A DNA stretch of 64,000 nucleotides, taken from contig JAUIIY010000004.1 in NCBI GenBank assembly GCA_030431375.1, positions 47,608 to 111,607 on the forward strand, in the 5' to 3' direction. The notes under the pieces are model-generated. The model was given only the letters and a program-made list of their open reading frames with translations. It did not search any database and had not been told where the DNA came from. The position numbers and the translations under genes were made by a program. The number at the start of each line of letters is the position of its first letter. The first letter of the stretch is position 1. The DNA comes from Alphaproteobacteria bacterium. Lineage in GTDB: Bacteria > Pseudomonadota > Alphaproteobacteria > Rickettsiales > JABSSG01. Shown here in pieces: positions 1-64,000 of the stretch.

Positions 1-999
1 AAGTTATTATTTTTTCTTATCACTATTATTTCATATATTGCACATGCTCAAGAAGACATGATCAGGATAGTGGGATCGTCTGCAGCTTACCCATATATAA
101 CATCTGTTGCAGAAAATTTCTTTAGGGATCATAAAGATATTAATATCGTAGTAGAGAGTACCGGAACTGGCATAGGTTTTAAACTTTTCTGTATGCCTGA
201 CCAGAAGAAATCACCCGAATTAATCGTATCATCTAGGAAGATTAAAACTAGTGAAAAGCAGATCTGTCTTAAAAACAAGGTTGAGACAATTCTTGAATTA
301 GAATTCGGTTTAGATGGAATCATATTACTATCTAGCAAGAGTAATGAATTAAATAATGTCAGTAGAAAAAACTTGTTCAAGGCACTTTATAAATATCAAC
401 TACAAAATAATAATCTAGAGACCAACCATTTACAAAACTGGCAGCAAATTGACACCGAATACACTAACATCCCAATCAAAATATATGGCCCTGCAGCCTC
501 ATCAGCAACGCGTGAAGAATTCAACCACCAAGTTATGCAGCCAGGATGCGTTTGTAATAAAGAAATATTCGATTTGGTAAAGCAAGATAAATTTTCCTGT
601 TCTGAAATCAGAATGGATGGCATATATGCAGAAATTGGAAAGAACGAAAATCTTGTGATAAACAAAATAAAGCAAAATGTAAATGCACTAGGAATAGCAG
701 GGTATAATTTTTATATCCAAAACACTGACTCTGTCAAAGCATTGAAAATTGATGGGGTTGAACCAAATGTTAGAACAATCTCAAACTCACAATACCCTCT
801 ATCTAGGAAGCTATATATTTATACAAAAAACTACTCCTCCACAAAGCAAAAGCAAAATGTAAAAAAATTTTTGTTGAGGCTAGTAAGTAAGTTTATGATA
901 GGATACAATGGTTATCTACAAAGTAAGGGTCTTATACCCTTAAGTGATGAGAATATAAATCTCTCTAAGAAGAAGATACATGAAAAATTCCCAAGTTAA
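1..999 (+). CDS. pstS: Phosphate ABC transporter substrate-binding protein, PstS type (5' end outside window)
   Basis: The reading frame is open from base 1. It begins inside a hydrophobic stretch ending in AHA-QE, a plausible signal-peptidase I site, so the true start lies upstream and the ATG at 58 is internal. The mature part opens with IVGSSAAYPYI and has ESTGTGIGFKLFC and later GPAASSATREEF. These match the phosphate-binding segments of alphaproteobacterial PstS. The role would be periplasmic capture of phosphate for a PstCAB importer, none of which is in this window. The 3' end overlaps the next gene by 20 bp, suggesting co-transcription. The family is clear; phosphate specificity is inferred from similarity. 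Confidence 0.85.
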   Translation, partial: KLLFFLITIISYIAHAQEDMIRIVGSSAAYPYITSVAENFFRDHKDINIVVESTGTGIGFKLFCMPDQKKSPELIVSSRKIKTSEKQICLKNKVETILELEFGLDGIILLSSKSNELNNVSRKNLFKALYKYQLQNNNLETNHLQNWQQIDTEYTNIPIKIYGPAASSATREEFNHQVMQPGCVCNKEIFDLVKQDKFSCSEIRMDGIYAEIGKNENLVINKIKQNVNALGIAGYNFYIQNTDSVKALKIDGVEPNVRTISNSQYPLSRKLYIYTKNYSSTKQKQNVKKFLLRLVSKFMIGYNGYLQSKGLIPLSDENINLSKKKIHEKFPS

Positions 1000-3900
1000 G
1001 AACATACTGAATAAAGCCCTGAGAATTTTTCTGAGATCGCTTCTAGCTATGATTGTAATTATCCTGGTTACGGCTACACCCATAATTTTTCTTGATTATA
1101 GCTTCACTCTACCAAAATTCGTTACAGAATATTTTTCAAACAAAATCAATAATGCCTTATCAGGCGAAAAGGTAGAAATATCAGATATAATAATCAAAAA
1201 AGAAAAAAACAAAATTCTAATTAGCAGCGCGCAAATTGAATCATTTAATGACAAACAAGAAAAAATCTTCCAGACAGCTCCTATTTACTTCTCTATAGAC
1301 ATCGAAAATATTACAAAACATATTGATATATCTCTAAATGTAGAAAAAATTGACATCAATACAGACTTATTGGAAATCAAGACCCATGAGGATGGTAAAC
1401 AAACTGATGATCTACACCTCTATATACAAAACAAGCTCAAGCTAGGTTATCTTAGAATTACAAATGTAGATTTTGACAATATCTCGCTAAAACGTGATAC
1501 GGCAATTCATAATTTTTCCCTATTCTATAAGAAAGCTGGTTTAGTTCATGATCTTAGCATCTCACATCATGACCAGAAGCTCGCAAAATTTGAGATCGAA
1601 GCAAGCGCACAAGATGATGTTACATATATTAACGGAAAAATAGAGAAATTCCCAATCTGGTCACTTATTACTTTTCTCCCAAAAAATTTCCATACAAATT
1701 TGAGTGAGAATCTAAGTGAGAAATTTCTAGTTGATGGCCACCTTAAATACCAAATGAAAGATAAGAAACCAAATCTTAAATTCACCCTTAATCAAATTAA
1801 AAATCAGGATTTATCTATAAATGGCTTTGATATAATTCTCTCTAACCATGGTAAATATAACTCTATATTTTTTGATAAAATTCAGATCGATACTAATGAT
1901 GGCGGGAGTATATCATCCAAGGGACATATCACTACAAATACTAAACTTATCTCAAAAAACACAAGTCTATTTTTTGATATTTCGGTAAGTAATCTTGACA
2001 CAAAATATATTAGTTATTTCTGGCCTCAAGGAGCTGTCCCAGAAACAAGAAATTGGGTTGTTAAAAGCTTTAAAAATGGAAATATTCACCAAGCAAAAGT
2101 AAAAATAGATTTTAAAGATGTGAATAAGATAAAAAAGGATAATTTTTATGCTTATATTGATTTCAACTCACTAGAATTAGATTATTTCGAGGAACATAAA
2201 TCCCTCACTGATTTGTCTGGGACCGCAAATTTTGATTTAGACAAAGTGACAATCTCAGTTGACAACGGAAAACTAAATTCTGCCGATATAGAGAAATCAC
2301 TTGTGGAGATTGAGTATGGGATCAAAGGTTCACCGATGACTATAAAAACAAATGCCCAAGGCAATGTCAGCGATTTTATTGATCTAATGGGTAAAACTAA
2401 TAAAAACCAATTAATAGATTATGGTGTAAATCTCAACCAAAGTAGCGGAAATCTTCGTTGTTCGGTATTTCTTAATTTCCCTCTCACTGAAAAATTCTCT
2501 TTAGACAAAGCTAAAATTAACGTTAAAGCAGACATTGATGCATTTCAAACCTCTCTGTTTGAAAAAGTTAATATTACTGACGGAGATCTCAGATTAGTGC
2601 TTACTAACGAAAATATGTACATCAAAGGCCCTTTAAATATTAACAATCAAAAATCTAACTTTGAATTCATATCTAATTTAGACAAGAAGAAAGCTTCTTT
2701 CAGAAACAAATTAAATATCGACTCACAAATCGAAAGTAATTCAAATTTCGAAGAAATCTTAAATAATAAATTCAGAATTTTAGACGGCAATGCCCTTTTA
2801 AATATCCATTTTTTAGAAAAGGAGAATATAAAAACCCTTTCGGTTCATGCTGACTTAGATAATGCAGAATTTTATGTTCCTGCACTAGGAATTACAAAAA
2901 ATAAAGATATCAATTCAAATTTGAGTTTCGAAATCGAAAATGTCAAAAATTCCAATTGGATATCAAAACAATTTTCATTTATTTCAGGAGACGGAATAAA
3001 TTTAAATGGACAATTTTCTGCTGATCATAATTTTGATGAAGTACATTATTTATCTCTAAAATTACAATATCCAGAAACAGATTTAGACATTGACTATACA
3101 AATGAGAATAACCTTAAGAAAATCTCTATTACTGGCCCAGAACTTAATCTAGAGAATGCGCATATTAGTGAAATTTTCTCAAATAATAGTTTCAGTTACG
3201 CACCAAGCGCGCCCAAAAAAGAGCCCGCAACTAAAAATTTAGAGATTGTTACTGATATAAAAACAGCAAAAATGAATAATGGTGTATATTTCAAAAATAT
3301 TGTCGGAAAATTTGAGTGTAAAGGATTAGAATGCTCTCAAAGTGAACTAACCATTGACATAGATGAAAAAGCAAAATTAACTGTAACACGTACCTTGGAT
3401 GAGAAAAAGAAACCTAATTGGACCCTAAAAACTACAAATGCTTCAAAACTTCTAACAGGCCTAGGCTTATATCACGATATATTAGGGGGAGAACTATCCA
3501 TAAGGATGTGGAATGCCAATAATAAGAGCGTGCTAATGGATAATAACTCAGTTTTTGTCGGCGAGATGAAAATGGCAAACTTTAAGGTAATAAAAAATCC
3601 TATAATTACTAAACTTGTATCATTTACATCGATAATGGGAATTTTAAATATATTTACCGACATGAACCAAATCCCTTTCAGCTCTGCCGATGGTCACTTT
3701 GTGTTTGCTAATAATGTATTGAGATTAAATAGATTTGCCTTTGCGGGATCATATTTAACAGCATCACTGCATGGAACCGTTGACTGGAATTATAATGATA
3801 TAGATTTATATGGAAAGGTGATACCACCCGTCTATGGCTTTAATGCTATCTTAGCTTATATTCCATTTATTGGTCACAAAACAGCCGATGGAAAAAGTAA

Positions 3901-4009
3901 AGGTCTCATTGCCGCTGATTATTCAATTACTGGAAAAATTGGAGATACTAGTGTATTTATTAACCCATTGGCGATATTATTCCCTGAATTTATATATTTA
4001 TTTGCATGA
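980..4009 (+). CDS. AsmA/YhdP-like large envelope protein
   Basis: A 1009-residue protein with one N-terminal membrane anchor (about residues 15-45) followed by a long, beta-rich, presumably periplasmic region. The C-terminal part (about 830-1005), including GLGLYHDILGGELSIRMW and the stretch around DLYGKVIPPVYGFNAIL, resembles the AsmA-like C-terminal domain of YhdP/DUF3971 proteins. Family members are proposed to bridge inner and outer membrane and to carry phospholipids. The gene starts inside the end of the pstS-like gene and shares an ATGA with the following transporter gene, so the three probably form one transcript. The lipid-transport role is inferred from the family. Confidence 0.7.
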   Translation: MKNSQVKNILNKALRIFLRSLLAMIVIILVTATPIIFLDYSFTLPKFVTEYFSNKINNALSGEKVEISDIIIKKEKNKILISSAQIESFNDKQEKIFQTAPIYFSIDIENITKHIDISLNVEKIDINTDLLEIKTHEDGKQTDDLHLYIQNKLKLGYLRITNVDFDNISLKRDTAIHNFSLFYKKAGLVHDLSISHHDQKLAKFEIEASAQDDVTYINGKIEKFPIWSLITFLPKNFHTNLSENLSEKFLVDGHLKYQMKDKKPNLKFTLNQIKNQDLSINGFDIILSNHGKYNSIFFDKIQIDTNDGGSISSKGHITTNTKLISKNTSLFFDISVSNLDTKYISYFWPQGAVPETRNWVVKSFKNGNIHQAKVKIDFKDVNKIKKDNFYAYIDFNSLELDYFEEHKSLTDLSGTANFDLDKVTISVDNGKLNSADIEKSLVEIEYGIKGSPMTIKTNAQGNVSDFIDLMGKTNKNQLIDYGVNLNQSSGNLRCSVFLNFPLTEKFSLDKAKINVKADIDAFQTSLFEKVNITDGDLRLVLTNENMYIKGPLNINNQKSNFEFISNLDKKKASFRNKLNIDSQIESNSNFEEILNNKFRILDGNALLNIHFLEKENIKTLSVHADLDNAEFYVPALGITKNKDINSNLSFEIENVKNSNWISKQFSFISGDGINLNGQFSADHNFDEVHYLSLKLQYPETDLDIDYTNENNLKKISITGPELNLENAHISEIFSNNSFSYAPSAPKKEPATKNLEIVTDIKTAKMNNGVYFKNIVGKFECKGLECSQSELTIDIDEKAKLTVTRTLDEKKKPNWTLKTTNASKLLTGLGLYHDILGGELSIRMWNANNKSVLMDNNSVFVGEMKMANFKVIKNPIITKLVSFTSIMGILNIFTDMNQIPFSSADGHFVFANNVLRLNRFAFAGSYLTASLHGTVDWNYNDIDLYGKVIPPVYGFNAILAYIPFIGHKTADGKSKGLIAADYSITGKIGDTSVFINPLAILFPEFIYLFA

Positions 4010-4866
4010 TAAAAATTAACGGATATAGCTGGAAGATTATAAATCTCCTAACTTTTTCTATAATTTCACTCTTAACTAAATCCTTTGTGAAAGATATCAG
4101 TGTTTTTCAGATATTTTTTTGTTTTAAGGCGATAGCGATGGTTATTACATTTTTTGTTTACATAAAAAAATACCGACAATATCCAAAAATCATCACAAAT
4201 TACTTATCTATCGCACGTGCCTTGGTAAATATCACCGCATTAGTTCTCTGGTTCCTAGCAATACGTTATCTGGATATTAGCGATGCAACAATAATCAGCT
4301 ATACCACACCAATTTTTGGCGTCATACTAGGTTATTTTTTATTTAAGGAACAAATTCACTGCAATATTGTTTTTGCGATAATATTCGGTGCCATAGGATG
4401 TTTCATCGTAGTACGCCCAACATTCTCCAATTACACAATTGGCACCTTAGCGGCATTCGCTTCGGCTTTTTTATGGTCTATACATGACAGCATTATAAAA
4501 ATGCAAACAATCAAAAACCAAACAGTGCTTGAAGCAATGTTTCAATCAACTTTTCTTACTTCTCTTATATCATTACCGTTTGCATTGATGAATTGGACAT
4601 CTCCGGACTCCATCACCTCTTCTGCTTTAGTAATTTGTGGTTTGCTATCTTTTGTGAATCTATATGCTCTGGGCACAGCACTTCAAAGGGAAAAAATTTC
4701 ATTCTTAATGCCCATAAGCTTTTTAAGAGTAGTTTTTGTTTCTATTGGGGGTTACATATTTTATAACGAAAAAATTGGACTTGAGCAACTAATAGGTCTC
4801 AGCTTTATTTTACTTTCACATTATTTTATTTTAGAGGGGAAATTTAGAAAATCTAAATACAAATAA
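4006..4866 (+). CDS. EamA/DMT-family membrane transporter
   Basis: A 286-residue protein with about ten hydrophobic segments arranged as two EamA repeats. The first ends near IIFGAIGCFIVVRPTF and the second near GLEQLIGLSFILLSHY, the usual drug/metabolite transporter layout. Rickettsiales carry several such proteins and one is known to import S-adenosylmethionine, but the substrate here cannot be read from the sequence. It overlaps the AsmA-like gene by 4 bp and is the last gene before the tRNA on the opposite strand. Confidence 0.8.
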   Translation: MIKINGYSWKIINLLTFSIISLLTKSFVKDISVFQIFFCFKAIAMVITFFVYIKKYRQYPKIITNYLSIARALVNITALVLWFLAIRYLDISDATIISYTTPIFGVILGYFLFKEQIHCNIVFAIIFGAIGCFIVVRPTFSNYTIGTLAAFASAFLWSIHDSIIKMQTIKNQTVLEAMFQSTFLTSLISLPFALMNWTSPDSITSSALVICGLLSFVNLYALGTALQREKISFLMPISFLRVVFVSIGGYIFYNEKIGLEQLIGLSFILLSHYFILEGKFRKSKYK

Positions 4867-4881
4867 GGAAGCTTGTCTAAA

Positions 4882-4958
<77 letters not shown>

Positions 4959-5026
4959 ATTTAGGAATCAGGTTTTGAAAATTAAATCTATAAGACAAAA
5001 AAGTCAAGAACTAGATTAGCATTATT

Positions 5027-6031
5027 ATGAAAATAGAACAAAATAATATTTTAAACGATAGCCAACAAATTATCTTTGACGAAATTCTTAGAAAGCTGAA
5101 AGAAAAAAGAATTTTAAATATATTCACAAAGACTCCAAAAGGTTTTTATATTTATGGAAGCGTGGGATCTGGAAAAACCTTTCTTATGAGAAAACTTTAT
5201 GAACACCTAAGCGGTAAAAAAAGCTTCTTTCATTACCATAACTTTATGACATATGTACATAATCTGCTAAAGGAAGAAAAGCTGAAAGAAAATAAAATTC
5301 GGCTTGTCGCTAAAAAAATTAGTAGAGAAAGCCAATATATATTTATTGACGAATTAGAGATTTTGGATATTACAGATGCTATGCTAATGAAAGATTTAGT
5401 TGCTCAGATCAATAATAACGGCACCAAAATCTTTTTTACTACAAATATTCCGCCAAATAATTTATATCAAGATGGAATCCAAAGGGAATCATTTTTGCCA
5501 TTTATAGAATATCTAGAAGATAATTTCGGCATTTTCAATTTATCATCAGATACAGATTTGAGAACAACACAAAAAGATAAGAAGAATCAGCATTTTTTCC
5601 ATCCTAATAATGAATCAAATAACAAAATTTTAGAAAAAAAATTATTTAAATTATCCCAAAATCAGGTTCAAAAAGATAGCCTAATAGAAATCAATAAGCA
5701 TAAATTTAACTGCAAATATCTGTCTTCGAATATTATATCTTTTGATTTTGCAGATATATTTGAAGGTAACAGCTCGACAAGAGATTTTGAATTTTTAACG
5801 TCTACATTTCCATTTATAGCAATATTTAATGCACGCAAAATCAATCGAACAGAAAACAATATCATAAAACGCTTTATCAATTTTATAGATTTGGTATATA
5901 TCAACAAAACAAATCTTTTTATATCTAGCGAAGTCGAGGTTTTTGATTTATACAATGAAGGAAGATACGAAAAAGAGTTCAGAAGATGCTCATCAAGACT
6001 AAAAGAGATGGAGTCCTTTTATTATGAATGA
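5027..6031 (+). CDS. zapE: AFG1/ZapE-family ATPase
   Basis: A 334-residue P-loop ATPase. The Walker A motif GSVGSGKT lies at residues 44-51 and a Walker B-like segment YIFIDELEI at about 107-115, followed by the arginine-containing region FTTNIPPNNLY. This matches the AFG1/ZapE family, which in E. coli acts at the division ring and in mitochondria in protein quality control. The length is close to the family norm (about 350). Its end overlaps ispH by 8 bp, so the two are probably translated from one message. Confidence 0.88.
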   Translation: MKIEQNNILNDSQQIIFDEILRKLKEKRILNIFTKTPKGFYIYGSVGSGKTFLMRKLYEHLSGKKSFFHYHNFMTYVHNLLKEEKLKENKIRLVAKKISRESQYIFIDELEILDITDAMLMKDLVAQINNNGTKIFFTTNIPPNNLYQDGIQRESFLPFIEYLEDNFGIFNLSSDTDLRTTQKDKKNQHFFHPNNESNNKILEKKLFKLSQNQVQKDSLIEINKHKFNCKYLSSNIISFDFADIFEGNSSTRDFEFLTSTFPFIAIFNARKINRTENNIIKRFINFIDLVYINKTNLFISSEVEVFDLYNEGRYEKEFRRCSSRLKEMESFYYE

Positions 6032-6956
6032 ATTAAACGTCATATTAGCTCAACCCAGAGGCTTCTGTGCTGGCGTTGAAAGAGCAATTGAGATTGTTGA
6101 AAGAGCAATCGAAAAATTCGGCCCACCTATTTATGTAAGGCACGAAATTGTTCATAACAAATATGTAGTAAATAATCTAAGAAAAAAAGGTGCTATTTTT
6201 GTAGAAGAAATAGATGCAATTCCAGAAGGTTCAAGAACAATATTCAGTGCACATGGAGTATCTGACCAAGTAGAAGAAAATGCCGCCAAAAGAAACTTGC
6301 CTGTTATTGATGCAACTTGCCCTTTGGTAACTAAAGTCCATCTACAGGCAAAAAAACAAGAAGAACATGATCACCAAATTATTATTATTGGACATAAAGG
6401 CCACCCTGAAGTTGAGGGAACCTCTGGTAAGATAAAACAAGAAGCGATAATAATTTCTGAGCCTGATGAGGTTATGCACCTGAACGTTAAGAATCCAGAT
6501 AAATTGTCCTATGTGACGCAAACAACTTTGAGCGTCGATGAAACAAAGAAAGTTATCGACGCACTTAAAAATAAATTTCCTAATATTAACGGTCCGGACG
6601 TCAAAGATATTTGTTATGCTACGCAAAATAGGCAAAATGCTGTAAAACAGCTAGCAAAACAAGTTGACTTGATAATAGTTATTGGTGCAAAAAATAGTTC
6701 AAACTCAAATCGACTTAGAGATCTTGGTGAGGAATTAGGCGTGGAATCATATTTGGTAGATGATTATCAATCAATAAACCTAGATTGGTTTAAAAACAAG
6801 GTAAATGTAGGGGTTACTGCAGGAGCATCAGCGCCAGAAATTTTGATTGATCAAGTTATTGAATTTCTAGAGAAGAATTTCATAATACATTTGAAATCTA
6901 GCAATGGTATTATTGAAAACATTAAATTCAAACTACCAAAAGAACTCAGAGATTAG
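6024..6956 (+). CDS. ispH: 4-hydroxy-3-methylbut-2-enyl diphosphate reductase
   Basis: A 310-residue IspH (LytB), the last enzyme of the MEP isoprenoid pathway, reducing HMBPP to IPP and DMAPP. The three Fe-S cysteines are visible: PRGFCAGVERAI (Cys15), DATCPLVTKVH (about 99) and DICYATQNRQ (about 197). The HGVS and GHKGHPEVEGT substrate-contact segments are also present. It overlaps zapE upstream by 8 bp and the convergent murU downstream by about 11 bp, leaving no room for a separate terminator between them. Confidence 0.96.
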   Translation: MNELNVILAQPRGFCAGVERAIEIVERAIEKFGPPIYVRHEIVHNKYVVNNLRKKGAIFVEEIDAIPEGSRTIFSAHGVSDQVEENAAKRNLPVIDATCPLVTKVHLQAKKQEEHDHQIIIIGHKGHPEVEGTSGKIKQEAIIISEPDEVMHLNVKNPDKLSYVTQTTLSVDETKKVIDALKNKFPNINGPDVKDICYATQNRQNAVKQLAKQVDLIIVIGAKNSSNSNRLRDLGEELGVESYLVDDYQSINLDWFKNKVNVGVTAGASAPEILIDQVIEFLEKNFIIHLKSSNGIIENIKFKLPKELRD

Positions 6957-7671
6957 CCTTAGAAATTTCCTTTAATTTATTTTCGGCCTCAAGTAAAGAT
7001 TCTGGGTCTCCAACATGAAACCAAGATGAATTATTGATAAGTCCATAAAATTTCTCAAAATTCATTTTCCTATATATATCCATTACAGATCTCCTTTGCT
7101 TTTCTAAACCAAGAAAATGTTGGGGCTTCGTTATATGCACTCCCGCAAAAACATATTTTTTACATTTATCTTCACTTAATATTATCTGTCCAGAAGGAGA
7201 CAAGTCGAAATCCCCATTTCCGCGGTAACCATCGGCTTTATTAGTTTCATGAAGCAGAAATAGAGAATTCATCTTCTCAGGATCCCAGGTGCTAATCATC
7301 TTAGAATATATATTAGGCTTCGTATTATGGTAAAATAAATTATCCCCATTCACCACAATGAAATCTTTTCCTTCAAAAAAATCTAGCGCATTGATTATTC
7401 CACCTCCAGTTTCTAAAATTTCAGGTTCAAAAGCAAAGATAATTTCAATATTCGTCTTACTGGAATATTCTTCGATGAAATCTTTCACCTTATCAGCTAA
7501 ATAATGTCCATTTACAACAATTCTAGCAATCCCTGCAATGATCAAATCATCAAAGATTCTTTCAAGCATAGATTTCCCATTGATTTTTAACAGTGGTTTA
7601 GGACAATCATTGGTCAATGGTTGCATCCTTTTGCCAAATCCCGCGGCAAATATCATTGCGTGCTTAACCAT
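6946..7671 (-). CDS. murU: Sugar-1-phosphate nucleotidyltransferase, MurU-like
   Basis: A 241-residue nucleotidyltransferase with the signature AAGFGKRMQPLTNDCPKPLL near the N terminus and VVNGDNLFYH (metal-binding Asp) in the middle. Together with the kinase gene directly upstream it matches MurU, which converts MurNAc-1-phosphate to UDP-MurNAc in peptidoglycan recycling. The ATG at 7671-7669 is chosen because it forms a TGATG junction with the stop of amgK; a TTG two codons earlier is less likely. The 3' end overlaps ispH on the other strand. The exact sugar specificity is inferred from the AmgK-MurU pairing. Confidence 0.85.
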   Translation of the reverse strand: MVKHAMIFAAGFGKRMQPLTNDCPKPLLKINGKSMLERIFDDLIIAGIARIVVNGHYLADKVKDFIEEYSSKTNIEIIFAFEPEILETGGGIINALDFFEGKDFIVVNGDNLFYHNTKPNIYSKMISTWDPEKMNSLFLLHETNKADGYRGNGDFDLSPSGQIILSEDKCKKYVFAGVHITKPQHFLGLEKQRRSVMDIYRKMNFEKFYGLINNSSWFHVGDPESLLEAENKLKEISKANL

Positions 7672-8675
7672 CAATCAACCCTTATAAATGGAATTTTCTC
7701 CTCTATCATCCATTTTTTCATTTCATATAAAACAGGATGATTGATTGAATCATTTATGTATGACCACACTCTGGGCAGATATTGTAAGTAATGACTATTT
7801 TTGTCTCTTATCGATTTCCTAGTAAATATTCCTATAATTTTGCAATTTCTTTGCAATCCAAGAATAGCATAATCAGATAGAAACTCTTTGTATGAAATAT
7901 TTTCAGAATTACTTATGTAATAAGTAATCATTTTTTCTCTAAAAGGCCTACGAACTTCTATTCTAGCATCTTCTAGCAATGAAACCAGGTCATATGCATA
8001 TGAACCCAGAACAGCATCTTGGTAATCTAACAAACCTATTTCTTGCGATGGTTTCCGCCCCGGCAATAACATAAGATTCTCTACGTGATAATCTCTAAGT
8101 ACTAAAGTATCCTTTTTATAATATATTTTCTTGAATAAACTCTTCCAAATTCTTATAAAATTTTCTTTACCTTTATCAGACAAGCCAAAGCCAAATAAGG
8201 CCGGATAGTACCACTCCACAAATAACAACACTTCACTCATAAGTTTCTCTTCGTCATACTCTTCGAGATACATGTTAGAATTGTTATGAGATCTTTTTTG
8301 AATGGAAATAAGAGTATTGATAATTTTCTCATATATTTCCGTGGATAAATTAGGATGCGCAATAAGAATATTTTTTATTAAATTATCCCCAAAATCTTCT
8401 ATTATGGCTAAACCATTTTTTTTATCCAGAGCATAAATCTGAGGAGCAGAAAAACCAAAATCCAATAGGATTTTCGTTACTGTCACAAATGGACTAATAT
8501 CTTCACATTCTGGAGGTGAATCCATCAAAATGTAACTTTTCTCTCCATGCAAAATTTTGTGATAACTTCTAAACGAACAATCGACAGGCAGACTCTTAAT
8601 TTGATAATCGGATGCAGATAAGTGCAAGATTTTCTCTATAAATAATTTGTATTCTCCTTCTCTATTATTTTTCAT
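7671..8675 (-). CDS. amgK: N-acetylmuramate/GlcNAc kinase, AmgK-like phosphotransferase
   Basis: A 334-residue aminoglycoside-phosphotransferase-fold protein. The catalytic loop VLRDYHVENLML and the metal-binding segment IGLLDYQDAVLGSYAYDLVSLLEDAR are clearly readable, and the N-terminal lobe has SFRSYHKIL and YILMDSPP. In Pseudomonas and many alphaproteobacteria AmgK phosphorylates recycled MurNAc or GlcNAc at C1 for MurU. The gene lies between tsaE (11-bp overlap) and murU (1-bp overlap), so it is clearly within an operon. Confidence 0.87.
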   Translation of the reverse strand: MKNNREGEYKLFIEKILHLSASDYQIKSLPVDCSFRSYHKILHGEKSYILMDSPPECEDISPFVTVTKILLDFGFSAPQIYALDKKNGLAIIEDFGDNLIKNILIAHPNLSTEIYEKIINTLISIQKRSHNNSNMYLEEYDEEKLMSEVLLFVEWYYPALFGFGLSDKGKENFIRIWKSLFKKIYYKKDTLVLRDYHVENLMLLPGRKPSQEIGLLDYQDAVLGSYAYDLVSLLEDARIEVRRPFREKMITYYISNSENISYKEFLSDYAILGLQRNCKIIGIFTRKSIRDKNSHYLQYLPRVWSYINDSINHPVLYEMKKWMIEEKIPFIRVD

Positions 8676-9093
8676 ATTGCTCTATCTCAACAATCCTTTG
8701 ATTATGATTTATCTGCTTTAATTTTACTACTGTAAATTTTTTAGGCAAAAAACTATATATGATTTCTGGCCACTCTACCAAAGTAATTCCCCTCTCCATA
8801 TTTTCAGTAAAATTAATTTCTTCTAATTCCTCTAAATTCTTTACTCTATATAGGTCATAATGGAATATTTTATATCCTTCTGGCTCATAAATATTTAAAA
8901 TTGGATATGTAGGGCTCACTACCTCTATATCAGAAGAAAACTGGCGCACAAAATATTTTACAAAACTTGTCTTACCCGCTCCTAAATCACCGATAAGCAA
9001 TATAACATCACCAACCTTGACATTTTTTGCTAAGCTTGCCGCTAACTCACCGAGTGAATCTTCCGAATCAATTGTCTTATTAATTTTCTTCAT
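8665..9093 (-). CDS. tsaE: tRNA t6A37 synthesis ATPase TsaE
   Basis: A 142-residue P-loop protein with GDLGAGKTSFVKYF (Walker A), VVSPTYPILNIYE (switch-like segment) and the C-terminal HYDLYRVKNLEELEEI and GITLVEWPEII blocks of TsaE/YjeE. TsaE is the ATPase partner of TsaB-TsaD in threonylcarbamoylation of A37 in tRNAs reading ANN codons; the precursor enzyme TsaC is encoded at 22381-22959. It overlaps the kinase-like gene upstream by 4 bp and amgK downstream by 11 bp, giving tight translational coupling. Confidence 0.93.
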   Translation of the reverse strand: MKKINKTIDSEDSLGELAASLAKNVKVGDVILLIGDLGAGKTSFVKYFVRQFSSDIEVVSPTYPILNIYEPEGYKIFHYDLYRVKNLEELEEINFTENMERGITLVEWPEIIYSFLPKKFTVVKLKQINHNQRIVEIEQYEK

Positions 9094-11300
9094 AGAGAAT
9101 TTTTTTTGGGCAAGAGAATTTTTATTGATATAACATTTTTATCTGAGTGGAAATGTATTCTTCCGCTATGTAAATCAATAATAGTTTGCAGAACAGATAG
9201 CCCACTATTAATAGAAGGTTTTAAAGTCATAGCTGATATGTTCTCCATAAATTTATCTTTCACTATTTTTACTATCTCATAATCTTTCAAATATATATTT
9301 TCTAACGAAATTTCAACATATGACTTGCTCTCAGTGTATTCGATATCTACACCTTTCTCAAGGTCAGAAAATTCTGTTACAAACTGAATGAATTTTTTTA
9401 TAGCATGAACTAATCTATCTTTGTCACAAAAAACTTCTACTTTTGCAAAATTATCAACCAATTTATAGCGCCCTTTAAAATCAACTAACGATTCATGCAA
9501 CATAGTTTTACAGTCATTTTGCTTCTTATTTAAAGATATGTGTCCGGCTTCAATAGAAGCTAAATCGATAATGTCGTTAATTATATCAAGTAAAGTATCT
9601 GACGATTCTGTTATAGCTCTCATATAGTTTTTTTGTTTCTCATTCAACTCACCTGCATATTGGTAAGATAAAATCTCGGCATATCCTTTAATAGAAGTTA
9701 GCGGCGATCGCAACTCATATGAAACATTATTAAGGAAATCAGTTTTTAGCTTATCGACCTTCTCAAGAGCAATATTTTTTTCTGTCATACTTCTTTCAAA
9801 CAAGGTCGCCTCGGTGATATCTTTTGTATTAAGTAATGTCGCTCCATCGGGTAATGACATCATCTTCATACTAAAAATTTTTCTATCTTTTGTTTCCAAA
9901 TTCAATTCACTACTTTTTTGATGATTAAAGCATTTGAAAAAATTATCTTCAAATTTTTGATATATATTATCTTCAATTTTTGACTTAACGTACTCAAAAA
10001 AATCCTTGAAATGAAAGTTTTTAGCAAGCTTTCTTAGTCCCCACATTTTCTTTATTTGAGGATTTAAAATTGCCACTTTTCCGTTCTCAGAAAAAACTAT
10101 TACTCCATCACTTAAACTATTTATTGTTTTTTGCTGAACTGCGCTTTGTGTCTGATAAGAGCTTTTGAAATGATATTTATCCGTCATATCTTCATAACAA
10201 AAAATCAGCCCACCAAATGCGTGTTGCACAATTACTACCCTGATTACCCTTCCATCCGGAAGAAACAAGAAGTCACTATGCGGCATTAACAACTCCTGAA
10301 AGAACGATATTCTCTCTGCTTTGAAAGACTTATAATTAATATCTTCTGGAAATATTCTTCTTGACTTTAATTCATCTAAAATTTCTTCGTATGTCATGCC
10401 TTTGGAAATGCTATCAGCATCTAAGTCCCACATTTTTAAAAATGATGGGTTATAAAATTTTAAATTCCTATCCGCATCATATATAGCAAAGGCATTTGAC
10501 GAAACTTCAAGCAGCTTGGATAATGATGCCAAATATCTTTTAGACTCATCTTCATATTCTTTTATTTTGCGTTGATCTAGAGCTATATAACATGTTGAAT
10601 TGTCCTCATTATTATATTTCTTGATCGAATAATTACTCGTATTTTCCTCATTATCATCTTCATCGATATATTTACCTGATTGCAAAAAATTATCACATGC
10701 AGAATTTTTATAGGTAATATCATCGTTTTGATTTTTCACCCATATCGGCACATCAATTTTATCTAATGACGATTTTATTAATTGTAGGTCTGATTGTAAT
10801 TTTTTGTTATTTTCCTTAAGCCGATCAACTTTTACTCTGTCCCGTGTTATATCAGCAAAAAAGATAAAAAATGATTTTGCATATCCTTTTTTATCTTTGA
10901 GAACCATATATTGGCAACTCATATATTTCACACCCTGATCATTCGAATCATCTTTTAAATTGATCTTCAGCGCCCAATCAATTTCATACAGCTTTTCACT
11001 TTCATTTTTCTGAGCTTCATCTAGTTTAGAGTAGAAATTCTCTAAATTCTCTTTATTGTCTTCCCTTAGTGCAACCAATAAATTATCAAAACTATTATCT
11101 TTATTCTGAATATTAAGTAATTTTTTTAACTCTGAAGAGATATATTCTTTTTTATTTTGGAGATCTTTAAAATAGAAAAATTTATAATCAATGTCAGCGA
11201 AATCAAAAACTACATCGACGTTATACTGGCAGTTTTTTTTATAGAAGAAATATATAAAAAATACGAAAACAAATAGAAATAGTATAGAAATATAGACCAC
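9090..11300 (-). CDS. divL: DivL-like PAS-domain pseudo-histidine kinase
   Basis: A 736-residue protein with an N-terminal membrane segment (about residues 1-20) and PAS-type regions. One is around FAIYDADRNLKFYNPSFLKMW and another around GVIVFSENGKVAILNPQIKKMWG. A kinase-like core follows. The phosphoacceptor segment reads NVSYELRSPLTSIKGYAEIL, with Tyr528 where kinases have His. This is the hallmark of DivL, which in Caulobacter modulates the CckA-CtrA pathway. The ATP-binding part is eroded: the N-box asparagine is missing in DRLVHAIKKFI. The size matches DivL (about 770), and the tsaE-amgK-murU neighbours resemble other alphaproteobacteria. Translation probably starts at a GTG preceded by GAGG. 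Confidence 0.82.
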   Translation of the reverse strand: MVYISILFLFVFVFFIYFFYKKNCQYNVDVVFDFADIDYKFFYFKDLQNKKEYISSELKKLLNIQNKDNSFDNLLVALREDNKENLENFYSKLDEAQKNESEKLYEIDWALKINLKDDSNDQGVKYMSCQYMVLKDKKGYAKSFFIFFADITRDRVKVDRLKENNKKLQSDLQLIKSSLDKIDVPIWVKNQNDDITYKNSACDNFLQSGKYIDEDDNEENTSNYSIKKYNNEDNSTCYIALDQRKIKEYEDESKRYLASLSKLLEVSSNAFAIYDADRNLKFYNPSFLKMWDLDADSISKGMTYEEILDELKSRRIFPEDINYKSFKAERISFFQELLMPHSDFLFLPDGRVIRVVIVQHAFGGLIFCYEDMTDKYHFKSSYQTQSAVQQKTINSLSDGVIVFSENGKVAILNPQIKKMWGLRKLAKNFHFKDFFEYVKSKIEDNIYQKFEDNFFKCFNHQKSSELNLETKDRKIFSMKMMSLPDGATLLNTKDITEATLFERSMTEKNIALEKVDKLKTDFLNNVSYELRSPLTSIKGYAEILSYQYAGELNEKQKNYMRAITESSDTLLDIINDIIDLASIEAGHISLNKKQNDCKTMLHESLVDFKGRYKLVDNFAKVEVFCDKDRLVHAIKKFIQFVTEFSDLEKGVDIEYTESKSYVEISLENIYLKDYEIVKIVKDKFMENISAMTLKPSINSGLSVLQTIIDLHSGRIHFHSDKNVISIKILLPKKNSL

Positions 11301-11384
11301 CCCTAAAACCTCACGAAATTAATATGGACAATATATCGCTATCTTGTATTATTTTCAAACTATTAAATATTGGAGTTGAAACTA

Positions 11385-12212
11385 ATGAATTCATACCAAA
11401 GTATAATTGAAGAAATATGGGATAGTCGAAATAACCCAGATTATGTTTCATCACACAAATCAAATATTAAAGAAAATATCCTAAAAGTCATTAATCTTCT
11501 AGATAATGGACAACTAAGAATCTGTGAAAAAGAAGGAGAATGGCACGTAAATCAATGGGCCAAAAAGGCAATCTTACTTTTTTTTAGTTTTTTTCAAAAC
11601 AAAGCATATTCCTCCTACGATGAAACCACATGGTATGACAAAATTGATTCCAAATTTGACCGCTGGAGCGACAAAAATTTCATAGAAAATTCTATCAGAG
11701 CTGTTCCTGGAAGCTTTGTTAGAAAAGGCAGTTACATAGGTAAGAATTGCGTCCTAATGCCTTCATTTGTAAATATAGGAGCCTATGTAGGAGAAGGCAC
11801 AATGGTTGATACTTGGGCCACAATCGGAAGTTGTGCTCAAGTTGGGAAAAATTGTCACATTTCAGGAGGCACAGGAATTGGCGGAGTTTTAGAACCATTG
11901 CAAGCAAACCCGGTTATTATAGAAGATAATTGCTTTATAGGAGCTCGTTCAGAAATTGCTGAAGGTGTTATAATAGGAGAAGGTTCAGTAATATCAATGG
12001 GTGTATTTATCGGTCAATCAACAAAAATTTATGACCGAGAAACAAAAAAAATCACCTATGGTGTAGTGCCTCCATATTCGGTAGTAGTACCCGGCACTTT
12101 ACCGTCAGAGAAAGATGGCACCCAGTTATATGCGGCAATTATTGTAAAAAAGGTTAATGAACAAACCAGATCTAAAACCTCCATTAATAATATCTTGCGT
12201 GAGAATGTTTAA
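11385..12212 (+). CDS. dapD: Tetrahydrodipicolinate N-succinyltransferase
   Basis: A 275-residue DapD, transferring succinyl from succinyl-CoA to tetrahydrodipicolinate in the succinylase route to meso-diaminopimelate and lysine. The left-handed beta-helix repeats run from about residue 105 to 210 ([20 protein letters not shown], then [17 protein letters not shown] and [14 protein letters not shown]). The ATG at 11385 is chosen because GGAG at 11372-11375 lies nine bases upstream; a TTG at 11370 would extend the protein by five residues. It overlaps dapE by 8 bp, placing two consecutive-pathway enzymes in one unit. Confidence 0.96.
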
Positions 12213-13365
12213 CCAAGAACAAATAGCATTTTTGGATAAGCTCATAAGATGTAAATCAGTTACTCCAGAGAATGATAACGCCATTGAAACAATCATTGAA
12301 TATCTAGGAAATGACTTTAGCTATCAAAAACTCGTTTTTTCTGATCATGAAGAGGCAGTGCATAATTTATATGTAGAAATTGGCAGCGGAGCAAAAAATT
12401 TATGCTTCGCTGGACATTCTGATGTAGTCACTGAAGGAAAAATCTCTGACTGGACCCATCACCCATTTCAACTAACCATAGAAGCAGACAAAGCTTATGG
12501 AAGAGGGTTAGTTGACATGAAAGGAGCGATTTTTAGTTTTATAGTTGCGTTAAAGGAATTTTTATCTGAGAACCGCTCTCCAAAAACCTATAAAATTTCT
12601 CTGCTAATTAGTGGAAATGAAGAGGGTAACCCCAAAAATGGCATGGTAAAACTGATACCATGGCTAAAACAAAATAAAATAAAAATTGATGATTGTATAA
12701 TAGGGGAACCAACATCAGAACGTGAGGTCGGTGACACCGTAAAAATAGGACGAAGAGGAAGCATTACTTTTGATCTGCATATAGTTGGAAAACAAGGGCA
12801 CGTAGCCTACCCCCACAAGGCGTTAAATCCAATTACCATATTGGTAAATATCTTGAAGGCTTTAAAATCAATTGAGATTGATCAAGGAAACGAATATTTC
12901 CCTCCCTCAAATCTTGAAATCACAAATATTCATGTGAATAATTCAACCTCCAACGTCATTCCTCAAGATGCAAAAGCTACTTTCAATATTAGATTTAACG
13001 ATGAGCAAAACGAAAGTAAGCTAGTAGATTTAGTCGTAAAAACAATAAAAAAATATACTGATTCATATAATTTGACCCATATTTGTAGCGCCGAGTCATT
13101 TATTCAGAAGAAAAATGATATATCAGAATTGGCACTAAAAGCTATTAAACAGAATTTCCCTACATTGCAGGCAAATCTGTCAACTAGCGGAGGAACATCT
13201 GATGCGCGCTTCCTAAAGGATATAACTAACATTGTAGAACTAGGGTTACTAAATAAAACAGCACATCAAGTAAATGAATTCTCTCACTTAACTGATTTAT
13301 ATAAATTGAGTAAAATATACAAAACTATTATTGATCAATATTTTGCTCATGGAATGGAAAGATAA
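12205..13365 (+). CDS. dapE: Succinyl-diaminopimelate desuccinylase
   Basis: An M20-family di-zinc amidohydrolase of 386 residues that releases L,L-diaminopimelate from its N-succinyl form. Metal and catalytic segments are readable: FAGHSDVV (His ligand), [10 protein letters not shown] (bridging Asp), SGNEEGN (catalytic Glu region), GEPTSE and the C-terminal [12 protein letters not shown]. The internal ATG at 12205 gives the usual family length and overlaps the dapD stop by 8 bp; the longer frame from 12157 would add 16 residues lying inside dapD and is unlikely. It runs directly into recO. Confidence 0.95.
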
Positions 13366-14056
13366 GGCGATTTTAATTGGGACAAATAATTTCAGAGATA
13401 GTAGCTCTATAGCTACTTTATTCACAGAAAATCATGGTGTTAAAAATTCTGTAGTAAGGCGCACTAAATCAAACAACCATATTCTCAATAATTGTAACAT
13501 TCTAGAAATTGAGTGGAAAGGGAGACTCGAAGAGCATATGGGCAATATCACAATATTAAATAGCCAAAATCTTTATTCCCTAATTTATAACGACAAAGCT
13601 AAGCTATATTTGGCTCTAAGCATGTGTGACTTGCTACGGACATCTTTGCAGGAGAATGAGAAACACCAACTTTTATTTAGCTCATGCTTACATTTTCTAG
13701 GCAACATTAACCACCCAAATTATCTATATTTCTATATTTGCTTTGAAAAAGATTTCCTTCACACTATGGGCTACGGCCTAGATTTAGAAGAGTGTGGGGC
13801 AACTCATACCAAAGAGTCTTTGAAATATATCTCTCCCAAAACTGGACGTGCTATCTGTGAGAAAGCTGGTGAAGAATACAAAAATAAATTGTTTCGATTA
13901 CCACAGTCGCTGAAAGTTTATTGTGAGAATTTTGAAGATCAAGTTTATAGTATTAATATTTTAGGATATTTTATTACTAAACACCTGTATAATGGCGACA
14001 ATAACTTGCTGCCATTTTATAGAAAACAGTTAAAATTAATGCTAGATTCAAAGTAA
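13349..14056 (+). CDS. recO: DNA repair protein RecO
   Basis: A 235-residue RecO, which loads RecA with RecR at gaps. The N-terminal OB fold begins [12 protein letters not shown], and the middle contains LDLEECGATHTKESLKYISPKTGR, the counterpart of the RecO SPKSGRA block. The zinc-type cysteines seen in some RecO proteins are only partly present. The ATG at 13349 is preferred over a TTG six codons upstream because it starts exactly at the conserved N terminus. It overlaps dapE by 17 bp. Confidence 0.88.
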   Translation: MEWKDKAILIGTNNFRDSSSIATLFTENHGVKNSVVRRTKSNNHILNNCNILEIEWKGRLEEHMGNITILNSQNLYSLIYNDKAKLYLALSMCDLLRTSLQENEKHQLLFSSCLHFLGNINHPNYLYFYICFEKDFLHTMGYGLDLEECGATHTKESLKYISPKTGRAICEKAGEEYKNKLFRLPQSLKVYCENFEDQVYSINILGYFITKHLYNGDNNLLPFYRKQLKLMLDSK

Positions 14057-14060
14057 AGAT

Positions 14061-14687
14061 ATGTTTGTTAAATGTACTAAATGTAATACTCATTATCAGT
14101 TAAATGAAGATTTATTAAAACCTGAAGGGAAAAAAGTTAAATGCACTAAGTGCAAAAATGTTTGGTTCCAAAAATATATTAAAAATGACCATGTTTTAAA
14201 ACCTATCCCAGCACATTCTTCACTACCCACCATTGTAGAACATTACACACCAATATGGTTGAAATTAATACCAACATTATTCTTATGTTTGATTGTCATA
14301 ACGGGCACGTTTTTCTTTCAGAACCAAATAACCAGAATATACCCAGAAGCAAAAACCTTTTATAATTTGTTAGGATTTTCCAATACAAATAATTTACGTT
14401 TGGAAGAAGTTTCCATGAAATATCACGACCAGGACGTAGATATTGACGGCTTTGTAAAAAACGAATCTGTATATAAATCATACTCACCTCAAATTATCAT
14501 TTCTTTTTCTGATCAAAATGGAAAGACAATATTATCTGAAATTTTAGGAGAGCAAAAAACAGTCATTAATGCTGGGGAACGCAAGGCATTTCACAAAAAA
14601 CTGTCTCACATACCAGAAAACTCACATTTTTTATCTGTAAAAATTGCCGATAAATTAGACATTTTTTCAGTGAAATCGAAGCTTTGA
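14061..14687 (+). CDS. Zinc-ribbon (MJ0042-type) single-pass membrane protein
   Basis: A 208-residue protein. Residues 1-40 form a zinc ribbon with two CxxC pairs (CTKCNTHYQL and CTKCKNVWF), a membrane segment follows at about 75-97, and the rest is a beta-rich DUF3426-like domain with EVSMKYHDQDVDIDGFVKN. This layout is common in alphaproteobacteria, often near cell-division genes, but its function is not established. It starts 4 bp after recO and ends 2 bp before the convergent rodZ-like gene. Confidence 0.7.
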   Translation: MFVKCTKCNTHYQLNEDLLKPEGKKVKCTKCKNVWFQKYIKNDHVLKPIPAHSSLPTIVEHYTPIWLKLIPTLFLCLIVITGTFFFQNQITRIYPEAKTFYNLLGFSNTNNLRLEEVSMKYHDQDVDIDGFVKNESVYKSYSPQIIISFSDQNGKTILSEILGEQKTVINAGERKAFHKKLSHIPENSHFLSVKIADKLDIFSVKSKL

Positions 14688-14689
14688 TA

Positions 14690-15388
14690 TTATTTAAATT
14701 CAATATCAAGAGATTTTGACGTATTCGTAAATATTTTTAGACTGTCTTGCTTGTTAACTTGAAACTCAAATATCTCATTTTGTTCAAGTTTTTTTCTAGC
14801 AATTAACTCATCCGCTTTATCAAAAACTGATAATTCTGTTGGCTTTGTCGCTTTGAAAATAATGATTTTAACATCTTCCAGATTGTTAAGCTGTGTCTGG
14901 TAAGAATTAGCGACGGTAATATTTGGCTGTTTTTTTACAACTTCCTCTTCCTCAACAACTATCTCGCTAATAACATCCTTGGTAGAGTAATTCTCTACTT
15001 TTTTTAGAGGTGAAGACGTATAATTGTAGCTTTTAAAGAAAAATAACATTCCAATCGTTATCACAATAAAAGCAATAGATATAGTAACCACTGTAAGAGA
15101 CGGGGAAGTGTTATTCTGCAAATTAATATTTTTACTATCCTCCAATAAATCAATCTCTAGATTGATATTATTTTTTTTGACCGTATCAAGATATTGTCTG
15201 CAATCGACACCTAAAAAAGCGCTATAATTCTTCACATAGCCAATCATATAAATATCAGATCTCTGAAAATTACCCGACTCAATTAATTCGAGGTAATTTT
15301 GACGCACCCTGATTTTTTCAGCCACATAGTCGATAGTTAGTTTTTTCTCTAACCTCCGCTTTTTAAGTACTTCACCTAGCTCTTTCAT
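14690..15388 (-). CDS. rodZ: RodZ-like helix-turn-helix membrane protein
   Basis: A 232-residue protein: an N-terminal XRE-type helix-turn-helix (residues 5-65; GEVLKKRRLEKKLTIDYVAE and later YMIGYVKNYSAFLGVD), a membrane segment at about 103-124, and a C-terminal domain resembling DUF4115 (FKATKPTELSVFDKADEL). This is the RodZ architecture, which links MreB to the wall-elongation machinery. The periplasmic linker is short and Glu/Val-rich. It lies 7 bp downstream of gdhB in the same direction and may be read through from it. Confidence 0.8.
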   Translation of the reverse strand: MKELGEVLKKRRLEKKLTIDYVAEKIRVRQNYLELIESGNFQRSDIYMIGYVKNYSAFLGVDCRQYLDTVKKNNINLEIDLLEDSKNINLQNNTSPSLTVVTISIAFIVITIGMLFFFKSYNYTSSPLKKVENYSTKDVISEIVVEEEEVVKKQPNITVANSYQTQLNNLEDVKIIIFKATKPTELSVFDKADELIARKKLEQNEIFEFQVNKQDSLKIFTNTSKSLDIEFK

Positions 15389-15395
15389 ATATTAT

Positions 15396-18300
15396 TTAAC
15401 TAACTAAAACTTCACCTTTCTTTATAGATACGACTAGCTGAGAATAATCAATTTCTTCTAATGATCTAATCGAATCTATGAATTTATTATAAACATTTAT
15501 TTTACTTTTATTCAAGTCACACCATTTATCTAACATATTATTTGTTGGTACTTTTTTCATTGTGTTGATAATAATGGTCGTTAATGTTCTTTTTTGATCA
15601 TATATATCATCTTTAATTGTTTTAGTAAGCATCCTCTTCCAGTAACCATCAGTTTGCAAGGCTGAGGCCTTATTGATAAGCCAATCATAGTAAAATTTCT
15701 GACCAACTGAGAAATAAACTTCAACTGCATCGCTAACAGAAACATTTGCTTGAATTGAAACATTCGCAATATCCATAGCAGAATATAGATCCTCTAATAT
15801 TGCTAATTTCCTTGCGAAATCTTCGGATAAACCCTTTTCTTTATATGCTTCTGTAGCCTTATTGAATTTTTTTGCTTTAAATTTTTCGATAAAAATATGA
15901 ATATTATCGATCAGATAACCGACCTTTTCAGAATAAATACTTATAGTTTCCTCTACATCAAGAGGTTGCTCGATATTTCTGAGGAACCAATAGATAGAGG
16001 TCTGCATAAATAATCTTATTTTATAATATATTTCTAATCTTAAACTATATTTGGAGATTAGTTTGGTTTCTCTCCACAACTCTTCTAATTTAAAGATTTC
16101 CCAAACTATATGATATGATCTTACAATATCGCACCCTTGCAGCCCTGAATAGCCTTGCGCATCATGGAAAAAATATGATCCTATATGGTTCACTATATGA
16201 TTTGAAACACCAGTAATGATGATTTCTTTACGCAATTTATGATTTAGAATTTCATCCATGAAATCATCTTGCATTTTAGATGGAAAGTAATTAACCAGAT
16301 ATTTTTTAAAATATTCATCTTCGGCAAGCTTGGAATTTATCAAATTTTTATATATTGATAATTTACTATATGCTAAAAGGACCGATATTTCGGGCCTTGT
16401 AAAACCTAGCTTCTCATGTCCTCTCCTTGCAATTTCGAGTGAGTTTGGTAAAAACTCTAATTCAGGATTCAAGTTAATGCTTTCTTTCAGCTGATCAATC
16501 AATTTTGTTTTAATTTCAAAAAGATTTATACTAGCCGAATGCGATATAGAGATAGCAGTATTTTGGAGCAAATTATCTTTCAGCACTAAGTCGGCAACTT
16601 CAGACTGCATCTGATCAAGAATCTTATTTCTTTCTACAATATCTATTTTGCCTTTTTCAATAGCATCACCAAATGCAATTTTTATATTCACTTCGTGGTC
16701 TGAACAATCCACCCCAGCAGAATTATCAATAAAATCAGTATTAATAATCCCACCATTAAGAGCATATTCAACCCTTCCTAGCTGTGTAAAGCCTAGATTT
16801 CCTCCTTCTCCTACTACTTTACACTTTAGATCATGACCATTCACCCTCAAATTGTCATTTGGTTTATCTCCAACATTTTCATGCGACTCTTTCGAAGATT
16901 TGACATATGTCCCAATACCACCATTCCATAATAAATCAACAGATGCGCATAGAATTTTCTTAATTAAGTGATCAGGTTCAATTTTTGCTTCAGAAATGCT
17001 GAATAAGTCCGCCATCTCCGGCGTAACATCAATATATTTGGCCTTACGGCTAAATACCCCTCCTCCTGGACTAATTAGGTCCTTATTATAATCCTCCCAA
17101 CTCGATCTAGGCAGATCAAACAGACGTTTTCTCTCTTTATAAGAGCTAGCTGCACAAGGATTGGGATCAACAAAAATATGCATATGGTTGAAAGCTGCAT
17201 GTAACCTTATATGCTTTGAACAGAGCATACCATTACCAAAGACATCTCCGGACATATCTCCTATTCCTACTACCGTAAAATCATCTTGATCTACATCTAG
17301 ATTTAGACTTTTAAGATTCTCAGAAACTGAGACCCAAGCACCTTTTGCCGTAATACCCATTTTTTTGTGATCGTAGCCTGCTGACCCACCTGAAGCAAAC
17401 GCATCGCCTAACCAAAAATTGTAGTTCTGTGATATCTCGTTCGCTGTATCTGAAAATGTAGCCGTTCCTTTATCTGCAGCTACTACCAGATATGGATCAT
17501 CTTCATCATAGCAAATAACATCTTGTGGTTTAACAATCTCGTTATTAACGATATTGTCTGTTATATCCAGTAAACCCGATAAGAAGACTTTATATGCTTT
17601 TATGCCAGCTGCAAAAATTTCATCTCTAGAATGATATTCATCCATATTCTTAAGCACAAATCCGCCTTTTGAGCCATCGGGAACAATTACAGCGTTCTTT
17701 GTCATTTGCGCTTTCATTAGTCCTAGAACCTCATTCCTATAATCTTCTGGATGATCTGACCATCTCAATCCACCGCGTGAAACTTTTCCTCCACGCAAAT
17801 GTATCCCTTCCATTACAGAAGAAAATACAAAAATTTCTTTGAAAGGTATAGGTAGTGGTATATCTATGATTTTTTGTGAATCAAACTTAAAAGATATATA
17901 ATTTTTAAACTCACCATGAGTATCTTTTTGGAAAAAATTCGTTCTTACAGTATGATCAATAACATCAATAAGTTTTTTAAACACTTTGTCTTCAATGTTA
18001 TCTAGTACTTTCTCTAACTCTGCTTGAACTTCATGTCTAACCAATTCAATTTTCTTCTGGCCGTTCTTTTTCTCAAATTTACTGTAGAAATATGCAACTA
18101 TTTTTCTAGTCAGAATAGGATGCTTGACTAAGGTGTTTTTTATAAATTCCTGACTATGTGGTGTTTTGATTTGCAACAAATATTTACAATATGCATTTAG
18201 TAAATATACCTGACGCCAGTTTAGGTTAGCATTAAGTATCAAATTATTGATCAGGTCATTCTTCAAAACTCCCTGATACACTCTAGCAATTGCGTCCTCA

Positions 18301-20153
18301 ACATTTTCTTTTATAGACTCCAGTTCTTGGCCTTTTTTACAAACGTCCAAGACAAATTCTTGTATAAAGACGCCTCTATTTTCCACTTTCTTATCCAACT
18401 GGAAAACCCTCTCCTCTATAGCATTGAAACCTAGATTTTCTAGTATTGGCATTATTTTGTAGAGATCTATTTTTACATTCAGAGCATAGGTTTTTAAATT
18501 AAGACAACCTCTAAGATCATCCTGCCTTTTATAAAGCCTAAAAATTGTTTTATTTACCGCCGATAATTGTTCGATAAAATAAATATCTTCTATTGCTTCA
18601 TTTATTGTGAAATTATTTTGGTAAGCTGCGGGAAAGACTTTTTTATACTCATTTACAATTTCAGTTGCCTTTTCATGTCTGAGTGTTTCTTCCACAAAAT
18701 GGTTAAATTTCTCTATCCATAAGCTGGTGGTTTTATCAAGCTGATATTCTATCTTCGGAATATCAATATCCAATTCTCTGTTGTTTTTTACTTTCATAGA
18801 AATCTGAACATATGCCAAGTTCATACTAGTAATATTCAGCTTGCTTCCAATCAATTTACCAGGGATGTATTTTTTAATGATCGAGGTTATCTTATCTGTT
18901 ATGTCTGAAGTCAATCGAGACTTAGGGAAAAATACTAGTAAATTAACAAAAACCTTACATCTACTCTCCCGAACAAAAACTATTAACCTAGGATTATTCA
19001 GACATGACATGATCATCATTGAGGTCAAAAATAATTCATCACCTGATAGCTGAAACAGCTCATCTCTTGGCAGTGTCTCAACTATGCTAAACAGCTCTTT
19101 TCCGTTAAAACTGCTTTTCTCAAAACCGCCCCTATCAACGATGGAGTCTACTTTTTTGCGAATGATTGGTATATTGGTAACACTTTGATATTCAAGTCGT
19201 GAAACAAACAAACCCAAGAATATTTTTGCTGAAACAATGGATTCACCCTCTCGTTTGATTACACAAACATAATCATAGCTAGAATATCTATGGACCTTTG
19301 AAACTTCTCTGATCTTTCCGATAGATATGCCACAATTCCTCCAAATATTGATATCTGAAGCGAATATATCTTCAACTAAATTTTGGTTAAATTCGCTATC
19401 TTCAACCCTGGTTACACCAAAAGATTTTTTGATAGAAAGCTCAAAATTATTCTGAGACTCAGCCTTTGAGAAATCATATTCTCTAAAGCCAATAAATGTA
19501 AAATTATCGTCAATTAGCCAATTTAAGAAGTTTTTATTCTCGATTGGGTCATCTAAAAAGTTACTATTATCTAACCAGCTTTTAGCGTCTTCAGCCTCAA
19601 CCACCATGTTTTTCCAATCTGAAACTGCGTATTTCACATTTTCAAGCACATTCTTGATTTCTGCAGCTAGCCTTTTTAGTGCCTCATTACTTTTTACAGG
19701 AATTATCCTTATGAAAATTACAGATTCATTTGGCTTTTTCTCTTTAACCGTAGCAATGCTAATAGCTTTACCATTTTTGTCCCTTTCAACATGCATGAGA
19801 GCATTGACCATTTTGCTAACACGATACTTTCTCTTGAATAATATCTCACTTACTGAATCTACAATAAATGGCATATCATCATTCACTATGTGGACTATAT
19901 TGTGCGCTGTTTTGTCTTCTACATTTTTTCTGCAAGCACTGATTGAAACTTTACTCTCACCAGCCTGTCGACTCAGAAAATTTTTATAGGTAGAAACTGC
20001 TATTTCACAGAACTCATCTATTTGTATATCAGACTGATTATCAACAGGTATATATGAATAAAACGCATCTATGAATTTCTTAAATAGCTCGTTGTTTTTG
20101 TATTCTGTAGCTTTTTTTATGATTTGTTGTTTTATTGAGCTGTTCTCAAACAT
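15396..20153 (-). CDS. gdhB: Large NAD-specific glutamate dehydrogenase
   Basis: A 1585-residue member of the 180-kDa NAD-dependent glutamate dehydrogenases, converting glutamate to 2-oxoglutarate, NADH and ammonium. The long N-terminal half holds regulatory ACT-like regions. The catalytic core includes GGLRWSDHPEDYRNEVLGLM, then KNAVIVPDGSKGGFV (substrate-binding Lys) and the NAD-binding region VVGIGDMSGDVFGNGML. Its length is normal for alphaproteobacteria. In organisms feeding on amino acids this enzyme supplies the TCA cycle. It is transcribed divergently from mnmE across about 105 bp that hold a perfect 20-bp palindrome. Confidence 0.96.
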   Translation of the reverse strand: MFENSSIKQQIIKKATEYKNNELFKKFIDAFYSYIPVDNQSDIQIDEFCEIAVSTYKNFLSRQAGESKVSISACRKNVEDKTAHNIVHIVNDDMPFIVDSVSEILFKRKYRVSKMVNALMHVERDKNGKAISIATVKEKKPNESVIFIRIIPVKSNEALKRLAAEIKNVLENVKYAVSDWKNMVVEAEDAKSWLDNSNFLDDPIENKNFLNWLIDDNFTFIGFREYDFSKAESQNNFELSIKKSFGVTRVEDSEFNQNLVEDIFASDINIWRNCGISIGKIREVSKVHRYSSYDYVCVIKREGESIVSAKIFLGLFVSRLEYQSVTNIPIIRKKVDSIVDRGGFEKSSFNGKELFSIVETLPRDELFQLSGDELFLTSMMIMSCLNNPRLIVFVRESRCKVFVNLLVFFPKSRLTSDITDKITSIIKKYIPGKLIGSKLNITSMNLAYVQISMKVKNNRELDIDIPKIEYQLDKTTSLWIEKFNHFVEETLRHEKATEIVNEYKKVFPAAYQNNFTINEAIEDIYFIEQLSAVNKTIFRLYKRQDDLRGCLNLKTYALNVKIDLYKIMPILENLGFNAIEERVFQLDKKVENRGVFIQEFVLDVCKKGQELESIKENVEDAIARVYQGVLKNDLINNLILNANLNWRQVYLLNAYCKYLLQIKTPHSQEFIKNTLVKHPILTRKIVAYFYSKFEKKNGQKKIELVRHEVQAELEKVLDNIEDKVFKKLIDVIDHTVRTNFFQKDTHGEFKNYISFKFDSQKIIDIPLPIPFKEIFVFSSVMEGIHLRGGKVSRGGLRWSDHPEDYRNEVLGLMKAQMTKNAVIVPDGSKGGFVLKNMDEYHSRDEIFAAGIKAYKVFLSGLLDITDNIVNNEIVKPQDVICYDEDDPYLVVAADKGTATFSDTANEISQNYNFWLGDAFASGGSAGYDHKKMGITAKGAWVSVSENLKSLNLDVDQDDFTVVGIGDMSGDVFGNGMLCSKHIRLHAAFNHMHIFVDPNPCAASSYKERKRLFDLPRSSWEDYNKDLISPGGGVFSRKAKYIDVTPEMADLFSISEAKIEPDHLIKKILCASVDLLWNGGIGTYVKSSKESHENVGDKPNDNLRVNGHDLKCKVVGEGGNLGFTQLGRVEYALNGGIINTDFIDNSAGVDCSDHEVNIKIAFGDAIEKGKIDIVERNKILDQMQSEVADLVLKDNLLQNTAISISHSASINLFEIKTKLIDQLKESINLNPELEFLPNSLEIARRGHEKLGFTRPEISVLLAYSKLSIYKNLINSKLAEDEYFKKYLVNYFPSKMQDDFMDEILNHKLRKEIIITGVSNHIVNHIGSYFFHDAQGYSGLQGCDIVRSYHIVWEIFKLEELWRETKLISKYSLRLEIYYKIRLFMQTSIYWFLRNIEQPLDVEETISIYSEKVGYLIDNIHIFIEKFKAKKFNKATEAYKEKGLSEDFARKLAILEDLYSAMDIANVSIQANVSVSDAVEVYFSVGQKFYYDWLINKASALQTDGYWKRMLTKTIKDDIYDQKRTLTTIIINTMKKVPTNNMLDKWCDLNKSKINVYNKFIDSIRSLEEIDYSQLVVSIKKGEVLVS

Positions 20154-20213
20154 ATTAATAAGGAATTATTTGAAAAATTTATGTTATTATTATACCTATA
20201 AGTCCTTATTTTC

Positions 20214-20233
20214 AATCAATATATATATTGATT
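20214..20233. promoter_or_regulatory. Perfect 20-bp palindrome between gdhB and mnmE
   Basis: The bases AATCAATATATATATTGATT read identically on both strands. The site lies 61 bp upstream of the gdhB start and 26 bp upstream of the mnmE ATG. Its position and symmetry suggest an operator for a dimeric repressor or activator, or a transcript hairpin in the mnmE leader. It is AT-only apart from two symmetric C/G pairs, so chance cannot be excluded. Confidence 0.4.
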
Positions 20234-20259
20234 TATAAAGAATTATTAATAAATTTTAG

Positions 20260-21597
20260 ATGAAAAAAATATTTTCTTCAAATAATGATACAATTTTTGC
20301 TGCTGCAACACCAATAATCAAATCTGGGGTTGCTGTAATTCGCATTTCGGGTCCTAAAGCATCGTTGGCAAACCAGCTTCTCAGCAAAAAAATTACTACA
20401 CCACGAAAAACAATATATTGTGATCTTATAAACTCAAAAGGGGAGAGTTTTGATAAAATATTAGCATTGTTTTTCCAAGCACCACATAGCTTTACGGGTG
20501 AAGACATAGTTGAAATACATACCCATGGTAGTATTGCTGTTATAAAAACACTTCTAAAAGAATTAGCAAATATTGATGGGTTCAGAATGGCAGAGCCTGG
20601 AGAATTTTCGATAAGAGCATTTCGGAATGGCAAAATGGATCTTACACAGGCCGAAGCCCTGGCAGATTTGATTGATTCAGAAACAGATGCACAATTGCAT
20701 CAATCCATTAGAATGTATAAGGGCGAATCTAAAAAAATCATAACATTCTGGCGCGAAGAGCTGATAAGAATCATGAGCATAATTGAAGCATATATAGACT
20801 TCCCAGATGAGGACTTACCTGATGACCTAATCGCTGATATAACCAAGGATATCTCAGATCTTTGTGATAATATCGAAAATTCCACAAAAGATAATCAGGT
20901 TGGTGAGAAAATTAAAGATGGCATGAATATCACAATAATAGGCGAGCCAAATTCTGGTAAATCCTCTTTATTAAACCTGTTAGCTAAACGAGAAATAGCA
21001 ATCGTATCGGATATAGCTGGCACAACAAGAGATTCACTAGAAGTCCATCTTGATGTTGATGGGTTCCCGGTTATCATACATGATACTGCTGGACTACGTG
21101 ATACCGACGATAAGATTGAATCACTGGGGATTGAAATCGCAAAAAATAAAGCGATCAACTCTGATCTGAAGTTAGTCATAATAGATTCTTCAAAAAATGA
21201 TATTCCAACTGAAGTGGCAAAGTTTATAGATAAAAACACAATTCTCATTGCTAATAAAACGGATTTGACTAAATCCCCAAGGAATTTTTCTAATAATACA
21301 CAAGTAAATATCTCCGCTAAATTTGGTAACAACATTGATGAATTAATCAAAACTATTTCCGAAGAGGCAAAAAAATTCTTTTCCAATCATGAATCATGCC
21401 TGATCTTTAGGGCAAGACACCGTGAAGCTCTCGTAAATTGTGTTAGAGAATTAAAAAGGTTTAATCTAGAGAAAGATATCGAACTCGCAGCCGAAGACCT
21501 ACGACTTGCTGCAAATTATCTTGGTAGCATCACGGGAGAAATTGATGTAGAATCCATCTTAGATAAAATTTTTAGTAGCTTTTGTATTGGAAAATAA
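20260..21597 (+). CDS. mnmE: tRNA modification GTPase MnmE
   Basis: A 445-residue MnmE (TrmE), which with MnmG makes the cmnm5U34 modification of tRNA. The N-terminal folate-binding domain contains PHSFTGEDIVEIHTHGS and GEFSIRAFRNGKMDLTQAEA. The G domain has GEPNSGKSSLL (G1), DIAGTTRD (G2), DTAGLRDTDDKIE (G3) and NKTD (G4). The protein ends in CIGK, the conserved C-terminal motif with the catalytic Cys. The stop codon abuts the ATG of lgt with no gap. Confidence 0.97.
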   Translation: MKKIFSSNNDTIFAAATPIIKSGVAVIRISGPKASLANQLLSKKITTPRKTIYCDLINSKGESFDKILALFFQAPHSFTGEDIVEIHTHGSIAVIKTLLKELANIDGFRMAEPGEFSIRAFRNGKMDLTQAEALADLIDSETDAQLHQSIRMYKGESKKIITFWREELIRIMSIIEAYIDFPDEDLPDDLIADITKDISDLCDNIENSTKDNQVGEKIKDGMNITIIGEPNSGKSSLLNLLAKREIAIVSDIAGTTRDSLEVHLDVDGFPVIIHDTAGLRDTDDKIESLGIEIAKNKAINSDLKLVIIDSSKNDIPTEVAKFIDKNTILIANKTDLTKSPRNFSNNTQVNISAKFGNNIDELIKTISEEAKKFFSNHESCLIFRARHREALVNCVRELKRFNLEKDIELAAEDLRLAANYLGSITGEIDVESILDKIFSSFCIGK

Positions 21598-22395
21598 ATG
21601 CTCAAATTCCCAGATATAGATCCAGTAATATTTCACATATATGGCCCCATCTCTTTAAGGTGGTATTCCCTCGCATATATCACAGGGTTAGTTGTTGGTT
21701 ATTTTTATTTCAAACATATAGATAAAAAATATAAAATTTTTGGTCTAGCAAGTGAAAAAGTGGATTCCTTACTCGCCTATATAGTGTTTGGCATTATTTT
21801 AGGCGGCAGACTAGGCTATGTTATATTATACAATCCAAAAATGTTTCTTTACGACCCTATAAATATTTTAAATACATTGCAGGGGGGAATGTCATTCCAT
21901 GGAGGATTAGTTGGTTTCTGCATTTCAACTTACATATTCGCCAGAAAAAATAACATTATTTTTCTAAAACTTTTAGATATTTTATCATGTCTGGCCAGCA
22001 TAGTCATATTTTTTGGACGCATTGCCAACTTTATTAATGCTGAGCTTTTTGGTCGGGTCACCAACATGCCTTGGGGAATAATTTTTCCTGGTGGAGGTCC
22101 TATTCCAAGACATCCAAGTCAACTATATGAAGCATTGACCGAGGGACTAATTTTATTCCTTATTCAAAATTACCTACTACATAAAAAACAATATAAAAAA
22201 ACTGGGCTATTATCAGCAAGTTTTGGCTTCTTTTATGGGGCAATGAGATTTATAATTGAGTTTTTTAGGGAGCCTGACGGCCATATAGGATATTTCTTTG
22301 ACATTTTCAACATAGGCCAATTTTACTGCCTAATAATGATCATAATATCGTTTTTTATATATAGACATTCTCAAAAACTATCAGTCAAAAGATAG
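21598..22395 (+). CDS. lgt: Prolipoprotein diacylglyceryl transferase
   Basis: A 265-residue polytopic membrane enzyme that attaches diacylglycerol to the lipobox cysteine of prolipoproteins. The characteristic blocks are readable: ISLRWYSLAYITGLVVGY, then LGGRLGYVILYNP, GGMSFHGGLVGF, FFGRIANFINAELFGR and RHPSQLYEALTEG. It starts directly after the mnmE stop. The 3' end overlaps the convergent tsaC by 15 bp. Confidence 0.96.
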   Translation: MLKFPDIDPVIFHIYGPISLRWYSLAYITGLVVGYFYFKHIDKKYKIFGLASEKVDSLLAYIVFGIILGGRLGYVILYNPKMFLYDPINILNTLQGGMSFHGGLVGFCISTYIFARKNNIIFLKLLDILSCLASIVIFFGRIANFINAELFGRVTNMPWGIIFPGGGPIPRHPSQLYEALTEGLILFLIQNYLLHKKQYKKTGLLSASFGFFYGAMRFIIEFFREPDGHIGYFFDIFNIGQFYCLIMIIISFFIYRHSQKLSVKR

Positions 22396-22959
22396 AACAA
22401 GGGATCCCTGCCTTAAGACAACGGGCTTATTTCCTGTTAAATCAACTACTGTCGATGGTTCAGAGAATTTTGATTCGCCACCCTTTAGAACATAATCAAC
22501 CATATTAAATATATTTTTATCAATAGTCTCAACACTGGATGCAGGTTTCTCACCGGAAAAATTTACGCTTGTTGCAACAATAGGCTCACCTAGCTTCTGC
22601 AAAATTTCTTGTGACATCTCATGGTCCGGGATCCTAACCCCCAAACTGTTATTTTTTAGCTTCAAATAATCCAGCATTTTATTTGGCTTACATGGCAATA
22701 TAAAAGTCACAGGTCCGGGAGTATATTTAGAAAAATAATACTCCCTTCCTTCCATATTAACATATTCTTTTATTTGTTCGGCATCTCTAAATAATACAGA
22801 TAACGGCTTATCTTCATCACGTTTTTTTATCTGATAGATTCTATTAATTGCAGCAGCTGAAGAAATTTTACATGCCAACGCAAATACCGTTTCAGTGGGG
22901 AAAATGACAACACCACCCTTATCCAGAAAATAAAGTGCTTTTTCCAATTCTTTCGTCAT
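22381..22959 (-). CDS. tsaC: L-threonylcarbamoyladenylate synthase (YrdC/Sua5 family)
   Basis: A 192-residue YrdC-domain protein that makes threonylcarbamoyl-AMP from Thr, bicarbonate and ATP for t6A synthesis. Visible blocks include GGVVIFPTETVFALAC, IYQIKKRDEDKPLSV, YTPGPVTFIL, GVRIPDHE and IVATSVNFSGEKPA. The Sua5 C-terminal extension is absent, so it is the short TsaC form. It overlaps atpC by one base at the end of the priA-atp block and probably shares that transcript. TsaE is encoded at 8665-9093. Confidence 0.92.
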   Translation of the reverse strand: MTKELEKALYFLDKGGVVIFPTETVFALACKISSAAAINRIYQIKKRDEDKPLSVLFRDAEQIKEYVNMEGREYYFSKYTPGPVTFILPCKPNKMLDYLKLKNNSLGVRIPDHEMSQEILQKLGEPIVATSVNFSGEKPASSVETIDKNIFNMVDYVLKGGESKFSEPSTVVDLTGNKPVVLRQGSLVLSFD

Positions 22960-23363
22960 TATTTTGATAGAATTTCTATTATCTTCCGATTAACAGAAAT
23001 CTCAGCCATAATTTTTTTGTTTAAATTTATATCAGAAGAACTTTCAAGGTCTGCATTAAGCTCGTTGAGATTTTTCTCCGCTTCTTCTTTTTTTAATTTT
23101 GAGATATCAGAGACATTATCCACAAGAAGAGTCAAACTATTTTCGCTAAATTCAGCAAAACCACCGGAAACAAAGAAATCCTTTATTAATTTCTCCCCTT
23201 GGTATATGCGAACGATTCCTGCACCTAACAGTAAAATTATTGGAATATGATTTGGCATAATACCGATTTCACCATCAAAAGCTGGAAGCAACGCCATCGT
23301 AGAGCTGAAGTTCCCAAACTCCTTTTCTGGTGTCAATACTGATATACCAAATTGTGAATCCAT
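22959..23363 (-). CDS. atpC: F1 ATP synthase subunit epsilon
   Basis: A 134-residue epsilon subunit. The N-terminal beta sandwich is clear (ISVLTPEKEFGNF, MALLPAFDGEIGIMPNHIPII, FFVSGGFAEFSENSLTLLVD), followed by a two-helix C terminus. It forms the central stalk with gamma and restrains ATP hydrolysis. Only 2 bp separate it from atpD, and the order delta-alpha-gamma-beta-epsilon is the standard F1 order. Confidence 0.94.
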   Translation of the reverse strand: MDSQFGISVLTPEKEFGNFSSTMALLPAFDGEIGIMPNHIPIILLLGAGIVRIYQGEKLIKDFFVSGGFAEFSENSLTLLVDNVSDISKLKKEEAEKNLNELNADLESSSDINLNKKIMAEISVNRKIIEILSK

Positions 23364-23365
23364 TT

Positions 23366-25673
<2,308 letters not shown>

Positions 25674-25676
25674 AAA

Positions 25677-27209
25677 TTAAGCGAAACGTTTTAAAAAGTT
25701 ATCTAGTAAGGTTTTGAGCTTCTCTTCAACTTCCTCAGAAAGCTTCTTCTCTTTAGCAATCTGCTTCATCAAAGAAACATTGTCTTTTTTATAAGCAAAT
25801 AATAACAACTCTTTCTGGAATCTATCTATATCCTTAACATCTACCTTCGCTAAATAACCATGCACGCCGGCATATAGTAATATAACTTGCTCTTCTAAAG
25901 AGCATGGTGAATATTGATCTTGTTTTAAGAGGAATGTCAGTCTTTTTCCGCGAGCAAGCAACTTTTGCGTAGAGTCATCCAAATCTGAACCAAATTGAGA
26001 AAACGCCTCCATCTCACGATATTGCGCAAGTTCCAGCTTTATAGACCCAGCAACCTGTTTCATTGCCTTTGTCTGCGCTGCTGATCCTACCCTACTAACC
26101 GACAAACCAACATTTACAGCAGGTCTTATACCTTTATAAAATAGTTCAGTCTCTAAGAAGATCTGTCCATCAGTAATAGAGATAACGTTGGTTGGAATAT
26201 AAGCCGAAACATCTCCAGCTTGAGTTTCAATAATTGGCAAAGCCGTTAAAGATCCAGCTCCGAATTCATCAGACATTTTTGCGGCTCTCTCCAGTAACCT
26301 AGAATGCAAATAAAACACATCCCCGGGATATGCTTCCCTTCCAGGAGGTCTTCTCAGTAGCAATGACATTTGACGATATGCTACAGCATGTTTGGATAGA
26401 TCATCATATGCAATAAGCGCATGCATTTTATTATCTCTGAAATACTCACCCATCGCACATCCAGCATATGGCGCCAGAAATTGTAAAGAGGCTGCATCAG
26501 AAGCAGATGCGACCACAATAATCGTATGATCCATTGCATCTTCTTCTTCTAATTTCTGCACAATCCTTGCAACAGTGGATTGTTTTTGCCCGATCGCTAC
26601 ATAAATACAGTATAATTGATTCTCTGTATCGCCTTCCTCAAAGGCTTTTCGCTGATTCAAGAAGGTATCAATAACTATAGCGGTTTTACCTGTTTGTCTA
26701 TCACCAATAATAAGCTCTCTCTGCCCTCTACCAATTGGTATCAGAGCATCTATCGCTTTTATCCCTGTTTGCACAGGCTCATGAACAGATTTACGTTGAA
26801 TTATTCCAGGTGCCAAAACTTCTACACGGCTTGTTTTTTTTGCCTTAATAGGACCCTTACCATCTAAGGGGTTCCCGAGAGGATCTACTACCCTACCAAG
26901 AAGTTCAGGACCAACAGGCACCTCTATGATTTTTCCTGTTCTTTTTACAGTCTCACCTTCTTCAATGTGAGTGTCCTCACCCAGAACCACCACACCAACG
27001 CTGTCACGTTCAAGGTTTAAAGCTAACCCTACAGCTCCTGATTCAAATTCAACCAACTCACTAGCTTGTATGTTATCTAGTCCATAAATTTTGGCGATAC
27101 CATCACCAACTTTAATTACCTCACCAACTTCAGAAAAGCTCTCCCTCCCTTGAAACCCTGCTATTTCTTTTTTTAAAATTGAGGTAATCTCTGACGCTTT
27201 AATGTCCAT
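25677..27209 (-). CDS. atpA: F1 ATP synthase subunit alpha
   Basis: A 510-residue alpha subunit with P-loop [42 protein letters not shown] (in part the ATP-synthase alpha/beta signature region) and [17 protein letters not shown]. It is the non-catalytic nucleotide-binding subunit of F1. A 63-bp AT-rich gap separates it from atpH. Confidence 0.98.
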
Positions 27210-27272
27210 AATCTATTCCTGAAAAGCATTTTTTTTAAAATTTAACATTTTATATATAGTTTACAACCAACT

Positions 27273-27845
27273 TTAACTCATCTCTGTGAGCTTATATAAC
27301 TCAAGCTCTTGGAGTGACAATTTTTTAATTTGATTCAGTTGACTTGCAAAAGAATTATCAATTAATATTGAATCACAACGCAATGTAAATCCGCTTATTA
27401 CACTATCATCTATATTTTGTTTGAGAAGGATTTTTCCTTCAATTATCTGTTCTAGGTCTTTCTGAATTTTCTTTAACTGCTCATTATCAAGCTTTTTAGC
27501 AGTAGTAATAACAAATTCCAATTTTTTTTGGCTCTTATTATATAAAGCCTCATATTTTTCCACGATAGAAGAAAAACAAGAAAATCTGTTATTTTTGGCC
27601 AAAGCAAATAAAAAATTCTTCGTAATATCTGAAATAGAAAGTTTTTTTAGCAAATTTTCTAACAGGTTTGAGATTTGTTTTTCGCTCCTAACTGGAGCAG
27701 TTATAAACTCAAGCAAATCAGGGTTTGCTTTTAACATAGTTGCAAATTCAAGTAACTCGTCTTTTACCAACTCAAGTTTTTTTTGTTTCAGCGCAACCTG
27801 AAACAAAGCATTACTATATTTCTCACTCAAAAGATTTTTATTCAT
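27273..27845 (-). CDS. atpH: F1 ATP synthase subunit delta
   Basis: A 190-residue delta (OSCP) subunit connecting F1 to the peripheral stalk. It shows the helical N-terminal domain (SEKYSNALFQVALKQKKLE) and the C-terminal signature region with DDSVISGFTLRCDSILIDNS. It follows priA by 37 bp in the same direction, as in other alphaproteobacteria. The F0 genes (atpBEF) are not in this window. Confidence 0.92.
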   Translation of the reverse strand: MNKNLLSEKYSNALFQVALKQKKLELVKDELLEFATMLKANPDLLEFITAPVRSEKQISNLLENLLKKLSISDITKNFLFALAKNNRFSCFSSIVEKYEALYNKSQKKLEFVITTAKKLDNEQLKKIQKDLEQIIEGKILLKQNIDDSVISGFTLRCDSILIDNSFASQLNQIKKLSLQELELYKLTEMS

Positions 27846-27882
27846 TGGAATCGTCAGACAAAAATATTTTTACTAGTTTATC

Positions 27883-30030
27883 TTATAAAAAGTTATATGG
27901 ATCAACATCAATTTTCAATTTAATGTTATTTGGAACGACTACTTTACTTAGCCATTCCTTTATCAGCTGTTGTAGATTTACATTAGACGATGATTTTAAC
28001 AAAAATCGATATCTAAAATTTTGTCTCAATATATAAATTGCTGATTCTACCGGACCCAAAATCTCAACCGCTCTTTGATGTGGTATACATTTTTTTAAAT
28101 CATCTAAAAATAACTGCAATTGATGCAGGTTTTTACCGGAAATAATTATTGCAGCAATTTTACCAAAGGGTGGCATATTCGTTGCCTGCCTATGATAAAG
28201 CTCATTCTTGTAAAAAGACTCGATGTCATTATTTTTTATAGATTGAAGAATTGCACTATCCGGATAGTAGGTTTGTATTATCGCCTTCCCCTGTGATTCT
28301 CTCCCAGATCGACCAACCACTTGGTTTATAATCTGAAACATCTTCTCCCCAGAGCGCAAATCCGCTCCCAAAACACCAATATCTGCGTCTATAACACCAA
28401 CTAACGATACATTCGCAAAATGATAGCCTTTACTGATTAGCTGAGTACCAATAATAATATCCGCCTCAGCATCATGAATATCTTGAATTTTTTGGCCAAT
28501 TTCATCCTGACTTTCATCACTGGAAAGTGAAATAACTTTTTTATCAGGGAAATATTGCTTAATTTCTTCATATATTTTATCAATACCAGCACCACAAAAC
28601 CTCAAGGAATCTTTTTCACCGCAATTACTGCAATCATTAGTAAAATTAATAGAATAATCACAGTGATGGCATAAATATCTATTTCTTCTCTTGTGATAAA
28701 CTAAATTTGTAGAGCAATTCTGGCATTTAATATTATGACTACAACTATTGCATATGGTTATTGGGGCAAATCCTTTACGATTTAGAAATAAAACCACCTG
28801 CTTTTGGTTACTGACTTCCTTGGCAATGGCATGCATCAACTCATCAGTGATAAATCGACCTTTTTCCAGTCTTTTTTCTTTTAAATCTAGAATTTCGATA
28901 GTTGGTTTACTAATTCTCCTATGCCTCTCCAACAGACTAAGATATTTATACTTTCCCGTTCGAGCATTGTAATAGCTCTCAACTGAAGGAGTCGCAGAGG
29001 ACAATATGATAGGAACATCTAAAATATGAGCCAACCAAACTGAGAAATCTCTAGCATTATAACACAACCCCTCATCCTGCTTATATGAATTATCATGTTC
29101 CTCATCAACAATAATTGTCGATAAGTTTTTATACGGTAAAAATAAGGCACTTCTTGCCCCTACTATGATCGCTTTTTTACCATGGGATATCTTTTGGAAT
29201 ATCTGCCTCTTTTCTTTTTTGGAGATTTTCGAGTGCCAAACCAAAGGCATTCTACCTATCCGCTGGCTGATTCTATTCACTAACTCGTTTGTTAACATAA
29301 TTTCTGGCAATAAAATCAATATCTGCCCACCAAATCTCTCAATAACATCTTTTATAAAATGCAGATAAATTTCAGTTTTACCTGATCCCGTGATACCATG
29401 TAGCAACATAGCATGGCTCTCTAACTTATTTACCTTCATTTCATGATAGGTTTTTTCCTGATCTGAATTCAAATCAACTAAACTAAATTCGTAATTCTCA
29501 TCCGATGGAGTGGCTTCTATTTCCGCCGATGCAATAATTTTTTTATCAAGAAGATTTCGCATAGAATGTTTCGAGAATTTACTAGAAATATCCTTTAATG
29601 GAGCCTTCCCTGCCTGACATAGATAATCATATATTTCTTGAGATTTCTTACTCAGAGAATCTCGGCTCTCGCCGTTTATTATAGAGATAAACTTTTCACT
29701 ATCAGCTTTATAAAACTCTGTACTTTGTAAATGTAATTTTAAGAAACTACCGAAAGGTTGCATTGTATATTTTGCTATCTTGTCGATAAAAAGCATTATT
29801 TTGGGGCTCAAAATGAACCCTTGTAAAAGTGACTTTACTGCCTTTATTTTTTGAGGATCTAACGTGCTTGGGTTCTTGGAAACAACTACACCAAGATATT
29901 CTTTATTTTTCAATTCAACACATACAATTTGCCCGATTTGAATGTCACCATCATAGAAATAGTCGAAAATATTCGCAGAATGGTTTATTGCAATGGCTAC
30001 CTGATATGTTTGATATCGATTATTTTTCAT
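27883..30030 (-). CDS. priA: Primosomal helicase PriA
   Basis: A 715-residue replication-restart helicase. The order is an N-terminal 3'-DNA-binding domain (residues 1-100), Walker A HGITGSGKTEIYLHF, the DEEH box in IIVDEEHDNSYKQ, ILSSATPSVESY, then a zinc-binding insert with CNSCSHNIKCQNCS and CHHCDYSINFTNDCSNC, and the helicase C motif region VVGRSGRESQGKAIIQT. The protein is complete. It is the first gene of a long minus-strand block priA-atpHAGDC-tsaC. Confidence 0.96.
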   Translation of the reverse strand: MKNNRYQTYQVAIAINHSANIFDYFYDGDIQIGQIVCVELKNKEYLGVVVSKNPSTLDPQKIKAVKSLLQGFILSPKIMLFIDKIAKYTMQPFGSFLKLHLQSTEFYKADSEKFISIINGESRDSLSKKSQEIYDYLCQAGKAPLKDISSKFSKHSMRNLLDKKIIASAEIEATPSDENYEFSLVDLNSDQEKTYHEMKVNKLESHAMLLHGITGSGKTEIYLHFIKDVIERFGGQILILLPEIMLTNELVNRISQRIGRMPLVWHSKISKKEKRQIFQKISHGKKAIIVGARSALFLPYKNLSTIIVDEEHDNSYKQDEGLCYNARDFSVWLAHILDVPIILSSATPSVESYYNARTGKYKYLSLLERHRRISKPTIEILDLKEKRLEKGRFITDELMHAIAKEVSNQKQVVLFLNRKGFAPITICNSCSHNIKCQNCSTNLVYHKRRNRYLCHHCDYSINFTNDCSNCGEKDSLRFCGAGIDKIYEEIKQYFPDKKVISLSSDESQDEIGQKIQDIHDAEADIIIGTQLISKGYHFANVSLVGVIDADIGVLGADLRSGEKMFQIINQVVGRSGRESQGKAIIQTYYPDSAILQSIKNNDIESFYKNELYHRQATNMPPFGKIAAIIISGKNLHQLQLFLDDLKKCIPHQRAVEILGPVESAIYILRQNFRYRFLLKSSSNVNLQQLIKEWLSKVVVPNNIKLKIDVDPYNFL

Positions 30031-30127
30031 TTATGTAAAATTACGTAACTTTTTTTGAAAAAAAAATTATAAAATTTTAATTTTTCGAATATATGATACA
30101 TTCTTTTGCAAAACTATAAATGATTTT

Positions 30128-31951
30128 ATGTGTGGAATTATTGGCATCAACGGAACAAAGCAAACCGCCTCTAGATTAATACTTGCCCTAGAAAGGCTAG
30201 AATATAGGGGATATGACTCCTCCGGGGTAGCATGCCTAGACGAAAATAAAGTAGAAATTATTAAAGCAGTCGGCAAAGTATCAAAGCTTAAGGAAAAATT
30301 AATTGAAGCTGAACCTAAGGGAACAATTGGTATTGCGCATACTAGATGGGCCACACACGGACACGTAACTGAGGTAAATGCCCACCCTCATTATTCAAAG
30401 AATTTTGCATTAGCCCACAATGGCGTAATTGAAAATCATATGGAGTTAAGAGATTTTCTAACAAAAGAAGGCTTTACTTTTAAAACAGAAACTGATTCAG
30501 AAGTGATCGTTCAATTAATTGAATATTTTTATCAGAAAGAGAAAGATATTGTAACTGCTATCAACAAAACAAGAAAAATGCTGATTGGTTCTTTTGCGGT
30601 TATAGCCATTTGCAAAGAAGATAAAGAAAACATATATGCAATGAGATTCGGGACTCCTCTGGGAATTGGAGTTAAAGACAATGAATCATTCGTAGGGTCT
30701 GATGCATATTCCATATCACCTTTCTGCGACAACATCACCTTCATGGAAGATGGTGATTATGCAAAAATATCGAAAGGATCTTTCATCCTATATGATAAAA
30801 ATAGCAAAATAGTGCATAGGCAAAAACATAATATTGATTTGCATGAAAATAACCACTCAAAGGGTGATTTTGAACATTTCATGTTAAAAGAAATCCATGA
30901 AGAGCCAAGCGTAAGCCATAGGGTATTTGAGAACTATGTCCGCGATAATAAAATTGCAATAAATCTTGATAAAATAATCTCGTCTAGTGATATTGAACAT
31001 ATTAATTTGATTGCCTGCGGAACGTCATATTATGCAGCAATGACGGCAAAATTCTGGTTTGAAGAGATTGCTAATATTAGAACCTCAGTTGAGTTAGCCT
31101 CTGAATTCAGAACCCGAGAAAATTTCTTTGTAGATGAAAAGACACTCAATATCTTTATTTCACAATCGGGAGAAACAGCAGATACTTTAGAATCACTAAA
31201 AATTCTTCTAAAACATCAAACTCCAACCATGGCGATAACTAATGCCGAACAGAGTGCTATAGCTCGTCTTGCGGACATAAACTTACCAATCCTGGCTGGA
31301 GCCGAAATTGGCGTAGCTTCAACCAAAGCATATATTAATCAACTTGCCGTCTTGGCGTTGTTATCATTAAAGATAGCAAAAGATAATAATAGATTAACTA
31401 AGGAAATTTTTGATCGCTATCTTTTAGATCTGACATCAGTTCCTAAAAAAATTGCAAAAATTATTGAGAATAAAAAGACATATATCAATTTGGCTACTGA
31501 AATCAAAGATTCAAAGAGCATATTATTCATTGGCAGAGCAAATTGCTACCCTACCGCCCTCGAAGGAGCACTAAAACTTAAGGAGTTATCCTACATTCAC
31601 GCAGAAGGCATAGCTGGAGGGGAATTAAAACACGGTCCAATTGCTCTTATAGATAAGGATATGATTATTATCTCAATAGCTCCTCATGACCAAAATTTCC
31701 CTAAAATCGCCTCTAATTTGCAAACAGTTTACGCCAGAAAGGGTAAAATAATCTTACTATCCGACCAAAAAGGTATAAACGAATTAGGTGATATTTCAGA
31801 ATTCTCTATTGAAGTAGATAAAACAGATACTTATTCAGCTCCATTTTGTTATGCGATTCCCCTGCAATTAATTGCTTACTATACTTCTTTAGCAAAAGGG
31901 TTGAATGTAGACCAACCTAGAAATTTGGCAAAATCAGTAACGGTTGAATAA
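30128..31951 (+). CDS. glmS: Glutamine-fructose-6-phosphate aminotransferase
   Basis: A 607-residue GlmS making glucosamine-6-phosphate for peptidoglycan and lipid A. The N-terminal MCGIIGI supplies the catalytic Cys2, with HTRWATHG and NAHPH in the glutaminase domain. The C-terminal half has two SIS isomerase domains (FISQSGETADTLESL and LELKEL-type GALKLKELSYIHAEG) and ends in AKSVTVE. The length is normal. It is divergent from priA and nearly abuts the convergent COQ10-like gene (2-bp gap). Confidence 0.98.
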   Translation: MCGIIGINGTKQTASRLILALERLEYRGYDSSGVACLDENKVEIIKAVGKVSKLKEKLIEAEPKGTIGIAHTRWATHGHVTEVNAHPHYSKNFALAHNGVIENHMELRDFLTKEGFTFKTETDSEVIVQLIEYFYQKEKDIVTAINKTRKMLIGSFAVIAICKEDKENIYAMRFGTPLGIGVKDNESFVGSDAYSISPFCDNITFMEDGDYAKISKGSFILYDKNSKIVHRQKHNIDLHENNHSKGDFEHFMLKEIHEEPSVSHRVFENYVRDNKIAINLDKIISSSDIEHINLIACGTSYYAAMTAKFWFEEIANIRTSVELASEFRTRENFFVDEKTLNIFISQSGETADTLESLKILLKHQTPTMAITNAEQSAIARLADINLPILAGAEIGVASTKAYINQLAVLALLSLKIAKDNNRLTKEIFDRYLLDLTSVPKKIAKIIENKKTYINLATEIKDSKSILFIGRANCYPTALEGALKLKELSYIHAEGIAGGELKHGPIALIDKDMIIISIAPHDQNFPKIASNLQTVYARKGKIILLSDQKGINELGDISEFSIEVDKTDTYSAPFCYAIPLQLIAYYTSLAKGLNVDQPRNLAKSVTVE

Positions 31952-31953
31952 TT

Positions 31954-32412
31954 TTACGGCTTTTCTAATACTGCATTGGCTCTTTCTTCGAAAGATTGAA
32001 TCATTTTGACTACAAGCTTTTCGAACATCATACCAATTGTAAAATTTAGAATCCGTGATTGCATCTCAAACTCGATAAAAAATTTCACGCAAGTTGATTT
32101 TTTTTCATTATCCCAATAAAATTCCCATTTATTACTTAAAAATTTAAATGGTCCTTCTTGCTGCGTAACATCAATTGACCAATAATTAGAATCCTTAGTT
32201 GGCTTAAAAAGAGAAATTTTTGATGTATATTTTGTATATACTCCCTTGTAGCGTACAACCAAATCCGCAATAATCGTATCACCATTAGAGGATATAATTC
32301 TTGTCGCCTCACACCATGGCAAAAATTCAGGATATTTTTCGACATCTGCAACTAATTCAAATAATTCTTCAGCCCTACAAGCAAAATTCTTTTCTTCAGA
32401 ATATGAAAACAT
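31954..32412 (-). CDS. COQ10/RatA-like START-domain protein
   Basis: A 152-residue START-fold protein with FACRAEELFELVADVEKYPEFLPWCEA, the signature of the COQ10/RatA (polyketide cyclase-like) family. Members bind ubiquinone and help deliver it to the respiratory chain; the E. coli RatA label (ribosome association toxin) belongs to the same family but a toxin role is not supported here. The ATG at 32412 is preferred to a TTG one codon upstream. Confidence 0.83.
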   Translation of the reverse strand: MFSYSEEKNFACRAEELFELVADVEKYPEFLPWCEATRIISSNGDTIIADLVVRYKGVYTKYTSKISLFKPTKDSNYWSIDVTQQEGPFKFLSNKWEFYWDNEKKSTCVKFFIEFEMQSRILNFTIGMMFEKLVVKMIQSFEERANAVLEKP

Positions 32413-32481
32413 CAAACACCTTTTTTCAACTAATAATAAAAAATATCTCTAGTTTTTAAACAAAAAACTGTTGAATTTATA

Positions 32482-32497
32482 GTTAACATATGTTAAC
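32482..32497. promoter_or_regulatory. 16-bp perfect palindrome upstream of the XRE regulator
   Basis: GTTAACATATGTTAAC is a perfect palindrome 31 bp upstream of the regulator's ATG. It overlaps the CtrA-like box that follows, giving three TTAAC-type half-sites in 26 bp. It could be the autoregulatory operator of the encoded helix-turn-helix protein. That role is inferred from position only. Confidence 0.45.
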
Positions 32498-32507
32498 CTG
32501 TGGTTAA
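32493..32507 (+). promoter_or_regulatory. CtrA-type box upstream of the XRE regulator
   Basis: TTAACCTGTGGTTAA fits the CtrA consensus TTAA-N7-TTAA, and its reverse complement begins TTAACCA as in the strong Caulobacter sites. It lies 21 bp upstream of the ATG at 32528. Plain TTAA-N7-TTAA is expected by chance several times in AT-rich DNA of this size, so the support comes from the extended match and the location. Confidence 0.45.
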
Positions 32508-32527
32508 TTTCAAGAATCGAGGAAAAA

Positions 32528-32899
32528 ATGGCACGAAAAAATAGCGAAATTGATAATATTGATCGTAATATCGGCAATAAAATATACCAACTCAGACTCG
32601 CTAAAGGTATTTCGCGTCAAGAACTGGGCGACAAAATTGGGGTTACCCATCAGCAATGCCAAAAATATGAAAAAGGTCTAAACAGAGTTTCAGCTGGAAG
32701 ACTTGCTCTAATTGCAAAAGTGCTAAACAAAGACATTACTTATTTCTACGAAAATGTAGAAAAACCAGCACAAGAGAAAAACACCCATCATCAAAGAATG
32801 TGCATCGAAGTATCAAGAAATTTCATGAAGATCAGAAACTCGATCCACCAAGATGCTGTAAATACTCTGGTGAAAAGTTTGGCTAACGAAAATTCCTAG
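32528..32899 (+). CDS. XRE-family helix-turn-helix regulator
   Basis: A 123-residue DNA-binding protein. Residues 16-75 form the helix-turn-helix (QELGDKIGVTHQQCQKYEKG and LNRVSAGRLALIAKVLNKDI), with a short C-terminal tail rich in basic and polar residues. This type is common in alphaproteobacteria as a single-copy regulator. A clear GAGG ribosome binding site lies at 32518-32522. It ends in a 4-bp convergent overlap with the YqaA-like gene. The upstream palindrome and CtrA-type box suggest cell-cycle control or autoregulation. Its targets are unknown. Confidence 0.85.
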   Translation: MARKNSEIDNIDRNIGNKIYQLRLAKGISRQELGDKIGVTHQQCQKYEKGLNRVSAGRLALIAKVLNKDITYFYENVEKPAQEKNTHHQRMCIEVSRNFMKIRNSIHQDAVNTLVKSLANENS

Positions 32900-33312
32900 A
32901 GAAAAGCAAGCAAGAGATAATATACAGCTCTGCCAAGTAAAGTATACGCGAAGAACCTTTTGTAACTGATTTTCATCAGCCCTGAGCACGTTGTAAGCAA
33001 TATCCCAAATACTGGTACAAATGAAAAGAAACTCAGCCAATAAAGTTTCTTCTGTGAAAATTTCATCAACCGTTCGAACTTAACAGAATTACCGAATTTT
33101 GTTTTTTTGACAGTAATCAAAACCATGCCTAGTAAGTAATTTAGAGAAGCCCCAATCACACTACCAACTATCGAAATGCCAAACATTAGAGGTAAATTAT
33201 AATTACCAAATATTAGCATTACCTTATATACCATAGTACTGTTAGGGACCAAAACCAGAGCATCTAAAATACTATCGAAAAACAAAAATAAATATGACTC
33301 CACTACACTCAT
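32896..33312 (-). CDS. YqaA/DedA-like small membrane protein
   Basis: A 138-residue protein with four to five hydrophobic segments. VGSVIGASLNYLLGMVL and FSFVPVFGILLTTCSGLMKISYKRF resemble the SNARE-associated/DedA-like YqaA family. These membrane proteins are linked to envelope homeostasis, and the biochemical role is unknown. The start overlaps the apaG stop by one base, so it belongs to the downstream end of the queE-queC-acetyltransferase-apaG run. Confidence 0.72.
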   Translation of the reverse strand: MSVVESYLFLFFDSILDALVLVPNSTMVYKVMLIFGNYNLPLMFGISIVGSVIGASLNYLLGMVLITVKKTKFGNSVKFERLMKFSQKKLYWLSFFSFVPVFGILLTTCSGLMKISYKRFFAYTLLGRAVYYLLLAFL

Positions 33313-33713
33313 TAGTTCAGAACCTTATTGGATCCCGGAACGTCTAATGAAAAAGCTGGTATGGTAACAGTAAAAATACTTCCATCTTCAATATCCCTAA
33401 CTTGATAGCTCCCATACATCATCCCAGAAGGACATCTTAACTGGGCATAAGACGAATATTTAAATTGTTCACCCGAGTTAATAATAGGTTTTCTACCAAC
33501 CACACCTTCACCCACAATTTCTTTTTTATTACCATCTGAGTCAACTATTCTCCACATACGTGAAATAATTTGTAAAGGCCTACTATCCCGATTTTTTACT
33601 TTAATGTTATAGGTCCAAACATATTCTTCACCAGTAGATAAATAATTATCTGACTCAAATGTTGGAATTACTGTAATTTCTAACCGATCTTTTGGCATAA
33701 ATTTTTCAACCAT
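33312..33713 (-). CDS. apaG: ApaG-domain protein
   Basis: A 133-residue beta-sandwich protein of the ApaG family (YVWTYNIKVKNRDSRPLQIISRMW, then GVVGRKPIINSGEQFKYSS and SGMMYGSYQ). The family is associated with divalent-cation phenotypes and diadenosine tetraphosphate levels in enterobacteria, but its biochemistry is unsettled. The ATG at 33713 forms a TAATG junction with the acetyltransferase stop and is preferred over a TTG two codons upstream. Confidence 0.9.
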   Translation of the reverse strand: MVEKFMPKDRLEITVIPTFESDNYLSTGEEYVWTYNIKVKNRDSRPLQIISRMWRIVDSDGNKKEIVGEGVVGRKPIINSGEQFKYSSYAQLRCPSGMMYGSYQVRDIEDGSIFTVTIPAFSLDVPGSNKVLN

Positions 33714-34255
33714 TAACAAACCCTTGCGAACATAAAAAAGTCTTTCGACTGATTATGCAATATACCATAATTTTTCAATCTTCCTTCCATTTTGTACAGA
33801 TTTTTTTCTAGAACCCTAACAGAACCTATATTATCTACCGCTACCGTTGCTTGAACACGTCTAACATCCATCTTCTCAAAGGCAAAATCTGTAATTATAC
33901 CTATAGCCTCAGTCATGATACCTTTGCCCCAATAATCATATGCAAGGTCATAGCTGATCTCACATCTTGCATGAGTTTTACTCCAATTATTATAGCCACA
34001 ACTACCAACTAATTTACCATCCATCTCAATACCCCAATATATACTCCTACGATGAAGAAATAGGTTCTTCCAGTAGGCAATTTCATTCTGAGCCGAAGCT
34101 TTATCATAAGGCAAATCCTCATCTGATAGAAATTCAGAAACTTTTTTGTGAGTCATATATTTCAAAAAATCTTCGACATCATTAAGCGATAATGACCGAA
34201 GCGTAAAATTACTACCTTGTAAAATTGGGAATTGTTTGAAAATTTCTGTACTCAT
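33713..34255 (-). CDS. GNAT-family N-acetyltransferase (RimJ/RimL-like)
   Basis: A 180-residue acetyltransferase with the GNAT acetyl-CoA region around YDYWGKGIMTEAIGIITDFAF and the RimJ-like C-terminal VDNIGSVRVLEKNLYKMEGR. Such proteins acetylate ribosomal protein N termini or small molecules; the target here is not recognisable. It lies 9 bp after queC in the same orientation and is coupled to apaG by one base. Confidence 0.82.
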   Translation of the reverse strand: MSTEIFKQFPILQGSNFTLRSLSLNDVEDFLKYMTHKKVSEFLSDEDLPYDKASAQNEIAYWKNLFLHRRSIYWGIEMDGKLVGSCGYNNWSKTHARCEISYDLAYDYWGKGIMTEAIGIITDFAFEKMDVRRVQATVAVDNIGSVRVLEKNLYKMEGRLKNYGILHNQSKDFFMFARVC

Positions 34256-34264
34256 ATTTTTATA

Positions 34265-34951
34265 CTACAAATATTTTATTGGATCTTGAACCCCATTTTC
34301 TTCAAAAGCTTTTTTTCTAATTATACATGCGTCGCAATGACCACAACTAACACCTTCTGACGGGTCATAACAACTCAAAGTTTTTGAATAATCAACATTC
34401 AATCCTAATCCTATTTTTACTATATCAGCTTTTGACATTTTTACGAATGGTGCATTAATAGATATTTTTTTTCCAGTAACTCCCATTTCAGTTCCGAGAT
34501 TAGCCATTTTCTCAAAAGCCTCAATATATTCTGGACGACAATCTGGGTAATTACTGTAATCATAAATATGTGCTCCAAAAAATATGTCTTGTATTTTCAA
34601 TGTTTCTGCAACAGCTACTGCATAGCTTAAGAAAATCGTATTTCTTGCAGGAACATATGTTACAGGAATTTCGTCTTCTGGCGAACTTGCATCAAAAGCA
34701 TCTTTTGGCACCTCAATATTATCTGTCAAAGCTGATCCACCAATATCTCCAAAATTTGCTTTTAGGATTTTATGCATTTTAATATCATAATCTTTGACAA
34801 ATTCCTTAACTTTTTCAATTTCGACCTTATTCCTCTGAGAATAATCAAAGGATAAAATATATGGTGTAAAACCTTTATCAATTATATAAGCCAGTAAGGT
34901 AGAGGAATCTATTCCTCCACTCATCAAAATAAGTGCGTTTCTTTTTGTCAT
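34265..34951 (-). CDS. queC: 7-cyano-7-deazaguanine synthase
   Basis: A 228-residue QueC converting 7-carboxy-7-deazaguanine to preQ0 with ATP and ammonia. The PP-loop LMSGGIDSSTLLAY is at the N terminus, and the zinc site is at the C terminus (CYDPSEGVSCGHCDACIIR). It abuts queE directly (the stop of queE at 34952). Together they supply the queuosine pathway upstream of preQ1 insertion. QueD and QueF are not in the window. Confidence 0.96.
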   Translation of the reverse strand: MTKRNALILMSGGIDSSTLLAYIIDKGFTPYILSFDYSQRNKVEIEKVKEFVKDYDIKMHKILKANFGDIGGSALTDNIEVPKDAFDASSPEDEIPVTYVPARNTIFLSYAVAVAETLKIQDIFFGAHIYDYSNYPDCRPEYIEAFEKMANLGTEMGVTGKKISINAPFVKMSKADIVKIGLGLNVDYSKTLSCYDPSEGVSCGHCDACIIRKKAFEENGVQDPIKYL

Positions 34952-35623
34952 CTAATAAATATTCCATATTTTATGCGTTTGAAGACACAGATTAAATCCA
35001 TATTTATGTGCAAGCTTTATAGTTAAATCCATGTTTTTTCTATTTAAGTTTTTATCTAATTCATCCATTGGCTGCAAGTAAATTGGCATCTCTTTTTCCG
35101 AAATATACATTTCTGGAACATCACAGTATCCCTCCCTTTGGTCCGAGATCAAAAATTTCACCGCGGTCAACCTACTATATAATCTAGGATCGATCTTCAT
35201 ATATTTCTGATTTACTACTTTGGGTGAGCAAATGATTTTCACCTCTTCTGGTAAATCTCTATATATGGAGCCGTTTGTTTCAATCTGAACTGTGTAATTC
35301 TTTTTTATAAGCTCCGAACATAAAGTTTCTATTGGCTGTCTAAGGGGCTCACCTCCAGTAATAACCACTAGATTTTTTCGAGCACCCTTTAACATAGATT
35401 TTTCTTCTATATCTTTTACTAAATCTTCGGTTTTAATATCCTTGAATTCTTCAAAAAAAGTATCACAAAAATCGCAAGCTAAATTACACCCTCCTAAACG
35501 AACAAATATTGCAGGCTGACCAACAAACGGACCTTCTCCCTGAAATGTATCAACAACTTCCTTAACTTGAAGAACACCATTATATTCTTTTATTGGTTTT
35601 CTCTTTGGATTTCTACCTAACAT
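34952..35623 (-). CDS. queE: 7-carboxy-7-deazaguanine synthase (radical SAM)
   Basis: A 223-residue radical-SAM enzyme. The cluster motif CNLACDFCD (C-x3-C-x2-C) follows GEGPFVGQPAIFVRLGG, and VITGGEPLRQP is the SAM-binding GGEP motif. It rearranges carboxy-tetrahydropterin to CDG, the substrate of QueC. It is the upstream member of the queE-queC-GNAT-apaG-yqaA run. A 32-bp gap separates it from mraY. Confidence 0.94.
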   Translation of the reverse strand: MLGRNPKRKPIKEYNGVLQVKEVVDTFQGEGPFVGQPAIFVRLGGCNLACDFCDTFFEEFKDIKTEDLVKDIEEKSMLKGARKNLVVITGGEPLRQPIETLCSELIKKNYTVQIETNGSIYRDLPEEVKIICSPKVVNQKYMKIDPRLYSRLTAVKFLISDQREGYCDVPEMYISEKEMPIYLQPMDELDKNLNRKNMDLTIKLAHKYGFNLCLQTHKIWNIY

Positions 35624-35655
35624 ATCAGGAGCCTACTCATTTACATCATTTCGAT

Positions 35656-36744
35656 TTAGCGCAGCTTTAACGTAGCAAGACCCAACAAGCCAAAAATAAT
35701 GGCAAGTATCCAAAAGCGCATTACTACAGTACTTTCCGACCAACCCTTTTTTTCAAAATGGTGGTGCAGAGGGGCCATAAGAAAAATCCTCTTCCCTTTT
35801 GTGAGTTTAAAATAATATACTTGCAATATTACAGAGACAGCCTCTAAGACAAAAACTCCACCAATTATTGCAAGAACAAATTCATGCTTTACTATAACGC
35901 TAATAACACCCAGTCCTCCTCCAATTGATAAACTCCCTGTATCTCCCATAAAGATTTTAGCAGGAGGTGCATTATACCATAAAAATCCAAGGCATGACCC
36001 TACCATAGCAGCGCATAAAACTGTTAGCTCTCCTGCACCTTGTATATAGGTTAACTGTAAATATGAAGAAAAAACAAAGTGACCCACAATATATGAGATA
36101 ATAGCGAAACAGCTAAAAGAGATTATACTAGGACCTATCGCCAGACCGTCCAAGCCATCAGTTAGGTTGACGGCGTTTGATGAACCAACCACTACTAAAG
36201 TAACAAAAATAAAGTAGAGCCAACCAATATCAATAAGCATATTCTTGAAAAAGGGAACTGTAACAATATTGCTATGTTCTGGCAGTGAAAATTTTTGTAT
36301 CGCATAGCAGGCTATGATGCTCACAAAGGCCTGGAAAAACAATTTCACCTTACCCGTAACACCCTTAGTATTTCTTTTTGTTACTTTAAGATAATCATCG
36401 ATAAAACCTAGTAAACCAAAAGACAAAACCACAAAGACTACGACCCAGATATATTGATTGGTTATATCCGACCATAATAAAGTACTAATAAGAAAAGTTA
36501 GCAAGATTATGATCCCTCCCATAGTGGGAGTGCCTTTTTTGTCTTTTAAATGCGATTCAGGCCCATCTTTTCTAATTGGCTGACCCTTTGGATTGAGATT
36601 CCTGAGATAATTGATGAAATAAGGGGCTAACATCCAAGTTAAAATTAGTGAAGTGAAAACCGCACAAACTGACCTGAAACTAATATAGCGAAAAATATTT
36701 ATGAATAATGTGCCATCAACATCAGTGAATAAACTATAAAACAC
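35656..36744 (-). CDS. mraY: Phospho-MurNAc-pentapeptide transferase
   Basis: A 362-residue polytopic membrane enzyme making lipid I. Catalytic segments are readable: [29 protein letters not shown] (Asp-Asp), [30 protein letters not shown] and [12 protein letters not shown]. It overlaps murF by about 11 bp, so the two sequential peptidoglycan genes are coupled, as in dcw clusters, although murG and ftsW are elsewhere (61472-63711). Confidence 0.98.
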
Positions 36745-38140
36745 TTCCTTTCCTTTTTAATAATTCAACGATCTCATATATTTTAGTCCCGAAAGAACCT
36801 TTTACCAAGACAATATCCTCGCCGGATATTAAGTTTTCTAACTCGAGTTTCATTTCAGCAAGAGAATCGAAATAATAACCTTTTTTGGAATCAGGTAACT
36901 CTAAAAATAAATTTTTCATAGCAGGACCAAAAGCAAACACTTTATCTATATTGCTTTTAGCGATAAACCGGCCTATCTCTTTGTGACTTTGCTCACTCTC
37001 AGCCCCTAATTCTAACATATCCGATAGGAATGCTATCCTCTTCCCACTTTGACTCTCCAAAGAAAATTCATTCAAAACCATCAGGGACGATCTTAACGAA
37101 TCAGGAGCAGAATTATATGATTCATCAATTAAAGTAAACTCCTTATCATCCAATTTTATTTTTCCAATTTCACCTCTGCCTTTTAGCTCAGATAGTGAAT
37201 GTAAAATCTTCAGCGCTTTATTTAATTCTAAACCTAATGCTTTAACTACTGCCAAAACTGGCAAGCTGTTTATGGCTCTGTGCTTACCCCTTGCTACTAA
37301 AGAATATTCTATCTCTTCATCGAAAAGCCTAACCTGAACATGATTTAACTTTTCCTGCTTAGACGAAATTAATCTGATATCATTATCATCTTCTTCACCA
37401 AATGAAATGATTTCTTTAATGCCGCTCTGCTCTGCCACCCCTTTCAGAATCCCTGAATATTCTCCATCACCATTATAAATAGCAACCGAATTAGGTTTTG
37501 AGAACTCAAATATTTCTGCTTTTGCCTTTGCTATATTTTCAAGAGATCCTAATAATTCAATGTGTACAGGAGAAATTTTACTTATTATTGAAATATCAGG
37601 CATTACAAACCTTGTTAAATGCCTAATCTGGCCGAAACCACGCATTCCCAGCTCGAAAACGCCATATTTTGTATCTAGAGGCATAGAGGCCAAACAAAGA
37701 GGCAATCCTATCTCATTATTATAATTAGCTTTAGTCGAATATGTTGGGCCAAAACCTTCTAAAACTTTTGCTACCGAATTAGTAACACTTGTTTTTCCTA
37801 CACTTCCTGTAACAGCAATAAATTTTGCTTTTAACCTTTTACGATTGTGCGATGCTAAGATTTCCAACGCAGTTTGGACATCATCTACAATCCAACAATT
37901 TAGTTGATCCCTGTCAACATCACGAGGAATGAAGTTCCCAATGAATGCAGAAGCACCATTCTCCAAGGCTGACTTTATGTAGTCATGACCGTCGACATTT
38001 TGCCCTTCAAATGCAACAAACAACTGACATACCGTTACATCTCTTGAATCAAGAGATAGGCCTTTAGATTTCCAATGGCCATAAACCTTACCATAATTCA
38101 ATTTTTTAATTTCTTCAGAGTTCCAAATATATGATGTCAT
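36734..38140 (-). CDS. murF: UDP-MurNAc-tripeptide-D-Ala-D-Ala ligase
   Basis: A 468-residue Mur ligase completing the UDP-MurNAc-pentapeptide. The N-terminal domain has [19 protein letters not shown] residues, the P-loop is [15 protein letters not shown], and the central block has [12 protein letters not shown] and [11 protein letters not shown]. The C-terminal part includes [16 protein letters not shown] and [12 protein letters not shown]. It is complete, and mraY starts within its end. Confidence 0.96.
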
Positions 38141-38216
38141 ACGCTCAGTAATTTTTTACTGACTATCATAGATTGTTTTATTGAAAATTAAATTATTTTA
38201 TGTGAGGATATTTTTT

Positions 38217-39500
38217 ATGGTAGATAAAAATCAAAAAACTAAACTAAATCACAGTTCAAAAACACTAAGTTTTCTTATAAGAATTCTTTCGAAAATCACA
38301 TCTCCCATCACCAGGAAGGTCCAAGCCACACTGAAGCAGCATTATATAGAAGCCATAAATGAGGATCCAAAAGACAGCGATGCACTAAATAATCTTGGCG
38401 TTTTAAATTATGAATTTGGCAATTATAAGCAATCTCTAAAGGATTTAACCAAAGCTATAACATTAAACTCTCAATATCACCACCTCATACATTTTTTTTG
38501 CTCTGCTATATATTCCTACATCGGTCATATTTATTTTTTACAGGAAAAATATGTAGAGGCTATTTCTCAATATGAGCAAGCTTTCTTCCAAGATCATGAA
38601 AATGCCGAAGCTATCTTGGCCTTAAAAAAATTAGCCAGAAAGCTATCCAATTATCAGTTGTCCCCCGCTGTAAAAAAAAAGGATTCTTCCCCAGATTTTA
38701 AGCTGAATTTTTCTAATTTCTCAAACTCAAAATATTACAAAAACATCCCTCTTGATTTTGATTTTGGTCAGATATCTAATTTAAGATACAAAAATCTTTT
38801 TTCCGTTTTGTCTCGTGACGACCAAGAAATAGAAAATATTTTCTATAAGCTAGATTATTTGTACCAGAAAAAATATTTCACAGAAGTTATAAAATTATCG
38901 AACGAGGCTTTAGAAAATCATAATGAGGCTTCGATTTATTATTATATTGCGTGCAGCTTCTATCACCTAAATCAATATAAGCTAGCTGAGGAATATTTTG
39001 CAAAATATATACTTAAAAATAAGGGCGACAACCAGTCCTTATATGATTACTCAATCTGCCTTATTGCAAATCATGATTATAGGAAGGCAGCTCGAAATTT
39101 GAAAAAAATTCAACAAGATAATGAAAATTATGAATTTGTTATTTTCGCCCTTGGTTTGTGCGAATTTTTCCAAAAAAAATATAATGCTGCACTTGATCAT
39201 TTCCTGCAAGCACGCTCAATAGCAATCAAAAAACATGATCTCTACCATGCGAATGCCTCAACACAATTTTATAACAGAGCATATGTGTTTTTTCTGCAAA
39301 GAAAATATGAACTTGCGGTATCAGACTTAACAAAATCCCTTGATTTACAAAAAGATAATCAAGATGCATTATTGCTAAGAGCAAAAATTTATATCCAGAA
39401 AAAAAATAAATCAGATGCCATAATTGATCTCGACAAAATATTAGAGATTAATCCCGAAAATGAAGAGGCTAGCTACTTATTGGAGCAAGTGCTTCATTAG
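38217..39500 (+). CDS. Tetratricopeptide-repeat protein
   Basis: A 427-residue soluble protein made largely of TPR-like helical hairpins: DALNNLGVLNYEFGNYKQSL (about 55-75), IGHIYFLQEKYVEAISQYEQ (about 105-125), then SIYYYIACSFYHLNQYKLAEEY and FYNRAYVFFLQRKYELAVSDL near the C terminus. Such proteins are scaffolds; no catalytic domain or signal peptide is visible. The ATG at 38217 is chosen because GAGG at 38204-38207 precedes it at a good distance; a TTG at 38181 would add 12 residues. It overlaps the convergent ogt by 32 bp. The repeats have no dedicated partner in the neighbourhood. Confidence 0.8.
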   Translation: MVDKNQKTKLNHSSKTLSFLIRILSKITSPITRKVQATLKQHYIEAINEDPKDSDALNNLGVLNYEFGNYKQSLKDLTKAITLNSQYHHLIHFFCSAIYSYIGHIYFLQEKYVEAISQYEQAFFQDHENAEAILALKKLARKLSNYQLSPAVKKKDSSPDFKLNFSNFSNSKYYKNIPLDFDFGQISNLRYKNLFSVLSRDDQEIENIFYKLDYLYQKKYFTEVIKLSNEALENHNEASIYYYIACSFYHLNQYKLAEEYFAKYILKNKGDNQSLYDYSICLIANHDYRKAARNLKKIQQDNENYEFVIFALGLCEFFQKKYNAALDHFLQARSIAIKKHDLYHANASTQFYNRAYVFFLQRKYELAVSDLTKSLDLQKDNQDALLLRAKIYIQKKNKSDAIIDLDKILEINPENEEASYLLEQVLH

Positions 39501-39990
39501 CTTTATGCTCTAACTCGATTAATTTACTCTTAATTTCAACTCCTCCAGCGTAACCACCTAGGGACCCATCGCTTGCGATCACTCGATGACATGGTACGAT
39601 TAAGGCTAACATATTTGCAGCATTAGCATTAGCGACGGCTCGATAGGATTTAGGCATGTCGCATAAAGTTGCTAATTCTCTGTAAGTGGTTTTCTGACCA
39701 AATTTGATCTTCAACAATTCCTTCCAAACTTTGTTCTGAAAAGCACTACCTCTTAATTCTATAGGAGTTGAAAACTCTCTCAGGTTACCATCAAAATATC
39801 TATTCAATTCATCTTGTAATTTCTCTATCACTTCTGTACTGGATTTCTGCATCTCAAAAGCAAAATACTTTGTTAGTTTTTGTTGCAGATTTTTACTATT
39901 TTTGAATTCTAGCAAACATATTTTGCTCTCATTTGCTATAGCCAACATTTGACCAAATTTAGTATCAATATCATATTGGTAGAAAGTCAT
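39469..39990 (-). CDS. ogt: Methylated-DNA-protein-cysteine methyltransferase
   Basis: A 173-residue O6-alkylguanine methyltransferase with the active-site motif IVPCHRVIASDGSLGGYAGG and the preceding helix-turn-helix region TTYRELATLCDMPKSYRAVANA. It repairs O6-methylguanine by a suicide transfer to the Cys. It is transcribed away from tag (40050), another alkylation-repair gene, across a 59-bp AT-rich spacer, so the two could share regulation. Confidence 0.93.
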   Translation of the reverse strand: MTFYQYDIDTKFGQMLAIANESKICLLEFKNSKNLQQKLTKYFAFEMQKSSTEVIEKLQDELNRYFDGNLREFSTPIELRGSAFQNKVWKELLKIKFGQKTTYRELATLCDMPKSYRAVANANAANMLALIVPCHRVIASDGSLGGYAGGVEIKSKLIELEHKANEALAPISS

Positions 39991-40049
39991 AAATTATTGC
40001 ACTATAAAATTAAACTTATAATATCTTTATAATATCAGAAACATTAGTT

Positions 40050-40619
40050 ATGCAAGAAATAGATACAAAACCAAGATGCTTTGGCAATGGAGAAGGAAAA
40101 GAATTTTATGCGAAATATCATGATGATGAGTGGGGCATACCCGTTTATGATGATCGCAAATTATTTGAGATGCTAATTTTAGAAGGTGCCCAGGCAGGAT
40201 TGAGCTGGGAAACAATCTTGAAAAAAAGAGAAGGTTACAGAGAAGCTTTCTACAATTTTGATGTAAAAAAGATTTCTATAATGAGCGATGAAGAGCTAGA
40301 AAAACAATTAGCAAATCCCAATATAATTCGAAATCGATTAAAAGTTTTTTCCGTCAGAAGAAATGCTTTAATATTCATAAAAATCCAAGAAGAGTATGGG
40401 AGCTTCTCAAACTACATATGGAAATTCGTAAATAACAAACCTATTAAAAACCACTGGAATGAATTCAAAGATCTACCCGCCAAAAGCGAAATTAGCGATC
40501 AAATCTCTAAAGACCTAAAAAAAAGAGGAATGAATTTCGTAGGTTCAACCATCATTTATGCTTATATGCAAGCAATCGGCATGGTAAACGACCATCTAAA
40601 GGGATGCTGGCTCTACTAG
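40050..40619 (+). CDS. tag: DNA-3-methyladenine glycosylase I
   Basis: A 189-residue Tag glycosylase removing 3-methyladenine. It has the N-terminal PRCFGNGEGKEFYAKYHDDE followed by WGIP (Cys and His zinc ligands), LEGAQAGLSWETILKKREGYREAF (catalytic Glu region), and the C-terminal GMVNDHLKGCW with the remaining zinc ligands. It is divergent from ogt. Both together form a small alkylation-repair locus. Confidence 0.94.
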   Translation: MQEIDTKPRCFGNGEGKEFYAKYHDDEWGIPVYDDRKLFEMLILEGAQAGLSWETILKKREGYREAFYNFDVKKISIMSDEELEKQLANPNIIRNRLKVFSVRRNALIFIKIQEEYGSFSNYIWKFVNNKPIKNHWNEFKDLPAKSEISDQISKDLKKRGMNFVGSTIIYAYMQAIGMVNDHLKGCWLY

Positions 40620-40681
40620 TTTTGTCCTTGCAAAAACGATTTCCATCTTATATCACTGTGTCAAATAATTAGACAATCCTG

Positions 40682-41203
40682 ATGAATAGACCATTTGAAA
40701 TACGTAATTGCGTGAGAATCTTGTTAATTAACGGAGAAAATGAGCTTTTATTGATGGGAATAGAAGATTCTAAGACGCATTTTTTAGACAACAAGAATTT
40801 AGGTAAATATTGGTTCCCTGTAGGCGGCAAAATAGAGGAAGGCGAGGATTTTCATGAAGCAGCGATTCGCGAGCTTTTTGAAGAGACTGGTTTAAAAAGC
40901 AACGAAGTTGAATTTGGGCCAATTGTGTGGGAAGAAGAATTCGAAATGGTTATTCATGGCGTTCATAATTTCTTTCAACAAAAATATATTGTTGTGCACA
41001 CAAACAAAACAGAAGTTAGTGGCAACAATCTAACCGATCTAGAAAAATCTGTGTTTAAGGGACTAAAATGGTTTACCCATGACAAGATAAAGAACTTTAA
41101 TGAAAAAATCTTTCCGTCTTCTCTTGCTACGGATCTTCTTGCTGATATTTTTATGAAGAAATATCCTGAAAAATTGATAAAACTTCCAAGACGCGATATC
41201 TAG
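40682..41203 (+). CDS. Nudix hydrolase
   Basis: A 173-residue protein with a complete Nudix box at about residues 57-79: G-KIEEG-E-DFHEAAI-RELFEETGL. The protein hydrolyses a nucleoside diphosphate linked to a moiety that cannot be named. The C terminus is basic (KLIKLPRRDI). It is followed after 5 bp by thiE, so the two may be co-transcribed; a role in clearing toxic thiamine-related or oxidised nucleotides is possible but unsupported. Confidence 0.85.
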   Translation: MNRPFEIRNCVRILLINGENELLLMGIEDSKTHFLDNKNLGKYWFPVGGKIEEGEDFHEAAIRELFEETGLKSNEVEFGPIVWEEEFEMVIHGVHNFFQQKYIVVHTNKTEVSGNNLTDLEKSVFKGLKWFTHDKIKNFNEKIFPSSLATDLLADIFMKKYPEKLIKLPRRDI

Positions 41204-41208
41204 GTGAA

Positions 41209-41811
41209 ATGTTATATCTTGTCACTGAATCATCCGAAAATTTAGAAAAAATTCTTCGAATATCACTAGAAGCCATAAGGTTAGGTGTTGAATTCTTACA
41301 GATAAGAAATAAAGTCATATCGAAAAATGACTTTATTGAATTGAGCAAAGAAATAATTCAGAGAAAACGAGACACAAAAATAATCATAAATGATTATGTT
41401 GAACTAGCAAACCAACTAAATGCTGATGGTGTCCACATAGGTCAGCAAGATATGGATCCAATATCAGCAAGAAAACTCCTTGGAAATAAGATTCTTGGAT
41501 TATCTGTAGAAAATATAGAACAAACAAAAAAGGCCAACAATTATAACCTTAGCTATGTTGCCGTAAGCCCTGTATTTGCAACCACCAGCAAACATGATAC
41601 AGCAAAGCCTTGTGGGCTAGAACAACTAGCAAAAATAAAACAAATATCCCGGCATAAGGTTTTTGCTATTGGTGGCATCAATGAAAATAATGCTAAAAAT
41701 GTCATCAAAGCTGGAGCTGACGGCATTTGCCTTGTTTCAGAAATCTACTCTTCCCCGTTCCCCTCACAAAAAATCGTCAATTTACAAAAAATAATTAATT
41801 CCAATATTTAA
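41209..41811 (+). CDS. thiE: Thiamine-phosphate synthase
   Basis: A 200-residue TIM-barrel enzyme joining HMP-diphosphate to thiazole phosphate. Visible are FLQIRNKVIS, NDYVELANQLNADGVHIGQQDMD (diphosphate-binding), YVAVSPVFATTSK, VFAIGGINENNAKNVI and DGICLVSEI. It starts 5 bp after the Nudix gene. Thiazole-forming genes are not in the window, so whether thiazole is made or salvaged is open. Confidence 0.9.
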   Translation: MLYLVTESSENLEKILRISLEAIRLGVEFLQIRNKVISKNDFIELSKEIIQRKRDTKIIINDYVELANQLNADGVHIGQQDMDPISARKLLGNKILGLSVENIEQTKKANNYNLSYVAVSPVFATTSKHDTAKPCGLEQLAKIKQISRHKVFAIGGINENNAKNVIKAGADGICLVSEIYSSPFPSQKIVNLQKIINSNI

Positions 41812-41859
41812 TATCGTCTCAAAAGAGATTATTATTTTTTTGTATAAACGAGTAATGAT

Positions 41860-42192
41860 ATGGTAAGCAAAAAGAAATTTTCTAAAACTACAAAGTCAGC
41901 TAAAAAACTTTTTAAAAATTTTTCTGATGAAGCAAAAGACCTCTATAATGAGAAAGTAGATCATGAAAAAATCAAAGAGTCTTTTGATATCGATAAATTA
42001 TCCCATAATATTAAATCAGAGTTAAAAGACTTCCATTCCGATATCAGTGAATTTTGTGGCATGATCAATAAAAAATACCTTAAGAATATAACTTTTGAAA
42101 AGACAGCAGAAGAAATTGATAAATTAGATGAAAAAATTAGTGATGAAGTTGAAAAATTTTATACAAAGCTAAAAAATATCAACAAGAAATAA
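41860..42192 (+). CDS. Lys-rich coiled-coil protein, unknown
   Basis: A 110-residue highly charged protein (Lys, Asp, Glu) with a basic N terminus KKKFSKTTKSAKKLFKNF and a helical remainder that probably forms a coiled coil. No known domain, signal peptide or membrane segment can be seen. It sits between thiE and thiD, 48 bp and 51 bp from each, on the same strand. That position may be chance; a thiamine role is not supported. Its composition and lack of frame problems suggest a real gene. Confidence 0.55.
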   Translation: MVSKKKFSKTTKSAKKLFKNFSDEAKDLYNEKVDHEKIKESFDIDKLSHNIKSELKDFHSDISEFCGMINKKYLKNITFEKTAEEIDKLDEKISDEVEKFYTKLKNINKK

Positions 42193-42243
42193 CTTGGAAT
42201 CGTATTTTTTTATGCTATCAAATAGCAAACACAACTTCTTGTT

Positions 42244-43023
42244 ATGAAAAAATATAAAACAGTTCTTACCATCGCAGGCTCAGACCCCGCCGGGGGAGCA
42301 GGTATCATAGCTGACCTTAAAACATTTTTTGCATATAAATGCTACGGGATGTCTGTTTTAACAGTTCTTACTGCTCAAAACACACTTGGAGTACAAGATA
42401 TTCATCCTGCACCTGCAGACTTCGTTGCAAAACAATTAGACTCAGTATTATCTGACATTACCCCAGATGCTATTAAGATCGGTATGGTTCTTAATGCAGA
42501 AATCATCAAAGTAATTGCTGACAAATTAGCGCAATATAAATGCAACAATATCATTCTAGATCCAGTTATGGTGGCATCAAGTGGTGATCAATTGTTAGAC
42601 AATCAGGCAATAACAACACTAAAAACAAATTTAGTACCTTTAGCGGATCTGATTACGCCAAATCTCTATGAAGCCTATATTTTAGCAGACCCAACCTATA
42701 GCAAAACAGAATTGGCCGATTTCATCCAGGATTTAGGTGCAAAACATGTTCTTATAAAAGGTGGACATGATGAAGGAAAGGAGTGCATCGACTTGCTAAA
42801 AATTGGTGATAAATACATAACTACCACCTTTCCTAAAATAGCCACCAAAAATAACCATGGTACTGGGTGTACATTATCCGCAGCTATTGCAGCAAATTTA
42901 GCTTTAGGTTTTGATCTGCAAAACTCATATAAAAATGCTCGTAACTTTTTACAAAAAGCAATTGAATCAGGTGCACAATATCAAATTGGCCACGGTAGAG
43001 GTCCAGTAAATCATTTTGCTTAA
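42244..43023 (+). CDS. thiD: Hydroxymethylpyrimidine (phosphate) kinase
   Basis: A 259-residue ribokinase-fold kinase phosphorylating HMP and HMP-phosphate to the ThiE substrate. The N-terminal TIAGSDPAGGAGIIADLKTF, the VMVASSGDQLL block, and the C-terminal KNNHGTGCTLSAAIAANLALG (anion hole and catalytic Asp region) are intact. With thiE it allows use of HMP. A 230-bp gene-free stretch follows before the patatin gene, holding only AT-rich sequence with no recognisable terminator. Confidence 0.93.
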   Translation: MKKYKTVLTIAGSDPAGGAGIIADLKTFFAYKCYGMSVLTVLTAQNTLGVQDIHPAPADFVAKQLDSVLSDITPDAIKIGMVLNAEIIKVIADKLAQYKCNNIILDPVMVASSGDQLLDNQAITTLKTNLVPLADLITPNLYEAYILADPTYSKTELADFIQDLGAKHVLIKGGHDEGKECIDLLKIGDKYITTTFPKIATKNNHGTGCTLSAAIAANLALGFDLQNSYKNARNFLQKAIESGAQYQIGHGRGPVNHFA

Positions 43024-43253
43024 TATTACTTTTCACTCCCTGATATTGCGGTAACATTACAAGAAGCAATTATCATCCGATTATTAATTGAGTGTAGTCC
43101 AACACACCCAGAAATACAGCGCAACCTCTATAAAAAACAAATGTTTATTCCTTAATAAAATTTTAATTATTTCGGGATTGAAGCGCATTACAAACCATGC
43201 TACTTGTTCTATTTAAAATTGTTATGAATAAAACTTAAGAAATGGAGATTAAA

Positions 43254-44522
43254 ATGGGAAGTCACTACAAAATATTATCCATCAATGGCGGTGGAGTTCG
43301 GGGTATAGTGCCTGCTAAAATAATAGAACGTATTACCACTATCACGGATAAACCTATACACGAGTTGTTTGACTATGTCATTGGCACGTCAGCAGGAGGA
43401 ATAATTGCTGTCTCACTGACTGTTAAAAATGAAGATGGAAGCCCAAAATTTTCAACAAGTGATGTAGTCCAGATTTTTAAAGAGGAAGTCCAGCAAATAT
43501 TTTATCCTGGACACTTTGAGGGATGGCCTGTCTTATCCATAGCAGAACAGTTTTTTCGTGGGATAGGCCAATTTTTTGCACCAAAATATTCTAGGGATGG
43601 GATAGATAATTTATTAGAGTTAAAATTGGGAGACGCAACTTTTCTAAATACTACCATGCCTGTTACGACAGTATCATATTCTTTGGATTCCGATGGACCA
43701 AGACTTTGGTCAAAATACAGAGCTGAGAATGAGCCTGACTACCATAATTATTTATTGAGAGACGCTGCTGGTGCTACTAGCGCTGCCCCAACATATTTTC
43801 CACCTAAGATTACAAAAACAGCATCCGGAGAAGTGTTTCATGATATAGACGGAGGAATATTTGCTAATTCTCCAACTATGATAGGTGTAAGCGAGTTCTT
43901 AAAAGCTCAAACTATTCAAATGCACTCCGACAAGGTAACCGTCTTATCTATAGGAACTGGGAGGTTCAAAGATAATCCTGGAATGGCTAGTAAAGAAGAT
44001 AGCTCCATATTCAGTGATTTACCAATTGGGCCAGGCTTAACAACTGGTATAGCAGCATGTGCCTTAAGTTTAGGTTATTCAGTAAAAACAGGGATGATAG
44101 GGGTAGGAATTGTCATACCTCTTTGTGTGTCCGGTATGGTTGTTGGAGGATTATGGGACGGGTATAGTAATTTCGGCGGTCTTGGTTGGATTGCTCATCA
44201 TGGCCTAGTTGACAAAATGATGAAGGGAGCTGAAATATCAGATGCTTTCCAATCTAAGTTAGTAGATGTGATTAGAATCAACCCAGTATTTGACCAAGAG
44301 TATAGCTCTATGGATGATAGTAGCAAGACTCACTTGCAACGGTTCGAAAAAGAAATTGATAATTTTATTAAGAAACACAATAAAGTTTTAGGTGAAGTCG
44401 CACGCTGTCTTGAGTCTCAAGAAGGTGAAGATGAGTGTGTCAGTGCAAGAAGCCACACTGCACAATTTGGAGAGGATTTTTATGTGGAGCTCACTGGCTC
44501 AACTCATCATATTGACTTTTAG
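43254..44522 (+). CDS. Patatin-like phospholipase with hydrophobic insert
   Basis: A 422-residue patatin-fold lipase. The oxyanion motif GGGVRG is at residues 12-17, the nucleophile elbow GTSAGG at 44-49 (Ser46), and the catalytic Asp in DIDGG at 199-201, so the dyad is intact. After the core a hydrophobic stretch (about 261-304, starting GLTTGIAACALSLGY) with two membrane-like segments is unusual. There is no signal peptide. The second in-frame ATG is preferred since GGAG (43244-43247) lies six bases upstream. Rickettsial patatins are secreted phospholipase A effectors, so a host-directed role is an attractive inference. A small acidic gene and a 678-aa protein follow. Confidence 0.85.
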   Translation: MGSHYKILSINGGGVRGIVPAKIIERITTITDKPIHELFDYVIGTSAGGIIAVSLTVKNEDGSPKFSTSDVVQIFKEEVQQIFYPGHFEGWPVLSIAEQFFRGIGQFFAPKYSRDGIDNLLELKLGDATFLNTTMPVTTVSYSLDSDGPRLWSKYRAENEPDYHNYLLRDAAGATSAAPTYFPPKITKTASGEVFHDIDGGIFANSPTMIGVSEFLKAQTIQMHSDKVTVLSIGTGRFKDNPGMASKEDSSIFSDLPIGPGLTTGIAACALSLGYSVKTGMIGVGIVIPLCVSGMVVGGLWDGYSNFGGLGWIAHHGLVDKMMKGAEISDAFQSKLVDVIRINPVFDQEYSSMDDSSKTHLQRFEKEIDNFIKKHNKVLGEVARCLESQEGEDECVSARSHTAQFGEDFYVELTGSTHHIDF

Positions 44523-44577
44523 TGTTTTTTGTGTGAAAGTTGTATCAAACGATGATGTGTAAATTGTGAGGCACAAG

Positions 44578-44823
44578 ATGGAAAATCTAGAAGATAAAAA
44601 AAGGGCGTTCTTTGATACAGTAAGAGATATGGACTTGGAAGCAATCAAAGAAAAAACCCGTCAACTCAACGAGGAAAAGGATTTCGTATCTAAAAAGGAC
44701 GATATAAGCGGTTTCGAGAGAGATTTGGCTGATGCAAGCGAGTCTGTATCCCCAGAAAATAAAGCAGACCTGACAAAGATTGCTGGTGAACTCGGGATTG
44801 AACTCAACGAATCGGATACATAG
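44578..44823 (+). CDS. Small acidic helical protein, unknown
   Basis: An 81-residue protein, very rich in Glu, Asp and Lys (MENLEDKKRAFFDTVRDM), predicted all-helical with a central charged stretch. GTGAGG at 44566-44571 lies six bases upstream of the ATG; a GTG inside that motif is unlikely to be the start. The gene lies 55 bp after the patatin gene and 11 bp before the 678-aa gene in the same direction, so the three probably share a transcript. The size and acidity resemble secretion chaperones or immunity proteins, but there is no direct evidence. Confidence 0.6.
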   Translation: MENLEDKKRAFFDTVRDMDLEAIKEKTRQLNEEKDFVSKKDDISGFERDLADASESVSPENKADLTKIAGELGIELNESDT

Positions 44824-44834
44824 CCACTAAGGTA

Positions 44835-46871
44835 ATGAACATTCAGTATCGCGAATGTCCAAAGGCGTTTGATTCCAAGGCTGATGCTGACCTATCGGGA
44901 GTGAAGTATCATGCTTTGGTATGCGGTGTTAATTATTTGGATTTTTTATATGGCGGATTACCGCTCCCGAAGGCTTTAGAAGTTTCTGAGGGGTTTAGGG
45001 ATCTCGCAGGCTGTAAGTTTGTGATATCGAAATTCAACAAAACTTTCCCTTCCGATGTATACCCTGATACAACCCCAGTGGAAGTCAACCTCAAAAGAGC
45101 GGTATCATATTTTGACATTGAAGGACTTAAATATATAGCAAAAGGAAGTGGTCTCAGCTCTCATTTACAGTTTTATGATGAAATTGATCTTGATACCAAT
45201 GAGAATAAAATAATCTTTGCAATTGATATGGGAGATTATGAGGGAGTCAAATTAGTTACTTCAAATAACCACTTATCTGACAAAGAATATATAACGGCAG
45301 TTAAATATAGTTATTACAAAGAACAGCTAGATATTGCCGAATATCTTGTCTCCCATAGCATCAACAAACTCGATAGAAGCAGCCTATTTCAAGCAATCTT
45401 TTCTGGTATATTACGTTCTAACCCAACAGTTACCCACTACCAATATGATGAACATATTGATAGTCTAAAAAACATTGATGACGCGTTCCCCGACGTAGCA
45501 TTAAAAAGCTTAATAGATGCCATATACACTATTCAGAACGATACAAGGAATACTCCCCCCATAAGGAAGTCTGTATATAGTGACGTTGACATGAGCGCCT
45601 CTCATTTAAAGGATATTGTGAGTTTCAATTTATTCAATGAGAGAGATCAACATTTTACTGTGAAGGATGTAGTCTCTTTTTTGGGAGCAAAAAACTCCTA
45701 TAATAACAAAATAGACCTATTCTTACCATTGTCAGGTTTCTTTCCTGTAGGACCGTTCTATTCATATTTCAAGATAGATGATCTTTTTAAGAATCATAGA
45801 GTGTATATCCCAATAGTTTTGCCCAACTTTGCACCCTCATTTTTTCATGAAATCTCCCATGCCCTAATATATTGTTTAATTGGTAATAACGGCCTTCCAT
45901 ATTTTGAAACACCCATTGATATGGAAGAAGATTACCGAGAGGCAAGTGATAAAAGCTTAAGGAATGTTTTTGTAAATTTTACCTATGGTGACTATGGTAG
46001 TTATGAGGAAATTGGCTTGAGAAAACTATTGTGGTTAAATCATTGGTACCAATCTTCGAATAAATCTGTCCCCCTAACTGAAAAGCTTTTTAATGTCTAT
46101 TTTTCGGCTAATGTGAGTCTGGATCTTCATAAAAAAACTCTGATTCTGGAAAGAAAGCACCAAGATATATCGCAAAAATATAACTGGACAAATAGTCATA
46201 TATACGTATTAGAGCGGCTATTTGAGTATACGAGAAGGGATGAAACGGTTAAAGATCTAGAATTTATTGTCAGAATCCCAGAATTATTCGTAGCAGGGGT
46301 GGAAGATAATATAATGGACAATTTTCTACCGATCATAAATTATTGGTATAAATACATTTCTCCGAAAGTAAATGAGGTTAGAGACATACATTTTTCTAAC
46401 TGTAAAAAACATATTTTGGACCAAAAAACAGCTGAAGGATGTATGCTTTTCGCATTATCATCCAAACAAGTGTACGAGCTATGGAAAGTGATCATCGATC
46501 ATCATTGTGATGAATGTTTGGCGCAAATTTATTCAAATGATTTCCTAAAAGAAGCTCTCCCCATCGCTCAAAGAACCGAAATTCTTTCATATACTGCCAG
46601 CAAAGTAAATTACTGCGTGGAATATTGTTTTGATGATGGGAATTGCACAACCATTCCAACAAATAAAGGGTGGTTTGAACACGCATTTCAGGCCATAAAA
46701 GGCCTATTTGGTCTCAGCTACTGCACAAGAGTCTCACATGGTGATTCTGTAAATACAGAACATATCCTTATCCAAACCATTCTCTCTAATGAACCAGATT
46801 TACTAGATATGAGCGCCACAGACCCTTTTGTATGTGTATCGGGAGATAATTCAGCAAATACAGACCTCTAA
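44835..46871 (+). CDS. Large protein with HExxH motif and ankyrin-like region, unknown
   Basis: A 678-residue protein not recognised as a known family. Residues about 90-185 (IIFAIDMGDYEGVKLVTSNN and KEQLDIAEYLVSHSINK) look like degenerate ankyrin repeats. At 338-342 it has HEISH, a zincin-type HExxH in a hydrophobic context (FFHEISHALIYCLIG), followed by the acidic stretch around EEDYREASD (364-372) that could supply a third ligand. The C-terminal third contains many Cys and no obvious domain. There is no signal peptide. It closes the patatin module and could be a protease effector. This is inference from motifs only. Confidence 0.65.
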   Translation: MNIQYRECPKAFDSKADADLSGVKYHALVCGVNYLDFLYGGLPLPKALEVSEGFRDLAGCKFVISKFNKTFPSDVYPDTTPVEVNLKRAVSYFDIEGLKYIAKGSGLSSHLQFYDEIDLDTNENKIIFAIDMGDYEGVKLVTSNNHLSDKEYITAVKYSYYKEQLDIAEYLVSHSINKLDRSSLFQAIFSGILRSNPTVTHYQYDEHIDSLKNIDDAFPDVALKSLIDAIYTIQNDTRNTPPIRKSVYSDVDMSASHLKDIVSFNLFNERDQHFTVKDVVSFLGAKNSYNNKIDLFLPLSGFFPVGPFYSYFKIDDLFKNHRVYIPIVLPNFAPSFFHEISHALIYCLIGNNGLPYFETPIDMEEDYREASDKSLRNVFVNFTYGDYGSYEEIGLRKLLWLNHWYQSSNKSVPLTEKLFNVYFSANVSLDLHKKTLILERKHQDISQKYNWTNSHIYVLERLFEYTRRDETVKDLEFIVRIPELFVAGVEDNIMDNFLPIINYWYKYISPKVNEVRDIHFSNCKKHILDQKTAEGCMLFALSSKQVYELWKVIIDHHCDECLAQIYSNDFLKEALPIAQRTEILSYTASKVNYCVEYCFDDGNCTTIPTNKGWFEHAFQAIKGLFGLSYCTRVSHGDSVNTEHILIQTILSNEPDLLDMSATDPFVCVSGDNSANTDL

Positions 46872-46916
46872 AATCCGAGATGTTTTTTCTACTTAAAAAG
46901 CCTAATAGTAAAAATT

Positions 46917-47297
46917 TCAAAAACCAATTTTCGTATGGTGCAAATTATAAGCCGTTTCCTTGCTATCACCTTTATTTTGGTTATTAGCTAAATTTATCTT
47001 CACCCGCGAAATAATAAAAGCTGACAAAGCCGTATTAATTGGCTTCCTATTCAAGTTACGCAGCTGATCTAATAACTCCTTTGCTTTTGCATGAAGTGGA
47101 TTATTATCATCAAAAGCTTTCATTGCTTTTTGAAATTCATCTTCTTCAATTATAGCAAGTGTCATCGATATCATATTGAGCCCAAGATTTTTCTCTTTCG
47201 ACATCAGCATAATAAAAGTACTGATCAACGTCTCAATTACTTTCTGTTCAACCGGATTAGCATTAATTAATCTGTTGTTAGTAGTTGGCTCAGTCAT
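46917..47297 (-). CDS. Hypothetical protein A of an overlapping pair
   Basis: A 126-residue, largely helical protein with a moderately hydrophobic segment around VIETLISTFIMLMS and charged flanks. No domain is recognised. Its start overlaps the stop of the next upstream gene by 4 bp on the minus strand, which is strong evidence that the pair is translated together. It ends 45 bp from the 678-aa gene on the other strand. The pair could be an antitoxin/toxin-like or effector accessory pair, but nothing in the sequence decides this. Confidence 0.5.
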   Translation of the reverse strand: MTEPTTNNRLINANPVEQKVIETLISTFIMLMSKEKNLGLNMISMTLAIIEEDEFQKAMKAFDDNNPLHAKAKELLDQLRNLNRKPINTALSAFIISRVKINLANNQNKGDSKETAYNLHHTKIGF

Positions 47298-47611
47298 TTA
47301 GTTTTTGATACCTTTCTCTTTTTTCTAGGTAAATTATTATCATCTAAATCGAGCGGTGTCTTCAAATGTTTTTGTAAAACTTGCAAAATTTCATGATCTA
47401 CTGTTCCAATTTCTTTAACAACCTCCTTTACAGATTGATGTAAAACTTCAAATGGATTAAAAAAATTACTTACTTCATCTACTTCTGAAGCTGTTAACAC
47501 CATACCGTCAGCATTTGTCATAGCCTCAGCTACGGATTCAGGTGGAATTATTCCGTCTAATAACTTTTCGGCACTCATATTATTCTTACGCATCCTTATT
47601 GTTGACGACAT
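47294..47611 (-). CDS. Hypothetical protein B of an overlapping pair
   Basis: A 105-residue protein with a mixed acidic core (VAEAMTNADGMVLTASEVDEV, residues about 26-46) and a Lys-rich C terminus (NNLPRKKRKVSKTK) resembling a nuclear-localisation-type basic cluster. Several Met codons near the start make the exact start uncertain (47611 or 47578). No family is recognised. It shares a 4-bp overlap with the preceding entry. Confidence 0.45.
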   Translation of the reverse strand: MSSTIRMRKNNMSAEKLLDGIIPPESVAEAMTNADGMVLTASEVDEVSNFFNPFEVLHQSVKEVVKEIGTVDHEILQVLQKHLKTPLDLDDNNLPRKKRKVSKTK

Positions 47612-47722
47612 TATGGTAGAAAAACTTCCTTAAAATTTCATTAACAGACAACCAAATAAATTATATTTTGCGGATATCCTGTTTTTCCTATATTTTGTTA
47701 CAAAAATAGAAACCATCTAGAT

Positions 47723-48694
47723 ATGAATATACGCCCAAGAAGATTAAGAACAACTCCACAAATTAGAGAAATGGTTAAAGAAACAACTCTAGCTCTCAGC
47801 AACTTAATCCATCCAATATTTATTATTGAGGGGAACAATATCAAAAACCCCATCTCCTCTATGCCCGGTCATTACCAACTAAGCATTGATCAGCTAGATA
47901 AAGAGCTAATTGAGATTTCTAAATTAGGAATTAAAGCTGTGATGTTATTTGGTATCCCTAAAGCAAAAGATGCTACAGGCAGTGGCTCCCTAAAAAATGA
48001 TAATCTTGTAGCTCAAGCCGTTAAGTACATCAAAAGCAATTTTCCAGACATTGTTGTCTGTGCTGATGTTTGCTTTTGTGAATATACCGACCACGGACAT
48101 TGCGGAAAATTAGACCATAATAATGACGTTGATAATGATGGGACTATTAAATTACTTGCAAAACAAGCTTTAACTTTTGCTAAGGCAGGAGCCGATATCG
48201 TCGCCCCTAGTGCTAATATGGATGGTATGGTTGGAGCCATCAGAGAATCCTTAGAACAAGAGGGATTTGCTAAAACAGCCATAATGAGTTATTCAATAAA
48301 ATATGCATCATGCATGTATGGCCCCTTCAGGGACGCAGCCCAAGGAGCCCCACAATTTGGTGACAGAAAAACTTACCAAATGGATCCTGCAAATAGTCGT
48401 GAAGCGATCAAGGAAGCTGAATTAGATATTGCCGAAGGTGCTGACTTTTTGATGGTAAAACCAGCCCATACATTTTTAGATGTTATATACAAAACTAAAG
48501 AACATTTCCCTGAGATACCTCTGGCAGCCTATCATACTAGTGGAGAGTTTGCCATGATTAAGGCAGCCAGCGAAAAAGGATGGATAGACGAAGAAAAAGC
48601 GGTAATGGAAGTCACAACTTCTATAAAAAGAGCTGGGGCTGATTTAATTATTTCTTATTTCTGCAAGCAGATCGCACAATATCTTGCCAAATAA
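47723..48694 (+). CDS. hemB: Porphobilinogen synthase
   Basis: A 323-residue 5-aminolevulinate dehydratase making porphobilinogen for heme. The zinc cysteines are present in CADVCFCEYTDHGHCG, and the Schiff-base lysine lies in LMVKPAHTFLDVI with the upstream conserved Lys in MSYSIKYASCMYGPFRDA. Cysteine-type rather than Asp-type metal binding is used. The gene starts 111 bp downstream of the divergent hypothetical pair. The heme pathway is otherwise not represented in the window. Confidence 0.97.
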   Translation: MNIRPRRLRTTPQIREMVKETTLALSNLIHPIFIIEGNNIKNPISSMPGHYQLSIDQLDKELIEISKLGIKAVMLFGIPKAKDATGSGSLKNDNLVAQAVKYIKSNFPDIVVCADVCFCEYTDHGHCGKLDHNNDVDNDGTIKLLAKQALTFAKAGADIVAPSANMDGMVGAIRESLEQEGFAKTAIMSYSIKYASCMYGPFRDAAQGAPQFGDRKTYQMDPANSREAIKEAELDIAEGADFLMVKPAHTFLDVIYKTKEHFPEIPLAAYHTSGEFAMIKAASEKGWIDEEKAVMEVTTSIKRAGADLIISYFCKQIAQYLAK

Positions 48695-48742
48695 GCTTAT
48701 TTATCTATACTGACATTAAATATAAAATTATTGGCAGCAACA

Positions 48743-48850
48743 ATGAGTAATTATTCTAATTACAATTTCTCCGGAAGTGACTACACGTCATCCGTTGCTG
48801 CTGCCCAAAACTCACATCAATTTCATATACGACATCATCGACATTGCTAA
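48743..48850 (+). CDS. Possible 35-residue small ORF, His-rich C terminus
   Basis: An ATG-started frame of 35 residues (starting MSNYSNYNFSG and ending FHIRHHRHC) occupies the otherwise empty 207-bp interval between hemB and the substrate-binding protein gene. It ends with five His and a terminal Cys, which could bind metal. No clear Shine-Dalgarno sequence is visible and nothing similar is recalled, so it may be chance. Confidence 0.2.
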   Translation: MSNYSNYNFSGSDYTSSVAAAQNSHQFHIRHHRHC

Positions 48851-48901
48851 TTTTAGTTTCTAGTCGATTTTATTTTTCTAATTTTATTTTTTGGTGTCGT
48901 T

Positions 48902-49777
48902 ATGAGAGTTTTATTCATCCTATATATATTATTATTTAATTTTTCTGCTTTTGCGGATAAGAAAATTTATATTACCCAAATAATACAGCACCCTGCGCTT
49001 GATCGTACCAGGCAAGGCATTATAGATGAGCTTAATGAAAATTATTGCAAGAGAGAAATATGTGATATTAAGTTTGATGATGCCCAAGGTAATATTGCTC
49101 TTGCGGCGCAAATTGCACAGAATTATAAAGCAAAAAATGTTGACGTTGCAGTGGCCCTAGGCACACCTGTAGCACAAGTTTTTAAAAGCAAATTTAGAAA
49201 TAGCAACAGCAAGGTGGTCTTTAGCTCAATAACTGATCCAATTAGTGCAGGGCTTGTAAAAAACTTAAATATGCCTGAGTCAAATGTTACCGGTGTCTCA
49301 AATTTTATCGCTATTGAACCTCAGCTTGAATTTTATCTGAGTAAATTCCCTAATCTCAAAATAATAGGTATTATTTATAATCCGAGCGAAGCTAATTCCG
49401 TTAAACTAAACGAGCTGATTATCGAGAAAGCAGGTCAATATGGTCTTAAAATTGTTACATCTGCTGCTAATAAAACTTCAGATGTGGCCGGAGCAGCAAG
49501 GCATTTAGCTGAAAAAGCTGATGCTATTTTAGTAACAAATGATAACACAGCTTTAAGTGCATTCTCTTCAATTGTTAAAATTGCTCAGAAAAATAACAAA
49601 TTGGTGTTTGTTAGCGATATTGACATGATGCCAAAAGGCGCAGATGCATCAATAGGACCAGATCAATATGAGCTTGGGAGGCAAACAGGTAGAATGATTA
49701 TCAATATATTGCAACAAAATGGAGATAAAATGCCAGCTGTTGAGTTCCCCAAAAGAACAGAAACCAAAATTCAATAA
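48902..49777 (+). CDS. Periplasmic substrate-binding protein of the ABC_sub_bind (TrpX-like) family, orphan
   Basis: A 291-residue protein with a signal peptide (MRVLFILYILLFNFSAFA, cleavage near ADK). The body has ITQIIQHPALDRTRQGIIDEL, VALGTPVAQVFKS and VFSSITDPISAGLVKNL, the ABC_sub_bind fold (uncharacterised, including tryptophan/tyrosine binders). Its GIIYNPSEANSVKLNEL and VTNDNTALSAF segments form the second lobe. No permease or ATPase gene adjoins it, so it would have to serve a transporter encoded elsewhere. The ligand is unknown. Confidence 0.8.
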   Translation: MRVLFILYILLFNFSAFADKKIYITQIIQHPALDRTRQGIIDELNENYCKREICDIKFDDAQGNIALAAQIAQNYKAKNVDVAVALGTPVAQVFKSKFRNSNSKVVFSSITDPISAGLVKNLNMPESNVTGVSNFIAIEPQLEFYLSKFPNLKIIGIIYNPSEANSVKLNELIIEKAGQYGLKIVTSAANKTSDVAGAARHLAEKADAILVTNDNTALSAFSSIVKIAQKNNKLVFVSDIDMMPKGADASIGPDQYELGRQTGRMIINILQQNGDKMPAVEFPKRTETKIQ

Positions 49778-49808
49778 ATCTATTCATAGAACCGAACAAC
49801 TGCTTAAG

Positions 49809-49883
49809 TGAACTTTAAAAAATAATCATATTAGACACAGTAATACACTTCTAAGTTTAAATATATTATGCTTTTAAAGTTCA
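49809..49883. terminator. 12-bp inverted repeat between convergent genes
   Basis: TGAACTTTAAAA (49809-49820) is matched by TTTTAAAGTTCA (49872-49883), perfectly complementary with a 51-base spacer. It lies between the stops of the substrate-binding protein gene (+, 49777) and the hypothetical gene (-, 49907), the place for a bidirectional terminator. The spacer is long and the stem AT-rich, so termination efficiency is doubtful. Confidence 0.35.
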
Positions 49884-49906
49884 TTTTTAGCTTTGCAAGC
49901 ATAACG

Positions 49907-50983
49907 CTAGAACTTAACGCCTGAAGCATATATAGCCCTTGCAAGCGAATCAAGGCAAACCGCAATTGATTGAGGAGTAATTGAAATAGCACTATCACCT
50001 GCATCATCTATCTCATATTTGTTCTTAGGCAAAGAATTCTCTGCAATAATTCTTTGATAAAAATTAAATGGCTGATTTGAAATTAAAAGCAATCTTGGCT
50101 TATGCTTTTTGTTAGAAAATCTTTTACCAAATTCTTTTTCAAATTGTATATATGTGTCCTGCGTATTTGGTCTTTTACCTTGTGCATTCTTAGGGGTATT
50201 GACATCAAACACATCAATAATATGGTGTATTTTGTACATCTCCACAAGAGTACGACCAAGAGTCATCTCAGTAGGCCATTTAATGGGAGGGAAATTGTTC
50301 TGATCCAAATAATTATTAGGACTTTCAAATATATCAACTATTTTCTTTCTAATTTTATTAACTTCTTCGGAGGTGTTTTTCTCAAAAACTTCTTTAGGTA
50401 AGTGCTCGTTAATTATCTGACATGTTTTTTTATATATTTCTTTTACAGACAAAGGCTTAGATCGCGCTTTACTGGCAATAAATTCAGCTACCAAGATAGG
50501 AGTAATTGGCTCATGTTTTGGCCATAAATCCCTACTCCCACTTAAAATATACATTTCATCCACTTCATATCCATTATGTAAAATTTCAATGGCTGTTTTT
50601 ACTCGCCTCTCAAAACTTTCTTGAGCAGCTCCTAGCAGTAACATTGCATCATATTTTTGATGTTTAGGCCTTATGGCATTAAAAAACTGTAAACAATCTA
50701 GATATTTAATTATTTCAGACAAATATTTTGTTACATATTGCGGAGGTACATATTGTAATCTTTCAACATTTTTGGGGCGCAGCATGTTTTCTTGACACAT
50801 CTGATTGAGCCATTTATACGCCTCTTGCTCCGAAGAAAATTTCATTGACTCGCACCAAGCACTAGATCTACTTGTATCAAAATTAATATTATTCTTCTCG
50901 CAAAAAATAATATATAAAATATTTTTTATGGCATTGCCTTGTTCACCTCTAAAACCAATCTTTTTCAGAACTTTTTCTAACAT
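49907..50983 (-). CDS. Hypothetical protein with YdcF/DUF218-like motifs
   Basis: A 358-residue protein. Residues about 111-151 (YDAMLLLGAAQESFERR, with YILSGSRDLW following) and about 296-311 (PRLLLISNQPFNFYQR) recall the two halves of the DUF218/YdcF Rossmann fold (LGxG...R, SGG, then LLVTS), but the central part differs and the function of that family is poorly known. No signal peptide is present. The ATG at 50983 is preferred to an upstream GTG. The protein stands alone, with no operon partner on its strand. The family call is tentative. Confidence 0.6.
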   Translation of the reverse strand: MLEKVLKKIGFRGEQGNAIKNILYIIFCEKNNINFDTSRSSAWCESMKFSSEQEAYKWLNQMCQENMLRPKNVERLQYVPPQYVTKYLSEIIKYLDCLQFFNAIRPKHQKYDAMLLLGAAQESFERRVKTAIEILHNGYEVDEMYILSGSRDLWPKHEPITPILVAEFIASKARSKPLSVKEIYKKTCQIINEHLPKEVFEKNTSEEVNKIRKKIVDIFESPNNYLDQNNFPPIKWPTEMTLGRTLVEMYKIHHIIDVFDVNTPKNAQGKRPNTQDTYIQFEKEFGKRFSNKKHKPRLLLISNQPFNFYQRIIAENSLPKNKYEIDDAGDSAISITPQSIAVCLDSLARAIYASGVKF

Positions 50984-51114
50984 CACTTTTATTCAATTTT
51001 TTGGTGCAAATCTGATTGTAACAAAGAAAATAGTTTTTTGTTATTTTTAATAATATTGAATTATATAGCTGACTAAGAGAGCCCCCCTCAACAAAATAAT
51101 AATTTTGATGTATA

Positions 51115-51504
51115 ATGTATGACAATTCAGAAAGTAATTATCCTTTAATTGAAAACAGAAAGGAAATCGAGTTGGTAATCGCATTCAAATATGACAAGCC
51201 AACCAAAGACAATCAACAAAGAAATAGTGCTGATAACTTCAGACATTATGAGAATAATTTCAACCAATATTTAGGTATATCTGCTGCATTGCAAGCATTA
51301 TATGGTCAATGCGGAGAGAAAATATTTTCACCCGAAGATACAAGGCAGGAAGAGACTATCTGGAATAATATAGTAAAAGCAAATAAATGTAATGCAGAAA
51401 GCACTTTTGGATTCCCATTGCAGATTGGAAGAGAACTTGCAGGTGATGAAATATCATCTCTTGTAAAAGATTACATTCTTGACCCTTTAGGCATAGAAGC
51501 ATAA
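51115..51504 (+). CDS. Hypothetical protein, 129 residues
   Basis: A soluble, polar protein (IELVIAFKYDKPTKDNQQ, then ISAALQALYGQCGEKIF) with no recognised domain, signal or membrane segment. It has a clean frame flanked by its own intergenic spaces (128 bp upstream, 33 bp downstream). The codon usage looks like that of its neighbours by eye. It lies head-to-head with the YdcF-like gene and tail-to-tail with the MFS gene. Confidence 0.55.
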   Translation: MYDNSESNYPLIENRKEIELVIAFKYDKPTKDNQQRNSADNFRHYENNFNQYLGISAALQALYGQCGEKIFSPEDTRQEETIWNNIVKANKCNAESTFGFPLQIGRELAGDEISSLVKDYILDPLGIEA

Positions 51505-51537
51505 GCTCTACAAAATTGTAAAACTTTCTTTGGTTCT

Positions 51538-52800
51538 TTATTTCTCGATTTTTAGAATGGTGAATTCAGAGGTTGATTTAGCAAAAGTTTCCTTGATAAA
51601 AAAGAAAGATATAGCGAATGCTAACGCTGCAAATACTACTATGACCATAAAAATGGTCTGATAAGTTTGAATTGTTACCACATCAGAAATATGCTCTATG
51701 AAGAACCCCAAAATCGGTGGCATAATCGCTGCAAAAGTTATAATCACTGCATTATTTAGCGCAAGCGAAATAGCCGTAAATTGCTTTTTAAAATTCTCTG
51801 AAATATTTACAAATCCTATGACCTGACCACTAGCTCCTACCCCTATCAAGAAGAAGCTGAAAAACAATAAATAACTATTTTCTGCATAAATTAGTAGAAG
51901 CATTGCAAAAAAAGTAATGCCACTTGTTAACACCAAAAATAATTTCCTTCTGTCCAGCCAGTCAGAAATTAGTCCAAATAAGGGGCAAAATATCGCAAAT
52001 CCTATCCAGGATGTAGTTATCATGTAGGAAGCATCTTCGATATTAATTCCTTTTAAATTTAAGAAAATCCTACCCTCATTTTCTGATAAATATTCAATAG
52101 GGAAATATATAACCGCTGAAACTGTTGCTATATACCATGGCTGAATTTTTTTAAATAATCTCTTGAATGAGTTTAATACTGTTTCTGGTTTATGCAGAAT
52201 TATGAACCCTGCTTTTATCTCTTTATTATTTTCGACAAAAAACAAAGAAACCACAGATAGAACAACTCCTATTACGGATAATGCAATAAAAATATTATTC
52301 CAGCTAACTCCATGTTCGATTGATAACGAACTTAGAGGCCCTGCAGCTAGCATAGGTCCAATAGTGCCAATAAATTGTGATAACCCAATAAAAATCGCCC
52401 GGTACTTACTAGGCATCCACTCATATACCGAGACCAACAAACAAATAAAACCAAATGAAGCACCAAAACCCATTAGCATACGAAATATTGAGGCTGTGAT
52501 AAAATTTTCTGAATATGAAAATCCGAAAGTAGAAATTGCACATGCTACTGATGCCAGCATTAAGGATTTTTTGAGCCCCATATGATCAACAATCAAACCA
52601 ACTGGTATCTGCATAAGGCCGTAAACTATCAAAAAGAAGGTGCTGCTAATCAACGCAAATTGAACCGCTGAAAGTTCCAAATCATGCATCAAAGAAACTT
52701 GGTAAGTTCCTATGACGGTTCTAAGAAAGAACTCATAAAGAAAAAACAGCGCGCAAATAAGCCATATAGCAGTTCCCTTGCTAAATATTTTGTCTAGCAT
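51538..52800 (-). CDS. MFS transporter
   Basis: A 420-residue protein with about twelve hydrophobic segments. The loop-2-3 motif region is MQIPVGLIVDHMGLKKSLM and the repeated half-domain motif is GFAIFCPLFGLISDWLDRRKL. It is a major facilitator, probably a proton-driven symporter or efflux protein; the substrate is not identifiable. Only 2 bp separate it from the upstream deacylase-like gene, a strong sign of a two-gene operon in which both act on the same compound. Confidence 0.85.
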   Translation of the reverse strand: MLDKIFSKGTAIWLICALFFLYEFFLRTVIGTYQVSLMHDLELSAVQFALISSTFFLIVYGLMQIPVGLIVDHMGLKKSLMLASVACAISTFGFSYSENFITASIFRMLMGFGASFGFICLLVSVYEWMPSKYRAIFIGLSQFIGTIGPMLAAGPLSSLSIEHGVSWNNIFIALSVIGVVLSVVSLFFVENNKEIKAGFIILHKPETVLNSFKRLFKKIQPWYIATVSAVIYFPIEYLSENEGRIFLNLKGINIEDASYMITTSWIGFAIFCPLFGLISDWLDRRKLFLVLTSGITFFAMLLLIYAENSYLLFFSFFLIGVGASGQVIGFVNISENFKKQFTAISLALNNAVIITFAAIMPPILGFFIEHISDVVTIQTYQTIFMVIVVFAALAFAISFFFIKETFAKSTSEFTILKIEK

Positions 52801-52802
52801 AA

Positions 52803-53822
52803 TTAACCTATGTAACTATCTGGCTGTTTTTTATCCCATTCCTCAATTGCTGTTTCTGCTTTATCGTAATCCAGGAAGGAAGCCAGCTTGAATGTAGGCG
52901 ACCCTTCATGAACTAATGGAGAAGTGTTCACCCCCACAATAATCCCCTTTTGCGGTGAATAAATTTTTTCTGACACATCAGCACTAAACGGATCTGTAAT
53001 TTTACCAATCAAATCATTTTTCTCGATAATCTGCCCTAAATTAACATCTGTATGTAATATTCCCCCTTTTGGCGCTGTCATCCATTCTTCATCCCTAGAA
53101 GAAATAGTCTTAACCTCTTTTGTTGCATCCTGAGGCAGAATATTTAGCTGCTTTAATACATTTCTGATGCCAGAAACACCTAAATCAATAACATTCTCAT
53201 CGAACCTACGAGCCTCACCCGCCTGATATACCAATAAAGGTATCTGCAACTCTTCACACACCTCTCGCAGGGAACTTTTTGTAGATTCAACATCAGTAAT
53301 CACCGGGGTTTTAAAGATTCTTGCAAGTGCCTTAGCCTTATTATCTTTAAAGTCACAATATACTTGTGGCAAAATATTATGATTTAAATCACCAGTTTGA
53401 AGTTCTATACAATAATCAGACTTCTTGAGAATTTCTTCGGTTATCAAATGCGCCATTCTTTGGCCATATGAACCGCTTTCGTCACCTGGAAAACAGTCCG
53501 CAAGATTTGCCCCAGATGGTAGATTCTGCGGGTAGTGCGTTAGCCCATATACATTAACCACCGGAATAGCAATTATCGTACCTGAAATTTGTTCAGGCTT
53601 TATTGATTTAACCAACCGATTTGCAATTTCCAGACCATTTAACTCAGTTCCCTTGAAAACGGATAATATCAATATGGTAGGCCCTTTCTGGTGGCCATGA
53701 ATCACCTTAATTGGCATGTAAAGAGGTGAGCAAGAATATTGCTCGGGGAGAGGCATCGCCAAATGAGCAATCTCACCCGGATGCACATAAGTGTCACAGA
53801 TTTTAAATTTTGTATTCTTCAT
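52803..53822 (-). CDS. AstE/AspA deacylase-family protein lacking zinc ligands
   Basis: A 339-residue member of the succinylglutamate desuccinylase/aspartoacylase family. The fold is plain: GPTILILSVFKGTELNGLEI, GTIIAIPVVNVYGLTHYP, then LVYQAGEARRFDE and a C-terminal lipoyl-like beta domain (GGILHTDVNLGQIIEKNDL). Key residues of active members are changed: the usual HGDE zinc motif reads KGTE, DLHTG reads ELQTG, DLNR reads NLAD, and YEAGE reads YQAGE. The protein therefore probably cannot bind zinc or hydrolyse amides as its relatives do. Its 2-bp junction with an MFS gene suggests a transport-linked or regulatory role. Confidence 0.8.
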   Translation of the reverse strand: MKNTKFKICDTYVHPGEIAHLAMPLPEQYSCSPLYMPIKVIHGHQKGPTILILSVFKGTELNGLEIANRLVKSIKPEQISGTIIAIPVVNVYGLTHYPQNLPSGANLADCFPGDESGSYGQRMAHLITEEILKKSDYCIELQTGDLNHNILPQVYCDFKDNKAKALARIFKTPVITDVESTKSSLREVCEELQIPLLVYQAGEARRFDENVIDLGVSGIRNVLKQLNILPQDATKEVKTISSRDEEWMTAPKGGILHTDVNLGQIIEKNDLIGKITDPFSADVSEKIYSPQKGIIVGVNTSPLVHEGSPTFKLASFLDYDKAETAIEEWDKKQPDSYIG

Positions 53823-53874
53823 GAAATTTTTTAGAAATATCGATTTTTTAAATAGTTACGCGACATTCTATGCC

Positions 53875-53901
53875 ATTAACCCAACGAAAACAAGGGTTAA
53901 T
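53875..53901. repeat. 8-bp inverted repeat, upstream of the deacylase-like gene
   Basis: ATTAACCC (53875-53882) and GGGTTAAT (53894-53901) are perfect inverted repeats around an 11-base loop, followed by a run of five T including the last arm base. It lies in the 225-bp divergent interval between the deacylase-like gene (start 53822) and the 224-aa gene (54048), where a regulator site or attenuator is more likely than a terminator. No other recognisable element except the one at 53944 is seen in this interval. Confidence 0.4.
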
Positions 53902-53943
53902 TTTTAAGCCTACTATAGAGCTTGCAGTTTCAAACAGATGAAA

Positions 53944-53977
53944 ATAGTTAAAAAGAGAATATAATTAAGTTAACTAT
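53944..53977. repeat. 8-bp inverted repeat upstream of the 224-aa gene
   Basis: ATAGTTAA (53944-53951) and TTAACTAT (53970-53977) form a perfect inverted repeat with an 18-base spacer, about 70-105 bp before the ATG at 54048. Both arms carry TTAA; a GTTAAC palindrome lies in the right arm (53969-53974). Its role is unknown; an operator is possible. Confidence 0.3.
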
Positions 53978-54047
53978 AAGCCAAAAAAGACTTTATATTT
54001 TTTCTTATCTAGCATATAAAGACTGCAACAATTAATGGAGTATTTAT

Positions 54048-54722
54048 ATGAGTGGTATAGAGATGCAAAGTGCCTGCAACCGATGTCCTGCCAGCACCGC
54101 AACTGGAGGCGCCTTTTGTATAACCAGAGGAATAGTCAATTACATACTCTTGCCTGCAGCTGGATTGGCACTTGCTTTTATAAAAAAATATATCCCACAA
54201 TCGTTAGTTGATAATATATCAAACTTTTTTTCATCTACTTCAGACAATACGGATCTGTCTATTACAATGTCTCAGGATCACGCAAAAATTCATGAAGGCG
54301 CAACGGGATGCATCGAAGGAACAGAAAAAAGTGAGTATTTTATCCTTCAAGATGAGGAACCAAATTATGTATTTGGCAAGGGAGGCTTGGATCTTTTTGA
54401 ACTATCCGAACAAGCCGATCATCTTTTCTTCAGCATGTGCAGCACCAAAATTATCGATGGTAAAGTTGCTACAGTAAATCATTTTGATGATGAAGAAGAC
54501 ATAATTTACTTGTCCTGCACAATGAAAAAAGTTGAAGAAAGTGACGTTTCAATCGAATATTCAAAGGCTCAAGATGTCACATATATTAGGATAGCAGGAA
54601 AATTTGAACCAACAGCCATAGCTTTAACTGGCAATTATCCAAATATTATGGATAATATTGTGCTTAACACTAAATATGCAGATGCCGCAGGTGATGTCTG
54701 CCCAGTAGAGCTACCAGAATAA
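54048..54722 (+). CDS. Membrane-anchored or secreted protein with RTX-like C-terminal region
   Basis: A 224-residue protein not placed in a named family. Residues 10-24 contain three Cys, a hydrophobic segment occupies about 28-46, and the C-terminal half (about 107-190) has GGLDLFELS and a VNHFDDEEDIIYLS segment. Their layout resembles the beta-roll end of serralysin/RTX-type exoproteins (I-x-DF-x-x-x-D-x-I-x-L). A TGGAG site precedes the ATG. It lies 4 bp before typA, but a functional link is not evident. Type I secretion is a possible but unproven inference. Confidence 0.6.
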   Translation: MSGIEMQSACNRCPASTATGGAFCITRGIVNYILLPAAGLALAFIKKYIPQSLVDNISNFFSSTSDNTDLSITMSQDHAKIHEGATGCIEGTEKSEYFILQDEEPNYVFGKGGLDLFELSEQADHLFFSMCSTKIIDGKVATVNHFDDEEDIIYLSCTMKKVEESDVSIEYSKAQDVTYIRIAGKFEPTAIALTGNYPNIMDNIVLNTKYADAAGDVCPVELPE

Positions 54723-54726
54723 TTTT

Positions 54727-56553
54727 ATGAATCACATTAAGAATATTGCTATTATTGCCCACGTAGATCACGGCAAAACAACCATGATCGACCAAATGCT
54801 ACGCCAAAGCGGAACTTTCCGAGATAACCAGCAGGTCGATGAAAGAATCATGGATTCAAATGATCTTGAAAAAGAGCGTGGCATTACAATTCTTGCGAAA
54901 TGTACATCAATCAAAATTGATGATATCAAACTAAATATCATCGATACACCAGGACATGCTGATTTTGGTGGAGAGGTTGAACGCGTACTTTCGATGGTTG
55001 ATAGTTGCCTTCTACTTGTTGACTCAGCTGAAGGACCAATGCCTCAAACAAAATTTGTTTTATCAAAAGCATTAAAAATTGGCCTAAACCCAATTGTTGT
55101 GATCAATAAAATCGATAGAGGTGATGCACGTCCTGAAGAAGTGATCGATGAAGTATTTGATTTGTTCGTTTCACTTGATGCTAACGAGAAACAATTAGAC
55201 TTTCCTATTCTTTATGCCTCAGGCCGCAATGGATGGTGCGTAAAGGAGTTGGAGGATGAAAGAACAGATTTAAGGCCTTTATTTGACTGCATTATCGAAC
55301 ATGTACCGGCCCCAAATGTTCATGAAACCAAGCCATTTGCAATGCTTGCAACTTTACTGCAATCCGACCCTTATCTAGGAAGGATCTTAACCGGAAAGGT
55401 ATATAGCGGTATTGGTAAAATGAATACCCCAATTAAGGCAATGAATCTGAATGGGAAACAAGTTGAGATAGGTCGTCTTACCAAATTATTTGGCTTTGAA
55501 GGAATTGAGAGAGTTCCGGTAGAAGAAGCACAAGCTGGAGATATAGTTGCAATTGCAGGACTTGCAAAAGCATCCGTTTCCGACACTATCTGCTCCCCTG
55601 AGATTATTGAACCTATTAAATCAACACCTATTGATCCGCCAACTATGTCTATTTCAATCGGGGTAAATAATTCTCCTCTTGCAGGCACTGAGGGAGATAA
55701 AGTTACTTCAAGGATGATTCTAGATCGCTTACAAAAAGAAGCTGAAACCAATGTTGCAATCACTGTTTCTGAATCTGGTCAAAAAGATTTTTATGAAGTG
55801 AGTGGGCGTGGTGAGTTACAGCTTGGTGTTTTAATTGAAAATATGAGACGTGAAGGATTCGAGCTTTCTGTATCAAAACCTAAAGTCTTATTCAAAAGCG
55901 ATGAAAATGGCAAAAGGCTAGAGCCAATTGAAGAAGCAGTAATTGATGTAGATGAAGAATTTTGTGGCTGCATTGTAGAAAAACTTTCCCAAAGAAAGGG
56001 AGAGATGATTGAAATGCGCCCATCAAGCGGTGGAAAAACCAGATTAGTATTCCACATACCAACCAGAGGCTTAATCGGTTATCAGCGCGAATTCATGACT
56101 GATACAAAAGGAACTGGCGTATTAAATAGGCTTTTCCATTCATATGCTCCGCATAAAGGAGATATTGGTGGCAGAATTAATGGCTCTCTAATATCCATGG
56201 CTACCGGTGAAGCTCTTGCCTATGCTTTATGGAATATTGAAGAAAGAGGTGTTTTATTCATCGCACCGCAAACTAAAGTTTATGATGGAATGATTATTGG
56301 TATCAATTCGCGTAATGAAGACCTAGAAGTTAACCCTTTAAAAGGTAAGCAACTAACAAATGTGCGTTCTGTGCTAAAAGATGAAGGAATAAAATTATCT
56401 CCACCAAAGAAAATGACTATTGAAGATGCGATCGCATATTTGGAGGAAGATGAGTTGCTCGAAGTAACGCCTGAGTCAATCAGATTAAGAAAAAGACATC
56501 TTAACGCGAATGACCGTAAAAAGGCCAGCCGCGATAAGAAAAATGCTCTTTAA
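54727..56553 (+). CDS. typA: Translational GTPase TypA/BipA
   Basis: A 608-residue ribosome-associated GTPase. The G1 motif AHVDHGKTTMIDQML, G2 RGITI, G3 DTPGHADFGGEV and G4 NKIDR are intact. The central and C-terminal domains include SGRGELQLGVLIENMRREGFEL and the BipA-specific end (SPPKKMTIEDAIAYLEEDELLEV). It is involved in 50S assembly and stress adaptation. It follows the RTX-like gene by 4 bp and precedes a convergent gene by 10 bp. Confidence 0.98.
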   Translation: MNHIKNIAIIAHVDHGKTTMIDQMLRQSGTFRDNQQVDERIMDSNDLEKERGITILAKCTSIKIDDIKLNIIDTPGHADFGGEVERVLSMVDSCLLLVDSAEGPMPQTKFVLSKALKIGLNPIVVINKIDRGDARPEEVIDEVFDLFVSLDANEKQLDFPILYASGRNGWCVKELEDERTDLRPLFDCIIEHVPAPNVHETKPFAMLATLLQSDPYLGRILTGKVYSGIGKMNTPIKAMNLNGKQVEIGRLTKLFGFEGIERVPVEEAQAGDIVAIAGLAKASVSDTICSPEIIEPIKSTPIDPPTMSISIGVNNSPLAGTEGDKVTSRMILDRLQKEAETNVAITVSESGQKDFYEVSGRGELQLGVLIENMRREGFELSVSKPKVLFKSDENGKRLEPIEEAVIDVDEEFCGCIVEKLSQRKGEMIEMRPSSGGKTRLVFHIPTRGLIGYQREFMTDTKGTGVLNRLFHSYAPHKGDIGGRINGSLISMATGEALAYALWNIEERGVLFIAPQTKVYDGMIIGINSRNEDLEVNPLKGKQLTNVRSVLKDEGIKLSPPKKMTIEDAIAYLEEDELLEVTPESIRLRKRHLNANDRKKASRDKKNAL

Positions 56554-56563
56554 TTCATATCAT

Positions 56564-57400
56564 TTAAGCTACGTCTAGCAGCTCACCGCCTAATTCTACA
56601 ACTACAGATGAATTGCCGGCACAAGCTGTGTTATCATTTGTATGTTCTAGAGATTGAGCCTGAAAATTCTCTAAAATCTGCCTAACTGCGTCCATGTTCA
56701 TATATGTATCAGCTTGCAGATCTGGGGTTTTAGTTTCCACAAACGTACAATTATAACAATTTTGGATATTGATATTAAAATTTGATCCCTGGCTATCCCT
56801 TGCTGCCTGAGCGGAAGGTTGTTGAGCAGAACTATCTTTACTTAAATCAGCAGGAACAGCATCTGAACCAGCCTCAGCAGCATTTCCAAAGAAATATGAT
56901 TTCACATGATATATAGCAGCACCAACCGGAGCTGTATAACTCATCCAGTCTATTGCCTCTATTCCAATCCTCACTGCGAGGCCAGACACTGAATGCTCAC
57001 TATCCAAGCCAATACCTAAAAAGTTAAGTGGGTGTCCTATCACATATTCCAGCCCTGTCTGAACAAGCCCCTGATGTCCTTTGAACATATAGGATACTGT
57101 TGGCAATTCAAATCCCATATTCGGTATGATATATAATCCAGCAGCTAGTGAAATTTCTCCTGCAGCAACTAATAAATTATACCCTCCATTAAGTGAAACA
57201 GAAAGTAACTGAGGTAAAAAATAACCTGTAACAACATGACCTACACCTGTTACAATTGCTGCCGCCTGCCCAAAAGATAAATTGGTCGGGCCAATTGTTG
57301 CCTTGAAGAGATTATCATCTCCGTATTTCTTTGCTGCAAATATAGTAGCTGAAACTGCCCCCACTGCTGAAATAGCAGCACCTGTAGATAAACCAAACAT
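56564..57400 (-). CDS. Multi-spanning membrane protein with disordered tail, unknown
   Basis: A 278-residue protein. Residues 1-171 are Gly/Ala-rich with four to five hydrophobic segments (ISAVGAVSATIFAAKK, AAIVTGVGHVVTGYFLP and AAGEISLAAGLYIIPN among them). A low-complexity Ser/Ala/Asp linker follows at 172-205, and then a polar tail with a Cys pair in NIQNCYNCTFVET and a helical end. No family is recognised. A good CtrA-type box lies 47-61 bp upstream of the start, suggesting cell-cycle control. It is convergent to typA. Confidence 0.55.
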   Translation of the reverse strand: MFGLSTGAAISAVGAVSATIFAAKKYGDDNLFKATIGPTNLSFGQAAAIVTGVGHVVTGYFLPQLLSVSLNGGYNLLVAAGEISLAAGLYIIPNMGFELPTVSYMFKGHQGLVQTGLEYVIGHPLNFLGIGLDSEHSVSGLAVRIGIEAIDWMSYTAPVGAAIYHVKSYFFGNAAEAGSDAVPADLSKDSSAQQPSAQAARDSQGSNFNINIQNCYNCTFVETKTPDLQADTYMNMDAVRQILENFQAQSLEHTNDNTACAGNSSVVVELGGELLDVA

Positions 57401-57446
57401 ATTATACCTCTTACTTGGTTATATATCTGATTGAACCAGAAATATA

Positions 57447-57461
57447 TTAAGCAATGGTTAA
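57447..57461 (-). promoter_or_regulatory. CtrA-type box upstream of the 278-aa membrane protein gene
   Basis: On the minus strand the site reads TTAACCATTGCTTAA, which fits TTAA-N7-TTAA and includes the extended TTAACCAT of the strong Caulobacter sites. It lies 47-61 bp upstream of the gene start at 57400, a normal promoter position, and 3 bp before the end of recJ. A ctrA gene is not in the window, but the divL-like gene implies the pathway. Confidence 0.5.
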
Positions 57462-57464
57462 CGG

Positions 57465-59231
57465 CTAATTTAAAATAATATCCTGAATATTTAACTCTGC
57501 AGATATATTACCGTTCCATTTATTTAGCGAGATTTGAACGATAAGATTTATATTTTTTGGGTTTCTTAAAAGAACCTCGCCAATCGGGCTGCTAATTGCC
57601 CTGAAAGATACTGCTCTTACAAATTTTCCGGTTCTTGCATTAGAATCAGTAACTGAACAGCTAATGTGATCCCCCCCAATGATCTTTGCATTGATAATAT
57701 CAACGTTACGCAAATAAAATTTTGGTTGTGGATTATCACTTCCAAAAGGACCTATTTTCTGTATTTCTTGATATAGATCTACAGTAATTGAAGTCGCCGA
57801 CAACTCAGAGTCAAAATTGTCTATTTCTTTATCCAAAAAATCTCCCCCAAATTTGGCTATCTCGCTTTCTATGAATTCTGATAATTCATCAATCTTATCA
57901 CTTTCAACAGTAAAACCTGCCGCCATCGCATGACCACCTCCAGCGACCAGCAAATTATTCTCTTTAGCTTTATGGATAATATCACCAATATTTATGGATT
58001 TAACAGAGCGGCATGAGGCTTTCCCCAACCTATCGCTTACCGTTATCACTATAGAAGGTTTATTAAATGTCTCCTTGAGTCTGCCCGCTAAAATACCAAT
58101 TACTCCCAGATGCCAATCAGATCCAACAACATAAGCAAAATTTTTATCTCTTTGCTCACGTGCAACTTGTTTTGTTGCCTCATCAATAAGTGAGGTCTCT
58201 ATCGCCTTACGCTCATGATTATGCATATCAAGCTGTCTTGCAATATCAATTGCCTGATTAAAATCCGTTGAGCTCAACAAATTAGCCCCGAGATTAGCAT
58301 CGCCAACTCGCCCACCTGCATTTATCCTTGGACCTAAAATAAACCCTAGATGATAAGCATCAATTTCATCTTTTAAGTTCGCGATTTGCTTTAAGGCTTT
58401 TATGCCAATATTAGTACCAGCCTCAATCACTTTGATACCTTGACTAACAAAAGCCCGATTCAGCCCTTTTAGTGGTACCACATCGCAAATTGTTGATAAA
58501 GCCACTAAATCTAACATTGAAAGCAGATCTTGCGTTTGCAAATGCTTCAATCCTCGAGCTTTCAAAACTTTGTTGATTGAAATAAGCAGAAGAAAAACCA
58601 CTCCACCAGCACATAAATAGCCATATTCCGACTTTTCATCAACACGATTAGGATTTACTACAGCTACTGCCTCAGGTAAAACTTCACCACCAATATGGTG
58701 ATCAACTACTACTACATCTAGCCCAATTTGCTTAGCTTCGTTAAGAGCCTCATACGCTACCGCCCCGCAATCAACTGTAATAACCACATCTATATTTTGC
58801 GCTTTTAACTTCCGCAATGCCTCAATATTTGGGCCATAACCCTCACGGATGCGGTCAGGAATATATATTTCTATTTCATGCCCAAGTAAGCTAAAGAAAT
58901 TTTTAAGTAACGCAGAAGCGCATGCCCCGTCTACATCATAATCTCCAAATACAGCAAATTCCTTACTTGCGCATATAGAATCAACTATGAAATTAGCTGC
59001 CTTAGACATATCAAGCAAATGATCTGGATCGGGTAAATAATCTCTTAATTTTGGATCGATATATTTATTTAATTCATCAGCCTCAACCCCACGTGAAATT
59101 AGCATCTCTAATATGATAGGATGAAGATCACTTTGGTTTTGGAAATAAGATAACAAGGAATCATCAACGGGATATTTCTGCCATCTTCTATTTTTTACAG
59201 ATTTATATATGTCGGCTCTGTCATTGGACAT
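57465..59231 (-). CDS. recJ: Single-stranded-DNA-specific exonuclease RecJ
   Basis: A 588-residue DHH-family 5'-3' exonuclease. The catalytic motifs FGDYDVDGACA, VVITVDCGAV and VVDHHIGGEVLP are intact, followed by ILGPRINAGGRVGDANLG and, in the DHHA1 part, GGGHAMAAGFTV. It acts in RecF-type recombination and repair, consistent with recO at 13349-14056. It is separated from glpX by one base. Confidence 0.96.
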   Translation of the reverse strand: MSNDRADIYKSVKNRRWQKYPVDDSLLSYFQNQSDLHPIILEMLISRGVEADELNKYIDPKLRDYLPDPDHLLDMSKAANFIVDSICASKEFAVFGDYDVDGACASALLKNFFSLLGHEIEIYIPDRIREGYGPNIEALRKLKAQNIDVVITVDCGAVAYEALNEAKQIGLDVVVVDHHIGGEVLPEAVAVVNPNRVDEKSEYGYLCAGGVVFLLLISINKVLKARGLKHLQTQDLLSMLDLVALSTICDVVPLKGLNRAFVSQGIKVIEAGTNIGIKALKQIANLKDEIDAYHLGFILGPRINAGGRVGDANLGANLLSSTDFNQAIDIARQLDMHNHERKAIETSLIDEATKQVAREQRDKNFAYVVGSDWHLGVIGILAGRLKETFNKPSIVITVSDRLGKASCRSVKSINIGDIIHKAKENNLLVAGGGHAMAAGFTVESDKIDELSEFIESEIAKFGGDFLDKEIDNFDSELSATSITVDLYQEIQKIGPFGSDNPQPKFYLRNVDIINAKIIGGDHISCSVTDSNARTGKFVRAVSFRAISSPIGEVLLRNPKNINLIVQISLNKWNGNISAELNIQDIILN

Positions 59232-59232
59232 T

Positions 59233-60219
59233 TTATACAGCTTTCAAACGATGTTCTGTCCGAATTTGTCTGATTGTTTTAAAATGCGAACTCATAGCAA
59301 TTGAATGGGTAATAATACTTTTATTCTTCTTATATTTGACCCCATCAAGCATAGAACCATCCGTAACACCAGTTGCAGCGAAAATAATTTCTTTGCCATT
59401 CGCCATATCACTAACAATATATTTTTTGTTAATATCATTTATGCCCATGGTCTTAGCTCTTTCTATCTGCTCTTCATCGTTGAAAACCAATTTTCCCATC
59501 ATCTGACCACCCGTTGTTGCAAGCGCAGCAGCCGCAAGAACTCCTTCAGGTGCACCTCCAGTGCCAACATACATATCCACTCCACTTTCTGGCCTGGTCG
59601 TTGCAATCACCGCGGCGATATCACCATCACTAATAAGTTGTATTCTAGCACCAGCTTCTCTTATATTTGCTATTAATTCTTGATGCCTTGGGCGATCTAA
59701 CACTACTACCATCAAATCCTCAACTTCGCATTTTTTGGCAAGTGCTAGATTTTTTAGGTTTTTACTTATTTTTTCGTCTAAATCAACAATTTGCTCTTTG
59801 TAAGGTAAGCCAACTGCTATTTTCTCCATATATACATCTGGAGCATTCAACAATCCGCCACTCTCTGTCATAGCGATTACAGACATTGAATTAGCACCGC
59901 CAGTTGCACAAATGGTAGTACCTTCCAAAGGATCTAGAGCAATATCGATCTTAGGACCAACGCCACTTCCAACTTTTTCGCCAATAAATAACATTGGCGC
60001 CTTATCTCTTTCTCCCTCTCCAATAACCACAGTGCCTTCAATGTTCATCTTCCTTAAAGCGTTACGCATAGCATTGACTGCCACTTGATCGGCTGCTTTT
60101 TCATCTCCTTTACCCATCAGCTCATATGAAGCGATTGCTGCTGCCTCTGTAACACCCACAGCCTCAATTGATAAATTAACGTCGAAAATAACATCACTAT
60201 TTGTGTTTTTATTTGCCAT
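59233..60219 (-). CDS. glpX: Class II fructose-1,6-bisphosphatase
   Basis: A 328-residue GlpX enzyme hydrolysing fructose-1,6-bisphosphate. The metal and phosphate segments VVIGEGERDKAPMLFIGEKVG (in part), then IALDPLEGTTICA, VLDRPRHQELI and GGAPEGVLAAAAL are readable. With the amino-acid catabolic gdhB it suggests gluconeogenesis to supply sugar phosphates for wall synthesis. It abuts recJ in a tight minus-strand pair. Confidence 0.96.
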   Translation of the reverse strand: MANKNTNSDVIFDVNLSIEAVGVTEAAAIASYELMGKGDEKAADQVAVNAMRNALRKMNIEGTVVIGEGERDKAPMLFIGEKVGSGVGPKIDIALDPLEGTTICATGGANSMSVIAMTESGGLLNAPDVYMEKIAVGLPYKEQIVDLDEKISKNLKNLALAKKCEVEDLMVVVLDRPRHQELIANIREAGARIQLISDGDIAAVIATTRPESGVDMYVGTGGAPEGVLAAAALATTGGQMMGKLVFNDEEQIERAKTMGINDINKKYIVSDMANGKEIIFAATGVTDGSMLDGVKYKKNKSIITHSIAMSSHFKTIRQIRTEHRLKAV

Positions 60220-60304
60220 GGCTACCTATGTTTTGCATCTATAATAAGTAAATACATTATATAAAAAAGAATTTCCAGGACAATAAACGCAATTTGATTA
60301 CAAA

Positions 60305-61444
60305 TTATTGAACAGAAAGAGACATATCTTTCTTAATTGTGATTTTTTTCTTTCCTGTTTGCGATTCAGTTGGAGAAGTTGGGAACATAACTTTACCTTC
60401 TCCGGATGAAGATGCAGAAGCAACACTACCAAATCCCGATGGAATGGCAGGAGCCGGTGGTATTCCGATATTTGGGTTATTAGCTGAGTCTTGCGATGAA
60501 CTTTTACCATTATTTGCAGAATCATCGCTTGAAGAAGTAGTGCTCGTTTTAACGCTTGATGTATCAGATTCAACCGGAATAGTAGGTATCATTGGCTTGC
60601 TGTTTGTTTCAGTAGGGACAGTTGCTGCGGGAACGCTAGGGACAGCAGGCGCTGGTGCTTTGGTTGAAGCAGCAGCTGGTGAGACCGTAGCGGTAGATGT
60701 GTTTGTCTGAACAGAATTCGTCGCTGAATTGTTACTAGATAATTCAGTATTTTTCTTTGCATTATCTAAAGTCAACTGATGTCTCGCCTGTAAACTATCA
60801 AGCTTATCATTTACTTGCTCTTTTGATGAAACACCCTGAGATGCAGTGGACGCACTATCATCATTTTGTGCTTGGGACTGTGATGTTGGCATTTTTATAT
60901 TTTTTGCATTATTTTGCATTTCAGAAATTTGCTGTTCTTTCTGTGCCACATCTTTCTTTTTATCATCCATTGTCTTAGTTTGTGCCGGCATTTTTGACAA
61001 ATCTACATATGAATTTGCTTTTTTACTTGCACTAACTTTTTTTACCATTGTTTTTGAAGGAGACTTGGCGACCTTTTTCTTTGTCACCTTTTTTTTTGGT
61101 GATTTCTTCTTGTATGTTTTTTTCTTTTTATTTTTTTTGATAACTTTTTTTTCTTTACTTGCTGGCAATTTATAAAGATTTTCTCCTGCAACAGGCATTG
61201 TTGCCACCTCCAGTTTATCTGGTAAATCTTCAATATCTACATCAACTACCCCGCGAGTAAAATCTTCTTTATATCTAAAATCATTTATTCTCTCCAGAAC
61301 CTCATTTTGCGCTTCTGCATTTTGCTGTTCTTCTTGTTCCAAGTAAGATGTATTTAATATTGGATATCTCTTGTCACTCAACTTGTTTGCACTGCAAGAA
61401 ATTGTAAAAATTAATAAAATCGTTGCGTAAAAAAGTCTGCTCAT
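60305..61444 (-). CDS. Lys-rich, low-complexity probable lipoprotein
   Basis: A 379-residue protein. The N terminus (MSRLFYATILLIFTISCSANK) resembles a lipoprotein signal with Cys at residue 17, though the -3 residue is Thr. Residues about 95-140 are an extreme Lys-rich tract (KKNKKKKTYKKKSPKKKVTK), then Gln/Asn/Ser-rich and Ala/Thr/Pro-rich segments, with MFPTSPTESQTGKKKITIKK near the end. It probably binds an acidic polymer, perhaps wall or nucleic acid. No known family is recognised. It lies 27 bp downstream of murG on the same strand, and could be transcribed with ftsW-murG. Confidence 0.65.
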   Translation of the reverse strand: MSRLFYATILLIFTISCSANKLSDKRYPILNTSYLEQEEQQNAEAQNEVLERINDFRYKEDFTRGVVDVDIEDLPDKLEVATMPVAGENLYKLPASKEKKVIKKNKKKKTYKKKSPKKKVTKKKVAKSPSKTMVKKVSASKKANSYVDLSKMPAQTKTMDDKKKDVAQKEQQISEMQNNAKNIKMPTSQSQAQNDDSASTASQGVSSKEQVNDKLDSLQARHQLTLDNAKKNTELSSNNSATNSVQTNTSTATVSPAAASTKAPAPAVPSVPAATVPTETNSKPMIPTIPVESDTSSVKTSTTSSSDDSANNGKSSSQDSANNPNIGIPPAPAIPSGFGSVASASSSGEGKVMFPTSPTESQTGKKKITIKKDMSLSVQ

Positions 61445-61471
61445 GGCAATTTCTATAGATTAATTAATAAC

Positions 61472-62545
61472 TTATGCACAAAATTCTCTAATCTTCGGCA
61501 TAATAATTGATACTCCATCCTTATTAAGTCTAAAGATATTATTAGAATATTCTATTAAAAGATTCGTATTTGAAAATATTTTTGTTAGCATTTCTGACAA
61601 ATCAGCAACGTTCAAATCTTTCTGCTCTAGCAACCAACTAGCATTATTGTCACATACATATTTTGCATTTAAAAGCTGATGATTACCGAAAGAATATGGA
61701 ATTGGTATGAAAATCGCTGCTCTTCCAACTGCCATCAAATCAGTGATAGTTGATGCTCCCGACCGGGCGATTACAATATGCGACATCTTCATTTTTTCAT
61801 AAACATCATCAAAAAATGGCTTCACCTCATTTTCTAAATTATTTTTGTTATAGATTCCCGTAACCGAGTCTATGTCCTCTTTTCTTGCCTGGTGAAAAAT
61901 ACAAAGCTTCTTTTTATTTTTTTTGGCAAAAGATACCAATGCCTCAGGCACAATTTCACCTAAAATTTTAGCACCTTGGCTACCACCTATAACTGTAATG
62001 TTAATGACTTTATCAAAATCTGGTAAATTTACTTTTTTTGACTCTTTGAACTCAGCCCGCAAAAAATTACCCACATATAGAGTTTTTTCTGGTGGTAGAT
62101 TTTTTACCGAAGGAAATGTAGTAGCGACAAATTCAGCAAATGGACTAAGCATCTTATTTGCATTCCCCAACACGGAGTTTTGCTCATGTAGAATAATTTT
62201 TTTTCCTAAGATTTTGGCAGCAATAATTATTGGAAAGGTCATATACCCACCAAATCCTATTACCAATTTAGGTTTGTATCTCAACAAAAAAATAATTGAT
62301 TGCAACAATCCAATAGCAAGTTTCAATGCACCTATTAATTTTCTGAATATACCACCCGACATTTTATCAGAAGAAATCACCTTATAATTAACCTGACTTT
62401 TGAAAAATTTTGTATAGTTAAGGAATCTATCATCCACCAACATATATGGCTTAAATCCCTCTTTTATGAGCGACTCATACAATGATATGGCCGGGAAAAT
62501 ATGCCCACCTGTTCCGCCAGTGGCTAGCACCACTCTCTTTTTCAT
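61472..62545 (-). CDS. murG: UDP-GlcNAc-lipid I GlcNAc transferase
   Basis: A 357-residue GT28 glycosyltransferase converting lipid I to lipid II. GGTGGHIFPAISL is the N-terminal glycine loop, VIGFGGYMTFP and HEQNSVLG follow, and GGSQGAKILGEIVPEAL and IARSGASTITDLMAVGRAAIFIPIPYS belong to the C-terminal domain. The start at 62545 is preferred: a GGGAG site lies six bases upstream, and it forms a TAATG junction with the ftsW stop. The dcw order is thus kept here for ftsW-murG but not for mraY-murF. Confidence 0.97.
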   Translation of the reverse strand: MKKRVVLATGGTGGHIFPAISLYESLIKEGFKPYMLVDDRFLNYTKFFKSQVNYKVISSDKMSGGIFRKLIGALKLAIGLLQSIIFLLRYKPKLVIGFGGYMTFPIIIAAKILGKKIILHEQNSVLGNANKMLSPFAEFVATTFPSVKNLPPEKTLYVGNFLRAEFKESKKVNLPDFDKVINITVIGGSQGAKILGEIVPEALVSFAKKNKKKLCIFHQARKEDIDSVTGIYNKNNLENEVKPFFDDVYEKMKMSHIVIARSGASTITDLMAVGRAAIFIPIPYSFGNHQLLNAKYVCDNNASWLLEQKDLNVADLSEMLTKIFSNTNLLIEYSNNIFRLNKDGVSIIMPKIREFCA

Positions 62546-63711
62546 TACCATCTCCCTCTTAAATTATGTATTGGCAGGGTCACGACGTTATATCTTTTCC
62601 GTGTAAATGCCAGCATAAGCCCCAAAGCCATTGACGTGGCAATAACGGAAGAACCTCCGTAGCTTATTAGCGGCAGGGTCATACCTTTAGTCGGAAATAA
62701 ATGCAAACTCACACCCATATTGAAAATAGATTGTATCGCAATCTGAATTAGAATACCAGAAACCGCTAAAATATTAAACTGATCATGCTCTTGGGTTATT
62801 ATATATAGCCCTCTAATAACAATAATCGCATAAAGTGATACTATGACCAGGCACGCTATAACTCCCATCTCTTCTCCAATGACAGCAAAAATGAAATCTG
62901 TATGTGAATCTGGCAATTGATATTTCACAGCCCCCTCTCCTGGTCCTGTTCCATAGAACCCTCCATTACGGAAAGCTTCAATCGATTTCTGCACCTGATA
63001 ATTATCAAAATTTTGGGGATTTAAGAAACTATCTATCCTCTTTTGCACATGAGGCAAAAAGATATACGCCCCTATTACTCCAACAACGCTGAGAACAAAT
63101 GATATAATAATCCATATTACAGATAAACCCGCAATGAATAACTGACCTAACCAGATGATTGTTACTGTAATGCTCATGCCAAAATCTGGCTGTAGGATCA
63201 ACAAACCTATAAAAATTACATATGAAAATAAAGTGACTTTAAAAGCTGGAAACCTTGTTTCAGAATATTTAATTGATAAAATCCAAGCTGTTACAATAGA
63301 AAAAAATGGTTTTGCGAATTCCGAAGGCTGCAATGAGAAACCTGGTAAGGATATCCAGCGCTTGGCTCCTTTTATATCCGATCCAACGAATAAAACAGCT
63401 ACTAATAAAATTAAACAGCAACAAAAACCAATTATCGCTATTCTCCGAGCGTTTTGAACAGATATAAAAGAAAGCGTGACCAGAAAAATAGCCCCTAAAA
63501 CTAAAAAGACCGCTTGTCTTTTCATAAAATACAGAGGTTCAAGGCCAATCCTTGTGGCAACCGCTGGGCTAGCAGTTGTAACCATAACCAAGCTAGAGGC
63601 AATAATTAAAAAAATAATTGATATTGTGACCCTATCAATGGTATTCCACCAAGCCCTAAAAATATTTTTTCTTGTATTTATGATGTTATCTCCTCCAGAA
63701 ATTTGACTCAT
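62545..63711 (-). CDS. ftsW: SEDS-family division glycosyltransferase FtsW
   Basis: A 388-residue polytopic membrane protein with about ten membrane segments. RWISLPGFSLQPSEFAKPF, then GPGEGAVKYQLPDSHTDFIFAVIGEE, and FPTKGMTLPLISYGGSS are the FtsW/RodA blocks. The downstream coupling to murG favours FtsW rather than RodA. It polymerises lipid II at the division site with a cognate PBP. It is divergent from the DUF2610-type gene. Confidence 0.95.
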   Translation of the reverse strand: MSQISGGDNIINTRKNIFRAWWNTIDRVTISIIFLIIASSLVMVTTASPAVATRIGLEPLYFMKRQAVFLVLGAIFLVTLSFISVQNARRIAIIGFCCCLILLVAVLFVGSDIKGAKRWISLPGFSLQPSEFAKPFFSIVTAWILSIKYSETRFPAFKVTLFSYVIFIGLLILQPDFGMSITVTIIWLGQLFIAGLSVIWIIISFVLSVVGVIGAYIFLPHVQKRIDSFLNPQNFDNYQVQKSIEAFRNGGFYGTGPGEGAVKYQLPDSHTDFIFAVIGEEMGVIACLVIVSLYAIIVIRGLYIITQEHDQFNILAVSGILIQIAIQSIFNMGVSLHLFPTKGMTLPLISYGGSSVIATSMALGLMLAFTRKRYNVVTLPIHNLRGRW

Positions 63712-63779
63712 TATTTTAAATTTTATATCATTATGTTTGGTGATTATAAATTATTAGCCTTTGATATCGAAATAAATTT

Positions 63780-64000
63780 ATGAAAAAATTCAGTGTACCA
63801 TGCAATTTTAACGGTCAGGTTGCTCCTTTTACAATATATATAGGCGCTCCCAAAGACGGTAATCACCCCCTACATTTCCAATCTGATTGGCTTTCCAAAG
63901 AGCGTGGTGGCTCGATTCCACCGGAAGTGATGGATAGTATAGCCAAGCTCAAAGATCTAGCTGATAAAAATAACGTGTCGTTTGAAGATCTATGTGTTTA
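63780..64000 (+). CDS. DUF2610-type protein, 3' end outside window
   Basis: The ATG at 63780 opens a frame running to the window edge (73 codons seen). It starts MKKFSVPCNFNGQVAPFTIY and includes SDWLSKERGGSIPPEVMDSI and NNVSFEDLCV. This matches, as remembered, the DUF2610 family that is largely confined to Rickettsiales and their relatives; its function is unknown. The last two bases are TA, so the stop could be immediately beyond the edge. It is the strongest taxonomic hint in the window. Confidence 0.8.
   Translation, partial: MKKFSVPCNFNGQVAPFTIYIGAPKDGNHPLHFQSDWLSKERGGSIPPEVMDSIAKLKDLADKNNVSFEDLCV

Follow-up and report, generated by a model that had tools for sequence, protein, structure and literature searches.

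A recurrent Rickettsiales gene triplet encoding a patatin-like lipase, a small acidic protein and an ankyrin-like HExxH protein as a candidate type IV effector cassette

Introduction

Patatin phospholipases with a Ser/Asp dyad and no Sec signal have been described in the Rickettsiales as Rickettsia Pat1 and Pat2, and the available text of these reports presents Pat1 as secreted into the host cytoplasm and as plasmid-borne in some species (PMC3688537, PMC11077975). RARP-2, also from Rickettsia, is a type IV effector in which ankyrin repeats are joined to a protease domain (PMC11077975, available sections), and excerpts of two reports describe ankyrin-like repeats and patatin enzymes as typical of host-directed effectors in the order (PMC10847448, PMC11077975). 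Outside the order, ExoU of Pseudomonas aeruginosa is a patatin effector with a dedicated secretion chaperone, SpcU (PMC3498133, in the portion available). The patatin fold and dyad are also found in CapV and CapE of the CBASS anti-phage systems. Patatin and ankyrin effectors are kinds of protein that are already known. To our knowledge, the effectors of protist-dwelling Rickettsiales have been little described, and we are not familiar with dedicated partner proteins for type IV effectors of this order.

Here we describe a locus within a 64,000-nucleotide stretch of Rickettsiales DNA (the whole of which we call the window) in which a patatin gene is followed by genes for a small acidic protein and for a protein combining ankyrin-like repeats with a HExxH motif. 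Our best explanation, which we hold with about even confidence, is that the three genes form a single co-transcribed, horizontally moving effector cassette, from which a lipase and a predicted metalloprotease would be exported by a type IV system to a eukaryotic host, with the small protein serving as their chaperone or inhibitor. The literature searched, mostly papers outside subscription, yielded no account of either the HExxH family or the triplet.

Results and Discussion

Layout of the locus

All three genes lie on the forward strand, in the order patatin, small acidic protein, HExxH protein, with the following features.

43254..44522, + strand: patatin-like phospholipase gene, 422 aa, Ser46/Asp199 (Pfam PF01734, invariant dyad, structure model)
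44019..44168, + strand: hydrophobic hairpin inserted into the patatin at residues 256-305, predicted to dock on membranes (hydropathy peaks, predicted helices)
44578..44823, + strand: gene for a small acidic protein of 81 aa and pI 4.39 (open reading frame, RBS-like GAGG, homologues at the equivalent place in genome G047 and, borderline, in G140)
44835..46871, + strand: ankyrin-like plus HExxH protein gene, 678 aa (open reading frame, 15-row family alignment)
44889..45359, + strand: degenerate ankyrin-like repeats, about residues 19-175 (D-x-x-G-x-K units, sub-cut-off Ank_2 match, helical hairpins in the model)
45846..45860, + strand: HEISH motif, residues 338-342 (H338, E339 and H342 invariant in 15/15 rows)
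46260..46286, + strand: EFIVRIPEL motif, residues 476-484, with E476/E483 as candidate third zinc ligand (invariant in 15/15 rows)

Inspection of the open reading frames bore out the three same-strand genes of the first-pass annotation, separated by 55 bp (patatin to small gene) and 11 bp (small gene to HExxH gene). The mechanical open reading frame of the patatin starts at 43242; the ATG chosen at 43254 has GGAG just 5' of it and is equivalent to the codon at which the G047 homologue begins. For the small protein, the mechanical start is a GTG at 44566 and the ATG at 44578, with its RBS-like GAGG, was chosen. Promoter and terminator scans of the locus gave results near chance level.

The patatin and its hydrophobic hairpin

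The patatin domain is certain (PF01734, E = 4.7e-18, 66.5 bits against a gathering score of 27.7), and the structure model has a mean pLDDT of 83.8. The first-pass annotation had noted an intact Ser46/Asp199 dyad, a hydrophobic insert and the absence of signal peptides. The dyad proved invariant in all 35 aligned homologues, and the insert is evident from hydropathy peaks at residues 256-274, 266-284 and 282-300, the last with a 19-residue mean of 2.22, with helices predicted by the model at 261-279 and 284-305. As to export signals, hydropathy alone gives no apparent Sec-type signal peptide in the patatin or the HExxH protein, in agreement with the annotation for these two. The hairpin is present in 18 of 19 members of the patatin subfamily and sits at one of two alternative positions in the fold, so that membrane docking by the hairpin is directly testable. 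About 55% of the patatin's length is also matched by seven phage records, six of which come from Wolbachia phage WO. In fold comparison, ExoU chains match the patatin weakly (E = 0.014 and 0.047).

The HExxH protein

About 0.04 HExxH motifs would be expected by chance in a protein of this composition, and the HEISH at residues 338-342, seen in the first pass, is retained in 15/15 aligned relatives, two rows of this alignment having been chosen with the motif in view. H338, E339, H342, R461, E476 and E483 are invariant across these proteins, and a HExxH followed by a conserved downstream glutamate is the sequence pattern of gluzincin-type metalloproteases. The third zinc ligand had been sought near residues 364-372, where Y367 and A370 are nearly invariant and an acidic residue is conserved at none of the positions in the 15 rows; E476 or E483 is thus the likelier candidate, judging from conservation, which is also what points to a zincin fold. 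The model predicts a helix at residues 470-486, around EFIVRIPEL, with low confidence, has a pLDDT below 50 at residues 232-363 and does not resolve the HExxH core; fold searches with this model, which is too weak for the core, returned helical-repeat matches and none to a metalloprotease. We infer that the protein binds zinc and is catalytic.

The ankyrin-like repeats reported in the first pass stand as degenerate D-x-x-G-x-K units at residues 19, 56, 94 and 134, across which helical hairpins are modelled, but not as Pfam ankyrin repeats, the Ank_2 match (E = 0.0085, 17.1 bits) lying under the cut-off of 27.3.

The HExxH family has no Pfam model and is scattered across the Rickettsiales, and its poorly resolved tree is compatible with a single or a repeated origin of the small gene. 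When relatives were sought beyond the order among 385 genomes of the class, three had matches at 1e-5, two in the window's family (one being the window's own genome) and one, weak, in a different family. The window's protein had no matches in 72,556 plasmid records; one of these, NZ_CP104165.1, carries a distant HExxH relative that went unmatched, so the search excludes close relatives only. Neither the patatin pair nor the HExxH protein had a relative among viral contigs. A shared C-terminal Asp/Glu-Leu ending occurs in 5/15 HExxH proteins and in 6/191 background open reading frames (Fisher p = 0.0004); we did not build upon it because it was noticed post hoc and 4/120 patatins share it.

The small acidic protein

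A small acidic gene lies immediately upstream of 7/13 HExxH loci (6/13 under a strict rule) compared with 0/108 control genes, and the encoded proteins are hardly alike outside the window, G047 and, borderline, G140. At 81 aa and pI 4.39, and encoded between both enzyme genes, the window's protein has the form of a secretion chaperone, that is, a small acidic protein encoded beside its client. SpcU is likewise small, acidic and encoded beside ExoU. The small protein is likely to be a dedicated holding chaperone or inhibitor of its neighbors.

Recurrence of the triplet and its probable mobility

The first-pass annotation had proposed a three-gene module, to be abandoned if the genes never occurred together elsewhere. 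A check of neighborhood conservation found the triplet, in the same order and on the same strand, in the window's genome (G000), in G047 (contig C68, CANDYO010000068.1) and in G140 (Candidatus Bandiella numerosa), where contig C2 is a plasmid of 136 kb. It spans three Rickettsiales families, G047 and Bandiella both lying outside that of the window.

The alternative that two independent effectors have become neighbors, a lone patatin and a self-moving small-plus-HExxH pair that later joined it, would explain why small and HExxH genes occur with no adjacent patatin in G029, G047 C155 and G032, why HExxH genes occur with no small gene at six of the 13 loci (G010, two in G036, G154, G002 and G142 C58), and why sequence divergence is faster in the HExxH protein, which is 44% identical between the window and G047, than in the patatin, at 65%. 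We nevertheless consider it unlikely, because the gene order and short patatin-to-small gaps (55, 53 and 18 bp in the window, G047 and G140) have been held between distant families, and because the patatin keeps to the triplet: among 343 Rickettsiales genomes there were three strong matches to its subfamily, defined by a 290-bit line that was set after a gap in the scores was seen, and all three sit within the triplet. A remnant at the end of contig C9 of G047 likewise joins a patatin, here broken, to a small gene.

The signs of mobility speak for a horizontally moving cassette and bear also on another alternative, a toxin-antitoxin-like or addiction module carried by a mobile element, in which one or both enzymes would be toxic to the bacterium itself and the small protein would be an antitoxin or immunity protein. 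A phage-type integrase or serine recombinase lies upstream of two small-plus-HExxH pairs, the plasmid-borne Bandiella triplet has transposase genes around it and toxin-antitoxin genes nearby, the distribution is patchy, and a small, acidic, fast-evolving gene immediately 5' of the HExxH gene would suit an antitoxin. The absence of the small gene at 6/13 HExxH loci argues against such a module, as does the typical association of ankyrin-like repeats and patatins with host-directed effectors in the order (PMC10847448, PMC11077975, in the text available), and we rate it as improbable.

A proposed type IV effector cassette

On the preferred reading, an effector cassette, the lipase and the predicted metalloprotease would leave the bacterium through a type IV secretion system and enter a eukaryotic host. 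The acidic protein would bind its partners inside the bacterium, keeping them inactive and ready for export. In the host, the patatin hairpin would dock on membranes and the enzyme would cleave phospholipid acyl esters, while the ankyrin-like N terminus of the third protein would bind a host target for cleavage by a zinc site at which E476 or E483 would join H338 and H342 and E339 would act as the base. We infer secretion of the two enzymes. A full-length VirD4-type coupling protein, VirD4 being the type IV secretion gene searched for, is encoded in 7/7 genomes checked. The type IV secretion gene set of Bandiella is incomplete according to the accessible text of one report (PMC10847448); a VirD4-type gene is nevertheless present there.

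The first pass had left the choice between an effector and a defense-like module, and of these the effector is better supported by the VirD4-type genes. A CBASS-type anti-phage system, with the patatin as a CapV-like lipase activated by a cyclic nucleotide, would account for the matches to PADLOC phospholipase effector models (up to E = 8.3e-51) and to the NCBIfam CBASS_lipase profile (E = 2.8e-44) and for CapV and CapE structures being among the best fold matches, but it is very improbable, given that the patatin scores 151.7 bits against the NF041079 curated cut-off of 200, that potato patatin outscores CapV in single-sequence and fold comparison, and that a search covering the DncV-like clade in the module genomes and SMODS in G000, with other cyclase clades outside it, found no SMODS domain in G000 and a DncV-like cyclase in 0/3 module genomes while detecting the positive control, G050.

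If the effector cassette is real, it is a compact and testable operon that also brings to light an order-wide HExxH family lacking a Pfam model. A fuller version of this reading, possible though doubtful, is that a membrane-inserting patatin and a member of a new family of ankyrin-guided zinc proteases share one small acidic chaperone and are delivered jointly from a mobile cassette of protist-dwelling Rickettsiales. Membrane damage and host-protein cleavage would then be delivered together by one plasmid-transferable operon.

Comparison with known systems

The CBASS proteins CapV and CapE share with the cassette patatin the fold, the dyad and strong profile matches, and differ in that the cassette patatin lies below the curated cut-off and the module genomes are without a DncV-like cyclase. 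ExoU-SpcU offers a patatin effector with a dedicated chaperone, but it belongs to type III secretion, has no HExxH partner and gives only the weak fold match, the likeness to SpcU being one of description and not of sequence. Closer to the locus are Pat1 and Pat2, which like the cassette patatin are Rickettsiales patatins with a Ser/Asp dyad and no Sec signal; the available text of the reports does not mention them together with small acidic and HExxH genes (PMC3688537, PMC11077975), and, in a comparison made by features and not by a tree, the cassette-type subfamily is set apart by the hairpin insert of 18/19 members. RARP-2 resembles the third protein in joining ankyrin repeats to a protease domain, but its clan CD cysteine-protease-like site is N-terminal and its ankyrin repeats are C-terminal, whereas here the HExxH domain follows the repeats.

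Organization and origin of the locus

The three genes lie 3' of thiD in a 1.41-Mb genome of the same order, Rickettsiales, as Candidatus Bandiella, with the following features.

43254-44522, same strand as the other two genes, 3' of thiD: patatin
44578-44823, same strand: small acidic protein
44835-46871, same strand: HExxH protein, 678 aa

The short intergenic gaps reported in the first-pass annotation were as measured (55 bp patatin/small, 11 bp small/HExxH), and the patatin, small and HExxH start codons are preceded within a few bases by GGAG, GAGG and AAGG, respectively. Within ∼2-4 kb downstream of thiD, none of the module genes was detected in 4/4 family relatives with thiD (a fifth, with no thiD match, lies outside this count), and the G+C content of the module's first half is 0.40-0.41 versus mostly 0.32-0.37 in the flanks; both observations fit acquisition of the module.

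Directly after the module, in opposite orientation, sits a small overlapping gene pair (46917-47297 and 47294-47611, minus strand) with no Pfam match above cut-off. A 359-aa protein (49907-50986, minus strand) shows a sub-threshold DUF218 match (E 0.035).

Recurrence of the triplet

The suspected module recurs in the same order, on one strand, in two further genomes, G047 (locus L030, CANDYO010000068.1, a Rickettsiales metagenome assembly) and G140 (L074); with the window's, these genomes are coded as families f25, f9 and f1, respectively. Window and L030 share 65% identity in the patatin and 44% in the HExxH protein. The G140 contig C2 agrees in gene coordinates with NZ_CP104165.1, a plasmid that belongs to Candidatus Bandiella numerosa, a member of the Midichloriaceae obtained from an algal (Cryptomonas) culture. 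The plasmid record labels the triplet patatin-like phospholipase, hypothetical and hypothetical, and transposase genes flank it on both sides. A second G047 copy, L031, at a contig end, retains a broken patatin end and an intact small gene. With an 18-row patatin-subfamily profile, three of 343 order genomes scored >290 bits, a line set after the gap was seen, and all three carry the triplet; the next-best patatin (240 bits) is shorter (354 aa), has a hydrophobic N-terminus and lacks the small gene directly 3'.

Beside both G047 copies are large frames with His/Asp/Cys stretches (L031 2522-5998; L030 5688-6728) that by eye resemble Ulp1-like proteases, a reading without Pfam confirmation.

The patatin

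The catalytic Ser/Asp pair is intact, as first read, and invariant in 35/35 aligned rows. By single sequence and fold, the closest solved relatives are potato patatin, then CapV/CapE-type lipases; defence-gene profile libraries match the protein well, yet under the sole curated cut-off. The unusual hydrophobic insert was borne out, being found in 18/19 subfamily members at a cut-off of 1.3 on 19-residue mean hydropathy, which P0008 barely passes (1.36). It lies 3' of the catalytic Asp in 15 members and in the Ser-Asp interval in three (G140, P0020 and P0021); no member carries it at both places, and P0016 has none. This pattern suggests that selection may have kept one membrane hairpin, at whichever site.

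The HExxH family

Among ∼5.8 billion database proteins (7995 top word-sharing candidates scored), P0002 and P0003 were the only relatives found, and the profile matched in 32/343 order genomes at E 1e-3, some matches covering repeats only. In an alignment of 15 members, which omits short pieces, repeat-only matches and certain frames (L080, L062 and L058, for example) and which L032 and L075 entered with the motif already in view, H338, E339, H342, R461, E476 and E483 are invariant. At 12 further loci, read at motif level, a scan found HExxH within an open frame in 11, two of which (L080 and L062) also show a putative second motif.

The third zinc ligand proposed near residues 364-372 was not supported, the conserved residues there being Tyr and Ala, with no acid. 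Counted from H342, E476 is 134 and E483 141 residues farther on, both in a helix predicted with low confidence. No model in Pfam, NCBIfam or PADLOC fits the domain, and PDB sequences gave no convincing match (best E 0.027, a designed binder). Since the AlphaFold model (4 sequences) has a poor core (pLDDT <50 at residues 232-363; helical repeats better) and a fold search with it matched helical proteins of a generic kind, the reading as a putative zincin rests on conservation, not structure.

An Asp/Glu-Leu C-terminal end, spotted post hoc, occurs in 5/15 aligned proteins versus 6/191 background ORFs. In G002, a relative in the window's family, 13 kb of L032 hold another patatin (4045-5292), an 884-aa protein with a glycosyltransferase look and DxD motif by eye (7127-9781) and an HExxH family member (15625-17322).

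The small acidic protein

An acidic 68-99-aa gene immediately precedes the HExxH gene at 7/13 genomic loci in the alignment (window, G047 C68 and C155, G029 C23, G140, G142 C79 and G032), and is missing at six (G010, G036 twice, G154, G002 and G142 C58). By the control rule the count is 6/13, because the G029 HExxH gene must begin at an inner codon; the rule held for 0/108 other large ORFs of the fetched loci. The pI is 4.4-5.3 across eight small proteins (two computed one residue short). Sequence likeness is low overall: the window and G047 proteins are clearly alike, the match to G140 is borderline, and none was seen elsewhere. A patatin lies upstream at three of the seven loci and is absent at three, while G142 begins 260 bp from a contig end; upstream of the pair, G047 C155 has a phage-type integrase and G029 a serine recombinase. 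The HExxH-family tree does not separate single from repeated gain of the small gene.

Function and relation to known systems

The first-pass annotation had left effector and defence-like roles side by side. We favor the former, a cassette of effectors with a dedicated acidic partner, at about even chances, because 7/7 genomes tested, in a type IV secretion search confined to the VirD4-type component, encode it at full length with a strong match (494-519 bits), Pat1 of Rickettsia is secreted and the DncV-like cyclase expected for CBASS was not found in the module genomes. In G047 a shorter VirD4-type frame also lies 3.3 kb 3' of the module. According to PMC3688537 and PMC11077975, Rickettsia patatins are without Sec signals, Pat1 is secreted to the host cytoplasm, and both Pat1 and Pat2 are linked to phagosome escape. 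Against this, a passage of PMC10847448 describes the Bandiella type IV secretion gene set as incomplete.

Two effectors joined by chance, or a toxin-antitoxin-like module, together take most of the remaining probability. A CBASS anti-phage system, to which the CapV/CapE likeness might point, is disfavored, as a DncV-like cyclase was found in 0/3 module genomes while the positive control, G050, has a patatin-cyclase pair. That pair (L020, 999-2087 and 2090-3205), a patatin adjoining a DncV-like cyclase, is a true CBASS-like arrangement in another Rickettsiales genome.

For the favored effector cassette, the portions of the literature searched held no description of the HExxH family or of the three-gene arrangement; effectors of the patatin type and of the ankyrin type are already known from Rickettsiales.
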